Shown here one piece after another: positions 1 through 64,000 of a stretch of DNA of 64,000 nt. Within the stretch, counting starts at the first letter, position 1. Each line of letters opens with the position of its first letter. The stretch is from positions 186,001-250,000 of the forward strand of contig NZ_WJPP01000001.1 in assembly GCF_009649225.1 (NCBI RefSeq), read 5' to 3'. The translations under genes and the position numbers were made by a program. Origin of the DNA: Spiribacter salilacus (GTDB taxonomy: Bacteria; Pseudomonadota; Gammaproteobacteria; Nitrococcales; Nitrococcaceae). The notes beneath the pieces are model-generated. The model worked only from the letters and a program-made list of their open reading frames with translations. It searched no databases and was not told the origin of the DNA.

Positions 1-1906
1 ATTTTTCTGGCTTTGTCTCGTCCGTACTAGAGGTACGTCGTGAACCACCACGGCTTCGCCGCTGACCACTGCTACCCGTGCTGCGAGTATTACCGCTCCC
101 ACTGCGACGGCGGCGATTGCCGCTTTGAGCCGTTTTCTCTCCCGAGGCACCAGACTCTTCTGTGGTTTTAGTCTCCGCAGCAGTTTCCGTTGCGCTCTGC
201 GCATCGTCACCGCTTACTAAGCGCCGCAACCAACCCAAAAGCCCCGGGCCATGCGGCGTTTCGGAGGCCTCGGTGGCGGTTGCCTTTGCAGACGGCACTG
301 GGGGGCCAGGCCGAATGCTTTTTACCGCTGGCGTCTCAGCGCGAGCTCGTTCTGCGGTGAGGAGGGTCTCAGCAACGCTTGGGCCTTCATCTTCGTCAGT
401 CAGCTTGTAACTCGTCTGTTCCTCGGCATCCTCGTCACTCCGCAGACGCTGCAATTCATAGTTCGGTGTTTCTAGGCGACGATTCGGGATGAGTAAAACC
501 TCAATGCCATTCCGCTCTTCAATCGCCCCTAAGATGCTGCGCTTTTCGTTGAGTAGAAACGTTGCAACATCAACCGGCAATTGGGCAAGCACTTTCCCGG
601 TTTTTTCCTTCATTGCCTCTTCTTCGATGATGCGAAGCACCGAGAGCGCTAGCGACTCAACGCTGCGCACTGTGCCTTGACCGCTACAGCGACTGCAAAC
701 CTCGAGGGCAGACTCGCCCAGCGATGAACGCAAGCGCTGTCTCGACATTTCTAATAGTCCAAACCGAGAAATGCGACCAAGCTGAACCCGTGCACGATCT
801 TGCTTAACAGCCTCGCGCAGACAGTTTTCGACCTCACGTTGGTTGCGGCTTGGCCCCATATCAATGAAGTCGATGACGATCAGCCCGCCAAGGTCACGAA
901 GGCGAAGCTGTCGCGCAATCTCTTCGGCGGCCTCGGTATTCGTGCGTAGGGCTGTTTCTTCAATATCGGCGCCTTTGGTGGCACGTGCAGAGTTAATATC
1001 AATCGATATCAACGCCTCGGTGTGGTCAATGACAATGATGCCACCGCTAGGGAGGCGCACCTCACGCTGGAAGGCGGATTCTATTTGGCTTTCGATTTGA
1101 TACCGGCTAAACAGTGGCACCCGGTCATCATAGAACTTTAATTTTTGAAGGTTATGCGGCATAACTTGTTGCACAAACTCACGCGCGCGCTCAAACACTT
1201 CACGATCATCAACCAAAATTTCGCCAATATCGGCGCGAAGGTAATCTCGCAGCGCACGGATAATGACGTTACTTTCTTGATAGACCAAAAAAGGGGCCGG
1301 CTGCTTTTCAACTGCGTTGCCAACCGCCGTCCATAAATTAATGAGATAGTCCAAATCCCATTGCAGCTCTTCACTACTGCGGCCAACGCCGGCAGTGCGA
1401 ACAATTAGCCCCATTCCCTCGGGGATCTCCAGGTCACGAAGCGCATCGCGAATCTCATTGCGCTCTGAACCTTCAATACGACGTGAAACACCCCCAGCGC
1501 GTGGGTTGTTGGGCATCAGGACGAGATACCGCCCAGCCAAACTGACAAACGTGGTTAGTGCTGCGCCTTTATTGCCACGTTCTTCTTTTTCTACTTGAAC
1601 GACAATTTCCTGACCTTCCTTGATCACATCGGCGATAGAGACCTTGGAAAGATCAGTTTTATCAGTAGCTTGGAAGTATTCCTTCGCAATTTCTTTGAAG
1701 GGAAGAAACCCATGGCGCTCAGAGCCATACTGAACAAACGCCGCCTCTAAGCTGGGTTCTACTCGCGTAATGCGGCCTTTATAGATGTTGGCTTTTTTAC
1801 GCTCTCTAGCAGGAGTTTCGATATCCAAATCGAATAGGGATTGGCCATCGACCAGTGCGACACGCAACTCTTCTGGCTGCGTGGCGTTGACTAACATTCT
1901 TTTCAT
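1..1906 (-). CDS. rne: Ribonuclease E, N-terminal 635 residues (runs off the window edge)
   Basis: Endoribonuclease of the RNA degradosome, acting in mRNA decay and rRNA/tRNA maturation at the inner membrane. The reading frame stays open to base 1, so the C-terminal scaffold is cut by the window. The start is the ATG at 1906 ([13 protein letters not shown]), preceded by GGAG 11 nt upstream. The catalytic aspartates fall at residues 303 ([10 protein letters not shown]) and 346 (IVIDFIDM), and the zinc-link cysteines at 404 and 407 ([11 protein letters not shown]), the same numbering as E. coli. The last visible residues are Arg/Ser/Gly-rich, as expected at the start of the RNA-binding arm. rne is read away from the flavoenzyme gene at 2334. 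Recognition of the family is certain; the total length is unknown. Confidence 0.97.
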
Positions 1907-2152
1907 GCCGAGTTGTTCTCCGGCGACTGCCCTGAGCCCCCGCCAGCGACAGCAGCCAGCCGGCGCCATGCGGCATAAAAGCAGCAGGCGTCAACGGTCT
2001 TTCCACAGCGAGCGCGAGCTCGGGGAGTAGGGTGCATATTCGCAAGGCTAAGGGACCCGTCATGGGGTATCCATTTGCGGGCGCCAAGGCAGGCGCGTTG
2101 TTAAGTTCAATGCAGGGCCGGCACCATACCGCCCCCGCGAGCATTCTTCTTT
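1907..2152 (-). other. Untranslated leader of rne, remainder of the 427-bp gap
   Basis: The gap between rne and the flavoenzyme gene runs 1907-2333. I see no credible gene in it. An open frame on the minus strand (1806-2258) enters rne out of frame and has no recognisable sequence. The part nearest rne is best read as its mRNA leader; the part from 2207 to 2333 must hold the promoter for the flavoenzyme gene, but I find no convincing -35/-10 pair there. Confidence 0.4.
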
Positions 2153-2206
2153 CTATCGGTAAACCGACAGCGGTGGATGATAGCACTACTGAGGGGTGTT
2201 TCACAA
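2153..2206 (-). promoter_or_regulatory. rne promoter and 5'-terminal stem-loop
   Basis: On the minus strand a TTGTGA -35 (2201-2206) and a TATCAT -10 (2177-2182) are separated by 18 bp. The -10 is extended (TGC directly before it). Transcription would begin near 2170, exactly at an inverted repeat (2153-2170; 7 bp stem with one G-U pair, TTTA loop). This gives a leader of about 264 nt before the rne ATG. Long leaders with stem-loops are known to carry RNase E autoregulation in E. coli; similarity here is by position only. Confidence 0.55.
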
Positions 2207-2333
2207 AGGGCAGGCGCGCGGGCTCGAGATGGCGCTGAGATACAATCGGCGGTCGCATTTAAGCCAGTTGCTATGGTCGCGTGACGCGTACGCTCAGACT
2301 ATTATTAAACCCTGACTCATACAGGAGAGAGGC

Positions 2334-4898
2334 ATGGCGGAGTTTCCGAGCAAAGCGCGTGTTGTGATTATCGGCCATGGCGGAATCGTCGGCGCCTCTG
2401 TGGCGCATCACCTGATTGAGCGGGGATGGACGGATATCGTGGGAATCGATAAAAGCGGGGTTCCCACGGATATCGGCTCGACAGCGCATGCCTCTGATTT
2501 CTGTTATGCCACAGCGCATGACCGAATGACCTGTTACACCACCCTGTACAGTATTGAGTTTTTTGCAGCTCGTGACCGTTACGCACGGGTTGGTGGGTTA
2601 GAAGTGGCGCGAGTCGGTGATGACGAGCGCATGGCCGAGTTAAAGCGCAAAGTCAGTTCAGGTCGGGCATTTGGCACTAACGCAATGATGATTAGCGCGG
2701 CCGAGGCGAAGGCGCGTTTCCCATTACTAGAAGAGAGCGTGATACAAGGGGCGCTATGGGATCCAGATGCAGGCCTCGTTAAGCCTCGCTCACAGATTGT
2801 GACCGGCGAGCTCATTGACGAGGCTATCGCCAGTGGACACTTCAGCTCGTGGGCCAATACGCCCTGTACCGGATTACATATTGAGGATGGAAGAATCCGT
2901 GGGGTTGATACCGAAAGAGGGCGAATCGAGGCCGAGTATGTAGTGGTTTGCGCTGGGCTCTGGGGGCGTTTAATTGCTGAGATGGCAGGTGAAGATCTGC
3001 CGGTAATGCCTGTTGATCATCCACTGACCTTTTTTGGACCGTACGAAGAATTTGCGGGCACCGGCAAAGATATCGGCTACCCATTACTCCGCGATCAAGG
3101 TAACTCTGCTTATTTGCGAGATACAGGAGACCCCAAAACACCCGAAGGTGGGCAAATTGAGTGGGGTTACTACGAGGAAAATGCGCCGCGTCTGGTGCAT
3201 CCGCGTGATCTGCTAGAAAAAGAGCAGGCTAGGCTATCGCCCTCTCAACGTGACCTTGAAATTGAGCAAATCATGGATCCGCTCGAGCGCGCCATGGAGC
3301 TAACGCCAATTTTGGCAGAGTTGGGTTATGACGAGAAACGTTCATTTAACGGTCTTTTGCAGGTCACCTCAGACGGCGGGCCCTCCATCGGGGAGTCACC
3401 TTCCATTCGTGGGCTTTGGTATGCCGTCTCTGTCTGGGTAAAAGACGGGCCTGGTACCGGTAAGGTGGTGGCCGACTGGATGACGGATGGCCGCACTGAA
3501 GTTGATCATCATGGAATTGATACAGCCCGCCATTATCCCTTTCAAAGGGATGAGAAATTCATCCATGACCGGTGTTTTGAAACGGCGTTTAAGGTTTATA
3601 ACCCACCGGTCCATGACCGTGAGCCGTATAGCAAGGGCCGAGATCTTTTCCGCAGCCCATTTTGGGAGCGAGAAAAAGCACTTGGCGGGCATTTTATGGA
3701 GATTGCCGGCTGGGAGCGCGCACATGGCTACGCCAGCAATGAGGGATTATTAGACGTCTACGGGCAACAGGTGCCTGAGCGCCAAAATGAATGGGATGCT
3801 CGGCATTTTTGGCGGGTGTCCAATGCAGAGCAGCTTAAGCTGTCTGCAGATGTGGGCATGATCAATCTTTCGCACTTTTGCATTATCGATGTGCAGGGGC
3901 GTGATGCTGAGGCATTATTGGAGTATGCCTGCGTTGCCCGTGTGGGCGGTGACACCCCTATCGGCAAGGGTATCTACACCCATTTTCTCGACCACCTCGG
4001 TGGCGTAAGAGCCGATTTAACGGTCCTGCGCTTGGCCAACGACCATTACCGGGTCATAGACGGGGGTGATGCCGGGCATCGTGATTTGGTGTGGTTGCAG
4101 CGACTGGCCCAAGACCAAGGGCGAGACGTTGAAATATCAGAGCGCACCCAAGCCTATGGGTGCCTTGGCTTATGGGGCCCGAATGCCCGGAAAACCCTGC
4201 AATCAATTGCTAAAGACCCAGCCGGTCTAGAGCACACAGCATTCCCGTTTGCATCATTCCGTGAAATTAATATCGCTGGCATTTCGGTACTGGCATTCCG
4301 TATTTCTTATGTGGGTGAGCAAGGTTGGGAGCTCCATTTTAACTACGATGACGGCCTAGCCCTGTGGGATGCGTTGTATGCCAAAGGCGTCACGCCAGTC
4401 GGAATCGAAACCTACGCCAATAGCCGGCGGCTTGAGAAGAGCCTGCGTTTGCAAAATGCTGACCTACTAACGGATTACAACCTACTCGAAGCTGATTTGG
4501 CTCGCCCCAAAGTCAAACCGGTCGAATTCCATGGGCAGGCGGCCTATCTTGAGCAACGAGCCAGAGCCCATCAGCCCGCCATGCTGTGTACGTTGGTTAT
4601 GGACGACAATCGGGATGCCAACGGCATGGCGCGTTACCCATTGGGCAATTTGCCTATCATCGATCCGAAGAGTGGCGAGGTGTTGGTTGATGAGCTGGGG
4701 CGTCGCTCTTACACAACCAGTATTGCTTACGGGCCAAGTGTGGGCAAAAACATTATGTTGGCCTATCTGCCGTGGGCGTATTGCCATGTCGGCCAGTTGT
4801 TGCAGATGGAATATTTTAACGAAGCTTACCCTGTTAGCGTGGCGGCGGTGGGCTATCAGTCCTTATATGATCCGCAAAACGAAAAACCACGTGCGTAA
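2334..4898 (+). CDS. Dimethylglycine/sarcosine dehydrogenase-like flavoprotein with GcvT-like C-terminal half
   Basis: 854 residues, the usual length for the DMGDH family: an N-terminal FAD oxidoreductase (DAO fold, about 1-430) and a C-terminal folate-binding aminomethyltransferase region (GcvT-like, about 470-840). The family oxidatively demethylates N-methyl amines and hands the methyl carbon to tetrahydrofolate. The FAD loop reads VVIIGHGGIVGAS (residues 10-22), one residue longer than the textbook GxGxxG. His52 (GSTAHASDF) sits where DMGDH enzymes carry the histidine that binds FAD covalently. The ATG is preceded by AGGAGAGAGG. It is convergent with ETF-QO 21 bp away, and DMGDH of mitochondria donates electrons to ETF, which supports the assignment. 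The exact substrate cannot be read from the sequence. Confidence 0.82.
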   Translation: MAEFPSKARVVIIGHGGIVGASVAHHLIERGWTDIVGIDKSGVPTDIGSTAHASDFCYATAHDRMTCYTTLYSIEFFAARDRYARVGGLEVARVGDDERMAELKRKVSSGRAFGTNAMMISAAEAKARFPLLEESVIQGALWDPDAGLVKPRSQIVTGELIDEAIASGHFSSWANTPCTGLHIEDGRIRGVDTERGRIEAEYVVVCAGLWGRLIAEMAGEDLPVMPVDHPLTFFGPYEEFAGTGKDIGYPLLRDQGNSAYLRDTGDPKTPEGGQIEWGYYEENAPRLVHPRDLLEKEQARLSPSQRDLEIEQIMDPLERAMELTPILAELGYDEKRSFNGLLQVTSDGGPSIGESPSIRGLWYAVSVWVKDGPGTGKVVADWMTDGRTEVDHHGIDTARHYPFQRDEKFIHDRCFETAFKVYNPPVHDREPYSKGRDLFRSPFWEREKALGGHFMEIAGWERAHGYASNEGLLDVYGQQVPERQNEWDARHFWRVSNAEQLKLSADVGMINLSHFCIIDVQGRDAEALLEYACVARVGGDTPIGKGIYTHFLDHLGGVRADLTVLRLANDHYRVIDGGDAGHRDLVWLQRLAQDQGRDVEISERTQAYGCLGLWGPNARKTLQSIAKDPAGLEHTAFPFASFREINIAGISVLAFRISYVGEQGWELHFNYDDGLALWDALYAKGVTPVGIETYANSRRLEKSLRLQNADLLTDYNLLEADLARPKVKPVEFHGQAAYLEQRARAHQPAMLCTLVMDDNRDANGMARYPLGNLPIIDPKSGEVLVDELGRRSYTTSIAYGPSVGKNIMLAYLPWAYCHVGQLLQMEYFNEAYPVSVAAVGYQSLYDPQNEKPRA

Positions 4899-4919
4899 CT
4901 GCAAGGGGCCTAAGCTTAT

Positions 4920-6572
4920 TCACATATTGGGATAACTTGGGCCGCCACCACCCTCTGGGGCCACCCAGGTAATGTTTTGGGTGGGATCTTTGATATCGCA
5001 GGTTTTACAGTGAATGCAGTTTTGCGCGTTTATCTGTAACTGCGCATCGCCTGACTCACTGGTCACAATCTCATAAACCCCGGCAGGGCAGTAGCGCTGC
5101 GCAGGCTCATCATATAGAGCCAAGTTGTGGCGAATCGGGATGCTGGCATCCGCGAGAGTCAGATGACAAGGCTGATCTTCTTCATGATTTGTATTGGTTA
5201 AGAAGACGCTTGAATTTCTGTCAAACGTTAAAACCCCATCTGGCTTAGGATAGTCAATCTTCGGCATCTCTGCGGCGGGTTTAAGCCGCTCATGATCGGG
5301 ATGTTGATGATGCAACGTCCACGGCAATTTGCCGTGAAAGAGTTTCAGATCGATGCCAGCATAAAGACCACCGAGCACCATTCCCCATCGTGCGGTGGCA
5401 GGGCGCAGATTGCGCGCTGCATGCAGCTCTTGATAAACCCAAGATGCCTTAAACCGCTGCGGATAAGCACTGAGCGTAGGGGTGGCTGCCGCATCAGGCT
5501 GTAACGCCTCGGCAACGGCTTCTGCCGCTAACATGCCAGTTTTCATGGCCGTATGATTGCCTTTGATTTTAGCGACATTCAAGAATCCCGCGGCGCAGCC
5601 AATTAGCGCGCCACCGGGGAACGCAAGCTTGGGTATCGACTGCAGCCCACCTTCATTTAATGCTCTTGCCCCGTAGGCAACCCGCTTAGCGCCCGCAAAG
5701 GTGTTGCGAACGCGTGGGTGGGTTTTGAATCGCTGGAACTCGTTAAATGGATCAAGGTGCGGGTTCTGATAATCCAAGCCCACCACATAACCCACATAAA
5801 CCTGGTTATTCTCAAGATGATACATAAAAGAACCACCCCAAGTTGTTGTATCCATTGGCCAACCGGCGGTATGCACCACCAGTCCAGGCTGATGATTCTC
5901 AGGCGCTACTTCCCAGAGTTCTTTAAAACCGATGCCATAGGTTTGGGGGTCTACACCATCACGCAAACCAAACTTGGCCTCTAGCTGTTTGCTTAAATGC
6001 CCACGGCAACCCTCGGCAAAAAGGGTGTAACGCGCATGCAGCTCCATCCCAGGCTCATGGTTAGGTTTAGGCTGGCCTTCTCGGTCGAGGCCCATGTCAC
6101 CGGTAGCAACTCCATAGACTGCTCCGTTCTGATCAAATAATACTTCGGCAGCAGCAAACCCCGGGTAAATTTCTACGCCCAGTGCTTCGGCTTGCTCAGC
6201 CAGCCAGCGACAGACATTGCCCATGGAAACAATGTAATTGCCCGCATTATGCAGTTGTTTGGGGAGTAGGGCGTTGGGAACCGTCAATGCTCGCTTCTCT
6301 GTCAGAAGCATAAATTGATCTTTTGTAACGGGGGTATGCAATGGTGCGCCCCGTTCTTGCCAGTCTGGCAATAGCTCATTAAGCGCGCGGGTTTCAAGAA
6401 TAGCCCCAGATAAAATGTGGGCGCCAACCTCTGAGCCTTTCTCCAGCACGCAGACCCGGATATCCTGTTGCGCCTGAGCAGCTAATTGACGCAGCCGTAT
6501 GGCAGCCGATAACCCAGCAGGGCCCGCGCCTACGATCACGACGTCAAATTCCATTGCCTCACGTTCGCTCAT
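4920..6572 (-). CDS. Electron transfer flavoprotein:ubiquinone oxidoreductase
   Basis: Single-chain ETF-QO of 550 residues, as in bacteria and mitochondria. It passes electrons from reduced ETF to ubiquinone at the inner membrane. The N-terminus has a dinucleotide-binding loop ([14 protein letters not shown]). The C-terminus has the 4Fe-4S ligands: one Cys in [10 protein letters not shown] and the [12 protein letters not shown] cluster, ending in PSYPNM. No etfA/etfB is in the window. The initiating ATG has no clear Shine-Dalgarno; an in-frame ATG six codons later is possible but has its GAGG too close. Its partner by position is the convergent flavoenzyme at 2334. Confidence 0.95.
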
Positions 6573-6627
6573 GGTTTGAGTTTGCCGCAGCGATACGCCA
6601 CGAACAACTCTTTTGGAGGCCCTAAAC

Positions 6628-7554
6628 TTGGCCAGTGTCGAATATGTCGTAATTAGTGAAGAATTTGCCGGTCAGCGTATCGATAACTACCTCCTACGCA
6701 TACTTAAAGGTGTTCCAAAGACGCGGATTTATCGGCTGTTGCGCAAGGGTGAGGTGCGCGTCAATGGTGGACGCATCGGCCCGAGTTATCGTTTAGCGAC
6801 AGACGATAAAATTCGTGTGCCGCCCGTGCGGCGGGCGGAGGCCGAGCCGATAACCCCCTCGGTACGAATTACCGACCGTCTGGATGCGGCAATTCTCTAC
6901 GAAGACGACCGATTAATGGTGTTAAATAAGCCATCTGGACTCGCAGTGCATGGCGGCTCTGGTTTGGCTTACGGGGTGATTGAGGCGCTACGAGATTCTC
7001 GCCCCGATCTTCCATTCCTTGATTTGGCGCATCGATTAGACCGTGACACGAGTGGATGTTTGGTCATCGCGAAACGCCGGTCTGCTTTGCGCCGCTTAAA
7101 TGAGGCATTTAAAAATCATACCGTGGTCAAAGAGTACATCGCGTTGCTACATGGCGAGGTAAAGTGGCAGAAAAAAACGGTAACGGTTGCACTGAAAGCA
7201 GTGGCGGGGCCGGGAGGCGAGCGGACTATGCAGCCTGATGAGACAGGGTTAAGCGCTAGAACTGACTTTTTTCGTGAAGCAATCTACCCCGGGTGTAGTT
7301 TGGTTCGGGTGCGATTGCACACCGGACGAATGCATCAAATTCGTGCGCATGCGCAGTATTTAGGGCATCCGGTTGTCATGGATCGGCGTTATGGGAATCC
7401 ATCAGCCGACAAACGGTTTCGCAACTTGCGCCTGCGCCGGTTATTTTTACATGCCAGTCGCATTCAATTTGAAATTGATGGTGGACCACCCGTTGACGTG
7501 GCTGCACCACTACCTAACGAGCTACTCGCTACGCAAAAAGGATTGAGCCAATGA
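6628..7554 (+). CDS. rluC: 23S rRNA pseudouridine synthase RluC
   Basis: Makes pseudouridines in 23S rRNA (955, 2504 and 2580 in E. coli). It has an N-terminal S4 RNA-binding domain ([20 protein letters not shown]) followed by the RluA-type catalytic domain with the HRLDRDTSG motif containing the catalytic Asp. I place the start at the TTG at 6628 because a perfect GGAGG (6615-6619) lies 8 nt upstream. An in-frame TTG at 6613 overlaps that same site and would add five residues. The resulting N-terminus ([20 protein letters not shown]) matches the family. The stop overlaps the sppA start (ATGA), so the two are translationally coupled. 308 residues. Confidence 0.95.
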
Positions 7555-8489
7555 GTGATGAAGACAACTGGACGCGTAATACATTGCGTGACATTGCACT
7601 TGAGGGCGTTAAAGAGCGCCGCAGAGCTAGACGCTGGGGCATTTTCTTTAAGCTGCTCTTAGTTGGTTATATCGGCGGCATGAGCATCCTCGCGTTTTTA
7701 CCTAGTGGGGTACTCACCACGGAAACAGCAACCGGACCCCATGCAGGGGTAGTGCGGCTGGAAGGTCCTATCATGGCCGATAGCCCCGCAAGCGCTACTA
7801 ACATTCTAGGCGCAATAGAAACGGCACTGAGCGTCAATGCAACTCGAGGTGTGATTTTAGAAATTAACAGCCCCGGAGGATCACCCGTCCAGTCAGGGCA
7901 GATCTTCAGGGGTATTAATGCGTTACAGGAGCAATATCCCAACAAACCCATCATCACTGTTGGTCAAGACATCATGGCGTCGGGTGCCTATTACTCCGCA
8001 GCAGCAACGGAAGAAATTTTTGTCGATCCGGCAAGTCTGGTTGGGTCAATTGGGGTGATATCACGTGGGTTTGGGTTTACGGAAGCTTTATCTCGGTTGG
8101 GAGTTGAGCGCCGAGTCTATAGCGCCGGAGACGAAAAAGCGGGACTCGATCCCTTTATGCCTGAAGACCCAGAGGCCATAGAGGACCTACAGACAATGCT
8201 CAACGAAATCCAACAACAGTTTGTGAGTGCCGTGCGGCAAGGGCGGGGTAATCGTCTAAACGAGCAGCAGGATGATCTATTTTCTGGACGAACCTGGACA
8301 GGGGAGCAAGCCGTTGATTTAGGACTGGCGGACGGGTTTGGCGATACCAAAGCCGTTGCGCAGATGCGTTTTGATACTGAGGAGATGGTTGATTACACCA
8401 CACCAAGGCCGTTGCTGGACCAACTCGTTGAACGAATTGGGGTTTCGCTGCGCCACGGGCTTTTCTCTTCGAGCTTTATGGCAAATTAA
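7551..8489 (+). CDS. sppA: Signal peptide peptidase SppA-type serine protease (S49)
   Basis: 312-residue membrane-anchored S49 peptidase of the short, single-domain kind. It has one transmembrane segment at about 30-50. The nucleophile Ser144 lies in MASGAYYSAA and the general-base Lys196 in AGDEKAGLDPF. Their spacing of 52 residues equals the Ser147/Lys199 pair of B. subtilis SppA. Members cleave left-over signal peptides in the membrane. It follows rluC with a 4-nt overlap and its 3' end overlaps convergent maf by 14 nt. Insertion of sppA between rluC and maf is also seen in Pseudomonas. Confidence 0.92.
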   Translation: MSDEDNWTRNTLRDIALEGVKERRRARRWGIFFKLLLVGYIGGMSILAFLPSGVLTTETATGPHAGVVRLEGPIMADSPASATNILGAIETALSVNATRGVILEINSPGGSPVQSGQIFRGINALQEQYPNKPIITVGQDIMASGAYYSAAATEEIFVDPASLVGSIGVISRGFGFTEALSRLGVERRVYSAGDEKAGLDPFMPEDPEAIEDLQTMLNEIQQQFVSAVRQGRGNRLNEQQDDLFSGRTWTGEQAVDLGLADGFGDTKAVAQMRFDTEEMVDYTTPRPLLDQLVERIGVSLRHGLFSSSFMAN

Positions 8490-9054
8490 TGCCGGCTTGG
8501 GAGAGTAAACGGGTTAGTGCAATCAGTGGAAGGCCAATTAATGCGGTGGGATCGTCGCTATTAATTCGCTCAAAAAGAGTAATTCCGAGACCTTCGGCAC
8601 GAAAACTACCAGCACAGTCGAGTGGGGCATCTTTTTCTACATAGCGCGAGATAGCCTCTCGACTCAATGTGCGGAAATGCACGATGGTTGGCACTTGAGC
8701 CACCTGAATACGCCCTGAGTCTGGCTCGAGCACGGCTACAGCGGTATACAACGTGACAATTTGCCCGGACGCGTTAGCGAGCTGTTCGATTGCCCGTTCT
8801 TGGGTCTGTGGTTTGCCCAGTAGAATGCCCTGACACTCGCTGCATTGGTCAGAACCAATCACCACGGCATTCGGATGTCGCAAGGCAACCGTCTTGGCTT
8901 TTTCTCGAGCAAGCCGGCAGACATAGTCCTCTGCGGTTTCACCCGTTAACACCGCCTCGTCAATGCTTGGTGAATCTTGTTCAAATTGAATTCCAAGACG
9001 AGTTAGCAAATCGGCTCGATAATTTGAGCTTGATCCCAGTACCAAATCCCGCAC
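8476..9054 (-). CDS. Maf/YceF-family nucleoside triphosphate pyrophosphatase
   Basis: 192 residues, the family length. Begins at GTG (9054) with GGGAG 10 nt upstream. The opening MRDLVLGSSSNYRADLLTRL is the Maf phosphate-binding start, followed by SPSIDEAVLTGE, the REKAKTVA stretch and VIGSDQCSECQG. E. coli YceF, in the same neighbourhood, hydrolyses 7-methyl-GTP, which makes this the likeliest substrate, though specificity is not proven by sequence. It is the only minus-strand gene between rluC and the fab operon. Its own promoter must lie in 9055-9130, back to back with the yceD promoter. Confidence 0.92.
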   Translation of the reverse strand: MRDLVLGSSSNYRADLLTRLGIQFEQDSPSIDEAVLTGETAEDYVCRLAREKAKTVALRHPNAVVIGSDQCSECQGILLGKPQTQERAIEQLANASGQIVTLYTAVAVLEPDSGRIQVAQVPTIVHFRTLSREAISRYVEKDAPLDCAGSFRAEGLGITLFERINSDDPTALIGLPLIALTRLLSQAGINLP

Positions 9055-9130
9055 GAATTTCTTTCTCCCTTAATTAAAGTAATGATGATTGATCATAGAA
9101 ATGCTGCTCTGCAATACCTAATTATTGTTT

Positions 9131-9159
9131 TTGACAGTCACGCGTCGCCGCCTTACTAT
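9131..9159 (+). promoter_or_regulatory. Consensus-like sigma-70 promoter of the yceD-rpmF-plsX-fab operon
   Basis: A perfect TTGACA (9131-9136) and TACTAT (9154-9159) are separated by exactly 17 bp. The 40 bp upstream are AT-rich (TTAATTAAAG, TACCTAATTATTG), which would suit an UP element. The predicted transcription start is about 9166, only 3 nt before the yceD ATG at 9169, so the first gene would be almost leaderless. This is the best-matching promoter I see in the window. Confidence 0.75.
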
Positions 9160-9168
9160 GCGCGGTTA

Positions 9169-9681
9169 ATGTCGATTCAGCCGTTACCGCTTAAATTAGA
9201 CCTTACGCAGCTAGCAGTCGGTGATTATTGCTTTGCCGGGGTAGTAGACCCGCGGCCCATGGACCGAATCGCCGATAGGGCAACCGTTGCGGGTCCTATC
9301 GATGTGCAACTGCAAGTGGCAATCGGTAAACAGGTAGGAACGGCAGAAATTTTAGTTACAGGGCAGATACACGCACAGGCGACTATGCAGTGCGAACGTT
9401 GTCTTGGTAACGTACACGTAAGATTAGCTAGCGATTTTGAGCTTACGGTTGTCGACTCCGAAGAAGCGGCAGACGCATTACCGATGGATATCACGCCGGT
9501 AGTTGCAGAACGAGGCCAGCTGTCGGTCTTAACGCTGGTAGAAGATGAGCTAATACTGGCATTGCCAATAGTTGCAGTGCACGAGAAAGAAAACTGTTCA
9601 GGAACAGACTGGACAACAAGCTATCAAAAGCCACACCCAATGGCGGCTTTAGCTAAATTGAAAGATCAACAGGATAAATAG
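9169..9681 (+). CDS. yceD: YceD family protein (DUF177), 23S rRNA accumulation protein
   Basis: 170 residues. DUF177 proteins with two CxxC-like cysteines are almost always encoded next to rpmF and are linked to 23S rRNA accumulation and L32. Here ECERCLGNV carries the Cys pair, and the C-terminal block EDELILALPIVAVHE is the most conserved stretch. I use the ATG at 9169 (MSIQPLPLKLDLTQL), which aligns with E. coli YceD (MQKVKLPLTLDP). An upstream ATG at 9082 would add 29 residues encoded by the promoter region and is rejected. There is no Shine-Dalgarno; initiation probably occurs on a leaderless or nearly leaderless mRNA. rpmF follows 9 nt later. Confidence 0.9.
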   Translation: MSIQPLPLKLDLTQLAVGDYCFAGVVDPRPMDRIADRATVAGPIDVQLQVAIGKQVGTAEILVTGQIHAQATMQCERCLGNVHVRLASDFELTVVDSEEAADALPMDITPVVAERGQLSVLTLVEDELILALPIVAVHEKENCSGTDWTTSYQKPHPMAALAKLKDQQDK

Positions 9682-9690
9682 GACAACGTA

Positions 9691-9870
9691 ATGGCCGTAC
9701 AAAAATCCAAGAAAACGCCTTCTCGCCGCGGTATGCGTCGCAGCCACGACGCCATCGAAGGCCCAACGCTAAGCATTGAGCCAACCACAGGCGAAGTGCA
9801 TCGCCGGCATCATATCTCCGCGGACGGATACTATCGTGGCCGTAAGGTAACTACCGGCATCGACGAGTAG
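9691..9870 (+). CDS. rpmF: 50S ribosomal protein L32
   Basis: A 59-residue basic protein, the expected size for bL32. It opens [20 protein letters not shown], the signature N-terminus of the gammaproteobacterial form, and continues with [18 protein letters not shown]. It is the zinc-free type, with no cysteines. The start has AGGA 8 nt upstream. Between yceD and plsX, as in nearly all gammaproteobacteria. Confidence 0.97.
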
Positions 9871-9893
9871 GCATCTCGCCGCACCCATACTCA

Positions 9894-10922
9894 ATGAACG
9901 CTTACTGCACGATCGCGATTGACGCGATGGGCGGAGACCGTGGTCCATCGGCTACGGTTCCTGCTGCGTTAACGGTAATCGCAAGGCATCCGGATGTGCG
10001 CTTAGAATTGGTTGGTGATCTGGATGCGTTGCGCCAAGCGCTTCAAAAATATGGGGGGCAAGAGGGTCAGCAGCTTTCGCTGATCGCCGCCAGTGAGGTA
10101 GTTGCGATGGATGAATCACCATCGCAAGCCCTTCGGTATAAAAAAGACTCTTCCATGCGAGTGGCTATTGAGCGCGTCAAATCTGAAGAGGCTGCCGCCT
10201 GCGTTAGCGCCGGTAATACGGGCGCTCTAATGGCAACCGCGCGCTATGTACTGAAAACTTTGCCCGGTATTGATCGTCCTGCCATTTGTACCATTATCCC
10301 GTGTCTGAATGGACACTTTCGGATGTTGGATCTTGGCGCCAATATCGATTGCAGTGCCGAACATCTATTCCAATTTGCTGTGATGGGGTCGGTGCTGGTT
10401 GAAGCCTCGGGAGATGCGGAAACGCCCCGGGTGGGATTGCTTAATCTCGGCGAGGAAGAAATAAAAGGCAACGACCAGGTTAAACAAGCAGCGCAGCTGC
10501 TGCAGGCCAGCGACCTTAACTACATTGGCTATGTAGAAGGCGACACGATGTACCAAAACCAAGCGGATTTGGTGGTTTGCGATGGATTTATCGGCAATGT
10601 CGCATTAAAAAGCAGTGAAGGTGTGGCCAAAATGATCTCGCAGTATTTGCGAGAGGAATTCAGCCGAAGTCCACTAACAAAGCTTGCCGGACTGTTGTCT
10701 TTACCGGTTCTTAAAGCACTCCGTCGGCGCTTAGACCCACGCTTTTATAATGGGGCAAGCCTTTTAGGGCTGCGCGGAGTTGTCGTTAAAAGTCATGGTG
10801 GGGCAGACGCTTTTGCTTTTGAGCGTGCAATTGAAACCGGTATCCTCGAAGCTAAAGAAGCGATCCCGCAGCGTATAGATCAGCGCCTTGGGGAGCTTTT
10901 TCGCTCGGGGGAGGGTGCATGA
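9894..10922 (+). CDS. plsX: Phosphate acyltransferase PlsX
   Basis: Converts acyl-ACP to acyl-phosphate, the donor for PlsY in phospholipid synthesis; a peripheral membrane enzyme. 342 residues, family length. The N-terminus [20 protein letters not shown] is the PlsX hallmark, with [22 protein letters not shown] and [14 protein letters not shown] following. The stop overlaps the fabH start (ATGA). The ATG has only weak ribosome-binding complementarity, so translation probably depends on ribosomes coming from rpmF 23 nt upstream. Confidence 0.96.
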
Positions 10923-11890
10923 TTTACAGCCAAATACTAGGAACCGGGGGGTACTTACCCGAGCGAGTAATGCCCAATAGCGAGCTAGAGCAATGGGTCG
11001 AAACCTCTGATGTCTGGATCCGTGAGCGAACAGGAATTGAGTCACGTCATATTGCAGCGGATGACGAATCGTGTTCTGACCTTGCGCTGAACGCGGCCCA
11101 GCAGGCACTTGCCGCCTCGGGTATTAGCGCAGAAGATGTCGACCTCATCATTCTTGCCACCTCGACACCCGATCAGGTGTTCCCGAGTACTGCAACGCGA
11201 CTACAACAAAGACTAGGGGTACCCGCCGGCACGATTGCTTTCGATGTCTCTGCGGCCTGCTCGGGCTTTATCTATGCACTAGACATCGCCAACCGCTTTA
11301 TTCAGACAAAAGGCGCTAAGACCGCTCTGGTTATTGGTGCAGAAATCTTTTCTCGCATTCTTAATTGGGAAGATCGTGGCACCTGTATTCTATTTGGTGA
11401 CGGTGCCGGCGCCGTGGTGTTAGGAGCAGCTGATCAGCCCGGCATCATTTCGACTCAGTTGCACGCTGATGGCCGACAAGAATCCCTTCTAAATGTGCCA
11501 TGGGGCGTTTCGCAGGGTTACGAGGCCCTACAAGGTGTGCACGGAAAGGTCACCATGAAGGGTAACGAAGTCTTTAAAGTGGCGGTGCGCACACTTGGCC
11601 AGTTAGTCACAGATACACTTCAGACCAATGGCATGGAAAACAGCGATATTGACTGGCTGATTCCGCATCAGGCCAACATCCGAATTATGGAAGCCACGGC
11701 GAAAAAGTTAAACCTTCCCATGGAACGTGTGGTGAGCACCGTCGCCACACATGGCAACACATCGGCAGCCTCGATACCGTTGGCACTGAATGTTGCCGTC
11801 CGAGATGGTCGGATTAAGCGTAATGATGTGTTGTTATTGGAAGCGTTTGGCGCTGGCTTTACGTGGGGCTCGGCCCTTATTCGGTATTAA
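10919..11890 (+). CDS. fabH: Beta-ketoacyl-ACP synthase III
   Basis: Condenses acetyl-CoA with malonyl-ACP to start fatty acid synthesis. 323 residues. The active-site Cys114 is in DVSAACSGF (Cys112 in E. coli), the catalytic His in IPHQANIRI, and Asn in THGNTSAAS. The WIRERTGI motif that binds CoA is at about 33-40. It is coupled to plsX by a 4-nt overlap and followed by fabD after 14 nt. The placement next to plsX follows the E. coli order; Pseudomonas lacks fabH at this site. Confidence 0.97.
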
Positions 11891-11904
11891 AGGAAGCGTC
11901 TTTC

Positions 11905-12855
11905 ATGCAATCAAGATCAGACCTTGCGTTTTTATTTCCCGGTCAGGGCTCTCAATCGATCGGTATGCTACAGGACCTCGCCCAAGCACATGCGGTTGTG
12001 CAGAAAACGTTTATTGAAGCGTCGGGCGCTCTTGAAGAGGACCTCTGGGAAATCGCTTGCGAAGGCCCCGAATCGTTAATGAATCGTACGGACTACACCC
12101 AACCGTTGATGCTGGTTGCCGGGGTTGCCGTATGGCGTTGCTGGCGCGAGGGTGGTGGCCCGCTGCCGGGGTATATGGCAGGCCATAGCCTGGGTGAGTA
12201 CACCGCGCTGGTCTGCAGTGGTGCGCTCGATTTCTCTGATGGCGTTCGCTTAGTGCGAGATCGGGGTCGCTATATGCAAGAGGCAGTTCCAGAGGGCGAC
12301 GGAGCCATTGCAGCGGTTCTTGGGCTTGATGACGAGCAAATCGCTAACGTTTGTGCTCAAGCGGCCGAGGGTGAAGTGGTGGAGCCCGTGAACTTTAACT
12401 CACCCGGTCAGGTCGTGATTGCAGGACATACCGCGGCGGTTAATCGGGCCCTAGAGCAGGCAAAAGCGGCCGGGGCGAAACGCGCGGTCCAATTGCCGAT
12501 GAGTGTACCGGCTCACTGTTCATTAATGCGTCCAGCGGCCGAGCAATTGGCAGTACGTTTAGAACAGGTTGACATACAGGCGGCGCAAATTCCGGTCATT
12601 CACAATGTCGACGTATCGCTATCGGGCAATAGCGATTCGATTAAACAGCATTTGGTCGATCAAGTGCGCTCACCGGTTCGATGGAGTGATTGTGTTAAGT
12701 CACTGGCCGAGCAGGGCGCCACAACCGCCATTGAATGCGGCCCGGGTCGAGTGTTGGCGGGACTGAATCGGCGCATCGATCGGGCAATGAGCGTTTACGC
12801 GCTGTACGATCGTAATTCTTTAGCAGAAACCCTGACCGCCATGGAGGTTGAATGA
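11905..12855 (+). CDS. fabD: Malonyl-CoA:ACP transacylase
   Basis: Loads malonyl groups onto ACP. 316 residues from the ATG at 11905 (MQSRSDLAFLFPGQGSQ), which has AGGA 10 nt upstream. A GTG/ATG further upstream would overlap fabH and add residues foreign to the family. The nucleophile Ser95 lies in MAGHSLGEYTAL. The FPGQGSQ loop at 11-17 and the SVPAHCSLM segment with the catalytic His are present. Its stop overlaps the fabG start (ATGA). Confidence 0.96.
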   Translation: MQSRSDLAFLFPGQGSQSIGMLQDLAQAHAVVQKTFIEASGALEEDLWEIACEGPESLMNRTDYTQPLMLVAGVAVWRCWREGGGPLPGYMAGHSLGEYTALVCSGALDFSDGVRLVRDRGRYMQEAVPEGDGAIAAVLGLDDEQIANVCAQAAEGEVVEPVNFNSPGQVVIAGHTAAVNRALEQAKAAGAKRAVQLPMSVPAHCSLMRPAAEQLAVRLEQVDIQAAQIPVIHNVDVSLSGNSDSIKQHLVDQVRSPVRWSDCVKSLAEQGATTAIECGPGRVLAGLNRRIDRAMSVYALYDRNSLAETLTAMEVE

Positions 12856-13601
12856 GACTGCAATTAGACAATCAAGTCGCGTTGGTAACGGGTGCTACGC
12901 GTGGTATTGGCGCGGCAATTGCCACTGTTTTAGCGGAAGCGGGTGCCACTGTGGTTGGCACAGCGACGAGCGAATCAGGTGCGCAACGCATCAGTGACGC
13001 GTTAAGTTCAACAACCGGAGGCGGGCGAGGTGCCGTACTGGATGTACGAGATGCCGAACAGATCAAGCAACTGATCGACAACATCCGTGATAACGAGGGC
13101 GCACCGAGCATTTTGGTTAACAACGCCGGAATCACACGAGATGGGCTGGCAATGCGCATGAGTGATGAGGACTGGGATGCCGTCATTGATACTAACCTGA
13201 ATGCGGTCTTTCGCGTAACACGCGCTGTTTTGCGTGGAATGATAAAGGCACGCCATGGTCGAATCATCAATATTGGCTCGGTGGTTGGGTTGATGGGTAA
13301 CGCAGGGCAGATCAATTACTCAACGGCCAAAGCGGGGTTGTTGGGTATGACCCGTTCTCTCGCGCGTGAAGTTGCGCCGCGGGGTATTACGGTTAACGCC
13401 ATCGCACCCGGGTTTATAGAGACCGATATGACTGGTGAGTTGGATGACCAGCAGCGCGAAGCATTGCTTGAACAAACGCCAATGCAGCGTCTTGGGCAAC
13501 CCGGAGATATTGCCGCGGCGGTGTGCTTTCTTGCATCCCCAGCGGCTGGATATATCACTGGTGAGACGCTAAATGTGAATGGTGGGCTCTTAATGAGCTG
13601 A
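12852..13601 (+). CDS. fabG: 3-oxoacyl-ACP reductase FabG
   Basis: NADPH-dependent reductase of the fatty acid elongation cycle. 249 residues, a classical short-chain dehydrogenase: cofactor loop TGATRGIGAA at 15-24, NNAGITRDGLAMRM, the catalytic Ser in INIGSVVG, and YSTAKAG with the Tyr/Lys pair. The C-terminus (YITGETLNVNGGLLMS) is the FabG consensus. Coupled to fabD by a 4-nt overlap; followed by a 117-bp gap with a possible acpP promoter. Confidence 0.96.
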   Translation: MRLQLDNQVALVTGATRGIGAAIATVLAEAGATVVGTATSESGAQRISDALSSTTGGGRGAVLDVRDAEQIKQLIDNIRDNEGAPSILVNNAGITRDGLAMRMSDEDWDAVIDTNLNAVFRVTRAVLRGMIKARHGRIINIGSVVGLMGNAGQINYSTAKAGLLGMTRSLAREVAPRGITVNAIAPGFIETDMTGELDDQQREALLEQTPMQRLGQPGDIAAAVCFLASPAAGYITGETLNVNGGLLMS

Positions 13602-13609
13602 ATGTATGC

Positions 13610-13667
13610 TGGCAGTTCTAGAGATGTTTCCCTAGAATACGCGGCAGTGGAACCTGCCTGGCAGGTT
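13610..13667 (+). promoter_or_regulatory. Possible internal promoter and leader stem-loop before acpP
   Basis: TAGAAT (13633-13638) is a good -10; the matching -35 position (13610-13615) is poor. An inverted repeat TTCTAG...CTAGAA (13616-13637) brackets the -10. Just after the predicted start lies a second inverted repeat, AACCTGCC-T-GGCAGGTT (13651-13667). Acyl carrier protein is needed in large excess over other Fab proteins, so a separate promoter and a stabilising 5' stem-loop would make sense. This is inference from layout. Confidence 0.35.
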
Positions 13668-13718
13668 TGGACCTTTAACTAAGTGCCGGAATTCCGCAAA
13701 CCGAGAGGTAGGAGCGAG

Positions 13719-13958
13719 ATGAGCAGTATTGAAGAACGTGTAAAGAAAATCGTTGTTGAGCAATTGGGTGTGAAGGAAGACGAGGTAACGTCCGAGGCAT
13801 CCTTTGTTGATGACCTAGGCGCTGACTCCCTAGACACCGTTGAATTGGTCATGGCGCTCGAAGAAGAGTTTGAGTGTGAAATTCCGGACGAAGAGGCCGA
13901 GAAAATCACTACCGTTCAGCAGGCTATTGACTACGTCAATCGGCATCTCGATCAGTAA
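13719..13958 (+). CDS. acpP: Acyl carrier protein
   Basis: 79-residue acidic carrier that holds growing acyl chains on 4'-phosphopantetheine. Ser37 (counting Met) in [14 protein letters not shown] is the prosthetic-group site. The start is the ATG at 13719 with AGGAG just upstream; a GTG at 13683 in the same frame would add 12 residues with no family counterpart. Flanked on both sides by RNA stem-loops (see 13610-13667 and 13989-14018), which sets it apart from the tightly coupled genes around it. Confidence 0.97.
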
Positions 13959-13988
13959 TTGATCAGAGATTATGATGGCAGATTAACC

Positions 13989-14018
13989 CAACAGGGCCGG
14001 CAATGTCCGGCCCTGTTG
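13989..14018 (+). other. 12-bp perfect stem-loop between acpP and fabF
   Basis: CAACAGGGCCGG (13989-14000) pairs without mismatch with CCGGCCCTGTTG (14007-14018) around the loop CAATGT. No T-run follows, so it is not a standard terminator. It could protect the acpP 3' end, be an RNase processing site, or attenuate readthrough into fabF. It ends seven bases before the fabF Shine-Dalgarno. Confidence 0.7.
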
Positions 14019-14037
14019 CATGTCGGGAGATAACAAA

Positions 14038-15282
14038 TTGAAAGGCCGTCGAGTAGTTGTAACGGGCATGGGCATCGTCTCACCGGTTGGTAATACGATT
14101 GAGCAGGCGTGGCAAAACATCGTTGCTGGCAAAAGCGGAATCGGGCCGATTACGAGATTTGATGTTGAGGCCTTCCCCGTCCGCTTCGGTGGAGAAGTGC
14201 GGAACTTCGATATCGAGCAGTACATCATCCGAAAAAATGCCCGAAAGATGGATCCTTTCATTCACTATGGTATTGCCGCTGCGATGGATGCGGTGGGTGA
14301 TGCGGGCCTAGAAATCAACGAGGCCAATGCGGAGCGGGTCGGAGTATCCGTTGGCTCTGGAATCGGTGGTATTTTCTCAATTGAAGAAGGTCACAAGAGC
14401 TACCTCGAGGGCGGACCCAGAAAAATCTCTCCGTTTTTTATCCCCAGTGCGATTATCAATATGGTTTCTGGCAACCTTTCGATTCTGTTAGGTGCAAAAG
14501 GCCCTAATTTGGCAACCGTAACGGCTTGCACCACCGCAACGCATAACATTGGGTTAAGCGCGCGGCTTATAGCCTACGGCGACGCAGATGTGATGATTGC
14601 AGGCGGTGCAGAGTTTGGCACAACGCCAACTGGTCTCGGGGGGTTTGCGGCGGCACGCGCGCTATCTACCCGAAACGACGATCCACAGGGCGCTAGCCGG
14701 CCATGGGATCAAGGCCGTGATGGCTTTGTGCTTTCCGATGGCGCCGGCGTCTTAGTGCTAGAAGAATATGAGCACGCTAAGCAGCGTGGGGCTAATATTT
14801 ATGCCGAACTTGCCGGGTTTGGTATGAGTGGTGATGCCCATCACATGACGCTGCCGTCTGATACGGGCGACGGTGCCAGCCGCTGCATGACACAAGCATT
14901 AAATGATGCAGGCCTTAATGCGCAGGACATCGATTATGTGAATGCGCATGGCACTTCAACCAAAGCCGGTGACGGTGCTGAGCTACAAGCGGTAAAAGCC
15001 AGTTTTGGGGAACATGCTTACGATTTGGCGGTGAGTTCAACAAAATCGATGACAGGGCATTTGCTTGGGGCTGCAGGGGGCATCGAAGCGATCTTCACCG
15101 TCCTAGCCATGCGTGATGGCATTTTGCCTCCAACCATTAACTTAGAAGAGCCTGACGAAGAGTTCGATCTTGATCTAGTGCCTTTAGAGGCGCGTGATCA
15201 GCCAATTAAAGCAGCGCTGTCCAACTCGTTTGGTTTTGGCGGCACCAATGGCACGGTTATCTTTGCCCGCCTGTCTGATTGA
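14038..15282 (+). CDS. fabF: Beta-ketoacyl-ACP synthase II
   Basis: Elongating condensing enzyme with a role in making cis-vaccenate. I start it at TTG 14038: GGGAG (14025-14029) lies 8 nt upstream and the product [18 protein letters not shown] lines up with FabF N-termini. The ATG at 14020 lies directly against the strong stem-loop and its would-be leader is inside it. 414 residues. The active-site Cys is in [10 protein letters not shown], with His in [11 protein letters not shown] and [14 protein letters not shown]. Its 3' end overlaps pabC. Confidence 0.95.
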
Positions 15283-16084
15283 CGGGCAACCCCAGCACCA
15301 AGTAGAGGTCACCGACCGTGGTCTGGCGTATGGCGATGGTGTGTTTGAGACTATCGCCATCGTCGATGGCGTGCCCGCGTTATGGCAGGCCCATCTCAAT
15401 CGCCTACAGGCTGGTTGTCAGCAATTAGGATTTTCAGCACCCACGCAACAAGCCTTGGAGCAAGATCTGGCTGCGTTAGATCTACCAGACGTGGGCGTTT
15501 TAAAATTGATAGCCACTCGTGGTAGCGGTGGTCGGGGATATGCACCACCGGATGCGCCAACACCTCGCAGAGTGGTGCAGATCCTACCGCCACGCCCCGC
15601 CCTAGAAGCAGAGCATTCAGGCATTACGGTGCGCTGGTGTCAGACACGGCTTGCAGCACAACCTGCGCTTGCTGGCATAAAGCATCTTAACCGGCTTGAG
15701 CAGGTACTCGCGAGACAAGAGTGTCAGGCAGATGGCAGCGCTGAGGGCTTAATGTGCGATGTTAAGGGCGGGTTAGTTGAGGCAACGGCCGGCAACCTAC
15801 TGATCGATCAGGGTAAAGAGTGGATATTTCCAACGGGTGTGGACTGTGGGGTTGCGGGCGTTATGCAATCCTATTTAGGGCGCTTGGCGGATCAATGGGG
15901 CATCAATGTGGTTCATCGCGCTTTTATGCCCAGCGAAATGAATGACGCAACCGCCCTGTTAATTTGCAACAGCTTGATTGGGGTGGTTCCGGTCTATGCG
16001 ATTGGCACTCAAAAACTGGCCAGTTCATTAAACTATGAGCGAATTCGCGAACATCTGATTACTCAGCGGCTCATTGCGGTATGA
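15248..16084 (+). CDS. pabC: Aminodeoxychorismate lyase
   Basis: PLP enzyme that releases pyruvate from 4-amino-4-deoxychorismate to give p-aminobenzoate for folate. About 278 residues. The PLP lysine is in [11 protein letters not shown]. The core [21 protein letters not shown] is fold-type IV aminotransferase. The start is uncertain: the ATG at 15248 overlaps fabF by 35 nt, while TTG 15263 gives an N-terminus closer to E. coli PabC (MFLINGHKQ); neither has a clear ribosome site, so coupling to fabF is likely. Its stop overlaps mltG (ATGA). Confidence 0.92.
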
Positions 16085-17103
16085 AACAGAAAATTCTCTT
16101 CATCGGCATCGTTTTAGCGGGTGTCCTGTTGGGGGCGATGAGCGCTGCCTGGCTCGCTTATGAGCGTATTGAGTCGCAACCGGTACTATCTGAGGAGCAA
16201 GCGCCAATCATTCTGGATATTCCCGCGGGCACCGGAGTTGCCGGTATCCTTAACGCAATGGCAGGGGCCGGGTTAGATGTTCAGCCTCAGCTGCTTCGCG
16301 TTTATCTACGCTTGCGCGGCGCCGATCAACGGCTGCAAGCCGGGGAGTATGCCGTGCAACCTGGCGACACAGCGGCTGAACTCGTTGCCCGAATGGTCAG
16401 TGGCGCCGTCATACAGCATCGCCTCACCATTGTAGAAGGATGGCGGTTCGACGATTTAATGGCCGCCTTGCACGCACATCCCGCGATCACGCCTGAGTTA
16501 GCGCCAAATACTGGCCCAAAAACCATTATGACGGCCTTAAATCGTCCCGAGCTAGACGCAGAGGGCCGGTTCTTACCAGAAACCTATTTGTTTACTCGCG
16601 GTACAAGCGAGCTTGCAATTTTAAAAAGAGCGTTAGCGGCGCTAGAAGCAGAACTGGCAGCGGCGTGGGAAAACCGAGCACCCGGCATTCCGCTGAGCAC
16701 ACCCGATGAGGCGTTAATTCTTGCCTCGATCATTGAAAAAGAGACCGCATTGCCCGAGGAAAGGCGTGAAATAGCGGGGGTTTTCACACGTCGACTGCAA
16801 CAAGGCATGCGTCTACAAACCGATCCAACCGTTATTTACGGGTTGGGAGATTCCTACACCGGGCGGCTTCGGCGTAAAGATCTCACTAGCGATACGCCAT
16901 GGAATACCTATACACGGCATGGGTTACCCCCTACACCGATTGCATTAGCGGGTGCCGCCTCCATTAGGGCAGCCGTCAATCCCGCGGAAGGTGATACGCT
17001 GTATTTTGTCTCGCGTGGCGATGGCAGTCATGTCTTTTCCGTTACCTACGAACAACACAATGCCGCGGTACGTCGATACATACTGGGCGAGGATGATGAA
17101 TGA
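16081..17103 (+). CDS. mltG: Endolytic murein transglycosylase MltG
   Basis: Inner-membrane lytic transglycosylase thought to end glycan strand synthesis. 340 residues: a transmembrane anchor at about 4-26, a LysM-like region, then the YceG fold. The catalytic glutamate is in SIIEKETALPEERRE (Glu219 region), followed by the conserved RLQTDPTVIYGLG and HGLPPTPIALAG motifs. Overlaps pabC and tmk by 4 nt each. Confidence 0.95.
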   Translation: MKQKILFIGIVLAGVLLGAMSAAWLAYERIESQPVLSEEQAPIILDIPAGTGVAGILNAMAGAGLDVQPQLLRVYLRLRGADQRLQAGEYAVQPGDTAAELVARMVSGAVIQHRLTIVEGWRFDDLMAALHAHPAITPELAPNTGPKTIMTALNRPELDAEGRFLPETYLFTRGTSELAILKRALAALEAELAAAWENRAPGIPLSTPDEALILASIIEKETALPEERREIAGVFTRRLQQGMRLQTDPTVIYGLGDSYTGRLRRKDLTSDTPWNTYTRHGLPPTPIALAGAASIRAAVNPAEGDTLYFVSRGDGSHVFSVTYEQHNAAVRRYILGEDDE

Positions 17104-17735
17104 GACTGCGTAATCGCTTTATCACGGTAGAAGGGGTTGAAGGCGCGGGAAAGACCTCGGCCGTTGCCTCTATTGTTAATTGGATTGAAACGCAGCAAGG
17201 CGGGCAGGTAGTGGCTACCCGTGAACCCGGCGGCACCTCACTGGGTGAAGATCTGCGTGCCATTTTGCTGAGCCATCGTGAGGAGGGTATGTCGAGCGAT
17301 GCTGAGCTTTTGTTAATGTTTGCCGCACGCGCCGAGCATCTCGAAAGAGTCATTAGGCCTGCGCTCGCGGCCGGGCAGTGGGTTGTTTGTGATCGTTTCA
17401 CTGATGCCAGTTTTGCTTATCAGGGCGGTGGTCGCGGGCTTGATAAAGATCGGATCGATGCACTGGCTCAGTGGACGCATCCAGATTTAGCGCCGGGGCT
17501 CACGCTCTGGTTGGATGTACCGGTGGCAGTTGGGCTTGCCCGCGCGGCGGGCCGAAGTACGCCAGATCGCTTTGAAAGCGAAAAGCAGACGTTCTTTGAT
17601 GCGGTTCGCAACACGTATGAACAGCGGCAAATCCTTGAACCGCATCGAATGAAACGGATTGATGCCGGGGCGCCGATTAACGCCGTACAATCTCAAATCA
17701 CGGATGCGCTAACAGAGGCTTATCAAAATGGCTGA
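17100..17735 (+). CDS. tmk: Thymidylate kinase
   Basis: Phosphorylates dTMP to dTDP. 211 residues. The P-loop is TVEGVEGAGKTS at the N-terminus; the substrate motif appears as CDRFTDASFAYQGGGRG. Overlaps mltG by 4 nt and holB by 8 nt. Confidence 0.96.
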   Translation: MRLRNRFITVEGVEGAGKTSAVASIVNWIETQQGGQVVATREPGGTSLGEDLRAILLSHREEGMSSDAELLLMFAARAEHLERVIRPALAAGQWVVCDRFTDASFAYQGGGRGLDKDRIDALAQWTHPDLAPGLTLWLDVPVAVGLARAAGRSTPDRFESEKQTFFDAVRNTYEQRQILEPHRMKRIDAGAPINAVQSQITDALTEAYQNG

Positions 17736-18714
17736 GCCTAACCCGCCTAGCCAACCGCTATCTTGGCAAAAGAGCGCTTGGGAGCGTTTTAATCAGCAAC
17801 TAGCGCTTGGGCATACGCCGCATGCCACCCTCGTCGCCGGCCCGGTTGGGGTGGGCAAAACCGTCTTTGCTCAAGCCATGGTGGCGAGATTACTTTGTGA
17901 AACCCCCGTTGCCTCCCATGCCTGCGATCAATGCCGCGGATGTCGATTGAGGCTTGCCGGAAGCCATCCCGATTTGAAGGTGACCCAGCCGGAGGAGGGG
18001 GGTAGCGGAATCATCCGTATCGACGAAATACGCCAATTAACGGAATTTACCCATTTATCCAGCCAATATGGCGGGGTGCGCGTTGGGCTGCTTATGCCGG
18101 CAGAAGCAATGAATCGACATACCGCCAATGCTTTGCTGAAGACGCTCGAGGAGCCACCTGAACAGGTGGTGTTAATCTTGGTTAGCCATGCCATAGAGCA
18201 ATTGCCGGCGACCATTCGCAGTCGCTGCCAAGTCCTCCCTATACCGACTCCGGCTTCAGCAGTGGCCACTGAGTGGCTAAAAGCGCAAGGCGTTGATCAA
18301 CCCGCCGCGGCACTGCATTTAGCCGGTGGAGCGCCGCTACGGGCGCTGAGCATGGTGAATGAGCAAGAGGATGCGAGATACCTAGAGCTGGGAGCGGCCG
18401 TTGCCGGTTTGGTCCGAGGAAAAGGCAGTGCCGTGAGTATTGCGGAGGATTGGCGGGAGTGGGGCGCTTTAAAAACCGCACAGTTGATGCAACGTCTAGT
18501 GAGCGATTTGCGACGGGCCCAAGTCAGTCAACCCCCCGAGGGGTTACCCGCAGAAGCGCTTCAAAACATGGCTAAGCGACTATCAGCTGCCCAACTGCAT
18601 ACGTTAATGGATCAGCTCACAAAACTGCGCATGGCGGCTCAGCAGCCGCTAAGCAAAGAATTATCGATTGAAGCCTGCTTTTTACTGTGGACTGAACACG
18701 CTTATGCTCATTGA
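17728..18714 (+). CDS. holB: DNA polymerase III delta' subunit
   Basis: Clamp-loader subunit. 328 residues. Has a P-loop-like GPVGVGKTVF, the zinc module with Cys spacing C-x8-C-x2-C-x2-C (LLCETPVASHACDQCRGC) as in E. coli, and the SRCQ sensor (TIRSRCQVLPIP). In Pseudomonas a PilZ gene sits between holB and tatD; here tatD begins inside the end of holB. Confidence 0.94.
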   Translation: MAEPNPPSQPLSWQKSAWERFNQQLALGHTPHATLVAGPVGVGKTVFAQAMVARLLCETPVASHACDQCRGCRLRLAGSHPDLKVTQPEEGGSGIIRIDEIRQLTEFTHLSSQYGGVRVGLLMPAEAMNRHTANALLKTLEEPPEQVVLILVSHAIEQLPATIRSRCQVLPIPTPASAVATEWLKAQGVDQPAAALHLAGGAPLRALSMVNEQEDARYLELGAAVAGLVRGKGSAVSIAEDWREWGALKTAQLMQRLVSDLRRAQVSQPPEGLPAEALQNMAKRLSAAQLHTLMDQLTKLRMAAQQPLSKELSIEACFLLWTEHAYAH

Positions 18715-19510
18715 TTCGCACTGCCATTTTCATTTACTCGAAGGCCCGGACAGCGCTGATAGCGCGCTTGCAGAAGCAAAAGCCAACGGCGTGAGCTATT
18801 TTTTGAACGTAGCGATTGACCCGAGTGAGCACACACGGCTTTGCGATTTCTCCGCGCGCCATCCTGAGGTCTTTGCTTCTGCAGGCATGCACCCTTGTGG
18901 CACAGGTCCTGAGCCCACCATAGAGCAGCTTGTGGAATTTGCGCAGCGCCCAGAGATTGTTGCCATTGGCGAAACTGGATTAGATTACGGCGCAGGGGAG
19001 GGCGACTATACTTGGCAGGAAGATCGTTTTCGCTGTCACATTGAAGCCGCGCGACTAGCGGGCGTACCCATTATCGTACACAGCCGATTAGCCCCCGCCG
19101 ATACGGTACGCGTTCTACAAGAAAGTGATGCTGCATCTGTGGGTGGGGTTATTCATTGCTTCGTTGAAGACTTAGCAACCGCCCATAAGCTATTGGATCT
19201 TGGGTTTTTTCTTTCCTTATCTGGGATTTTAACCTTTCGCAATGCCGAAGCACTGCGGCGCACCGCGGCAAAACTGCCAATCGATCGTTTACTGGTTGAA
19301 ACCGACAGCCCATATCTGGCGCCAGTTCCGCACCGGGGCAAAGAAAATCGTCCACAATGGGTAGCCCAAGTACTGCAGTGCTTGGCTGATTTGCAGCAGG
19401 TTGATCCACCAACAATGATGGAAAGAACCGCGGAGAACTTCTTTCAGTGTTTTCCGCGGGCAGCACAACGCGCCGCTACCACTGAAAACCACCTAAATAA
19501 GGGCGTCTAG
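18704..19510 (+). CDS. TatD-family metal-dependent hydrolase
   Basis: 268 residues. Two-metal DNase/exonuclease fold: DSHCHFH, AGMHPCG, IGETGLDYG, IVHSRL, VIHCF and the C-terminal ETDSPYLAPVPHRGKENRP, which carries ligands and the family signature. E. coli TatD and YcfH have 3'-5' exonuclease activity; the position after holB is that of ycfH. The start at 18704 (MLIDSHCHFH) overlaps holB by 11 nt; a TTG/ATG 36 nt upstream is not needed. The 3' end overlaps convergent traB by 18 nt. Confidence 0.94.
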   Translation: MLIDSHCHFHLLEGPDSADSALAEAKANGVSYFLNVAIDPSEHTRLCDFSARHPEVFASAGMHPCGTGPEPTIEQLVEFAQRPEIVAIGETGLDYGAGEGDYTWQEDRFRCHIEAARLAGVPIIVHSRLAPADTVRVLQESDAASVGGVIHCFVEDLATAHKLLDLGFFLSLSGILTFRNAEALRRTAAKLPIDRLLVETDSPYLAPVPHRGKENRPQWVAQVLQCLADLQQVDPPTMMERTAENFFQCFPRAAQRAATTENHLNKGV

Positions 19511-20704
19511 AATACGGAAACCGGCAATATAGGTGCCTGCCATTGAACCCGTCGCTGCGAATAAGAAGACCAGCAGCGTACGCGACACCCGATTATGCCA
19601 CCAGCCGCGCCAGTGTTTGACCGCGTCTCGCAGCTCCCGAAAGTCGGCAACTCTTGGTCGGCGCATGGCGAGCTCAATCAGTGAAGACACGAGGCCGGCC
19701 CCGATGGTCGGATTTAACGAGGTTAGTGGCGCTGCAAAAAAGCTGCCTACAATCGTAACGGGATGTGCACGAGCAAGCGCTGAGCCCAATGCACACAACG
19801 AACCATTAATCACAACCCATTCAACAATAAGTCGCAGCCCCAAATCAGTTCCGCGACTAAAACCAATGGCAAAGCCAGTGAGAATGACAGCAACTAAAAT
19901 CCAAGGGAGAAACTTGGGCCAGCGTGCGGGCGGCGGCAGCGTTTCTAGTTGCTGACGCGTTTCTCTGGCTTGTCGGGCTGAAATATCCGCGCTTTCACTC
20001 AATGCCTGTTCTACACCGTTCAAATGGCCAGCGCCCATAACAACCAGAACCCGTTTTGGCCGCTCAGCGGCTTGTTTAAGCTCTTCTAAGAGCCGTGCGG
20101 CCATGTATCGGTCGCGCTCTGCTATAAGCGGCTCATGCAGAGCAGGGGACTGAGCCGCAAAGTCACGGAATGTTGCCTCCAGCATATCGCCCTGTTTTAA
20201 ACGTTCAATTTCGTCATCCTCAATGTCTTGTCGTGATATCAGTCCTAGAAAGAGGCCTGTGACGATTGTTGGACGCTGCCACCAGGGAATGGAGCGATAA
20301 ACTCGCTTTAACGTGGTCCCGATATCTCGATCAACCAACCAAAGGGGCTTGCCAGAGCGCCGCGCACCAGCCGCCGCGGCTTCTAGTTCTGCACCGGGTT
20401 TAATATCGAACTGATCAGCAAGCCGTTGTTGGTAGGCCCCTAAGGCAAGGCTTGCCATTACCATGCCTGCTTTACCGCTACGCACAGCTTGAAACAGGTC
20501 GAGCTGTTCTAGTGAAGCGGGATCCGTCAGGCTTCGATGACGTGACGGGCACAGCTCAACCGCAATAGCATCATGGTTACCTTCAAGGATTTCATGCTCT
20601 ACATCTGCCACGCTTTCATGCGAGACATGGGCGGTACCCAAGAGGGTGATCTCAGTTTCACCAATGGTCACCCGACGGATAAGATGGTTATCTTCAATGC
20701 GCAT
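19493..20704 (-). CDS. TraB/PrgY-type (GumN-like) membrane protein
   Basis: 403 residues. The N-terminal half is the TraB domain: TLLGTAHVSHESV, AVELCPSRH, LVVMGAGHLNGVE-like signature with conserved Glu/His. The C-terminal third has several hydrophobic segments (about 275-400), so it is an integral membrane protein. The family is related to PrgY pheromone shutdown proteins and may be a membrane protease; its function in gammaproteobacteria is unknown. I start at ATG 20704 (MRIEDNHLIRRV), 8 nt after the upstream dehydrogenase; a GTG at 20752 overlaps that gene. The start has no Shine-Dalgarno and CATAAT lies 7 nt upstream. Confidence 0.85.
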   Translation of the reverse strand: MRIEDNHLIRRVTIGETEITLLGTAHVSHESVADVEHEILEGNHDAIAVELCPSRHRSLTDPASLEQLDLFQAVRSGKAGMVMASLALGAYQQRLADQFDIKPGAELEAAAAGARRSGKPLWLVDRDIGTTLKRVYRSIPWWQRPTIVTGLFLGLISRQDIEDDEIERLKQGDMLEATFRDFAAQSPALHEPLIAERDRYMAARLLEELKQAAERPKRVLVVMGAGHLNGVEQALSESADISARQARETRQQLETLPPPARWPKFLPWILVAVILTGFAIGFSRGTDLGLRLIVEWVVINGSLCALGSALARAHPVTIVGSFFAAPLTSLNPTIGAGLVSSLIELAMRRPRVADFRELRDAVKHWRGWWHNRVSRTLLVFLFAATGSMAGTYIAGFRILDALI

Positions 20705-20712
20705 AATATATA

Positions 20713-21471
20713 TTATGTTAAATAAGCCTGAGGACCATTTCGGATATCCCACTCCTGCGCACTGAATAACCCCGCGTCGGTCTTTTCTAGTACGTTATGC
20801 ATATAAGCCGCCACTTGTTCTGGCGTGGCGAGACTACCTGAGCTCTTTAGCGCCTGAAATTGCTCAACCGCCGGGAAATCCGCTTCTGTCTGAGATCTGA
20901 TGAGCGCTTGCATGGGTGTATCGACAACGCCAGGACGTAAACTGCCAACGGCAACATCCCGTTCATCCAGTTCTTGGCGCAAAATCTCATAAGCCATATG
21001 TAAAGCGGCTTTTGTCATGCAATAAGCACCCCATCCCGGATAGGCCGTATGCGCAGCACCAGAAGAAACATGCAAAATACGACTGCCCGCTGGCATCTGC
21101 TCAATGAGTGCCGCACTTAGACTGATCGGGCCCTCAACATTCACTGCCCAGGCCTTTCGCAGCGCGTCGGTGCTTTGCGCCAAAAGCGGGCCGACCGGCT
21201 CTAAAATACCGGCATTGTGGACCAACCACTGAATCTGCTTACCGCGCAACGCCTTAACGATGTTGGCGCGACCCTCGGCCGTACTAACATCCGCCACACA
21301 GGGCTCAATATTGGCTTGATCGCCTTGTGTCTCTTCAAGCGCCTCCGCCCGGCGACCAATAATCAAGACATGCTGCCCGTGCTCCGCCAAACGTTTTGCC
21401 AACGCCTGACCAATGCCACTGCCTCCGCCGGTAATAACCGTGGTTTGCTGCATCGTTTCGCCTACTCCCAT
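20713..21471 (-). CDS. Short-chain dehydrogenase/reductase
   Basis: About 252 residues (246 if the second ATG at 21453 is used, which starts MQQTTVITGGGSGIG). Classical SDR: cofactor loop TGGGSGIG, NNAG-equivalent VHNAGILEPVG, Ser in ILHVSSGAAH, and YCMTK with the Tyr/Lys pair. The arginine-rich IIGRRAE after beta-2 suggests NADP preference. Substrate not identifiable. It follows the D-2-hydroxyacid dehydrogenase with the stop and ATG adjacent, so the two are co-transcribed, likely with traB. Confidence 0.88.
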   Translation of the reverse strand: MGVGETMQQTTVITGGGSGIGQALAKRLAEHGQHVLIIGRRAEALEETQGDQANIEPCVADVSTAEGRANIVKALRGKQIQWLVHNAGILEPVGPLLAQSTDALRKAWAVNVEGPISLSAALIEQMPAGSRILHVSSGAAHTAYPGWGAYCMTKAALHMAYEILRQELDERDVAVGSLRPGVVDTPMQALIRSQTEADFPAVEQFQALKSSGSLATPEQVAAYMHNVLEKTDAGLFSAQEWDIRNGPQAYLT

Positions 21472-22431
21472 TTAAGTTACCTGCCGAATGGGTTCGCCGG
21501 CCTTCCAAGCCTGAATATTTTCCACGGTTTGATCCACAATCCGCTGCCGCGCTGGCTGACTACCCCAGGCAGTGTGTGGGGTAACGATTAGGTTGGGAAT
21601 ATCACTGGCTAACAGGGGGTTACCATTTCTGGGTGGCTCTTCACTCAACACATCAATGCCAGCGCCTGCAATTTCTCCTGTTCTCAATGCGTCAGCAAGG
21701 TCTTGCTCATTCACAATACCGCCCCTGGCGGTGTTAATAATGAACGCAGACCGCTTCATGCGCGCTAAAACCTCCTTATTGATGAGGTTTTGGGTGCTTG
21801 GCGTTAGCGGGCAATGCAAAGTCACGACATCCGCTTTTTCTATGGCGGTTGCAAATGCCACTCGGCCGCTGCGAGTTTCTTTGGCATCGGGGCGCTCTGC
21901 AATTTCCACCTGCATACCCAATGCAGCAGCAAGACGCCCTACCGCACTGCCAAGCTCTCCATGACCAACAATTAAGAGCGTCTTACCGGCAAGTTCTTCA
22001 ATGGGGTAGTCAAGAAAACAAAAATGCCGCGCTGACTGCCAGCGACCGCTAGCAACGGCATTGGCATACGGTAGCAATTGAGTGCTAAGGGCTAACATTA
22101 AACAAAGCACATGTTGGCTTACCGCTGCCGTGCCATAGGCGCGGCAGTTAACCACATCAACCCCGTGCGCTTTAGCGGCCGTTAAGTCGATGTTGTTCAC
22201 GCCGGTGGCGACTACGCAGATCAGTTTTAGCTGCGGGAGCGCAGCCAGCAACTCTGCGTTAACCGGCAGTTTATTAATGATAACGCAATCGGCGTTACCA
22301 ATTCGCTCGGCCATTTCGGAGGGATCTGTGGCACCAAATGCCGTGTATTGGTCAAAAGATGCCACTAAGGCCGACAGATCCAGATCGCCAGAAGCAAGCG
22401 TATCTTGCTCCAGCATTACACCATGACGCAT
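21472..22431 (-). CDS. D-2-hydroxyacid dehydrogenase (hydroxypyruvate/glycerate type)
   Basis: 319 residues from ATG 22431 (MRHGVMLEQDTL), which has GGAGA 9 nt upstream; a longer frame from 22503 lacks support. The NAD loop is VGHGELGSAVGRLA; catalytic residues lie in NTARGGIVNEQDL (Arg), DVLSEEPP (Glu) and VTPHTAWGS (His). The RAYGTAAVSQHVLCLMLAL block is typical of glycerate dehydrogenase / hydroxypyruvate reductase homologues, but the substrate is a guess. First gene of a three-gene minus-strand unit with the SDR and traB. Confidence 0.88.
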   Translation of the reverse strand: MRHGVMLEQDTLASGDLDLSALVASFDQYTAFGATDPSEMAERIGNADCVIINKLPVNAELLAALPQLKLICVVATGVNNIDLTAAKAHGVDVVNCRAYGTAAVSQHVLCLMLALSTQLLPYANAVASGRWQSARHFCFLDYPIEELAGKTLLIVGHGELGSAVGRLAAALGMQVEIAERPDAKETRSGRVAFATAIEKADVVTLHCPLTPSTQNLINKEVLARMKRSAFIINTARGGIVNEQDLADALRTGEIAGAGIDVLSEEPPRNGNPLLASDIPNLIVTPHTAWGSQPARQRIVDQTVENIQAWKAGEPIRQVT

Positions 22432-22696
22432 GCGGGGTCTCTCCTGTTTTATACAGGCTGCAAGCCTACACCAGCCGGAGGGGTTTGGCACGGCGTTGTA
22501 CACAAGTAGGATCTATTCCAATGAACTTAAATTCGAACCGACGAGCGGTAGCAGACTTAGCTGATTGTTACAAATCAGAGTCTCATTAAAATGCTGTAAG
22601 TAGTTGTTAAAAAACGTTTTTTTAAAATTGACCAATTATCGCACAATTTAACGCAAGGCCCCGTGATATAAGGGTTCTTACGCTGATCCTTGGAAT

Positions 22697-22731
22697 TAAT
22701 CCACAATCTTATCCACAGGTTCTGTGGAAAA
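22697..22731. promoter_or_regulatory. Cluster of three DnaA-box-like sites
   Basis: TAATCCACA (22697-22705, one mismatch), TTATCCACA (22709-22717, perfect consensus) and, on the other strand, TTTTCCACA (22723-22731, one mismatch) lie within 35 bp. The first two are in direct orientation, the third inverted. Next to them is an AT-rich tract. No oriC neighbour genes (dnaA, mnmG, rpmH) are present, so a DnaA-regulated promoter or a DnaA titration/reactivation site is more likely than the origin. Confidence 0.55.
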
Positions 22732-22762
22732 CTTTTCCTGCGTTTTTTGCTTGACAACGGGC

Positions 22763-22768
22763 TACAAT
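22763..22768 (+). promoter_or_regulatory. Candidate -10 of a leaderless dusB transcript
   Basis: TACAAT ends 6 nt before the dusB ATG, so a start 7 nt downstream coincides with the A of ATG. There is no Shine-Dalgarno. I see no good -35 at 16-18 bp. The perfect TTGACA at 22751 is only 6 bp away, too close to serve. Confidence 0.4.
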
Positions 22769-22774
22769 CGCCTC

Positions 22775-23752
22775 ATGAAAATTGGACCCTACTCTCTCAA
22801 CGGTTCTGTGCTGCTAGCACCCATGGCTGGAGTAACAGATCGGCCGTTTCGCATTCTTTGCCGGCAACTGGGGGCAGCGCTTGCCGCGAGTGAGATGGTC
22901 GGGGCGAATCCGATGCTCCAACACACACGTAAATCGCAACTCAAACGCAATCATGAGGGAGAACCCTCGCCAAGAGTGGTGCAAATTGCAGGCGCTGACC
23001 CATCGCAGTTGGCTCAAGCGGCGCGTTTTAACGTGGCTGAAGGGGCTGAAATCATCGACATTAATATGGGCTGCCCCGCAAAAAAGGTTTGCCGCAAGCT
23101 AGCAGGCTCTGCCCTACTTGCTGATGAACCCCTGGTGGCCCGAATTCTTGAGGCCGTTGTTAGCGCTGTTGATGTTCCCGTCACGTTAAAAATGCGCACA
23201 GGACCATCGCCAGACCGAAGAAATGCCGTGCAAATCGCAAAGCGCGCTGAGGAGATCGGCATTGCCGCATTAACCCTCCATGGTCGCACCCGCGATCAAC
23301 AGTATCGGGGCGAGGCGGAGTACGACACGCTAAAAGCCGTGCGCGATGTCGTCACCCTACCCCTCATTGGCAATGGCGATATCACCGATCCCATAAAGGC
23401 ACGCTGGATACTTAAAAACATCGGCTGTGATGCAGTCATGATCGGTCGTGCAGCACAAGGGCAGCCATGGATTTTTAAGCATATCCAGCATTTTCTGGAT
23501 ACCGAAGAGCTGTTAGACCCGCCACCCCCTGAGCTCATTAGCAGCTGGATGACACAACATATTAGCGGTGTGCATGCGCTTTATGGCACCGAGCAGGGAG
23601 TAAAAGTAGCTCGCAAGCACCTAGGCTGGTATTTGCAAGATCAACCCGATGGTCAGCGCTGGAGAAAGGCGTTGATGCAGGTGGAATCTAGCGCAGAACA
23701 ACTAAAATTGGCGCGCCAGGCGATTAGCGCCGTAGCGTCCGTTGCGGCTTAA
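22775..23752 (+). CDS. dusB: tRNA-dihydrouridine synthase B
   Basis: FMN enzyme that reduces U17 in the tRNA D-loop. 325 residues from ATG 22775 (MKIGPYSLNGSVLLAPMAGVT), matching the DusB start; a longer frame from 22724 covers the DnaA-box region and is rejected. The active-site Cys lies in DINMGCPAKKVCRKLAGSAL, with RNA-binding HGRTRDQQYRGEA and ANGDIT-like GNGDITDP. In enterics dusB is followed by fis; here it runs into the convergent rhomboid gene (29-nt overlap). Confidence 0.94.
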   Translation: MKIGPYSLNGSVLLAPMAGVTDRPFRILCRQLGAALAASEMVGANPMLQHTRKSQLKRNHEGEPSPRVVQIAGADPSQLAQAARFNVAEGAEIIDINMGCPAKKVCRKLAGSALLADEPLVARILEAVVSAVDVPVTLKMRTGPSPDRRNAVQIAKRAEEIGIAALTLHGRTRDQQYRGEAEYDTLKAVRDVVTLPLIGNGDITDPIKARWILKNIGCDAVMIGRAAQGQPWIFKHIQHFLDTEELLDPPPPELISSWMTQHISGVHALYGTEQGVKVARKHLGWYLQDQPDGQRWRKALMQVESSAEQLKLARQAISAVASVAA

Positions 23753-24398
23753 TGGGCAGCTGACCCCGCCAATAAAGAATCATCAATAACCCGAAAGCCA
23801 TGCCGCCGAGATGGGCAAAGTGCGCAATGCCCGACATCGATCCGCTTATTCCCGCCCAGAGCTCAAAGGCGCCGTAGAGAATGACAAAGTATTTCGCCTT
23901 TATCGGTATGGGCGGAAAAATGAGCATCAGTTTTTGGTTGGGGAACATCATGGCAAACCCCAGCAAAATACCGAATACCGCACCTGAGGCACCTACGGTT
24001 GGGTAAACATTTCCCACATCTGCCGCCATGGTAGCGACCACTAGTTGAATTAGGCCTGCCCCAGCTAAACAGACCATATAAAACGTAAGAAACGGCCGAG
24101 ACCCCCATAACATTTCAAGCGCGGCGCCGAACATGAACAGGGCAAACATATTCACAAACAGATGAAAAAAACCGCCATGCAAAAAGCCATAAGTGATCAC
24201 CTGCCACCACTCAAAGCTAGGAATTCCACCGACATAGCGAGCTGAAAGCGCCTCAGTTCCCATCGGCCACAGACCAAAGTGAATCAGGACGCTTGGGCCT
24301 AGCATTGTGTACGCTGCAAATGCCAAACCATTAGCGATGAGCATGATCATGACAACGGGGGTTTTTTCAAAACTGATCGAGTCCATGAGCGGCATCAT
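23724..24398 (-). CDS. Rhomboid intramembrane serine protease
   Basis: 224 residues with about six transmembrane segments. The catalytic dyad is Ser138 in TVGASGAVFG and His196 in FAHLGGMAFG, with the loop motif WRxxTxxFLH seen as EWWQVITYGFLHGGFFHLFVN. Cleaves membrane proteins within the bilayer; substrates unknown. The start may be the fifth codon (Met at 24386): TATGAT preceded by TGC lies 7 nt before it and overlaps the first ATGs, which would then be promoter rather than coding. Confidence 0.9.
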   Translation of the reverse strand: MMPLMDSISFEKTPVVMIMLIANGLAFAAYTMLGPSVLIHFGLWPMGTEALSARYVGGIPSFEWWQVITYGFLHGGFFHLFVNMFALFMFGAALEMLWGSRPFLTFYMVCLAGAGLIQLVVATMAADVGNVYPTVGASGAVFGILLGFAMMFPNQKLMLIFPPIPIKAKYFVILYGAFELWAGISGSMSGIAHFAHLGGMAFGLLMILYWRGQLPIKPQRTLRR

Positions 24399-24488
24399 AG
24401 CATTGGATTGATCAATGACTGGTCTGAAACGGCAAAGAGCTTTAGAATTTGCGGCATCAATTCAGATGGAGAAGGGAGGTCCCGGTTC

Positions 24489-25511
24489 ATGGATACTTTT
24501 GGGCAAATGCAGCGCACGATCGAGCGGTTAACCACACCCGGTCGAGGCATATTGGCCGCTGATGAGAGTTACCCCACGATAACCAAGCGCCTAGCGGCCC
24601 ATGGCATCGAGTCTACTGAGGAGAACCGGCGGGCCTATCGCAGCCTACTCGCCACTACACCCGGAATTGGCGAATACGTCAGTGGGATCATCTTCTTCGA
24701 AGAAACGCTTAAGCAAAAGTCTGACGAGGGCGATCTGATTCCGGCCGCATGCGAACGTCACGACATCGTGCCAGGCATTAAAGTAGACAAAGGGCTTGTT
24801 GATCTACCCGGAACAAACGGCGAGAAGGCAACCCAAGGCTTGGATAACCTCGGTGATCGGCTAGATGGCTACGTTCAACAAGGTGCGCTGTTTACGAAAT
24901 GGCGCAACGTCTACGAAATCACTTCTACTTTACCTAGCACCCAGCTCATTGAAGCCAATGCCGAAGTGCTCGCGCGTTACGCCGCGGTCGCACAGTCACG
25001 GGGCATGGTGCCGATTGTTGAGCCAGAAGTGCTCATGGACGGCGATCACGACATTGATCGCTGCGCTGAGGTCACAGAAGCGGCTCAGGCTGCCGTGTTT
25101 GCAGCGCTGCGTCGTCACCGTGTCAGTCTGGAGCACATTGTGCTTAAGCCGAATATGGTGCTGCCAGGCCGTAACTTGCCACGGCCTAGCCCCGAAGTTT
25201 GTGCTGAATACACGCTGCGCATCTTACGACGCACGGTGCCAGCGGCTGTGCCCACCATTAACTTCCTTTCCGGCGGTCAAACGCCTGAAGAAGCCACGGC
25301 TAATTTAAATGCCATTAATCAGGCCGAGGGGCCGCGCCCTTGGGTGGTGAGCTTTTCTTATAGCCGCGCGCTGCAAGAGCCAGTTCAGGCAGCATGGCTG
25401 GGACAGTCAGAAAATAAGGCAGCCGCCCAAAAAGCATTTTTGCATCGGGCCAAATTGAACTCTCTGGCACGCCAAGGCCAGTATGAAACTTCTATGGAAA
25501 CCGGCAGCTAA
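24489..25511 (+). CDS. Fructose-bisphosphate aldolase, class I
   Basis: 340 residues, the Schiff-base aldolase of the eukaryotic type, rather than the zinc class II enzyme usual in gammaproteobacteria. Motifs: GRGILAADES near the N-terminus and the class I signature LEHIVLKPNMVLPG with the Schiff-base Lys. Acts in glycolysis and gluconeogenesis. The start at 24489 (MDTFGQMQRTI) has GGGAGG 9 nt upstream; a frame extension to 24408 is not supported. Its 3' end overlaps degQ by 4 nt. A TAGAAT in the 90-bp gap before it may be its -10. Confidence 0.94.
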   Translation: MDTFGQMQRTIERLTTPGRGILAADESYPTITKRLAAHGIESTEENRRAYRSLLATTPGIGEYVSGIIFFEETLKQKSDEGDLIPAACERHDIVPGIKVDKGLVDLPGTNGEKATQGLDNLGDRLDGYVQQGALFTKWRNVYEITSTLPSTQLIEANAEVLARYAAVAQSRGMVPIVEPEVLMDGDHDIDRCAEVTEAAQAAVFAALRRHRVSLEHIVLKPNMVLPGRNLPRPSPEVCAEYTLRILRRTVPAAVPTINFLSGGQTPEEATANLNAINQAEGPRPWVVSFSYSRALQEPVQAAWLGQSENKAAAQKAFLHRAKLNSLARQGQYETSMETGS

Positions 25512-26866
25512 CGGACCAATACAAAAAAAGCGCGCTCGCCACGCTGGATATTGAGCAGTAGTTCAGTATTTGTCGTGGCGAGTCGCTCTTGCATCAGTTC
25601 GATTGAGTCAATCGGCTGTCGATTGATAGACGTAACCACATCGCCAGGCTGCAGATACTGAGCGGCCCGTGTTCTAGGCTCTACGCGAGTTACCAGCACA
25701 CCCCGCACCGCACCAAATAGCGGTGAACGCTCATCAAGTTCATTGAATAAGGCACCACTGAGTAGCGGATGAAGGTCTTCGCCGCTGACTTCCCCTTCAG
25801 AAGGGTCGCCAATTTTAATGCTGAACGTTTTGCGAAGGCCATCCCTGATCGCAACCACGTCTGCCGTTTCGCCCACCCGTAAAAGCCCAATCGTATTAGT
25901 CATTGCGGTGGCATCGCGAATAGGCCGATCATTGATCTTGACAATGATATCGCCCGGCTCCAAACCAGCGGCCTCAGCGGCTGAGCCCGAGGCTACCTGA
26001 GCGACCAGGGCCCCATCCAGGTGATCAACCCCAAACGCAGCTGCAATATCCGGCGTCAGGTTCTGCGCGCGTACGCCAAGCACACCGCGCCGAACCGCGC
26101 CATAGTCGATGAGCTGATCCATCACCTCGGCGGCCATATTGATCGGTATCGCGAATCCGATCCCAATATTTCCACCGCCGCGCGATAAAATGGCGGTATT
26201 AATACCGATGAGCTCTCCACGTAAATTGATTAAGGCGCCACCAGAGTTGCCGGGGTTAATTGAGGCATCGGTTTGAATAAACTGCTGCAGCCGCGCCCCC
26301 CCACTACCCGGCAAGGATCGTTCCAACCCGCTGACAACCCCCGTTGTGACCGTATGATCGAGCCCAAATGGATTGCCAATCGCAATGGTGTAGTCACCCA
26401 CTCGCAGCTCGTCCGAGTTAGCAAAGGGCAGCGCAGAGAGCGATTTTGCATCAACCTGTATTACAGCCAAATCGGTTTCAGAATCAGAGCCAATCACCGT
26501 TGCCTCAAGCTCTCGGCCATCATCAAGGCCCACGGTTATTTGATCTGCGTTGGCAATCACATGATGGTTCGTCAGAATAAATCCACGCCTGGCATCAACA
26601 ATAACCCCAGAACCTAAGGACTGGACTTGGCGCTGCTGGCGCGGTTGCGGCACGTCAAAAAACCGCTGAAAAAACGGATCATTTAGGAGCGGGTTGGTCT
26701 GGATCTCCACCGTGCCCGAGGTGGCGATGTTAACCACGGCTGGCGAGACTGACTCGATGAGCGGCGCCAAACTAGGGGTGTCGCCATTAGGTAAAACAAT
26801 CTGCGCTGAGGCTGCTTGGCTTAAGATCAGCCCAAGAACCAAGCCTTTAAACCACCACCTAATCAC
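25508..26866 (-). CDS. degQ: Periplasmic Do-family serine protease (DegQ/DegP type)
   Basis: Periplasmic protease/chaperone. 452 residues, GTG start. Signal peptide 1-21 (ends QAASA). Trypsin-like triad His102 (TNHHVI), Asp132 (SETDLAVIQ) and Ser208 (NPGNSGGAL), then two PDZ domains (about 270-350 and 370-450). The length and short Q-linker are nearer DegQ than DegP. It starts 2 nt after prfC ends, so it shares the prfC transcript. Confidence 0.92.
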   Translation of the reverse strand: MIRWWFKGLVLGLILSQAASAQIVLPNGDTPSLAPLIESVSPAVVNIATSGTVEIQTNPLLNDPFFQRFFDVPQPRQQRQVQSLGSGVIVDARRGFILTNHHVIANADQITVGLDDGRELEATVIGSDSETDLAVIQVDAKSLSALPFANSDELRVGDYTIAIGNPFGLDHTVTTGVVSGLERSLPGSGGARLQQFIQTDASINPGNSGGALINLRGELIGINTAILSRGGGNIGIGFAIPINMAAEVMDQLIDYGAVRRGVLGVRAQNLTPDIAAAFGVDHLDGALVAQVASGSAAEAAGLEPGDIIVKINDRPIRDATAMTNTIGLLRVGETADVVAIRDGLRKTFSIKIGDPSEGEVSGEDLHPLLSGALFNELDERSPLFGAVRGVLVTRVEPRTRAAQYLQPGDVVTSINRQPIDSIELMQERLATTNTELLLNIQRGERAFFVLVR

Positions 26867-26868
26867 TG

Positions 26869-28428
26869 TTAATGCTCTCGTGTTGCGTAAAACTCAATAT
26901 CAGCCCAACGCTCCTCCGTGAGCTGTAAATTAACGCGAGTGGGCGCGATATAGGCCAGTTCTCCCGATACATCTAGTGCCAGATTATCGGATTGCCGGTC
27001 TTTAAAATCGGCCAGCATGCGCGCATCGTCACAGTGCACCCAACGGGCGGTTGCTACACCCACCGGCTCAAACTGGCAATCCACGCCATATTCATGTTTG
27101 AGTCGAAACGCCACCACATCAAACTGCAGCGACCCGACTGCACCAACAATTAAATCATTACGCGTCAGGGGCCGGAATAACTGGGATGCGCCCTCTTCAC
27201 ATAGCTCAACCAGGCCCTTCTGAAGCGCCTTCATCCGCATTGGGTCTTTGAGCACTGCGCGACGAAACAGTTCAGGCGCAAAATTAGGAATGCCGGTGAA
27301 CTTCAACGGCTCACCTTCCGTAAACGTATCGCCAATTTGAATGGTGCCGTGATTGTGTAAACCGATAATATCGCCTGCGTAGGCATTTTCTACATGATCT
27401 CGATCTGATGCCAAGAACGTAATGGCATTGGCAATGCGCACATCTTTACCGGTTCGAACGTGACGCAGTTTCATGCCCTTTGTGTAAACGCCGGAGCAAA
27501 CACGCATAAACGCAATGCGATCGCGATGATTAGGGTCCATATTGGCCTGAATCTTAAATACAAAACCGCTGAAGCTTGCTTCATCAGGATCAACAACTCG
27601 CTGCGTTGCTTCATGCGGTTGTGGCATCGGTGCCATCTCGACAAAGCAATCGAGTAGTGGCTTTAAGCCAAAATTATTAATTGCCGAGCCAAAAAAGACG
27701 GGGGTTAGCTGCCCCGCTAGGTAGGCCGACCGATCAAACGCGTTGCCCGCCTCGCGTAGTAAATCGATTTCATCGCGTAGCTCTTGTGCCTGATCGCCAA
27801 TTATCTCATCAAGCTCTGGGTTAGCCAGCCCGTCAATTTGCTTACCGTTCGCTAAATAAACACAGTCTTCAAGCAAATGAAAAACGCCACGAAAGCGCTG
27901 ACCCATCCCAACTGGCCAAGTAATCGGTGCGCAATCCATTTTGAGCACTGTTTCAACCTCGTCCATGAGGTCCATCGGATCCCGGCCTTCCCGGTCTAGC
28001 TTGTTCATAAAGGTGATAATGGGTGTATTTCGAAGCCGACAGACATCCATCAACTTTATGGTCCGCTCTTCCACACCCTTTGCGGCATCAATCACCATCA
28101 GCGCTGAATCTACCGCCGTTAGGGTGCGGTAAGTGTCTTCAGAGAAATCTTCGTGGCCTGGGGTATCCAACAAATTAACCATTGCATCCCGATAGGGAAA
28201 TTGCATGACAGACGAGGTTACGGAAATGCCGCGCTCTTTCTCAAGCGCCATCCAATCTGACGTGGCGTGACGATCTGACTTTCGCCCCTTAACGGTGCCC
28301 GCTAGCTGAATTGCGCCGCCAAAGAGTAGTAATTTTTCGGTCACGGTCGTCTTACCCGCATCGGGATGAGAGATAATGGCGAACGTGCGCCGGCGGTGCC
28401 CTTCTGGGCTTTTGGCGGTAGTAGACAT
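26869..28428 (-). CDS. prfC: Peptide chain release factor 3
   Basis: GTPase that recycles RF1/RF2 from the ribosome. 519 residues from ATG 28428 ([17 protein letters not shown]); a TTG four codons earlier is possible. GTPase motifs: [13 protein letters not shown] (G1), [10 protein letters not shown] (G3), [12 protein letters not shown] (G4). The RF3-specific C-terminal domain with [18 protein letters not shown] is present. The ATG has no Shine-Dalgarno. Divergent from ycgN. Confidence 0.96.
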
Positions 28429-28477
28429 GAAGTGCGACAATCAATCCGTTATTAAAAGGTAAATGATAGAGGATACG

Positions 28478-28918
28478 ATGGCGGCTTTGCCATTTTGGGA
28501 GCGCAAAACACTAGCAGAAATGAGCAACGAAGAGTGGGAATCACTCTGCGATGGCTGTGCTAAGTGCTGCCGTCACCAATTAGAGGACATCGATACGGGT
28601 AAAATTCACCCGACGCGCGTGGCTTGCCAATTGTTAGACACCCACACCTGCCGCTGTAGCGATTATACTCGACGACATGAGACAGTACCGGATTGTATTC
28701 GCTTGATACCTGAGAGGATGGATGAGTATCACTGGTTACCTAAAACCTGCGCTTATCGTCGCCTGCATGAGGGGCGAGGGCTCGCTGATTGGCACCCATT
28801 GATTTCGGGCCGCTCAGAGAGTGTCCATGAAGCAGGCATTTCAATGCGTGGGCGGTTGATGAGTGAAAAAGCGTTGCCCCCACAGGCGGAGCTGCAGGAT
28901 TACTTGGAGGATTTGTAA
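28478..28918 (+). CDS. YcgN/UPF0260-family cysteine-cluster protein
   Basis: 146 residues (151 if the ATG at 28463 is used). I prefer 28478 because GAGG lies 5 nt upstream and the product MAALPFWERKTLAEMS matches E. coli YcgN. The YkgJ-like CxxC cluster is visible: LCDGCAKCCRHQLED, ACQLLDTHTCRCSDY, VPDCIRL and WLPKTCAYRRL; these cysteines are proposed to bind a metal or Fe-S cluster. Function unknown. It overlaps dxs (TAATG), unlike its usual neighbours in enterics. Confidence 0.9.
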   Translation: MAALPFWERKTLAEMSNEEWESLCDGCAKCCRHQLEDIDTGKIHPTRVACQLLDTHTCRCSDYTRRHETVPDCIRLIPERMDEYHWLPKTCAYRRLHEGRGLADWHPLISGRSESVHEAGISMRGRLMSEKALPPQAELQDYLEDL

Positions 28919-30816
28919 TGGACATGAGCGCCTATCCACTGCTGGAGGGGATTGAAGAGCCAGCGCACCTCCGCGAGTTGCCGCCCCACCAATTGCCTCG
29001 TTTGGCAAGTCAGTTGCGCGATTATTTATTAAATAGCGTGGCAAGATCGGGCGGTCACCTTGCCGCTGGGTTGGGAGCAATCGAGCTGACCGTGGCGCTG
29101 CATTACGTCTTTAACACACCCCATGATCGATTGGTTTGGGATGTGGGGCACCAATGCTATCCGCATAAAATTTTAACGGGTCGTCGGCGTGAAATCAGCC
29201 GGATTCGAAAACTTGACGGGCCGGCGGGTTTTCCAGTGAGAGACGAGAGCCCGTATGACACCTTTGGTGTGGGTCATTCAAGCACCTCTATTAGCGCGGC
29301 GTTGGGCATGGCGCTGGCCGCAAAAAGCCAAGGGGCTAATCGTAAAACTTGCGCAATCATAGGGGATGGTGGCTTAACCGCCGGCGAAGCTTTTGAAGCG
29401 CTTAACCATGCCGGAGATGTTCGACCCGACCTGCTCGTTATCCTTAACGATAATGAAATGTCTATCTCAGAGAATGTCGGGGCATTGAATCAAACCTTTG
29501 CACGGCTTATTGCCGGCGGGGTCTATGGCAACATGCGAGAGGAAACCAAGCGTGTGCTTGAGCACATGCCTGCTCCCATGCGCGAGTTCGCGAAACGAGC
29601 CGAAGAACATGTTAAGGGTATGTTCGTGCCGGGAACCTTCTTTGAAGAGCTTGGTTTTCAATATTTTGGCCCGGTTGATGGGCATAACATTGAGGAGCTC
29701 ACCACCGTTTTGGAGCGCTTAAGAGACCTCGATGGCCCTCGCCTACTCCATTGTGTCACTCGCAAAGGCAAAGGCTATGCGCGCGCTGAAGCCAATCCGA
29801 TTGCCTACCACGGGGTAAAAGCGTTTGATCCGGCAGCCGGTCTGCAAAGCAGTGGCAAGCCGGCACCAATGACCTATACCGACGTCTTTAGTCAATGGCT
29901 CTGTGATGCGGCAGCCGCCGACTCACGGGTTTGGGGAATTACGCCTGCAATGCGTGAAGGCTCGGGGCTCGTTGAATTTGCCAAGCGCTTTCCAGATCGC
30001 TATTTAGACACCGCCATTGCAGAACAACATGCGGTTACCGTTTCAGGGGGGCTCGCCTGTGAGGGTGAACGGCCCGTTTTAGCGATCTACTCAACTTTTT
30101 TGCAGCGCGGCTACGATCAGCTGATTCACGACATCGCCCTGCAGAATTTACCCGTCCTCTTTGCCATTGATCGTGCAGGTTTAGTGGGGGCCGACGGGGC
30201 CACACATCAGGGGGCCTTTGACTTCAGCTACATGCGTTGTCTGCCCAATATGACGATAATGGCACCGGCTGACGAGCGGGAGTGCCGCCAAATGCTTTCG
30301 ACCGGGCTGAGTATTGATGGTCCCTCCTCTGTTCGCTACCCAAGAGGACGGGGCCCTGGGGTGACTCCAGACGATAATTTAGAGACCCTGCCAATCGGAA
30401 AAGCCGAGATTCGTCGCAAAGGAAAGGAGACGGTTCTGTTCGCTTTTGGCACAATGGTAGAGGTTGCTGAGGCCGTTGGCGCAGAGATTGATGCAACGGT
30501 TGTTAACATGCGATTCGTAAAACCGCTGGATCAAGACTGCATTGAAATGCTGGCCCAGCAGCATAATCACGTAATCACCCTAGAGGAAAATATGATTGCG
30601 GGTGGCGCTGGCAGCGCGGTAATAGAATTTATGACCGCCGCGGGAATTATGCGCCCAACCCTGCAAATTGGGTTGCCCGATAACTTTATTGATCATGGTG
30701 AGCGGGAAGAGCAACTTGAGCTGGTCGGTTTAGACGTTAATAACGTGAGTAACCGAATCAAACAATGGCTAAGCCAGGCACCTTTACCTTTGGATGAATA
30801 TGCAACAGAAAAATAG
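28918..30816 (+). CDS. dxs: 1-deoxy-D-xylulose-5-phosphate synthase
   Basis: First enzyme of the MEP isoprenoid pathway; makes DXP from pyruvate and glyceraldehyde 3-phosphate, also feeding thiamine and pyridoxal synthesis. 632 residues. The thiamine diphosphate motif is [19 protein letters not shown]...LNDNEMSIS; the N-terminal [19 protein letters not shown] and [17 protein letters not shown] are DXS hallmarks. GGAGG lies 7 nt before the ATG, which overlaps the ycgN stop. In many gammaproteobacteria dxs follows ispA and xseB; here it is joined to fabA and fabB. Confidence 0.97.
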
Positions 30817-31318
30817 TTTTAACTACGACGAACTCATCGCTTGTGGAAACGGCGATTTATTCGGCCCGGGCAACCCCCAGCTTCCCATTCCTAACATGCT
30901 GATGTTTGATGCCATTACGCGGATTACCGAGGAAGAAGGTGAATTTGGAAAAGGATTTGCGGAAGCAAAACTGAAAATCCATCCAGAACTATGGTTTTTC
31001 GATTGTCACTTCCCGGGTGATCCCGTTATGCCTGGCTGCCTTGGGCTGGATGCGCTCTGGCAACTGCTCGGTTTTTACTTGGGCTGGGTTGGGGGCACAG
31101 GCAAAGGCCGCGCGTTAGGTTGTGGCGAAGTCAAATTCACAGGTCAGATCTTGCCGACCAACAGCGAAGTGCGGTATCAACTCGATGTAAAACGACTTAT
31201 TCGCCGCCGGCTACAAATGGGGATCGCGGATGGGCTCGTTGAAGTGGATGGTAAAGTGATCTACCGCGCAACCGATCTTCGGGTGGGCTTGTTTAAAAAC
31301 CCACAAGGCGATTTGTAG
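30794..31318 (+). CDS. fabA: 3-hydroxydecanoyl-ACP dehydratase/isomerase FabA
   Basis: Dehydrates hydroxyacyl-ACP and isomerises trans-2 to cis-3-decenoyl-ACP, the branch point to unsaturated fatty acids. 174 residues. Catalytic His72 in [14 protein letters not shown] and Asp86 in [14 protein letters not shown]. The start overlaps the end of dxs by 23 nt; a second ATG two codons later has GGA 5 nt upstream. Coupled with fabB 12 nt downstream. Confidence 0.96.
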
Positions 31319-31330
31319 GAGGGAATGGCA

Positions 31331-32554
31331 ATGCGCAGAGTGGTCGTAACGGGAATGGGTATTGTCTCGTGTATTGGCAACGATCTGGATACCGTTCGCA
31401 ACTCCCTACGGCAGGGGCGTTCGGGCATTCGGGCCAGCGCTGATTACGTGGAGTATGGTTTACGGAGTCAAATCTCCGGCAGACCCGATATTGACATCGA
31501 TGAAGTCATACCCCGTCGCGCGCGTCGGTTTATGGGTGATGCGGCCGCGTATGCCTACATCGCAATGGATCAGGCAATCGCGCAGGCCGAGCTTACCCCA
31601 GAGCAAGTCTCTAACCCACGCACAGGGCTAATTGCGGGCTCCGGTGGCGCATCCACGCAAAATATTGTAAATGCCGCTGATACGTTACGTAGCAGAGGTG
31701 TGAGAAAAATTGGCGCCTTCGCGGTGCCTAAAGTGATGGGGAGCACGGCCTCGGCCTGTCTGGCAACGCCATTCGGGATCAAAGGCATCAACTACAGCAT
31801 CTCATCAGCTTGTGCCACCAGTGCCCATTGTATTGGCGCAGCCATGGAGCAAATCCAACTAGGCAAGCAGGATGTGGTCTTTGCGGGCGGTGCAGAAGAA
31901 GAGCACTGGAGCCTAACCATGCTGTTTGATGCGATGGGAGCGCTATCGACCCAATACAATGAAACTCCCGAAAAGGCCTCACGTCCGTTTGATAGAGATC
32001 GTGATGGGTTTGTGATTGCCGGTGGCGGTGGCATGTTGGTGCTTGAATCGCTAGAGCATGCGACAGCGCGTGGCGCCAATATTATTGCCGAGTTGGTGGG
32101 TTATGGAGCCACCTCGGATGGTTACGACATGGTAGCCCCATCAGGGGAAGGCGCGGTTCGCTGTGTGCAACAGGCTTTAGACCTTGCCGGGATCGAGGAT
32201 GTGAGCCAGATCGATTATATAAACGCGCATGGTACCAGTACCCCTGCTGGGGATATCACAGAGCTCAACGCACTGACAGAGGTCTTTGGCACCGCCCTTC
32301 CCCCCGTCAGCTCCACTAAGTCCCTTACCGGGCATTCCCTAGGAGCTGCGGGTGTGCAGGAGGCGATCTACTCGTTACTCATGCTGCAGTCAGGCTTTAT
32401 TGCAGGCACGGCGAATGTGGAAAACCTTGATCCAGAAGCCGAGGGCCGCGCAGTAGTGACTGCCTGCCAAGAAGGCGTGTCGCTAAATACGGTGCTAAGC
32501 AATAGCTTTGGATTTGGCGGTACAAACGCCACACTGATATTCCAACGCTATTAA
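31331..32554 (+). CDS. fabB: Beta-ketoacyl-ACP synthase I
   Basis: Elongates the cis-3-decenoyl-ACP made by FabA. 407 residues from ATG 31331 ([16 protein letters not shown]), with AGGAGG 8 nt upstream; an ATG two codons earlier sits too close to that site. Active-site Cys161 in [11 protein letters not shown], His in [11 protein letters not shown] and [13 protein letters not shown]. Ends 2 bp before tRNA-Leu on the other strand. Confidence 0.96.
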
Positions 32555-32556
32555 AG

Positions 32557-32643
32557 TGGTGCGGGCGGAGGGACTTGAACCCTCACTGCCATAAGGCAAA
32601 CGGATTTTAAGTCCGTTGCGTCTACCAATTCCGCCACGCCCGC
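32557..32643 (-). tRNA. leuZ: tRNA-Leu (anticodon TAA), CCA encoded
   Basis: 87 nt including the encoded CCA. Starts GCGGGCGTGGCGGAATTGGT with the long variable arm of leucine tRNA; anticodon loop CTTAAAA gives TAA, reading UUA/UUG. The acceptor stem GCGGGCG pairs with CGCCCGC. Last in a Gly-Cys-Leu order identical to E. coli glyW-cysT-leuZ. Confidence 0.98.
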
Positions 32644-32654
32644 ATCGGTGTGGT

Positions 32655-32728
32655 TGGAGGCTAGGGCCGGAATCGAACCGGCGTACACGGCTTTGCAGGC
32701 CGCTGCATCACCACTCTGCCACCTAGCC
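32655..32728 (-). tRNA. cysT: tRNA-Cys (anticodon GCA), CCA encoded
   Basis: 74 nt. Begins GGCTAGGTGGCAGAGTGGT and ends in GCCTCCA; anticodon loop CTGCAAA gives GCA. Eleven nt separate it from tRNA-Leu. Only 20 nt lie between its 5' end and the U-run of the terminator at 32749-32773. Confidence 0.98.
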
Positions 32729-32748
32729 AATGCAAAAGTAGCTTAAAC

Positions 32749-32773
32749 AAAAAACCCCGATCGCAGATCGGGG
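32749..32773 (-). terminator. Intrinsic terminator inside the tRNA cluster
   Basis: On the minus strand CCCCGATC-TGC-GATCGGGG (32755-32773) is an 8-bp perfect stem followed by TTTTTT (32749-32754). It lies downstream of tRNA-Gly and upstream of tRNA-Cys in the direction of transcription. Confidence 0.85.
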
Positions 32774-32779
32774 CATGAC

Positions 32780-32855
<76 letters not shown>

Positions 32856-32891
32856 ATCAGACCGGTTATTCTAGTCAGCCCGCTTATCCTG

Positions 32892-33455
32892 TCAACCCTG
32901 AATACGCTGAACAGCTCTTACCGCGGCGCCCATATACAAAAACATTGAGTATAAAGTGAGGCCGGCGGCCACATAGAGAAGCCCTAAACCAATTGACCAC
33001 ACAGGGATTCCTGCAAGATCATGCCGATAAAGCAGTAAAAGTATGGCAACCATCTGTGCGGTTGTTTTAATTTTACCGACCATACCCACGGCAACGCTTG
33101 CGCGCAGCCCAAGCTCGGCCATCCATTCCCGTAGCGCCGATACCGCAATTTCTCGCCCAATAATGATGGCGGCGGGAATAGCGAGCAAAGCGCCGGGGCT
33201 TTCCACCACAACGATAATAAGGGCAATGGCCACAATAAGCTTATCTGCCACCGGGTCGAGAAATGCGCCAAAGGCTGACATTTGATTCCAGCGGCGTGCT
33301 AAATAGCCATCTAACCAATCCGTAATGCTAGCAAGGCCAAATACGGCCGCAGCTGCCGCGTTTGCCCACGGTGTCGGCAGTAAAAAAAGCAGCCCCAGCA
33401 CCGGAATGAGTACAATGCGCAGCCACGTTAAGATATTGGGCAGGTTCATTTCCAT
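32892..33455 (-). CDS. pgsA: CDP-diacylglycerol--glycerol-3-phosphate 3-phosphatidyltransferase
   Basis: Makes phosphatidylglycerol phosphate at the inner membrane. 187 residues, several transmembrane helices. The CDP-alcohol phosphotransferase motif is complete: TDWLDGYLARRWNQMSAFG followed by AFLDPVADK. The stretch SALREWMAELG is nearly identical to E. coli PgsA. Follows uvrC after 29 bp, the E. coli order. A second ATG two codons in is an alternative start. Confidence 0.96.
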   Translation of the reverse strand: MEMNLPNILTWLRIVLIPVLGLLFLLPTPWANAAAAAVFGLASITDWLDGYLARRWNQMSAFGAFLDPVADKLIVAIALIIVVVESPGALLAIPAAIIIGREIAVSALREWMAELGLRASVAVGMVGKIKTTAQMVAILLLLYRHDLAGIPVWSIGLGLLYVAAGLTLYSMFLYMGAAVRAVQRIQG

Positions 33456-33484
33456 GGGGCAAAGACTACCATGCTAATCCGGCC

Positions 33485-35308
33485 TCAACCGGTTAAATGA
33501 GAATAGATTTGCTCGGCAAGCGCTTTGCTTATGCCGGGTACCCGCGCCAGGTCTTCAACCCCAGCACGTTTGAGCCCTTTTAGGCCGCCAAATTGCTTTA
33601 TTAAGGCCTGTCGACGTCTTGCCCCAATACCCGGAATATCTTCCAGAACCGAGCGTGAACGTGACTTACCACGACGTTGGCGATGACCGGTAATCGCAAA
33701 TCGGTGCGCCTCGTCACGAGCTTGTTGTAGGAGGTGTAAGGCTGGCGACTCCGCGGGCGGATGAAGGGTTGCGGGTGGATCAGAGACGAGCAGCACCTCC
33801 TCTCCGGCCCGACGCCTGGGCCCTTTTGCAATCGAAACCAGACGCAGCCCTTCTAGGCCAAGCTCAGCAATCACTGCCTCAGCGCGCGACAGCTGCCCTT
33901 TCCCGCCATCAATGAGGACAATGTCCGGCAACTCACCAGACTCATTAAGCACGCGGGTATAGCGCCGGCGAATTGCCTGCTCCATCGCCGCATAATCATC
34001 TCCCCCTGCCACGCCTTCAATATTAAATCGTCGGTAATCGTCTTTGATCGCCCCACCATTCGGGCCAAATACAACACAAGAGGCCACGGTGGCTTCACCT
34101 TGGGTGTGGCTAATATCGAAGCACTCAATACGGTTGATGGGGCGTTCCATTTCTAACAACCCACGCAATGCCTCAAAGCGCTCCTCCATGACGGCATCAG
34201 TGGCCATGCGCGCGCTTAGGGCATGCTCAACATTGCGCTCCGCCATCCCAAGCCAACGCAATCGCTCACCCCGCACCTTCGAGCGGATATGCACCCGTCG
34301 TCCAGCTTCCTGAGACAGCGCTTCTTCAAGCAGCTCGGTATCATCTAGCGTTTGATTAATGATGAGCTCTGGTGGCTTTTCTTGGCCCAGATAATGCCGT
34401 GCAAGAAACTGCGAAAGCACCTCCTCAACGGGGGTTCCCACCGGCGCTTTCGGGAAATAGGTACGATTGCCTAAATTTCTACCATCTCGAATGATAAAAA
34501 TCTGCACGCATGTCACATGCTCACGCTGACGACAAGCGATCACATCAACATCGCCCTTGGCACCTGCAACATACTGCCGTTCTTGAATGCGCCGCAGGCT
34601 TGAAATACGGTCGCGAAGCTGCGCGGCATGCTCAAAGTTTAATGCGAGCGAGGCGGCCTCCATCTGCTCGATGAGCTCGTCAATCACTTCCGTGCTTTGG
34701 CCGGATAGGAACATCTCAACATGCCGAACATCTTTGGCATAATCCGATTCGCTCACAAGGCCAACACAGGGGCCGGTGCAGCGACCAATCTGATATTGCA
34801 AACAGGGTCGTGTTCGGTGCCGAAAGAAGCTATCGCGACACTGACGAACCGGAAAGACCCGTTGCAGATGGTTAAGTGTGTCACGTACGGCGGTTGCGGA
34901 CGGAAAAGGTCCAAAGTACCGGCCCTTTCCCCGAGCCTGGCCCCGATGAAAGGTTAATCGCGGAAAAGTCTGCTCAGTAGACAGGTAAATGTATGGGTAG
35001 CTTTTATCATCACGCAGCAACACGTTATAACGCGGCTGATGCGATTTAATTAGCGTGTTTTCAAGAATTAGCGCCTCGGCTTCGGTATGCGTCACCGTAA
35101 TCGCAATGTCACGGATTTGACCCACTAATGCCTGCGTTTTTGCGTTATGCGCGCCGCCCCGAAAATAACTGGTTACCCGGCGTTTGAGGCTGCGGGCCTT
35201 ACCGACATATAAAATGCCACCATCCGCGTCTAACATCCGATAAACGCCCGGCCCGTTGGGCAGCGTCTTTAAAATACCGTCTATCCGTTTTTTTACCGCG
35301 TTCGTCAT
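33485..35308 (-). CDS. uvrC: UvrABC system protein C
   Basis: Dual-incision endonuclease of nucleotide excision repair. 607 residues: GIY-YIG domain (GVYRMLDADGGILYVGKA, about 20-38), Cys-rich segment (CLQYQIGRCTGPC), UVR motif for UvrB binding (about 205-235), RNase H-like nuclease domain (CFDISHTQGEATVAS) and C-terminal helix-hairpin-helix repeats. The ATG has no ribosome site; TAGAAT lies exactly 6 nt upstream (35315-35320). Confidence 0.97.
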   Translation of the reverse strand: MTNAVKKRIDGILKTLPNGPGVYRMLDADGGILYVGKARSLKRRVTSYFRGGAHNAKTQALVGQIRDIAITVTHTEAEALILENTLIKSHQPRYNVLLRDDKSYPYIYLSTEQTFPRLTFHRGQARGKGRYFGPFPSATAVRDTLNHLQRVFPVRQCRDSFFRHRTRPCLQYQIGRCTGPCVGLVSESDYAKDVRHVEMFLSGQSTEVIDELIEQMEAASLALNFEHAAQLRDRISSLRRIQERQYVAGAKGDVDVIACRQREHVTCVQIFIIRDGRNLGNRTYFPKAPVGTPVEEVLSQFLARHYLGQEKPPELIINQTLDDTELLEEALSQEAGRRVHIRSKVRGERLRWLGMAERNVEHALSARMATDAVMEERFEALRGLLEMERPINRIECFDISHTQGEATVASCVVFGPNGGAIKDDYRRFNIEGVAGGDDYAAMEQAIRRRYTRVLNESGELPDIVLIDGGKGQLSRAEAVIAELGLEGLRLVSIAKGPRRRAGEEVLLVSDPPATLHPPAESPALHLLQQARDEAHRFAITGHRQRRGKSRSRSVLEDIPGIGARRRQALIKQFGGLKGLKRAGVEDLARVPGISKALAEQIYSHLTG

Positions 35309-35314
35309 AGCGTA

Positions 35315-35320
35315 ATTCTA
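35315..35320 (-). promoter_or_regulatory. Candidate -10 of a leaderless uvrC transcript
   Basis: TAGAAT read on the minus strand, with 6 nt between it and the uvrC ATG (35308). No -35 match at 16-18 bp. The site lies in the 47-bp gap to the divergent reductase gene. Confidence 0.4.
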
Positions 35321-35355
35321 GCGCACGCATGCCGTTTACCGTATCGTCTTCGGCT

Positions 35356-36186
35356 ATGACTGAATGTATTTCCCGTATTTTCCCCGCCCCGGTAGAACAA
35401 GCGCCTCTGCACGGGCTCTATCTGACCGAAGCGTTACCAACGCAAGGCAAATATGGCCCATACATTTACGCTAATTACGTCACCAGCCTCGATGGCCGGA
35501 TTGCTGTGCCCGACCCCACCGGGCAACAATCGGTACCCGGCCATGTTGCTAACCCAAGAGATTGGCGGTTACTTCAAGAATTAGCCGGGCAGGCAGATTT
35601 GCTCTTAAGTTCAGGCCGTTATCTCAGAGAGCTTAAGGCGGGCACTGCCCAAGATATCTTGCCCATAGGTAGTGGCCCCAAATTTGCAGATATCCACGAG
35701 TACCGCCGTAAGGCCGGTCTTAAACCGCAACCTGACGTGGCGGTGTTAAGCGAAAGCCTCGATTTTCCGCCACCATTACCGCTTTTGGAGCAGGGCCGGC
35801 GAATCATCGTGCTCACCGGGCAGGCCCCAGATCCTGCCCGGGCCGCGGCTCTCGAAGCAGCAGGTTTGGAAGTGCGGCCTTTAACGGGCGTTGATCGCCC
35901 CGGTGGCTTGGCGTTAGCCAATGCCCTCGCACAACTGAGCTATCGGCGGATCTATGTGATCACCGGCCCATACGTTATGCATACGCTGATGGCCCAGCAC
36001 CTCGTCGACTCGCTGTTTTTAACCACCGTCCACCGGCTCCTTGGCGGCCAGCCATTTTCCTCCATCTGCGAGGGCCCTCTCCTTAGCTGTCCTGCAGACT
36101 ACCGACTGGCCCATCAGTTCTTGGACCCAGTAGGGCCCGATGGCTGTTCACAAACATTTTCACGATTTGATCGTTTAGCGCCTTAA
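35356..36186 (+). CDS. RibD C-terminal-domain-like reductase (stand-alone)
   Basis: 276 residues from ATG 35356 (an ATG at 35329 adds nine and would leave only 20 bp to uvrC). The fold is the dihydrofolate-reductase-like domain of RibD: YIYANYVTSLDGRIAVPD at about 40, LLLSSGRYLREL, and the C-terminal RRIYVITGPYVMHTLMAQHLVDSLFLT. There is no deaminase domain. Such stand-alone proteins may reduce pyrimidines or pterins, but the substrate is unknown. Overlaps fumC by 4 nt, tail to tail. Confidence 0.8.
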   Translation: MTECISRIFPAPVEQAPLHGLYLTEALPTQGKYGPYIYANYVTSLDGRIAVPDPTGQQSVPGHVANPRDWRLLQELAGQADLLLSSGRYLRELKAGTAQDILPIGSGPKFADIHEYRRKAGLKPQPDVAVLSESLDFPPPLPLLEQGRRIIVLTGQAPDPARAAALEAAGLEVRPLTGVDRPGGLALANALAQLSYRRIYVITGPYVMHTLMAQHLVDSLFLTTVHRLLGGQPFSSICEGPLLSCPADYRLAHQFLDPVGPDGCSQTFSRFDRLAP

Positions 36187-37553
36187 ATGAGGTTGGCTGG
36201 ATCTAATAGCTGATCAATCGCCTCCTCAGATAGATCGGTCATCTCTAATGCCACCGATCGAATGGGCCGATTTTCGGCATAAGCGCGCTTGGCGATCTCA
36301 GCGCCGCGGGCGTAACCAATCACTGAATTAAGTGCCGTCACCAAAATCGGGTTGCGATGAAGCACAGCCTCCATGCGATCTTGGTTAACCACAAACCCCC
36401 TAATGGCTTGTTCAGCCAACGCATGTGATGCCCGTGCCAGCAAAGCAATACTCTGCAACAGGTTGTTGGCGACTAACGGCAACATTGTATTGAGCTGAAA
36501 ATTACCCGACTGCCCTGCCACCGTAATGGCGGTATCGTTACCGATTACCTGCGCAGCCACTTGCGTGACGGCCTCGGGAATGACGGGATTAACCTTACCC
36601 GGCATGATGCTACTGCCCGGCTGCAAAACCGGCAGCGTAATTTCACCTAACCCCGCCAACGGCCCTGAGTTCATCCAGCGCAGATCGTTACTAATTTTCA
36701 TCATACCCACCGCAATAACGCGCAGTTGCCCTGACAGCTCTACGGCGGCGTCTTGTGTGCTGATGCTCTCAAAGTAATTTTGGCTACGGCAAAACGGCAA
36801 GCCGGTGCGGTTGGCCAGCGTAGCCGCCACCGCGTCACCAAAGCCTGCCGGTGCATTCACCCCAGTCCCTACGGCAGTGCCACCCTGTGCTAGCGGGTAA
36901 AGCCGCTCAAGCGTGCCCTTCACTCGGTCTTGAGCATGCCGAATTTGTTCTGCCCAACCGCTGAGCATTTGCCCTAGAGAAATCGGCATCGCATCCATCA
37001 AATGGGTGCGACCGGTGGTAATCACATCCTCTAATCCTTTTGCCCGGGCCGTTATATCTGCCTCCAGTTGGGCCAACGCAGGCATTAACTCTTCCGTGCA
37101 GGCCAATACCGCCGACACATGGATTGCCGTTGGAATCACATCGTTACTGCTCTGCGCCCTATTGACGTGGTCATTGGGGTGGACCACCTGCTCGGCACTA
37201 CGTGACGCCAGCGTAGCGATCACTTCATTGGCATTCATATTACTGCTGGTGCCTGAGCCTGTTTGAAAGACATCAACCGGAAATGCCTCGTCATGACGTC
37301 CCTCTGCCACCGCTTCAGCAGCAACAATGATGTGCTCAGCTAAAACAGGATCAAGGTCTCCTAGCTGCGCATTCACTTTGGCAGCGGCGGCTTTAATGAG
37401 CCCAAGCGCTTGGATAAACCGCCTTGGCATTCCATGGCCGCCAATCGAGAAATGGTTAACGGCTCGTTGTGTCTGCGCGCCATAGAGTGCATCAGCCGGC
37501 ACTTTGACCTCGCCCAAACTGTCAATTTCAACGCGGGTAGGCTGTTGTTTCAT
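36183..37553 (-). CDS. fumC: Fumarate hydratase, class II
   Basis: Iron-free fumarase of the TCA cycle. 456 residues from ATG 37553 (MKQQPTRVEIDSLGEV), 7 nt after GGAG; a longer frame to 37619 would cross the purB promoter region. Family signature GSSIMPGKVNPV and the SSNDVIPTA and GRTHLMDAMPI motifs are present. Divergent from purB over 55 bp, a neighbourhood that contains GTAAAATGTCGTTTTAC, an inverted repeat. Confidence 0.95.
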   Translation of the reverse strand: MKQQPTRVEIDSLGEVKVPADALYGAQTQRAVNHFSIGGHGMPRRFIQALGLIKAAAAKVNAQLGDLDPVLAEHIIVAAEAVAEGRHDEAFPVDVFQTGSGTSSNMNANEVIATLASRSAEQVVHPNDHVNRAQSSNDVIPTAIHVSAVLACTEELMPALAQLEADITARAKGLEDVITTGRTHLMDAMPISLGQMLSGWAEQIRHAQDRVKGTLERLYPLAQGGTAVGTGVNAPAGFGDAVAATLANRTGLPFCRSQNYFESISTQDAAVELSGQLRVIAVGMMKISNDLRWMNSGPLAGLGEITLPVLQPGSSIMPGKVNPVIPEAVTQVAAQVIGNDTAITVAGQSGNFQLNTMLPLVANNLLQSIALLARASHALAEQAIRGFVVNQDRMEAVLHRNPILVTALNSVIGYARGAEIAKRAYAENRPIRSVALEMTDLSEEAIDQLLDPANLI

Positions 37554-37596
37554 CATTTCTCTCCGGTTGGCGTAAAATGTCGTTTTACTATCGTAA

Positions 37597-39552
<1,956 letters not shown>

Positions 39553-39556
<4 letters not shown>

Positions 39557-40887
39557 GCAGACCTCACAAACAATCCCATTGCTTCAGCATGACTGGTATG
39601 CGGAAACATATCCATCACTCCAACCGCTTCTAGCCGATAGCCATGCGTGTGCACTAATTCACCGGCGTCTCTGGCAAATGTAGCTGGCCCGCATGAGACA
39701 TAAACAATACGCTCTGCACCGAGCGCTGCCACCGCCGGTAAAACTTCAAGCGCGCCAGAGCGCGGCGGATCCAATAGCACCCGATCTATTTTGCCAAATG
39801 ACTGCAGGGGTTGAGAGTTGGTATCTGTTAGATCTGCCGCGGTAAATTTTACGTTATCAATCCCGTTGTGCAGCGCGTTTTCCTGACCGCGCTCAACCAG
39901 TGAATCAGCCCCCTCTACGCCAATCACCTCGGCGGCTTGGCGAGCTATCGGTAAGGTGAAATTGCCAAGGCCACAAAATAGATCAAGCACGCGATGCGTA
40001 GGATCAACGGCTAATAGCTCGATGGCTTGATGCACCATCTGCCGATTTATTGAAGCATTAATTTGCGTGAAATCAGTAGGCGAAAATGCCAAGCGCAAAT
40101 CAAACTCGGGTAACGAATAGTGGATCAGCGACTGCGTATGCCCCACGGGGGCAACGGTCTGCTCGTTGCCGGGTTGCTCAAACATTAAAATTTGATGTGC
40201 TTTTCCAAAAGCAATGAGCTTGTCGCGATCGGTTGGGCTTAATGGCCGCAAATTGCGAAACACTAAGCCTACCTCATCATCGCCGGCTGCCACTTCTATT
40301 TGCGCAATCCGATCGGGAATATCCAAACTCCGAATCAATCCCGCTAGATCAGATAAACGCTCGCCAACCCGAACATCGAGTACCTCGCAGCGATCAATGT
40401 CAGCAATAAAGCGCGCGAAGCGCTCCCGGAACCCCACTAAAACGCGATCGCCCTTACGGGGAACAAATTTAGCGCCCAGCCGCGCACGCCGCCGGTAGCC
40501 ACTGGTGGGACCGGTTAGCGGCGGGAGCCATCGATTGGGGCTGACCTGCCCCACCCGACTTAATAATTCCGCCAGACTTTCGGATTTATGCTTAAGTTGC
40601 GCCTCCACCGACATATGCTGAAGGCTACATCCACCACAGATGCCCGCATGTACACAGGGTGGATCAACTCGATCAGGCGCAGGTTGCTCAACGCTAAGTG
40701 CTTGCCCCTCATCCTGCTGCCGACGTCGTTTGAGAATCTTTGCACTGACCTTTTCGCCGGGCAGCGCTCCTTGAATGAACATAACCCGCCCATCGTGATG
40801 GGCAATGCCGCGTCCTTCATGGCTTAGGCGCTCAATTTCTACGTCTACAGGTTCTGCCGGTAAACGCCGACCTTGCCGTCTTCCCAT
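39553..40887 (-). CDS. rlmD: 23S rRNA (uracil-1939-C5)-methyltransferase
   Basis: 444 residues. An N-terminal TRAM domain (about 10-70), a 4Fe-4S site with Cys78, Cys84, Cys87 (CVHAGICGGCSLQHM) and a fourth Cys in DRCEVLD, then a SAM-dependent methyltransferase domain (LDLFCGLGNFTLP) and the nucleophile in YVSCGPATFARD. The C-terminal MFPHTSHAE motif is typical of the RlmC/RlmD/TrmA family. Follows the exonuclease gene by 4 nt. Confidence 0.94.
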
Positions 40888-40891
40888 TCAG

Positions 40892-41662
40892 TTATTCCAC
40901 CCACGCATCGAGAAACTGTTGAAGATGGGGTTTGTTCGCCTCTTTCAGCGTTTGCCGAACTAATCCAGTTTCTCGGGCATAGTCAATCGCATCAAGGTTG
41001 CCGCGCATTTGCTCAAAGCGCAGCCAAAGCAGATAAGTGTTCAAAACATCGTGCTCACAATAATCACGCACCGCGGCAAATTCCCCTCGTTCGATCGCCT
41101 CACGAACTAAGCCGCCGCTCATTCCCAATTTTCCCGGAAAGCCACAGAGCGTTGCCACTTGATCGAGGGGCGCAACGGCTCGTGGTGAATATCCAGCTAG
41201 CACATCCATTAAGTCGGTATGCCTGTCGTGATACCGGCTATGATAGTTGTTAAAGCGAAAGGAGCGATCCTGGTCACCCGTTTCCCAATAACGCGGCGCG
41301 CTTATTCCATGCAAAAGCGCACGATAATGTAATACGGGCAGATCAAACCCCGTGCCATTCCAGCTAACCAGTTTGGGCAGATAGCGTTCGATTCCCTCAA
41401 AAAACCGCCCAATTAAATCGGCTTCATCATCCCCTCCATCCCCTAAAGAGAAGACCGTGAACCGATCGCCAATTAGCGCGGCCACTGAGATGACAACAAC
41501 ACGATGCAAAGGCAGGCGCAGAAAATCATTGCCCGTTTCTTCTCGACGCATGGCCAACAGCGCCTCGGCAACGCCGTTGTCATCTAAATTGCCAAAGTCA
41601 TGAAGCCGCCGGCCACCCGCAACATCTGGGATGGTTTCAATATCAAACGCAAAAATGTTCAT
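40892..41662 (-). CDS. Predicted 3'-5' exonuclease (PolB-like exonuclease fold)
   Basis: 256 residues. DEDDy-type ribonuclease-H-like nuclease related to the proofreading domain of family B polymerases: FAFDIETIPD (Exo I Asp/Glu), LVSWNGTGFDLPVL (Exo II) and RDYCEHDVLNTYLL (Exo III Tyr/Asp). No polymerase domain. Function uncharacterised, presumably DNA repair or RNA trimming. Its start overlaps the cysM stop (4 nt). Confidence 0.85.
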   Translation of the reverse strand: MNIFAFDIETIPDVAGGRRLHDFGNLDDNGVAEALLAMRREETGNDFLRLPLHRVVVISVAALIGDRFTVFSLGDGGDDEADLIGRFFEGIERYLPKLVSWNGTGFDLPVLHYRALLHGISAPRYWETGDQDRSFRFNNYHSRYHDRHTDLMDVLAGYSPRAVAPLDQVATLCGFPGKLGMSGGLVREAIERGEFAAVRDYCEHDVLNTYLLWLRFEQMRGNLDAIDYARETGLVRQTLKEANKPHLQQFLDAWVE

Positions 41663-42552
41663 TGATCTGGAAAGACTCCGCTAGAGAGATACCGATCACC
41701 GCGATCGCAAACGATGCTAACAATCACCGCATTTTCCACTTCTGATGCAATTTGCAATGCTGCCCAAAGCGTGCCGCCACTGGAGACACCGGCAAATACA
41801 CCCTCCTCCGCTGCGAGCCGGCGCGTCATTTCTTCAGCATCTGCCTGGCTTACCTCTACGATGCGGTCAACGCGCTCTGGTTCATAAATTTTAGGCAAAT
41901 AGGCCTGCGGCCACTTACGAATACCCGGGATGCTCGACCCCTCTGTTGGCTGCGCCCCCACGATTTGAATATTGGGGTTCTGTTCTCTGAGGTATCGAGA
42001 TACCCCCATGATCGTGCCGGTGGTACCCATCGAGCTGACAAAATGAGTGACCTTGCCTTGGGTGTCGCGCCATACCTCAGGGCCGGTGCCGTTATAATGG
42101 GCACCCCAGTTATCGGGGTTTGAGAATTGATCGAGAACTCGCCCCTTACCCTCTGCCTGCATCCGCATCGCTAAGTCTCGAGCACCTTCCATCCCTTCTT
42201 CTTGGCTTACCAACACCAGCTCAGCGCCGTAGGCGCGCATCGACGCCCGACGCTCGGTTGTCATATTGGCCGGCATAATTAAAACCATGCGATAGCCCTT
42301 TACGGCGGCCGCCATTGCCAGCGCAATGCCGGTATTGCCGCTCGTGGCTTCAATCAGGGTATCGCCGGGGGTGATTTCGCCGCGCGCCTCTGCGGCGGTA
42401 ATCATATTCATCGCAGGCCGATCTTTTACCGAGCCCGCTGGGTTATTGCCTTCAAGCTTGAGCAACACCGTATTGGACCCAGTATCGACAAGACGCTGAA
42501 GGAGAACTAAGGGCGTGTTGCCCACGCATTGATCGATTGTTTGATACTGCAT
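41659..42552 (-). CDS. cysM: Cysteine synthase B
   Basis: PLP enzyme making cysteine from O-acetylserine and sulfide or thiosulfate. 297 residues from ATG 42552 (MQYQTIDQCVGNTPLVLLQR). The PLP Lys43 is in GSVKDRPAMNM and the PLP phosphate loop in EATSGNTGIAL. The MPANMTTERRASMRAYGAEL segment is characteristic of CysM rather than CysK. A frame extension to 42612 runs through the divergent trmO start and is rejected. No Shine-Dalgarno; TACAAT lies 6 nt upstream. Confidence 0.94.
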   Translation of the reverse strand: MQYQTIDQCVGNTPLVLLQRLVDTGSNTVLLKLEGNNPAGSVKDRPAMNMITAAEARGEITPGDTLIEATSGNTGIALAMAAAVKGYRMVLIMPANMTTERRASMRAYGAELVLVSQEEGMEGARDLAMRMQAEGKGRVLDQFSNPDNWGAHYNGTGPEVWRDTQGKVTHFVSSMGTTGTIMGVSRYLREQNPNIQIVGAQPTEGSSIPGIRKWPQAYLPKIYEPERVDRIVEVSQADAEEMTRRLAAEEGVFAGVSSGGTLWAALQIASEVENAVIVSIVCDRGDRYLSSGVFPDQ

Positions 42553-42558
42553 AGCCAA

Positions 42559-42576
42559 ATTGTAAAGCATTATAAT
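42559..42576. promoter_or_regulatory. Overlapping divergent -10 elements of cysM and trmO
   Basis: The cysM-trmO gap is only 30 bp (42553-42582). On the plus strand TATAAT (42571-42576) is 6 nt before the trmO ATG. On the minus strand TACAAT (42564-42559) is 6 nt before the cysM ATG, and a second TATAAT (42574-42569) lies further back, formed by the palindrome ATTATAAT. Neither gene has a ribosome-binding site. Confidence 0.5.
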
Positions 42577-42582
42577 TGTGAC

Positions 42583-43257
42583 ATGGAGATCAAACCGATA
42601 GCGACGCTGCAAAGCGTTTTCACAAGCCGTTTCGGCACGCCTCGCCAGCCCGGCATTGTGCCGGATGCCGAGGCCGTCTTAACCTTCCTACCACCTTATA
42701 ACGACCCCGACGCGCTTCGCGGGCTAGAGACCGCCTCGCATATTTGGGTTATTTTTGGCTTTCATGCGATTAAAACTGAGCCGTGGCGGCCCATGGTGCG
42801 CCCACCTCGGCTTGGCGGTAATCGTCGTTTAGGGGTTTTTTCAACCCGCTCACCCTTTCGCCCTAATGGTCTAGGCCTTTCAGTATTGCGGCTGCTTGAG
42901 GTGCTTGATCAACCTCCCGTGGGCCTTAAACTCGGCGGCGTTGATTTGATGGATGGCACACCCATTTACGATGTGAAGCCTTACCTACCTGAAATTGACA
43001 GTCTCCCTGACGCAATCCCACCCCTAGGTTTTGAGCAGCCCAGTGAAAAGCTATCGGTAATCTGGGCACCGGGGCTGGAGAGCACAATAGCCCCCAAGCT
43101 TTCTCAATTAATTGCTCAAACCGTGGCGGCTGACCCCCGCCCTGCTTATCATCGCCAGCGCCCCGATCAGCAGTACGGCATGACGCTGGCTGGCCATGAA
43201 GTGCAATGGCGCGTTAAACACACACAAGCAGAAATCACCGCGGTTACTCCTCTTTAA
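42583..43257 (+). CDS. trmO: tRNA (adenine-N6)-methyltransferase TrmO (TsaA-like)
   Basis: Methylates t6A37 to m6t6A in threonine tRNA using SAM. 224 residues from ATG 42583 (MEIKPIATLQSVFTSRFGTPRQPG). The TsaA beta-barrel motifs RRLGVFSTRSPFRPNGLGLSV and LMDGTPIYDVKPYLP are clear. A frame extension to 42529 overlaps cysM and is rejected. The transcript appears leaderless. Overlaps mscS by 14 nt, tail to tail. Confidence 0.94.
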   Translation: MEIKPIATLQSVFTSRFGTPRQPGIVPDAEAVLTFLPPYNDPDALRGLETASHIWVIFGFHAIKTEPWRPMVRPPRLGGNRRLGVFSTRSPFRPNGLGLSVLRLLEVLDQPPVGLKLGGVDLMDGTPIYDVKPYLPEIDSLPDAIPPLGFEQPSEKLSVIWAPGLESTIAPKLSQLIAQTVAADPRPAYHRQRPDQQYGMTLAGHEVQWRVKHTQAEITAVTPL

Positions 43258-45031
43258 GGATACGTAATGGCGCTGGTGGTGCGTTCCCAGCTTTGTCCTC
43301 ACCGAACCAAACGGTCATATGTGGGAAGGGTATTTCAATGCCTGCTTCATCAAAGGTTTCTTTCACGATCCGGTTAAACGCACGCCCCACCGCCCACTGC
43401 ATACCCGGCGCGGTGCGAATGCGCACTCGAATATTGACCGAACTACTATCCAGTGCGGTTACTCCATCCATCTCTAGGGGGCCAGCCACTGCGTCAGCGA
43501 GCTCACTCTCATTGATCAGTTGGTCATAGGCGACATGCAATTGCTCTATCACCTCGCCAATATTTTCGCGATACGCCACCCCATAAACGCCCAGGTGGTA
43601 GCCAAAATCACGCGTAAAATTTGAAACCAGATCGACTGAGGAGAAAGGAATAATATGCAGTGTACCGGTAAGATCACGCAACGCGATTGACCGCAAACTC
43701 AACCGCTCTACGGTGCCGCTGATTCCTGCCGCAGTAATGTAGTCATCAGCATGGATTGCATCCTCAATTTGGATAAAGATACCGGTAATAATGTCTTGGA
43801 CGAGTTTTTGGGCACCAAACCCCACCGCCAGACCAATGACACCCGCCCCAGCAATCAGCGGTCCGATATTCATACCCAGTTCAGCGAGCAAAATCATGCT
43901 AGCCATCACCACAATCGCAATAGCGGCCGCATTTTTAAACAGAGTCAATAAAGTCTTTTCTCTCGATCCCGGCGCGCCTTGGCCGATATCCGGATTCAGT
44001 CGATCTTCGATCCAGCTCATTACTAAAAGCCATACAACACCGGTGAGCAAGAGGATTAAAAGGATGTTTGCCAGCGACTCCAACACAGACAAACCCAAGG
44101 GAGACGACACAATGGCCTCGACATGCAGCACATTCCAGGCATGCACAACAGCCACCGCAAACAAAATGGCGATGGGCACGTGTAAAGCGCGCAATACACG
44201 AGGCACCCATTTCGATACGCGTTTGGCAACGGCGGGGTATCGCGTCGCTACAGAGCCCGGCATAAACGCTTGTAACGCTGCACAACTTTCTACCGCTCGA
44301 CTGATTAAAAGTGCCACGGCTAAAAACACGGCGGTCTGAGCAATCGCCAGCCCCAGAAATCCCGCAACACTCGGCCCTAAGGCGATGCTGGCCACCCCAA
44401 CCCCGAACGCGGCAGCTAAGCTGAGCCAATGCCACACTGATGCAACGAGATGCAGTACACCAGCGAACACAAAACCGACTTGTGCGGTTTCTAAGCTCAA
44501 CAGTAACGACTTAACGATTGCTCGCTGTGCCCAAACGACGCGAACCACCAGCACAACCATTGCCGCGATCACAATGCCATTTAGCAACCAACCCAGCGTG
44601 CTGTTATAGGTTAATAAGCTTGGCACCAGCCAAAACCCACCGTATCCCGCAATTACTAACAGCGCTCGCAAGTGCCATTTGAAGGTGGTTGGCCATGGTA
44701 AGCGCGTTACCCCGCGCCCCAGAATTCCGACCGTTAAGAAAACCCAAAGAAAACGGCGCGCCATATCATGCCAAGCACTTGCCTCGCTGAACATAATGGT
44801 GAGGCTCAGCCAGCCAATACCAAAACTAAGCGCGCGTACGCTAACCGCTGTGGCCTCAAAACCCAGCTGATGACGGCCTCTGAGTAGCCGATTTCCAAGT
44901 GCAAGCGCCCCGTAATAAACAAGAAAAACAGCAATAATTAGGCTTACAAATTGGAAAAAAATCGCCTGATCACCACTCATCCAGAGCGTGTGAAAATCAT
45001 TAACCAACTGTTTTAGCTCACTAATTACCAT
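43244..45031 (-). CDS. Large MscS-family mechanosensitive channel
   Basis: 595 residues from ATG 45031 (MVISELKQLVNDFHT), with GGAG 8 nt upstream; the longer frame to 45181 runs over the phasin promoter. The N-terminal half has about eight or more hydrophobic segments. The MscS core follows: pore helix IAGAGVIGLAVGFGAQKLV, beta domain GISGTVERLSLRSIALRD, IIPFSSVDLVSNFTRD. No N-terminal periplasmic domain of the MscK kind. Relieves turgor on osmotic downshock. Confidence 0.92.
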   Translation of the reverse strand: MVISELKQLVNDFHTLWMSGDQAIFFQFVSLIIAVFLVYYGALALGNRLLRGRHQLGFEATAVSVRALSFGIGWLSLTIMFSEASAWHDMARRFLWVFLTVGILGRGVTRLPWPTTFKWHLRALLVIAGYGGFWLVPSLLTYNSTLGWLLNGIVIAAMVVLVVRVVWAQRAIVKSLLLSLETAQVGFVFAGVLHLVASVWHWLSLAAAFGVGVASIALGPSVAGFLGLAIAQTAVFLAVALLISRAVESCAALQAFMPGSVATRYPAVAKRVSKWVPRVLRALHVPIAILFAVAVVHAWNVLHVEAIVSSPLGLSVLESLANILLILLLTGVVWLLVMSWIEDRLNPDIGQGAPGSREKTLLTLFKNAAAIAIVVMASMILLAELGMNIGPLIAGAGVIGLAVGFGAQKLVQDIITGIFIQIEDAIHADDYITAAGISGTVERLSLRSIALRDLTGTLHIIPFSSVDLVSNFTRDFGYHLGVYGVAYRENIGEVIEQLHVAYDQLINESELADAVAGPLEMDGVTALDSSSVNIRVRIRTAPGMQWAVGRAFNRIVKETFDEAGIEIPFPHMTVWFGEDKAGNAPPAPLRILKEE

Positions 45032-45068
45032 CCCGTGCACTCCACAGACCGATCTAATAAAAAAAGTG

Positions 45069-45110
45069 TTGCACCGCAACAAAACAATCCTGTATGATGC
45101 ACTGCAACAA
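45069..45110 (+). promoter_or_regulatory. Phasin promoter with two direct-repeat operator-like sites
   Basis: TTGCAC (45069-45074) and TATGAT (45093-45098) are 18 bp apart. TGCACCGCAACAA (45070-45082) and TGCACTGCAACAA (45098-45110) are direct repeats 28 bp apart; the first covers the -35, the second the predicted start site. Each contains TGC-N3-GCA, the form of sites described for the PHA-responsive repressor PhaR. Confidence 0.55.
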
Positions 45111-45165
45111 GGTCGAGAACCTTGAGTTTGAAGCCAACTTGTTTGTAACGATAGAGGATATTGAC

Positions 45166-45573
45166 ATGAGTATGGATGCATTTACCAAATACAATGAACA
45201 GGCTGAGAAAATGTTCATGGGCCCAACCCGTGAGTATGCGAAGCTGGCAATGGCCTACGCAGAAAAAATGATCGACGCCCAAATGGAAGCAGCCAAGACC
45301 TACACAGAGATTGGTATGGGCCAGGCCCGCGCAGTGTTAGACATTAAAGACACCAAGGGTCTTCAGGCCTACGCCGAGGGTCAGCAAAAAATTGCTCAAG
45401 ACCTCAGCGAGCGGGTGAAAGGCGATGCCGAGAAAGTGGTCGCTCTGAACCAAGACTTCGTGAACGAAGCCCGCAAGCTAGTTGAGACCAACGTGAAAAC
45501 AGCTTCTGACGTTGCGTCAACCGCCGCTAGCAAAGCAGCCTCTTCCACCCGGACTGCTGCTAAAGCGAAGTAA
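45166..45573 (+). CDS. Phasin family protein
   Basis: 135 residues, mostly helical, amphipathic, without cysteine, starting MSMDAFTKYNEQAEKMF and ending in an Ala/Lys/Ser-rich tail (AASKAASSTRTAAKAK). This fits the granule-coating phasins of polyhydroxyalkanoate producers. The start at 45166 has GAGG 8 nt upstream. No PHA synthase or depolymerase is in the window. A strong terminator follows, so it is monocistronic and probably highly expressed. Confidence 0.85.
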   Translation: MSMDAFTKYNEQAEKMFMGPTREYAKLAMAYAEKMIDAQMEAAKTYTEIGMGQARAVLDIKDTKGLQAYAEGQQKIAQDLSERVKGDAEKVVALNQDFVNEARKLVETNVKTASDVASTAASKAASSTRTAAKAK

Positions 45574-45600
45574 AACTCGATTTAACTTTGCTGATAAAAA

Positions 45601-45631
45601 GCCGCCAGCTTCGTGCTTGGCGGCTTTTTTT
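45601..45631 (+). terminator. Intrinsic terminator after the phasin gene
   Basis: GCCGCCA...TGGCGGC stem (45601-45624) with an inner TTCG-containing loop, followed by seven T. Preceding A-run pairs with the T-run, so it may work in both directions. Confidence 0.9.
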
Positions 45632-45664
45632 GTGTTATCACCGTAAAAAAAAAGGAGAGATAAC

Positions 45665-46414
45665 ATGCAAGCAACACTCAGTATTCAGCAGGTGCCTATG
45701 GGGCGCAGCTTAATTTGGCTAAAACGAGGCGCACAAGATTTTGCGGCAAGGCCACTGGCAAGCCTTTCTTATGGTGTCCTTCTAGCTCTGACCGGTTTTC
45801 TTATCGTTGCTCTTGCGGGCCGCTATCCCCACCTACTAACAGCCTCCATTTCAGGATTTTTTTTAGCAGGGCCATTCTTAGGAATCGGGCTCTATCGCCT
45901 CAGTCAGGCCAGAGAGGCAGGCGAGCAAATTACCCTTTGGGACTCATTAACAGCATGGCGCAAGAATCCTTGGTCAATCGGCATGTTTGGTGTGCTGCTG
46001 GCGTTTATTCTGCTGTCTTGGGAGAGGATTTCCGCCATTTTATTTGCCCTATTCCATGGCGCAGGGCTACCCACGGTCTCTGGAGGGTGGACGGATAGTC
46101 TATTCATTGCCGCAGATCCTGCTTTTCTAATGGTTTATTTAGTAGCGGGTGCTATTCTTGCTGCTATCGTGTTTTCGTTGAGCGTTATTGCGTTGCCGAT
46201 GTTGCTGACCGGGCCGATTGATCCGGTTACCGCCGCTATCGCTAGCGTTACCGCAGTTCGTAAAAACACCCCCGCTCTGCTCATTTGGGCCTTAATTATT
46301 GTTGCGTTAATTACATTGGGAATGATGACAGCATTTATCGGTCTTATCGTCATAATGCCATTAGTGGCTCACGCCACCTGGCATGCGTATCGTGATCTGA
46401 CTAAAGAGGATTAA
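45665..46414 (+). CDS. DUF2189 integral membrane protein
   Basis: 249 residues with six hydrophobic segments and the opening VPMGRSLIWLKRGAQDFAARP typical of DUF2189. Starts at ATG 45665 after AGGAGAG. The family function is unknown; members are often near respiratory or stress genes. Followed by the RND adaptor 3 nt later, so the three genes 45665-50589 may be one unit. Confidence 0.85.
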   Translation: MQATLSIQQVPMGRSLIWLKRGAQDFAARPLASLSYGVLLALTGFLIVALAGRYPHLLTASISGFFLAGPFLGIGLYRLSQAREAGEQITLWDSLTAWRKNPWSIGMFGVLLAFILLSWERISAILFALFHGAGLPTVSGGWTDSLFIAADPAFLMVYLVAGAILAAIVFSLSVIALPMLLTGPIDPVTAAIASVTAVRKNTPALLIWALIIVALITLGMMTAFIGLIVIMPLVAHATWHAYRDLTKED

Positions 46415-46417
46415 TTT

Positions 46418-47491
46418 TTGACCAAAGACAGGTTGGTAGCCGGGCTACTGTTTTTCTTTTCGCTGGCAACCACTGTCGTACATGCGCAGCCAGCATCGCC
46501 CGTGGTTGTGGTTGATGTTGCCAATCAAGTAACCGAGCAAATCACACTAGAGGCAGTGGGCAAAGCGCAGGCCCTACACTCTGTTGCGCTTTATCCAGAC
46601 AGTAGCGGTCGGGTTGTTGAAATTAATATTCCGGCTGATGGTTACGTAAATGAAGGCCACCCCATTGTCTCTCTTGATGCCCAAAGCGAAGCCATTGCGC
46701 TTGTCCTTGCGGAAGTTCAACTCGCTGACGCAAGGCAACTGCTTACTCGATATGAACAGATAAAAGATCCGACAGCTATTTCACCAACCACCGTTGATGA
46801 GGCAAAAAAGGCAGTCGATATCGCAGAGCTTGAGCTTCAACAAGCACAGATCGACCTCGCAGACCGCACCGTGCTGGCTCCGTTCAGTGGGTACATCGGC
46901 TTAACTGATGTTCAATTGGGCGATCGCATCGATACCGATACCCTCATTGCTCAACTCGATGACCGATCGCGCCTACAGGTTCGATTCACGATACCCGAGC
47001 AGTATTTTGGCCGCTTATCGGTTGGCGATACCGTCTCAGTCTACCCATGGGCAAATCCTAGCGAGCAACTCTCCGCGCAGATTAAACAGATCGATAATCG
47101 TATCGATCAAAACACGGCCACTTTTACCGTGGAGAGCACCCTTGATAACACCAAAGATTTGCTCCGGCCCGGCATGACATTACGGGTGGTCGCCGAGCTT
47201 CTCGGCACCGAGCAAATTAAAGTGGCTGAAACCGCTGTTCAATGGGGTGATAGTGGCGCCTACATTTGGGTGGTGCGTGACAATCAAGCAGAACGCGTTG
47301 GTGTGAACTTAGTCGGCAGACAAAATGGCGCCGCATTAATTCGCGGTGATGTTCAACCTGGAGAACAAGTCGTTATCGAGGGCGTGCAACGCCTTCGCCC
47401 CGGGGTTGAATTGGCTTTTACCACCGCTGAGCAACTCGATGGCACAGACCCCCTGCCCGCCATCAATCGTCAATCTGAGGGGGGTGAATGA
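46418..47491 (+). CDS. RND efflux periplasmic adaptor (membrane fusion protein)
   Basis: 357 residues, TTG start with GAGG 8 nt upstream. Signal peptide about 1-25 (ending VHAQ). Then a barrel-sandwich region (SVALYPDSSGRVVEINIPADG), an alpha-helical hairpin (about 85-145), lipoyl closing half (APFSGYIGLTDVQLGDRI) and beta-barrel. Links the inner membrane pump to an outer membrane channel, which is not encoded here. Coupled to the pump gene by ATGA. Confidence 0.92.
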   Translation: MTKDRLVAGLLFFFSLATTVVHAQPASPVVVVDVANQVTEQITLEAVGKAQALHSVALYPDSSGRVVEINIPADGYVNEGHPIVSLDAQSEAIALVLAEVQLADARQLLTRYEQIKDPTAISPTTVDEAKKAVDIAELELQQAQIDLADRTVLAPFSGYIGLTDVQLGDRIDTDTLIAQLDDRSRLQVRFTIPEQYFGRLSVGDTVSVYPWANPSEQLSAQIKQIDNRIDQNTATFTVESTLDNTKDLLRPGMTLRVVAELLGTEQIKVAETAVQWGDSGAYIWVVRDNQAERVGVNLVGRQNGAALIRGDVQPGEQVVIEGVQRLRPGVELAFTTAEQLDGTDPLPAINRQSEGGE

Positions 47492-50400
47492 AACCTTCCC
47501 CGCGGGGTCTGCCAGCAATCGGAATACAACGCCCTATTCTGATTACCGTTATCAACCTACTGATTGCCATCGCTGGGCTTGCTGCGTTGGCTGGCGTTGA
47601 AGTTCGAGAAATCCCCGATGTGGATCGGCCGGTTTTAACGGTTAGCGCGCAATTCCCAGGGGCCGCGCCCGAAACAATGGATGCCGAGGTAACGAGTCGA
47701 ATTGAGGGCGCGGTTGCTCGCGTTTCAGGTGTTCGCTCGATTAATGCCTCCAGTGAAGAAGGGAGCACCCGAGTTGTTGTCGAGTTTTATCCCAACGTCG
47801 ATCTCGACAGTGCCGCGTCTGAGGTGCGCGAGGCGATATCGCGCATAGAGCGCAATTTGCCCAACGATTTAGATCGTTTAACCGTGATTAAAGCAGATCA
47901 AAACGCAAGCCCTGTGGCACGAGTTGCCGTGCAGGCGCCCCAACTCACCCTTGATGAGCTAACCCGGCGGGTAGAGACCGATATCGTCCCTGAGCTGATA
48001 TCGATATCCGGCGTTGCGGATGTGCGCCTTTTTGGGAATCGCCCGCGTCAGCTAAGGGTCAGCATCGATCCATTGCGTCTTGCGGCCCATCAGCTGGACC
48101 CGACGGATGTCATTGATGCGCTCAAGAACGCTGATCTCGACGTGCCGGCCGGCAGCTTTCGCGGCAGTGGATTAGAGCTTCGCGTGAGGGCCAATGCTGC
48201 CATCACCTCCGCCGAACAGCTTAAGGCCATTGAGATCCGACCAGGGCTTGCCCTACGAGAAGTTGCCACGGCCATTTTGGCTCCTGCAGACGCCCGCAGC
48301 GAGGTGCAGTTAAACGGAGAAACCATTCTCGGCCTTGGCATTATTCGTCAGGCACAATCCAATACATTGGAGATATCGAGTGGTTTGGATGCGGCGATCG
48401 AACGATTAAACGCTCGCCTCGACGATATCGTATTGATTAAAACGTCAGATGAAGCGCGTTTTGTCAGAAGTGCCATCCAAGAAGTGCTTATTACGCTGAC
48501 CGCAGCCATTGGCATCGTTGTTTTAGTTATTTGGCTATTTATTGGCACAATCCGCGCCACCATCATCCCTGCTGTGACCATTCCACTTGCATTAACCGGT
48601 ACATTAACGGCAATTTGGTTGTTGGGGTTTTCGGTCAATTTATTAACTCTTCTCGCATTGGTATTGGCCACCGGGCTGGTTGTTGATGATGCCATTGTGG
48701 TGCTTGAGAACATACAAAGACGCCGCCGCGAGGGGCTTGAGCCCAATATCGCCGCACTGCTCGGCACCCATCAAGTCTTCTTTGCCGTTATTGCGACCAC
48801 GGCGGTTTTAATCGCCGTGTTTGTGCCCATCTCCTTATTACCGGGCGATGCGGGGCGACTGTTCAGAGAGTTCGGTGTCATTCTTGGCGTCGCCGTCGCA
48901 ATCTCCTCTTTCACTGCGCTTTCGCTTGTGCCAGCAATGGCGGCTCGGGTCATTAAATCCGACCCGCCCCCTGGCCGGCTACGCCGCAACCTGCAACGGT
49001 TGGGCAATCGCATTGCCCATGGATATGCGCGTAGCCTTGGTTATTTGATTAAACGCCCAGTCGTTATTGTTGTTGCTGCCGCGCTAGTGCTCGGATCGGC
49101 CATTTGGATCTACCAAGGCATTGACCAAGAACTCCTGCCTACCGAAGACCGCAGCCTGACCTTTGTGGTGGCCACCGGGCCCGACGGTGCGGGACTAAAA
49201 TATAGCGACCTTCAGGCGCGTCGAATGCAAGACCGGCTCCAACCCTTGGTAGATTCCGGCGAAATTGCCCGTTTATTTACGATTGTGGGGCGCTGGGATC
49301 CTAACCGCATACTCATTGTTGCCCCTCTGGTTGATTGGGATGATCGTACGCGGCATCAAACCGAAATTATTAACGACATGCGTGCAGCGCTCGCTGACCT
49401 GCCGGGCGTTCAAATCCGTGTCGGTAGCACCAATAGTCTGCGCCTGCGTGGCATTGGCTCAGGTTTAGAAATAGCGCTTCTTGGCGATGACTACGATGAG
49501 ATTTATGCAGCCGCACAGGATTTCACTACACTCATTGAGGATCGTTTACCGCAGCTATCGCAACCCCGCATATCCTACTCCCCGACACAGCCACAACTGC
49601 GTGTCGATATCGATCGACAGCGCGCCACCGAGTTGGGCGTTCCACTCGATGGCCTGGGCAATATTGTGCAGGCGATGGTCTCTGGCTTTGAAGTCGTCAA
49701 TATTGATATGAAAGACCAAAGTATTCCGATTCGCGTTGAACCGTTGCAGGGGCTGATAGAAAACCCAGCAGATCTGCGCAATTTGCGCATTCGGGCTGAC
49801 TCCGGCGCGATGGTGCCGCTATTGAGTGTGGTTTCTTTTCGCGAAGAAAGTGTGGCAGCTGAGCTTGACCGGCGTGCCCAGAGGCGGGCAATCGATATCG
49901 ATTTGGCGATTGATGATAACTACACGATGCAACAAGCCATTGAGGATCTTTCAACCCTTGCGCGGGAGACACTGCCCAGCAATATCAGCATGATCCCACT
50001 GGGTGAAGCTGAAACGTTACAGGAAACCCGCCAAGAGGTGGCGCTAACCTATGCATTGGCGTTGTTGATTGTCTTTTTGGTGTTAGCGGCCCAGTTTGAA
50101 AGCCTCGCCAGTGCCGCCGTTGTTATGTTAACCGTTCCATTTGGGCTTGCCGCTGCGGTATTTGCGCTGGCAATCACGGGTACATCTATCAATATTTACT
50201 CTCAGATTGGGCTGATTCTACTAATTGGATTGATGGCTAAAAACGGTATCTTAATTGTGGAGTTTGCCAACCAGCTGCGCGACGAGGGGCAATCGGTTTA
50301 TGACGCTGCCTTAGGCAGTGCACGCATCCGCTTACGCCCGGTTGCCATGACAATTCTAGCGACTGTGTTTAGTGGCTTACCCTTAATTTTAGGCAGTGGC

Positions 50401-50589
50401 GCGGGCGCAGAATCTCGGGCAGCAATTGGATGGGTGGTATTTGGCGGCCTTAGCCTAGCGGCAGTCTTTACCTTGTATTTAACGCCAGGCCTTTACATTT
50501 TGCTAGCGCGATATAGAAAACCAATAGCTCAGCTGGATCAGGCGGTCAACAACAACACAAGCAGCATCGCTGGCAGCGCAAATAAATGA
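47488..50589 (+). CDS. RND multidrug-type efflux permease
   Basis: 1033 residues with the 12-TM RND layout. TM4 carries the proton-relay Asp pair in GLVVDDAIVVLENI; the family motif GLMAKNGILIVEFAN is in TM10. The two large periplasmic loops are present. Closest in style to MdtB/MexF/VexB-like HAE1 pumps of the two-gene kind. Substrates unknown. Its last 52 nt overlap the convergent AEC gene. Confidence 0.93.
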   Translation: MKPSPRGLPAIGIQRPILITVINLLIAIAGLAALAGVEVREIPDVDRPVLTVSAQFPGAAPETMDAEVTSRIEGAVARVSGVRSINASSEEGSTRVVVEFYPNVDLDSAASEVREAISRIERNLPNDLDRLTVIKADQNASPVARVAVQAPQLTLDELTRRVETDIVPELISISGVADVRLFGNRPRQLRVSIDPLRLAAHQLDPTDVIDALKNADLDVPAGSFRGSGLELRVRANAAITSAEQLKAIEIRPGLALREVATAILAPADARSEVQLNGETILGLGIIRQAQSNTLEISSGLDAAIERLNARLDDIVLIKTSDEARFVRSAIQEVLITLTAAIGIVVLVIWLFIGTIRATIIPAVTIPLALTGTLTAIWLLGFSVNLLTLLALVLATGLVVDDAIVVLENIQRRRREGLEPNIAALLGTHQVFFAVIATTAVLIAVFVPISLLPGDAGRLFREFGVILGVAVAISSFTALSLVPAMAARVIKSDPPPGRLRRNLQRLGNRIAHGYARSLGYLIKRPVVIVVAAALVLGSAIWIYQGIDQELLPTEDRSLTFVVATGPDGAGLKYSDLQARRMQDRLQPLVDSGEIARLFTIVGRWDPNRILIVAPLVDWDDRTRHQTEIINDMRAALADLPGVQIRVGSTNSLRLRGIGSGLEIALLGDDYDEIYAAAQDFTTLIEDRLPQLSQPRISYSPTQPQLRVDIDRQRATELGVPLDGLGNIVQAMVSGFEVVNIDMKDQSIPIRVEPLQGLIENPADLRNLRIRADSGAMVPLLSVVSFREESVAAELDRRAQRRAIDIDLAIDDNYTMQQAIEDLSTLARETLPSNISMIPLGEAETLQETRQEVALTYALALLIVFLVLAAQFESLASAAVVMLTVPFGLAAAVFALAITGTSINIYSQIGLILLIGLMAKNGILIVEFANQLRDEGQSVYDAALGSARIRLRPVAMTILATVFSGLPLILGSGAGAESRAAIGWVVFGGLSLAAVFTLYLTPGLYILLARYRKPIAQLDQAVNNNTSSIAGSANK

Positions 50590-51473
50590 CTTAATACAAT
50601 AGCGCTAGCTGCTAGCCCAGAGTCGCCATTCATTTGTTTAACGAGCACGTAGCCAGCAGCAGCACAGGGCGCTGCCAAAAATATCGCAACAAGCCTCAGG
50701 CTATCGGCATCCAGCCCCATCCCTACCCCAATGCCCCAACCAATCAAGGGCGTTAGGCCCACTTTAATCAGTGATGCACATGCCGCCCACTGCAGATTGC
50801 CTCGCAAGCGAGTTCCATAGAGGGCCCCACCAATCGATAGCAGTGCCAGCGGCAACGCCATTTGGCCCAATGCGGTCAGTGTTCGTTGCAAAAACGCCGG
50901 CAAAGAGAAATTGACGATTGCCAATACTAGGCCAATCACAACACCGATAAGAATCGGATTAGTTGCAACACCCCGCAGTGAGTTCAACCCGGTGGAGCGA
51001 AAGTTAACACCATTGGGCAATTGAAGGATTAGCACGGCAAAGATGTTGTAAAAGATGACTAATGGGGCAAACGCGACCAATGCGGCCGCTTCTATTTCAC
51101 TTGAAGCATTTGAGCCGGCAAAAGCCCAAAAAACCACTGGCAGACCAATAAAGGTTAGGTTGCCTCGATACCCAGAATGGATAAAGGCCACCGCTGAGCG
51201 CAGAGGTAGGCGCCAGATCCAGGTAATCCCCGTCGCGATTAGGATGCTTGCAAGTGTCGCGATCATTAACACAGCAACCATGTCGATAAGCGCCGCCCAC
51301 TCGGCGCTAAGCTCGCTAATGCGCGCAATTAGATAGGCTGGAAGACCAATCCAATAGCAAAGCCAACTAATTTCATTTAACCCAGTTGAGGAGAGAAATC
51401 CACGATAGGCCAGCAACCAGCCGCTCGCAATAATGGCAATAATCGGCAGAAGAATCCCAATCAGGCTCAGCAG
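50538..51473 (-). CDS. AEC-family (auxin efflux carrier-like) transporter, probable CTG start
   Basis: About 311 residues, ten hydrophobic segments, the permease fold of the AEC family (malonate, malate or other anion transport). With the usual starts the gene would begin at TTG 51416, which cuts the first membrane helix. The frame stays open upstream to the fxsA stop and encodes LLSLIGILLPIIAIIASGW, a normal AEC first helix. No ATG, GTG or TTG exists there, but GGAGG (51482-51486) lies 8 nt before CTG 51473. I therefore propose CTG. Substrate unknown. Confidence 0.78.
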   Translation of the reverse strand: MLSLIGILLPIIAIIASGWLLAYRGFLSSTGLNEISWLCYWIGLPAYLIARISELSAEWAALIDMVAVLMIATLASILIATGITWIWRLPLRSAVAFIHSGYRGNLTFIGLPVVFWAFAGSNASSEIEAAALVAFAPLVIFYNIFAVLILQLPNGVNFRSTGLNSLRGVATNPILIGVVIGLVLAIVNFSLPAFLQRTLTALGQMALPLALLSIGGALYGTRLRGNLQWAACASLIKVGLTPLIGWGIGVGMGLDADSLRLVAIFLAAPCAAAGYVLVKQMNGDSGLAASAIVLSHLFALPAMLLVLLLTA

Positions 51474-51488
51474 CGGACTATCCTCCGA

Positions 51489-51908
51489 CTAATCACGCGG
51501 CGGATCACGACGCTCGTAATCCCCCTCTATCGTGACCCGATCGACAGCGCCACGCTGGGCTTTGATGCGCCGTAAGACAATTTGCACAAACCAATGCCTA
51601 GTGAATGGCAGTAAACAGGCAAAACCGATCGCATCAGTCACGAAACCGGGGGTAAGCAACAGCACACCGCCCACAGCTAGAGCCACTCCCTCAATGAGCT
51701 CAATGGCCGGCAAGGTACCTCTGTCAAGATTGAGCCGCGCTCGCGCAAGCGTCTGCAGACCTTGCTGACGCAATAACGCCGTACCAATTGCTGCCGTTAG
51801 CAGACATAAGGCAATGGTATAAAGCGCCCCAATGCCCTTTCCAACCTCAATAAGCAGAAAAAGCTCGACCAGAGGAACGGTCACAAACAAAAATAATGCA
51901 ACAATCAC
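51489..51908 (-). CDS. fxsA: FxsA family membrane protein
   Basis: 139 residues, GTG start. Hydrophobic N-terminus with LFLFVTVPLVELFLLIEVG, then LTAAIGTALLRQQGL and VGGVLLLTPGFVTDAIGFACLLP, the FxsA consensus. In E. coli overproduction of FxsA relieves phage T7 exclusion by F; its native role is unknown. The C-terminal tail (about 115-139) is polar and charged. The AEC gene follows with 15 nt between the fxsA stop and the proposed CTG. Confidence 0.93.
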   Translation of the reverse strand: MIVALFLFVTVPLVELFLLIEVGKGIGALYTIALCLLTAAIGTALLRQQGLQTLARARLNLDRGTLPAIELIEGVALAVGGVLLLTPGFVTDAIGFACLLPFTRHWFVQIVLRRIKAQRGAVDRVTIEGDYERRDPPRD

Positions 51909-51988
51909 TGTTCTACCGTAGATGCGAATAACTCAATAAGCAGGGTATCATCCAACGCAGTCAGACGGGTCACACTTTGGAGCAAATC

Positions 51989-53191
51989 ATGCGCCTCAAT
52001 CGATTCGCTTTTATAATAGCGAGTTCTGCCCTTTGCACGGCTTGTGCCGTTGCACAGCCTACAACCCCAGGGTTTCAAGTGTGTCTTAATGACATCACCG
52101 AGGCGGCCGCCGCACAGGGGGTCAGTCAGCAGGTGTCTGAATCTCTTCTCTCTGAAGTCACCCCTGATCCCAAAGTAATTGAATTTGATCGGAGACAGCC
52201 CGAGTTCACCCAAACTTTTGCCGATTATCTGGAAACCCGAGTTAGCCCGACTCGCCTGAATCAAGGGCGACAACAGCTTAAAGACCAAGCGAATATTTTG
52301 GATCGTGTTGCGGCCGAACACGGCGTGCCCGCGCATTACCTTGTTGCTTTTTGGGGTTTGGAAACCAACTACGGGCAATACCTCGGTCGAATGTCTACCG
52401 TGCGGTCTCTGGCGACCTTGGCATGTGACACACGCCGTTCTGCTTTTTTTCGTGAGGAGCTCATTGCAGCATTGCAGTTAGTTGATGCGGGCACCGTATC
52501 GCCCGAGCAATTGAAGGGCTCTTGGGCCGGCGCTGTCGGCAATTTTCAGTTTCTACCAAGCGTGTATCGTGACCACGCTGTAGACGCTGACGGTGACGGG
52601 TCTATCGACCTTTGGGACAATTTTGCCGATGCTGCCGAGTCAGCAGCACGCTTTTTAAGGGCGAGAGGCTGGGAACCAGGAGAGCGCTGGGGCCGAGAAG
52701 TTAGCCTGCCTGCGGCGTTTGATTATCAACTGACAGACACCACTGCCAGCGTGGATGATTGGTCAGCGCGGGGTGTAATGCAAGCAGATAGCAGCCCCCT
52801 GCCAAGCTCAGATATTACCGCGCGCCTTTTATTACCAGCCGGCGCACAAGGGCCGGCATTTCTGGTTTATCCCAACTTTGATGTGATCATGCGGTGGAAT
52901 CCATCGCAATTTTATGCGCTTGCCGTTGGGCATCTGGCAGATCGGCTAAACGGTGCAGAACCGCTGGTTCAATCGCCCCCTAACGAACCTGCGTTAAGTA
53001 CCGAAGCAGTCAGTGAGCTACAACTTACCCTCAGTGAGGCTGGATTTGATTCGGGGCCCATCGATGGCCGAATGGGGCCAGCAACCCGTCAAGGCATTCG
53101 TGCCTACCAGCTTGCCAATGGCCTAGTCCCAGACGGCCACCCTACTCAAGAAACGCTCAACAAATTGGGTATCAAACCGTCTCCGCGCTAG
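51989..53191 (+). CDS. MltB-type lytic murein transglycosylase with peptidoglycan-binding domain
   Basis: 400 residues from ATG 51989 (MRLNRFAFIIASSALC), with GGAG 6-7 nt upstream. Signal peptide about 1-23; no clean lipobox. The SLT_2/MltB domain has the catalytic Glu125 in FWGLETNYGQYLG and the SWAGAVGNFQFLPSVYRDHAVDADGDG block. A C-terminal PG_binding_1 domain (about 335-395) reads LSEAGFDSGPIDGRMGPATRQGIRAYQ. Cleaves glycan strands in the periplasm. Overlaps pckA by 20 nt. Confidence 0.93.
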   Translation: MRLNRFAFIIASSALCTACAVAQPTTPGFQVCLNDITEAAAAQGVSQQVSESLLSEVTPDPKVIEFDRRQPEFTQTFADYLETRVSPTRLNQGRQQLKDQANILDRVAAEHGVPAHYLVAFWGLETNYGQYLGRMSTVRSLATLACDTRRSAFFREELIAALQLVDAGTVSPEQLKGSWAGAVGNFQFLPSVYRDHAVDADGDGSIDLWDNFADAAESAARFLRARGWEPGERWGREVSLPAAFDYQLTDTTASVDDWSARGVMQADSSPLPSSDITARLLLPAGAQGPAFLVYPNFDVIMRWNPSQFYALAVGHLADRLNGAEPLVQSPPNEPALSTEAVSELQLTLSEAGFDSGPIDGRMGPATRQGIRAYQLANGLVPDGHPTQETLNKLGIKPSPR

Positions 53192-54770
53192 CAACCAGCT
53201 GATGAATACTCTCAGCAGACGCCGGCCCTGCCGCCAGCACACGCGCTTCTGTTTCATCGGCATACTGCGCAAAATTGCGCCGAAATAATTCAGCCAAATC
53301 GGCAGCGGCCCGCCAATACTCAGCGGGGTCACTCCACGCCTGACTCGGGTCAAGCACCTCTGCGGGTACCCCTGGGCACTGCGTTGGCACAGCGAGGCCA
53401 AAAACCGGATCTTGACGGAATTCCACCTTGTCAAAAGCATTGGCATGGATCGCATCGATCATGGCACGGGTATAGGCTAAGCGCATACGCTTACCGACCC
53501 CGTATGGGCCACCAGTCCAGCCGGTATTGATTAACCAGACATCTGTGCCATGTTTTTCTAACCGCGCCTCAAGCATTCGCGCATACACCGCTGGGTGCCA
53601 GACTAAGAACGGCGCGCCAAAACACGCCGAAAAAGTGGCTTGTGGCTCACTAATTCCCACCTCGGTACCGGCTACCTTTGCCGTATACCCACTCATAAAG
53701 TGATACATCGCTTGCTGCGGCGTTAAACGCGATACCGGCGGAAGAACACTAAAGGCATCACAGGTAAGAAACATTATTTGGGACGGCGCGGGCCCAACAC
53801 CTGGGATTAGTGCACGCTCAACATGACTGACCGGATAAGCGCAACGGGTGTTCTCGGTGATGCTGCCATCGGTATAATCAACCTCCCCGGTTTCTGGATT
53901 ATGCACCACGTTTTCAAGCACGGCGCCAAACCGTATGGCTGCATGGATTTGAGGCTCTGCCTCGGCAGAAAGATCTATCACCTTGGCATAACAACCGCCC
54001 TCAATATTCGCAACACCCGCATCGCTCCAGCAGTGCTCATCATCGCCAATTAAATGCCGTGATGGATCGGCGGACAAGGTTGTCTTACCCGTTCCTGAAA
54101 GCCCAAAGAATAGCGATACATCACCGGCTTCACCCTGATTGGCCGAGCAATGCATCGATAAAATCCCTTGTTTTGGCATGAGATAATTCATGAGCGTGAA
54201 CACGCCTTTTTTCATCTCACCCGCATACTCAGTACCCAAAATAACCAGCTCTTTGGCGGCTAAACTGAGAATCACCTGCGTACCAACAGCCGCTCGCCCG
54301 GCGTTAAGAATCGTATAATCTGGCGTTTCAAAAACGGGAAGGCCAACGTCTTCAGGCATGATGAGCATGTTGCGCATAAATAAAGCATGATAAGGGCGCT
54401 CACAAATGACTCGTATGGCCACGCGGCAGCTTTCCTCTGCACCAGCATACCCATCAATCACATACAGCCCATTTGCCTGTGATAAATGTTCAATCGCAAT
54501 ATTTCGCGCTTGTTTAAAGCCCTCAGGCTCGATCGGCTTATTGACGGGCCCCCACCAAATATCCGCTGAAAACTCCGGGTCGTTTACCAGGCGCTTATCG
54601 TTTGGACTACGGCCTGTTTTTTCCCCCGAAAACGCAATGAGCGCACCAGATGCTGCAATGGCACTGCTTGGCTCTTGGGCTAAGGCATGATCATAAAGCG
54701 TTTTTGGATCGGGATTATGATGGATTTGGGTGGCAAGAAGACCGTAACGGCCAAGGTCCGGCAGGCTCAT
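53172..54770 (-). CDS. pckA: Phosphoenolpyruvate carboxykinase (ATP)
   Basis: Gluconeogenic enzyme turning oxaloacetate into PEP. 532 residues. Kinase-1a P-loop GLSGTGKTTLSADP, the metal site IGDDEHCWSD, and the conserved ALIPGVGPAPSQIMFLTCDAF and NTGWTGGPYGVGKRM. The ATG has GGAG 12 nt upstream, a long spacing. Transcribed from its own TATAAT promoter overlapped by a palindrome. Confidence 0.97.
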   Translation of the reverse strand: MSLPDLGRYGLLATQIHHNPDPKTLYDHALAQEPSSAIAASGALIAFSGEKTGRSPNDKRLVNDPEFSADIWWGPVNKPIEPEGFKQARNIAIEHLSQANGLYVIDGYAGAEESCRVAIRVICERPYHALFMRNMLIMPEDVGLPVFETPDYTILNAGRAAVGTQVILSLAAKELVILGTEYAGEMKKGVFTLMNYLMPKQGILSMHCSANQGEAGDVSLFFGLSGTGKTTLSADPSRHLIGDDEHCWSDAGVANIEGGCYAKVIDLSAEAEPQIHAAIRFGAVLENVVHNPETGEVDYTDGSITENTRCAYPVSHVERALIPGVGPAPSQIMFLTCDAFSVLPPVSRLTPQQAMYHFMSGYTAKVAGTEVGISEPQATFSACFGAPFLVWHPAVYARMLEARLEKHGTDVWLINTGWTGGPYGVGKRMRLAYTRAMIDAIHANAFDKVEFRQDPVFGLAVPTQCPGVPAEVLDPSQAWSDPAEYWRAAADLAELFRRNFAQYADETEARVLAAGPASAESIHQLVASAETV

Positions 54771-54810
54771 AAGGCGGGCGCGCTCCTTCGGAGGTTTTCA
54801 TTCGAGCAAA

Positions 54811-54831
54811 AATGTTCAACTGAACATTATA
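54811..54831 (-). promoter_or_regulatory. pckA -10 element overlapped by an 18-bp palindrome (operator candidate)
   Basis: AATGTTCA-AC-TGAACATT (54811-54828) is a perfect inverted repeat with 8-bp arms. It overlaps the minus-strand TATAAT (54826-54831) and covers the predicted transcription start. That position is typical of a repressor site. No -35 of quality is visible. I cannot name the regulator. Confidence 0.6.
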
Positions 54832-54854
54832 GTGCCATCAACGACCCACTAGCG

Positions 54855-55061
54855 CTACCCACCGCGATGAAGAAACGCGGCACCCACAGCGGCTCCGATC
54901 ATAATGGCGAGGAATATCCAAGCGGCGATTGCTTGGGGTGACATGCCTTTTTTTACGGTTTGCGCTTCTTCCGTTGAAACCGTTTTAGCACGCCGACGGG
55001 CCTGTATAACGAGGATTGCAACAATGGTAACCGCAATCGTGAGCAATATTTGTTTAATCAA
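54855..55061 (-). CDS. Small two-helix membrane protein
   Basis: 68 residues: helix 1 at about 3-20, a basic loop (RRRAKTVSTEEAQTVKKG), helix 2 at about 46-64. TTG start with GGAG 7 nt upstream, overlapping the FkbM gene stop as TTGA. No family recognised. Coupling makes it a real gene, translated with the methyltransferase. Confidence 0.7.
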   Translation of the reverse strand: MIKQILLTIAVTIVAILVIQARRRAKTVSTEEAQTVKKGMSPQAIAAWIFLAIMIGAAVGAAFLHRGG

Positions 55062-55825
55062 TCCTTAGCTCCTCGCTCGATTTGTTTTGCATAAATATCG
55101 CCAGATTTTTTTTGCTGATCTGCGGATTCCAGCCAGCGCAGGATACCGTGATTCCCCACCCACTGGGGAAATTCCAGCTTGCGTCGTTCACCATACGAAA
55201 TATTAAACACGTAATCACCCAGTTGACTGAGTCGATCGACACATGCGCTTGCTACCGACAAACTGCCCGGAACAAACTCAAACGATAACGCGGCAATGGG
55301 TTGATCTAGCCCAGCAAGAACGGCCGCCTCATGCCCCTCCACATCGATTTTACAAAATGCTGGCTTGCCGTAGGCAGCAATGAGCTGACTTAAGGTGGTC
55401 ACAGGCACTTCAATTTGATGATTCCAACGGACACCTGCAAAGCCGGCATTCTCCTGAGTAATCGTCTCGCGCCAACCCGCTGCTATCGACGAAACGGTCG
55501 GGTTGCTTTCACTGACCGCCAGTTGTGCCGTCCCCACCGCTTCACCCACGGCGCTGTCTAATACGGTAACGCCCGGGTAACGCTGGAATCGCCATCGCAG
55601 ATAGGCCAATGGCAGCGGCTGGGGCTCGCAGGCCACAACACGCGCCCCAAGGTGCAAAAACGCGAGCGTTCTATCCCCAACATGGGCCCCAATATCAAAT
55701 ACTAAGTCATCAGACTGAATAAAGGGTTGATAATGCCGCCTTAAACTGGGCTGCCGCCACGGCATGCCGTACACCAAGATAGACTTTGCCAAACCCAACG
55801 CGGCCCTCACCGACGCTAAATCCAT
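55058..55825 (-). CDS. FkbM family methyltransferase
   Basis: 255 residues. SAM-binding motif LVFDIGAHVGDRTLAFLHLGARVVACEP and the FkbM-type CKIDVEGHEAAVLAGL. Such enzymes O-methylate sugars, lipids or polyketides; nothing near it reveals the acceptor. Overlaps the upstream MgtC-like gene by 10 nt and the small membrane protein by 4 nt. Confidence 0.88.
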   Translation of the reverse strand: MDLASVRAALGLAKSILVYGMPWRQPSLRRHYQPFIQSDDLVFDIGAHVGDRTLAFLHLGARVVACEPQPLPLAYLRWRFQRYPGVTVLDSAVGEAVGTAQLAVSESNPTVSSIAAGWRETITQENAGFAGVRWNHQIEVPVTTLSQLIAAYGKPAFCKIDVEGHEAAVLAGLDQPIAALSFEFVPGSLSVASACVDRLSQLGDYVFNISYGERRKLEFPQWVGNHGILRWLESADQQKKSGDIYAKQIERGAKD

Positions 55826-57081
55826 AACAGCAAGCCCGCTGCAGCGCCAACAATAATAACCCCACCGAGTCCGACAGCCACGCGCAGGCCCAGTGCGGTT
55901 CCACCCACCACAACTGAAAGCCCTAGTTTGACGAAAGTATTGGCCAGCGCCGCGATTAAGATTCCGGTGACGGCAGTTTCGGGCGCAAGCGAACCTTCTG
56001 CCATTCGTGCAAGCGAGAGGGTAATGGCATCAACATCCGTTAAGCCCGATAAAGCTGAAAACAAGTAAACGCCGACGTCACCGGCAAATCGGCGGACCGC
56101 CTCTGCAATTAACACGACCCCCGCGAGCAACGCCCCAAAGCGTAAGGCAGCAGCAAGATCTACCGCGCGACTCAACGGCGGAGTTTTAGGATGGTCCGGG
56201 GCTTTCTGCCCTTGCCACAACAGAGCCACTGAAATCAGCGTACCCGTGAGGCCAACCGCAATAAATGGGCCTAACAAGCTCGGCAAAAGCGCCGGTTTCA
56301 CCACCGCTAAAAGAACTAACACTCGCGGAAACATCATGCTGCTTGCCATGATAATTGCTGCGGCAAAGAGGTTTTGATAGGCCGGCTGCTGACGCGCGGC
56401 TCGAGAAAGATTGAGCGTTAATGCGGTGGATGAGGCCAGCCCCGCAAAGATACCCGTTACAAACACCCCTCGCTGAGTCCCCAAAAGACGCACGGCAAAA
56501 TGCCCAATAAAGCCAATCGCACTAATCAGCACCACCATTAACCAGAGTTCATAAGGCACCCAGACTTCCCAAGGGCCCATTCCGGTTTTTGGCAAAAGAG
56601 GAAGGATAACCGCACTAATCAGTGCTAGCTGCAAAATGGCGCGCAGCTCCATTTGGTCAAGCCAATTCATCCAAGCGTGCAGCCGCGGCTTGTAACCAAG
56701 AATTAGAGCCACACCCACGCCCGACCCGAGTGCCAGTAGCGTATCGCCCATAACCGCAAGCGCACCCAGCAGGTAGACACCAACAGCCGCAATTTCTGTG
56801 GTCAAGCCCAGATCGGCTGACCGAACGGCTTCTTGCCATCGACTCAGCACAAGCAACGCACCGAGAAGCGCTAGGCCAATGGCCACAATCCAACCACCCT
56901 CACTGTTTAATGCCAATAAGCCGGCGGCACCACCAGCTAGCCCAATAAGCATAAAACTGCGCAGGCCTAGGGTACGATTACCCTCGGCGAGTTTTCGATG
57001 ATGCCAGCCGCGCTCTAGCCCCACCAATACGCCGATGGATAGCGCCACGAGCAATCCAAACCATGTTGAACTTATGCCCAT
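55816..57081 (-). CDS. MgtC/SapB N-terminal domain and DUF4010 membrane protein
   Basis: 421 residues with about 12 hydrophobic segments. N-terminal MgtC/SapB-like part (GVLVGLERGWHHRKLAEG, GLRSFMLIGLAGG; about 1-150) and a DUF4010 C-terminal part (about 180-400). Role unknown; MgtC proteins act in magnesium stress and ATP synthase control. Follows the M42 peptidase gene by 30 nt. Confidence 0.87.
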   Translation of the reverse strand: MGISSTWFGLLVALSIGVLVGLERGWHHRKLAEGNRTLGLRSFMLIGLAGGAAGLLALNSEGGWIVAIGLALLGALLVLSRWQEAVRSADLGLTTEIAAVGVYLLGALAVMGDTLLALGSGVGVALILGYKPRLHAWMNWLDQMELRAILQLALISAVILPLLPKTGMGPWEVWVPYELWLMVVLISAIGFIGHFAVRLLGTQRGVFVTGIFAGLASSTALTLNLSRAARQQPAYQNLFAAAIIMASSMMFPRVLVLLAVVKPALLPSLLGPFIAVGLTGTLISVALLWQGQKAPDHPKTPPLSRAVDLAAALRFGALLAGVVLIAEAVRRFAGDVGVYLFSALSGLTDVDAITLSLARMAEGSLAPETAVTGILIAALANTFVKLGLSVVVGGTALGLRVAVGLGGVIIVGAAAGLLLWI

Positions 57082-57111
57082 GGCGCTACCCAGTCACTGG
57101 TGTTGGTTAGC

Positions 57112-58359
57112 CTAATCCGACTCAAACCCCGGGTGCTTGAGTGGTTGTGCAGAATCCAGACGCGGATGGTTATTGCAGAAGGCTACTGCCAACACACCGG
57201 GCTGTGTCTCTTCTTTATCCAGCGCCTGCAAGGTACCTGCCACCGCATGGGTACAGGCTAAAACATCACGCGTACAAGCACTTTCAGAGATCGTGTGCAT
57301 ATTGCGCAACGGCATACCCACGGAGGTGGCGGCACAATCCACGTTGCCCAGCACGCCCGCCATCCCGTCAGTCCCCGTATCTACACCAACCACATCGCGC
57401 TGCATGGGGATTTCTAGGTTATTGGCCACCGTTTCAATACGGCGATTAAGCTGCTCGCTAACGATGGAGCCAACGCTCATGGTGAAGCCTTTACCCATTT
57501 CGATAGGCGCCATACGACGATCACCAATGCCTGGAGCCGCCGCATAGTCATGGTTCACATCAACGCCAATAATGGCATCGGGACGGAGCTCTCCCGCCAT
57601 CACCCGACTACCAAAACGGCCAATTTCCTCATAGGTCGCAATGGTAAAGAGCATGCGAATGTTTTTTGCGCCACCCGACTCAGCAACAAGGCGTGCCGCT
57701 TCTGCTGCGACAAAGCAACCTAACCCATTGTCTAGATAAGCACCGTAAAAGGTATCAGGCCCAAACCCTCGGCGAATTGGGCGATTCATTAGGATGCTAT
57801 CCCCAGGACGTATGCCTAATCCCTCGATTTGTTTTTTCTTATCTGCGCCGTGAATATGAAGCTCAAGATAAAGCTGCTCTTTGCGAACTCCACGCTCGCC
57901 AGAGCGCAGTTTAGGATCAGCGAAATGGATAGCACCAAGCGCTTCAACGGTTCCACCGTCAATACGTCGGTAAGACCCCGGTGCCGCCGGGTCTTCACTA
58001 AACAGGCTGACCTCATGGCCAATTAATGTGGTGGGCAGAAATGAATCACTATTGATCCAGATCTTTCCATCATCGCCAATACTACGAACCTGCATGCGAA
58101 TTTTATCGGCATGCCCAATCACCATCACTTTAAAGCGATCGTCATCACCTGGGTGGGTATCAAGGATCACCCCGGCATGGCCTTTAAACGATTGCACAGC
58201 CCAGCCAGCAGGCGCAAAAGATTCAAAGTAGGGCTTGATAACACCGTGAGACATCGCACCCTCAAGCCCAATTGGACTGGGGGCGGCCAGAATATCGTGC
58301 ATCAGCTGAAACTGGCTATCGGGCATGGGTTCTGCCCAAGGATGGGAAAGATTTGCCAT
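57112..58359 (-). CDS. M42 family metallopeptidase (aminopeptidase/endoglucanase type)
   Basis: 415 residues; GAGG 5 nt before the ATG. Dinuclear zinc peptidase motifs: VIGHADKIRMQV (first His/Asp; the usual HxDEIG is here HADKIR), AYLDNGLGCF, TIATYEEIGRFGSR with the Glu-Glu pair, GVDVNHDYA and LRNMHTISE. Members form large tetrahedral aminopeptidases. Lys in place of Glu after the first Asp ligand is uncommon, but the remaining ligands are in place. Confidence 0.88.
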   Translation of the reverse strand: MANLSHPWAEPMPDSQFQLMHDILAAPSPIGLEGAMSHGVIKPYFESFAPAGWAVQSFKGHAGVILDTHPGDDDRFKVMVIGHADKIRMQVRSIGDDGKIWINSDSFLPTTLIGHEVSLFSEDPAAPGSYRRIDGGTVEALGAIHFADPKLRSGERGVRKEQLYLELHIHGADKKKQIEGLGIRPGDSILMNRPIRRGFGPDTFYGAYLDNGLGCFVAAEAARLVAESGGAKNIRMLFTIATYEEIGRFGSRVMAGELRPDAIIGVDVNHDYAAAPGIGDRRMAPIEMGKGFTMSVGSIVSEQLNRRIETVANNLEIPMQRDVVGVDTGTDGMAGVLGNVDCAATSVGMPLRNMHTISESACTRDVLACTHAVAGTLQALDKEETQPGVLAVAFCNNHPRLDSAQPLKHPGFESD

Positions 58360-58429
58360 TACTGCCTCTTTGTTGTGATGTAAAACCGCTAGGATAACGT
58401 TTTATAGCTCGTTATTGGAGTCAGCTTTC

Positions 58430-58912
58430 GTGAGCACCCTGTTTCTTGCGCCACGTCTTCCATCGGACAAAACGGCTCTTACAGCGCTCTGGCCTACCCC
58501 ATTTGGTACCATCGAGTTAATGGGGAGTACGCATGCTCTGCACTCCAGTCGTTTTATCGACATGAGCCCTAAGTGCGTTGAACCGCTACCAACCCCTTGG
58601 AAAAAACCCGGCGCAAACCTCTGTTTGAAAGCCTCTGGAACCCCGTTTCAATACAAAGTCTGGCAGGCATTAATGTGCGTCGAATTGGGCCAAACAATAA
58701 GCTACAAGGCGTTGGCAGCCCAGCTGGGCCAACCTGCCGCCACGCGCGCAGTCGCTAACGCGGTTGCCGCTAACCCCCTACCCGGCTTTATACCTTGCCA
58801 CCGGGTTATTCGCAGCGACGGGACCCTTGGCGGTTACTCCCAGGGCATCGACCGAAAACAGCGATTACTTACCGCCGAGCAAAAAGGACAGTCACTTCAT
58901 GAGTTTTTCTAA
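58430..58912 (+). CDS. ogt: Methylated-DNA--protein-cysteine methyltransferase
   Basis: Suicide repair protein for O6-alkylguanine. 160 residues from GTG 58430, which has GGAG 9 nt upstream (TTG 58415 is within that site). Active-site Cys123 in FIPCHRVIRSDGTLGGY; recognition helix ATRAVANAVAANP. Overlaps the photolyase-like gene by 14 nt, suggesting a small DNA-repair operon. Confidence 0.93.
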   Translation: MSTLFLAPRLPSDKTALTALWPTPFGTIELMGSTHALHSSRFIDMSPKCVEPLPTPWKKPGANLCLKASGTPFQYKVWQALMCVELGQTISYKALAAQLGQPAATRAVANAVAANPLPGFIPCHRVIRSDGTLGGYSQGIDRKQRLLTAEQKGQSLHEFF

Positions 58913-60086
58913 ACCCATCATCGCAACTCGAGCTGAAGGTTTACGACGGCTGGAGGCTTTTTTACCGCATGCCAGTGGCACCTACCGCGACTACCGCAAT
59001 CACCTGAGTCATCCCGAGGGGCTACCGACCGTATCGAAGCTCTCCCCTTGGCTACGCCATCGCTTAATTACCGAGCAAGAAGTTATTGACGCTGTGGTTG
59101 ACGAACACGGCGTCAGGGCAGCAGAAAAATTCATCCAAGAAGTGCTCTGGCGAAGTTATTGGAAAGGGTTTCTTGAGCAACGCCCCTCGCTTTGGACAGA
59201 CTACCGGCGCGAGGAATTCGCGATACCGAGCAAACACACGGGCATCGAGTGCCTTGATGACTGGCAGCAGGAACTTGAAGCCGCCGGGTATCTCCATAAT
59301 CACGTCAGAATGTGGTTTGCCAGTATTTGGCAGTTCACCCTGGGTCGCTCTTGGCAGTCAGGAGCGGATCTGTTTTTAAGACATTTAATCGATGGAGACC
59401 CTGCTTCCAACACCCTATCGTGGCGCTGGGTAGGTGGCCGACAAACCAACGGAAAGATTTACTTGGCCACACCCGGCAATATTGCCAAACACACCAACGG
59501 CCAATACAAGCCCGCACAATTGGCCACAGACGTGAAACCGCCGGCGCCGCCTGAGTTACCCGTACGAATCCCGCTGCCGAGCACACCCGTTTGGCAGGTC
59601 ACTCCCAAAACTGCGCTTTTAATTCACGAAGAAGACCTTCATCCGGAGGGCCTTTTCGGCCATCCCCACTGGGCCAGCGTGGTTGCGCTTCAGTCCACGA
59701 GCTGGCGATCTGGGTTACCGGTATCCGATGTCGTCAATCAGTTTGTTGCTGAGGCGCTTAAAGATGCAGGCTCAAGAAATACCCCATCAGACAGCAATGA
59801 TGCTGCCTGCTATTTAGCCAGTGAATCCGGGTTTAACGCACTGCTTGCTCATCTACATAACGCGAAGATTACGCAATTGCTTACTCCGTGGGCGCCCTGT
59901 GGCCCTACCGCAGATGCCTTGGCAGCCCTTGAACCCCTGCTTAAAGAAAAAGGGGTTCAGCTAATTAGGGTGCCACGCGAGTGGGACCTTCAGTTATGGC
60001 CCCATGCCACCCATGGATTTTTTCGGTTTTTTAAAGCAGTACGCGCTCAACACCCTCTTTTTGAACCGACTCTACAAAACGAGTAG
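58899..60086 (+). CDS. Photolyase/cryptochrome-family protein with reversed domain order
   Basis: 395 residues from ATG 58899 ([18 protein letters not shown]). Residues 1-205 are the all-helical FAD-binding domain of photolyases: [70 protein letters not shown]. After a Pro-rich linker (about 211-235) comes an alpha/beta-looking region (about 238-395; [51 protein letters not shown]) that recalls the antenna domain normally found N-terminal. DNA repair or light sensing is likely; activity is unproven. Coupled to ogt. Confidence 0.8.
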
Positions 60087-63000
60087 ACCAATCCTTACCC
60101 AGCAAATGCTTAGCCATTTCGATCACAATGTAATCGGCCTCGATCCCGGTATCTTCTCCATAACGAGAGAGCCCCTGCAGGCATGCCGGGCAAGAGGTAA
60201 GCATTTTCACCTTCTCCTTTTCAACCACCGGTGAGCCGGTGAGTTCCTCAAGGCCGGTATTAATCTCCTCTTCCTTACGAAACCGCACCTGCGTAGCAAT
60301 ATCAGGGCGAGAAACCGCAAACGTACCGGCCTCTCCACAGCAGCGGTCGTTGAGCGCCACAGATTGCCCCATCAATGCAGAGGCAACCGACTCTCCAGAC
60401 TGAGTCTTCATGGGCGTGTGGCACGGCTCGTGGTAGAGATACTGCATACCTTCTACTCCGTTGAGCTGATACCCCTTCTCTAGCAGGTACTCATGAATAT
60501 CCAAAAGCCGGCAATCCGGAAAAATCTGTTGGAATTCATATTTTAAGAGCTGATCCATACAGGTGCCGCAAGACACAATGACCGTACGAATATCGAGGTA
60601 GTTAAGCGTATTTGCCACTCGGTGAAACAGAACCCGATTTTCGGTGGTGATCTGCTTACCCTTTTCAATATCACCTGATGAGGTCTGTGGGTAGCCACAA
60701 CACAAATAGCCTGGCGGCAATACGGTTCGTGCCCCGGCGTCATGCAGCATTGCTAACGTTGCTAGGCCAATTTGGCTAAAAAGGCGTTCTGAGCCACAGC
60801 CGGGAAAATAAAAAACGGCCTCTGAGCGCTCATCAGTGCGCTGCGGATTCGATAAAATTGGTACATAGCGTGAGTCTTCAGCACCAATCAATTGCCGCAT
60901 GGTTTGACGAGGCAATTCCGCTGGTAAGGGTTTACGGAGAAAATGCACCACTTGCGCCGGCACGCCAGAAAGATCACGTGTGGGCCGCGGCCGATGCTTA
61001 ATGGCCGAGTCTGGTACGCCACCCTTGGTACCCGCTAACCCAACCTGACGCGCAAGATGATGCCCAAGCCGCTGAGCCCCATACCCCCACTGCATCATGC
61101 CACGTCGCATCAGCTTAATTTGGCCTGAGTCAGTAATATTTAAAAACGCCATTGCCGCTTTTGAGGCCATGCTCTCACGGCGTTTGCCCTGTTTTTTCAG
61201 AGCATGACGCATCTTTATCGTGACCTCACCATAATCAATATTAACCGGGCATGGCGTTACACAGCGATGGCAGATAGTGCAGTGGTCTGCAATATCGTTC
61301 ATCTCTGCCCAATGCTGGAGCGACAGGCCACGCCGCGTTTGTTCTTCGTACAAAAAGGCTTCGATTAAAAGGTTGGTTCCTAAAATCTTATCTCGCGGTG
61401 AGTAGCGAAGATTGGCGCGTGGCACATGGGTGGTACACACCGGCTTACATTTGCCGCAGCGCAAACAATCTTTAATGTCTTCGTTCAGCTCCCCCAGCTC
61501 ACTTTGCTCTAAGATGAGGGCTTCTTCCTGCACTAACCGCAGCGATGGGGTATAGGCTGCTTCCAGATTAGCGCCTTCCAGCAACTTGCCACGATTAAAC
61601 CGACCTTCCGGATCGACTTGACTCTTATAGGTTGCAAACGCCTGACGTTGCGCTGGCTCTAAATACTGGAACTTCGTTAGTCCAATCCCGTGTTCGCCCG
61701 AAATCACCCCATCTAGGCTTTTGGCTAACGCCATGATTTGATCAACTAACTCATCGGCGCGTCTCATCATCGCGTAGTCATTAGAGTGCACAGGGATATT
61801 GGTATGCACATTGCCATCACCAGCATGCATATGAAGTGCAATAAAAAGCCGACGCGCTCGTAATTGCGTGTGAATGGCATTAAGCTTATTGCGAGCGGGT
61901 TCAAAATCACGACCATCGTAGATTTCGTTAAGCTTACGGGCCACCTCATCCCGGTAAGACACCCGCCGCTCTCGACGCAGCAGTTGGCTAAGAATCGCAG
62001 ATTCTTCGCCCTCAGCCGCCTTTAACAGCCCTTCCCAATCTTTTCTAACAGTCTGCAGGTGCGCCAAAGCGGCCTCACGCTTGCGCGCCAAAATGCTGCC
62101 GCCCTCGGTGCTAGTCGAAAGATCTTCGCGCGCGGCGTAATCAGACTTTGCCCTGAGCTCTGGCATTGGCCCTGAGATATAGTCTTGCGCGGCCTGAAGA
62201 ATTTCCAATTTGTTGCGCAACGACTCAACAATGTTAATGCGCTCAATACCCTCGCTGTAATCAGCGAGTCGATCCAGCGGAATAACCACATCCTCATTAA
62301 TTTTAAAAGCGTTGGTATGCGCGGCGATGGCTGCCGTGCGGGAACGGTCTGCCCAAAACGTACGCCGAGCCTCTGCCGAGGCTGCAATAAATCCATCGGC
62401 ATCTCGCGTACTCACTCGACCGACCATATCCTCAGCTGCCGCCTGACAGGCAATTTCATCGTCGCTTGCGATGTCCGCAAGGAGCAACATCCGTGGCTTT
62501 TCACCACGCTCGCCCTTTGGTGCGTAACCCACCGCGCGAATGTAGCGTTCATCCAAATGTTCAAGCCCCGCCAACTGCACAGCCGGGTTTGCCTCTAAGG
62601 TCTCAATGACCTCAACAATTGCAGGAACCGCCTGGTGCAAATCATTCCCGTAAAACTCCAGGCATACGGTGCGTATAAACTTTGGCATCACATGCAAAAT
62701 AAAACGCGCCGAGGTAATTAGCCCGTCACACCCTTCTTTTTGCACACCCGGCAATCCGCCGAGCACCTTGTCGGTGACATCTTTACCCAGCCCTATTTTG
62801 CGTAAACTTGCCCCGGGCAATGTGATGATGGTGGGCTCGCCAATGGATGTTTTGCCATCAGCGGCAAAACGAGATACCCGAAAGCGCACCGTTTCTTGAC
62901 AATGAATCTTGCCTAAATTGTGCTCTAGGCGTTCAACCTCCAGCCACTGCGCATCTGGGGTTACCATCCGCCAGCTAGCGAGATTATCGAGCGTTGTGCC

Positions 63001-63876
63001 CCAAAGAACCGCCTTTTTCCCGCCCGCGTTCATGGCAACATTGCCACCGATTGTGCTGGCGTCTCGCGAAGTTGGATCCACCGCAAACACAAGCCCAGCG
63101 CGATCAGCAACTTCTTCTACCCGTCGCGTGACCACACCGGCTTCAACGGCAATGGTAGGCACTGCACGCTCAACGCCCGGCAGTGCCGTCAGCTCAACGG
63201 CGCCAATTTTTTCTAGCTTTTCGGTATTAATCACCGCTGAGAAGTCATCTAATGGGACCGCGCCACCGGTATAACCCGTACCGCCACCCCGCGGAATGAC
63301 CGTTAGTTCAAGCTCTATTGCACTGGCCACCAAGGCCGCCATCTCCGCTTCTGAGTCGGGCGTGAGCACAACAAAAGGTAGCGCGACTCGCCAATCCGTG
63401 GCATCGGTTTGATGCGCAGCGCGGCTTAACCCGTCAAAGCAAATGTTGTGCGCGGCAGTATGCTGCGAGAATACCTTCAAGGCGCGTGCCCGTAGGGCTA
63501 GCACCTCGGTAAAACGCTGTTCAAACTGCTCAACAGCTAAGCGGCAGCCATTTGCCAGCGCTAAAGCTTGCTCATTGCCATCAGCCCGCTGGTCAATCTG
63601 CCCAAGACGGTGGCGCATCGCATCCGTCAGCGATCGCCGACGCTCAGAATTATTGAGAAGATCCTCTTGAATATAGGGATTGCGATCTACAACCCATAGA
63701 TCACCAAGCACCTCAAAAAGCATCCGCGCCGAAATACCGGTGCGGCGTTGCTCACGAAGCGTCTCAATGATTTTCCAACCCTCTTGCCCAAGATAGCGTT
63801 GAATGATTTCGCGATCAGACGAGGAGGTGTAGTTATAAGGGATCTCGCGGATACGAGGTGCAGCGGAAACAGACAT
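60031..63876 (-). CDS. DUF3683 / FAD / 4Fe-4S lactate dehydrogenase-like oxidoreductase
   Basis: 1281 residues in one chain: DUF3683 domain (about 1-140), FAD_binding_4 with [13 protein letters not shown] (about 193-205), FAD-linked oxidase C domain (about 450-760), two 4Fe-4S motifs ([16 protein letters not shown] and [15 protein letters not shown]), and two CCG domains (CCGYPQ and CCGEAG). The layout is GlcD and GlpC/GlcF fused, as in membrane-associated D-lactate or D-2-hydroxyacid dehydrogenases that feed the quinone pool. Substrate not certain. Overlaps the photolyase gene by 56 nt. GGAG lies 12 nt before the ATG. Confidence 0.9.
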
Positions 63877-64000
63877 GATCGCCCAAAACTCCAGCGGAAA
63901 TTATGCCCCCTATGATACGGAACTTAGGTCGCGAATACTTACGATGCTGTCCTCCATCGACGGAATATGAAAAAATAATGCTTGGTTAAAGGATTAAGTA

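Follow-up and report, generated by a model that had tools for sequence, protein, structure and literature searches.

The sites closest in kind to the locus reported here are the DARS (DnaA-reactivating sequence) loci of Escherichia coli, for which we draw on parts of the published descriptions. At these loci, ADP-DnaA on the head-to-head boxes I and II loses its ADP (PMC5742627, PMC8682772), and the cores of DARS1 and DARS2 have identical box spacing, with box I opposite to boxes II and III (PMC5742627). Both loci are located between oriC and terC, DARS1 at 17.5 min (PMC5010248). When placed near terC, DARS2 causes asynchronous initiation and a lower origin concentration, an effect that is smaller than that of its deletion (PMC5010248). 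Another E. coli locus, datA, is close to oriC and inactivates DnaA (PMC5010248, PMC5742627), in which it differs from the DARS-like site described below.

DARS itself is already known, and in the accessible parts of the open-licence literature we found no report of a natural DARS at the terminus or at dif. Here we describe a putative DARS whose location at the terminus, beside dif, is the new part. It is found in the window, by which we mean the whole 64,000-nucleotide stretch of Spiribacter salilacus DNA that was analysed.

A DnaA-box cluster with the geometry of DARS cores

The window contains three DnaA boxes within 35 bp, one of them perfect, as a sequence-only reading of this DNA had pointed out (Table 1). 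That reading had also judged the density of the boxes to be unlikely by chance. Taken singly, boxes are unremarkable: the window has 16 at up to one mismatch, versus 11.4 expected. Only the arrangement is special, and this arrangement is rare. Allowing up to three mismatches, the full DARS-core pattern has one match in the window, compared to a mean of 0.02 in shuffled sequences (a match in 2 of 100 shuffles), and one match in the whole genome, which is the window site, with the reversed control pattern also giving one match at that loose setting. Furthermore, we found 11 exact copies of TTATCCACA in the genome (2.235 Mb, 18 contigs). Around the 10 copies outside the window, at least 690 bases were read on either side: the copy located in the gap between dnaA and dnaN has a neighbouring box (up to one mismatch) within 100 bp, and the other nine have no second box at that threshold and distance. 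Similar clusters, whose frequent occurrence the sequence-only reading had named as grounds for refutation, are thus rare, and the window cluster is the strongest found in the S. salilacus genome. The box cluster is real and its arrangement is beyond chance.

Next we compared the cluster with the E. coli K-12 DNA around uvrB and mutH. Each of these two regions has a group of three boxes, spaced 14 and 12 bp from start to start, with box I opposed to boxes II and III; the two groups were chosen by published description and map position, not from published base coordinates. Read on the minus strand, the window cluster has the same orientations and the same 14/12 spacings as both E. coli cores, and thereby both features that define a DARS core, namely three boxes with box I opposed to II and III and the fixed spacing common to DARS1 and DARS2. 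The likeness to DARS1, in the bioD-uvrB gap, consists of this geometry, whereas its neighbours and its map position are other than those of the window site, which is at dif. With DARS2, upstream of mutH at 64.0 min, the window site shares the core geometry and perhaps an IHF-like site on the box III side, but the genes are different and the E. coli IHF candidates are nearer to the core. Since the window site is at dif, beside dehydrogenase and dusB-like genes, and not beside mutH between oriC and terC, we do not class it as the DARS2 locus itself. The earlier suggestion of a reactivation locus like DARS is supported by the exact core geometry and by the conservation reported below.

Table 1. 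Positions of features in the window, with those of the second core at other loci of the genus
Feature	Position	Strand	Basis or remark
dif site AATGCGCATAATATATATTATGTTAAAT	20696..20723	+	25/28 identical to E. coli dif
Short-chain dehydrogenase (SDR) gene, between dif and core	20713..21471	-	Pfam PF00106
2-hydroxyacid dehydrogenase gene	21472..22434	-	Pfam PF02826, PF00389; open frame extends to 22503
Distal DnaA box TTGTACACA	22496..22504	+	box scan; genus alignment; 213 bp from box II
IHF-like site TAACAACTACTTA	22597..22609	-	consensus match, 1 mismatch; 122 bp from start of box I
Fis-consensus match GTGCGATAATTGGTC	22630..22644	-	same place in G008
Conserved block adjoining box III (CCCTT ... 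ATTG ... TTCACCA)	22631..22689	-	12-genome genus alignment
DARS-like core, boxes I-II-III read on minus strand	22697..22731	-	orientations and start-to-start spacings 14, 12; exact match to 18-base core pattern
DnaA box III TAATCCACA	22697..22705	+	box scan; 1 mismatch
DnaA box II TTATCCACA	22709..22717	+	box scan; perfect
DnaA box I TTTTCCACA	22723..22731	-	box scan
dusB-like tRNA dihydrouridine synthase gene	22775..23752	+	Pfam PF01207
Second core (locus and position)	L206 8516; L207 8443; L208 8586; L209 5639; L256 15675; L259 526; L264 18908		

The cluster lies at the replication terminus

The DARS-like core lies 2.0 kb from a dif site. This is a single 28-bp XerCD-type site at a change of GC skew, and the sole match in the genome at up to two mismatches. 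The dif site was the main surprise of the analysis; neither it nor the distal DnaA box had figured in the sequence-only reading.

The window lies within a 619-kb contig on which all 5 stretches sampled to the left of dif (one of which extends 1.3 kb beyond it) show positive GC skew and all 8 sampled on the right show negative skew; the cumulative GC skew of the window reaches its maximum at 18517. On the contig that carries dnaA, all 4 stretches sampled to the left of dnaA have negative skew, and 2 of the 3 on the right have positive skew. These signs place the terminus in the window region and the origin at dnaA. Consistent with this assignment, all 10 stretches sampled up to 815 kb of the complete relative G006 have positive skew and all 10 from 825 kb onward have negative skew, with dif at 823.6 kb. 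In complete relatives, half a genome separates the window-type site from dnaA, which has boxes of its own. Furthermore, in the sampled stretches, motifs of the sequence GGGNAGGG, which we take to be the FtsK-orienting motif, point toward dif in 5 versus 2 cases on the left and in 13 versus 2 on the right. The probable oriC of this genome lies in the dnaA-dnaN gap (L082, 5643-5865); it is A/T-rich, and its end next to dnaA carries one TTATCCACA together with two copies of TTATCCCCA.

The core and its closeness to dif are conserved in the genus

Conservation of the boxes in close relatives had been set beforehand as a test of the cluster, and it was borne out: the exact core is present at the same locus in 13 of the 14 genomes of the genus. 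Mean identity among 12 genus genomes is 0.876 at the core positions, versus 0.305 and 0.523 in the flanks. Twelve genus genomes have the core and dif on a single contig, at a distance of 2.0-2.7 kb in 11 of them and of 8.4 kb in G002; in G003 and G004, contigs end between the two.

The order of the neighbouring genes around the site is conserved in the genus. For dusB, 8 of the 14 genus genomes, some of them incomplete, have no close match. The gene is missing beside the core in G001, G006, G007, G012, G013 and G018, where a rhomboid gene follows directly and the core is kept, and within the genus the closeness of core and dif is also kept in genomes without dusB. In the window, dusB is not followed by fis, unlike in E. 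coli, and the Fis gene is on another contig (C14).

Outside the genus, we found the core 1.2 kb from dif in G048, 3.0 kb in G018, 9.1 kb in G017 and 10.8 kb in G031, representing four further genera in two families. In G014, which belongs to the same order, the core is about 1.26 Mb from dif, and in G015, G016 and many others the core and dif are on different contigs, where the distance is not measurable. In G048, the core has a DnaJ/CbpA-like gene pair on one side, while the other side carries an SDR-like gene, dif and a gene resembling holB (by eye; holB by match). The core, the SDR gene, dif and holB are therefore common to G048 and the window, and dusB and the dehydrogenase gene are gone in G048.

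We also searched 59 genomes, a set that includes the window's own. The two-box pattern (boxes II and I) was found in 48 of them and the full core, at up to one mismatch, in 52, with the reversed control giving 0 in all 59 for either pattern. These two-box loci were fetched by boxes II and I alone, the third box not being part of the query. Near the 57 distinct two-box sites we found 34 third boxes (up to one mismatch), of which 23 have the DARS spacing and 6 its mirror image, a position that the palindromic pair allows, the remaining 5 lying elsewhere. At this threshold, 25 of the 57 sites have no third box, and at up to two mismatches 45 of the 57 have one at the DARS spacing. The 2.5 Mb of fetched DNA contains 48 distinct three-box groups, 28 of them with the DARS geometry, the two E. 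coli cores included, a count biased by the use of the two-box pattern to fetch many of the loci.

Anatomy of the flanks

DARS2 of E. coli has an IHF site in its regulatory region as well as the Fis sites FBS2-3. In 10 of 13 genus members, the position in G008 being corrected for a short contig end, there is an IHF-consensus match (up to one mismatch) on the same strand as box I and +121 to +123 from it. G005 has none at +121 to +123 and a perfect match at +81 on the other strand, and G004 and G013 have no IHF-consensus match at up to one mismatch beside the core. In E. coli, the two IHF candidates lie at +93 and +109 with 3 bp between them, versus +122 in the window; PMC4245941 gives the same 3-bp distance for IBS1 and IBS2 of E. 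coli. Two of the 13 genus members, G000 and G008, have a Fis-consensus match at +87; G015 and G048 have one at +86, and the other 11 genus members have none at +87 or +86. The genome has genes for Fis (45% identity to E. coli Fis) and Hda (58% to the G006 protein).

The distal box, about 213 bp from box II, is TTATGCACA in 11 relatives and TTGTACACA in the window, in an alignment of 12 elements. As for the A/T run with the palindrome AAAAAACGTTTTTT in the sequence-only reading, the tract with AAAAAACGTTTTTT is present at about 22609-22623 but is not conserved in the 12-genome alignment, and the palindrome was rejected as a working part. An ATATTCA string in common with E. coli DARS2 (at +93 in 7 of 13 genus members and at +97 in E. 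coli) was judged too weak to use.

DARS-type cores in the class and second cores in the genus

At up to one mismatch, the core was found in 184 of 237 sampled gammaproteobacterial genomes and in 149 of 189 genera, with 0 matches to the reversed control among the rows inspected, which suggests that DARS-type cores are common in Gammaproteobacteria. This spread is wider than the E. coli relatives for which DARS is named in the accessible part of PMC4245941. For dif (up to two mismatches), 164 of the 237 genomes have a match and the control gave one, in G270. Among the matches listed, whose core and dif positions were compared by eye, the core is within about 15 kb of dif only in G000, G227 (14.0 kb), G280 (14.1 kb) and G158 (15.1 kb); absences in this comparison are not firm, because it was made by eye among the matches listed and many of the genomes are in pieces. 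G227, G280 and G158 (L248-L251) belong to one other family, and the genes around the core in G227 and G158 have no match to those of the window. In G038, ten near-identical core-like matches (one mismatch each), several of them within 2.14-2.29 Mb, are perhaps a repeated element carrying DnaA boxes.

The idea that the genus has no core besides that at the terminus was rejected, as a second core is found in G003-G007 and G009-G011. It has no mismatch in G005 and one in G003, G004, G006, G007 and G009-G011, and with two mismatches it is also found in G001, G002 and G012, with the same flanking genes. This second, weaker core is located 0.36-0.39 of the way from dnaA to dif (G005, G006, G009). 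The genome of the window has no second core at up to three mismatches; G008 and G013 were checked up to one mismatch.

Alternative explanations

Boxes adjoining an A/T-rich tract are what the window site has in common with oriC, and because the conservation of the boxes is so strong we took up the possibility, also considered in the sequence-only reading, that this strongest cluster of the genome is a chromosomal origin or a second origin. An oriC is expected at a change of skew from negative to positive and at the dnaA locus, whereas the skew here changes from positive to negative, dif is adjacent and dnaA is elsewhere. The GC skew and dif led us to reject the origin reading, to which we give almost no credence. 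A promoter region under DnaA control, serving dusB and the divergent 2-hydroxyacid dehydrogenase gene, would agree with the position of the site between them and with the distal box 60-70 bp upstream of the likely start of the dehydrogenase; such a region would not need the exact three-box geometry common to DARS, however, and the core is kept in the genomes named above that lack dusB beside it and in G048, which has neither gene. We regard this reading as improbable. Since the cluster is kept where dusB is missing, it is probably not the dusB promoter element that had been proposed. Clustered strong boxes and an IHF-like site would also suit a passive DnaA titration site, and non-coding DnaA boxes with an IHF-type site are indeed found in datA, where boxes 2, 3 and 7 surround one IHF site. 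In the comparison with the DARS1 and DARS2 cores, the geometry of the cluster is nevertheless theirs, and PMC5010248 describes datA and the B. subtilis DnaA-box cluster as losing function after a move to the terminus. We consider titration still less likely than the promoter.

A different proposal accepts the element as a DARS and takes its place beside dif as inherited gene order without meaning for replication timing. Here the evidence leaves us evenly divided. The gene order around the site is conserved within the genus anyway, so that the closeness to dif may be inherited; furthermore, same-order relatives carry cores away from dif (measured in G014), and the weaker second core of the genus is mid-arm. 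Against this, G018, G048, G017 and G031, which represent four further genera and two families, keep the core 1.2-10.8 kb from dif despite changed neighbours; in G048, for example, dusB and the dehydrogenase gene have been replaced. A third family (G227, G280, G158) has its core 14-15 kb from dif, with genes unmatched to those of the window in both of the genomes examined.

Discussion

Our best explanation is that a DARS occupies about 22496-22731, at the terminus of replication and 2 kb from dif. On the strength of the sequence comparisons we consider this quite likely, an assessment that covers a DARS at the terminus and excludes an effect on timing. Several observations speak against it: only 2 of 13 genus members have the Fis-like site at that place, the IHF-like site is absent from its place in 3 of 13, the IHF candidates of E. 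coli are at +93 and +109 instead of +122, cores are elsewhere in other genera (about 1.26 Mb from dif in G014), and E. coli DARS2 is less effective near terC (PMC5010248). The latter result shows that position matters, and it argues for a different balance in this lineage if a DARS is to work at the terminus.

From the core geometry, we infer that the candidate element would reactivate DnaA, with DnaA binding, ADP release and the action of IHF and Fis as presumed steps. As in E. coli, ADP-DnaA would bind boxes I-III, and the DnaA molecules on boxes I and II would face head to head, resulting in the release of ADP. The apo-DnaA would then leave and take up ATP, and the IHF-like site beside the core would assist through a bend in the DNA. 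Replication reaches this locus among the last parts of the chromosome, so the dosage of a terminus DARS would double only at termination, and the supply of ATP-DnaA for the next initiation could rise after the round is done.

That the terminus position sets this timing is a further step. Under this more speculative proposal, which we consider rather unlikely, the DARS would be held next to dif so that termination, via the last-copied locus, its dosage doubling or events at dif, triggers the rise in ATP-DnaA for the next initiation, providing a cis-acting link between the end of one round and the beginning of the following one. Our best reading is that the natural place of this DARS is beside dif. 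It has long been asked how bacteria connect the end of one replication round with the beginning of another, and a lineage that keeps a DARS core at dif offers a natural way to test whether initiation timing is set by the position of a DARS.
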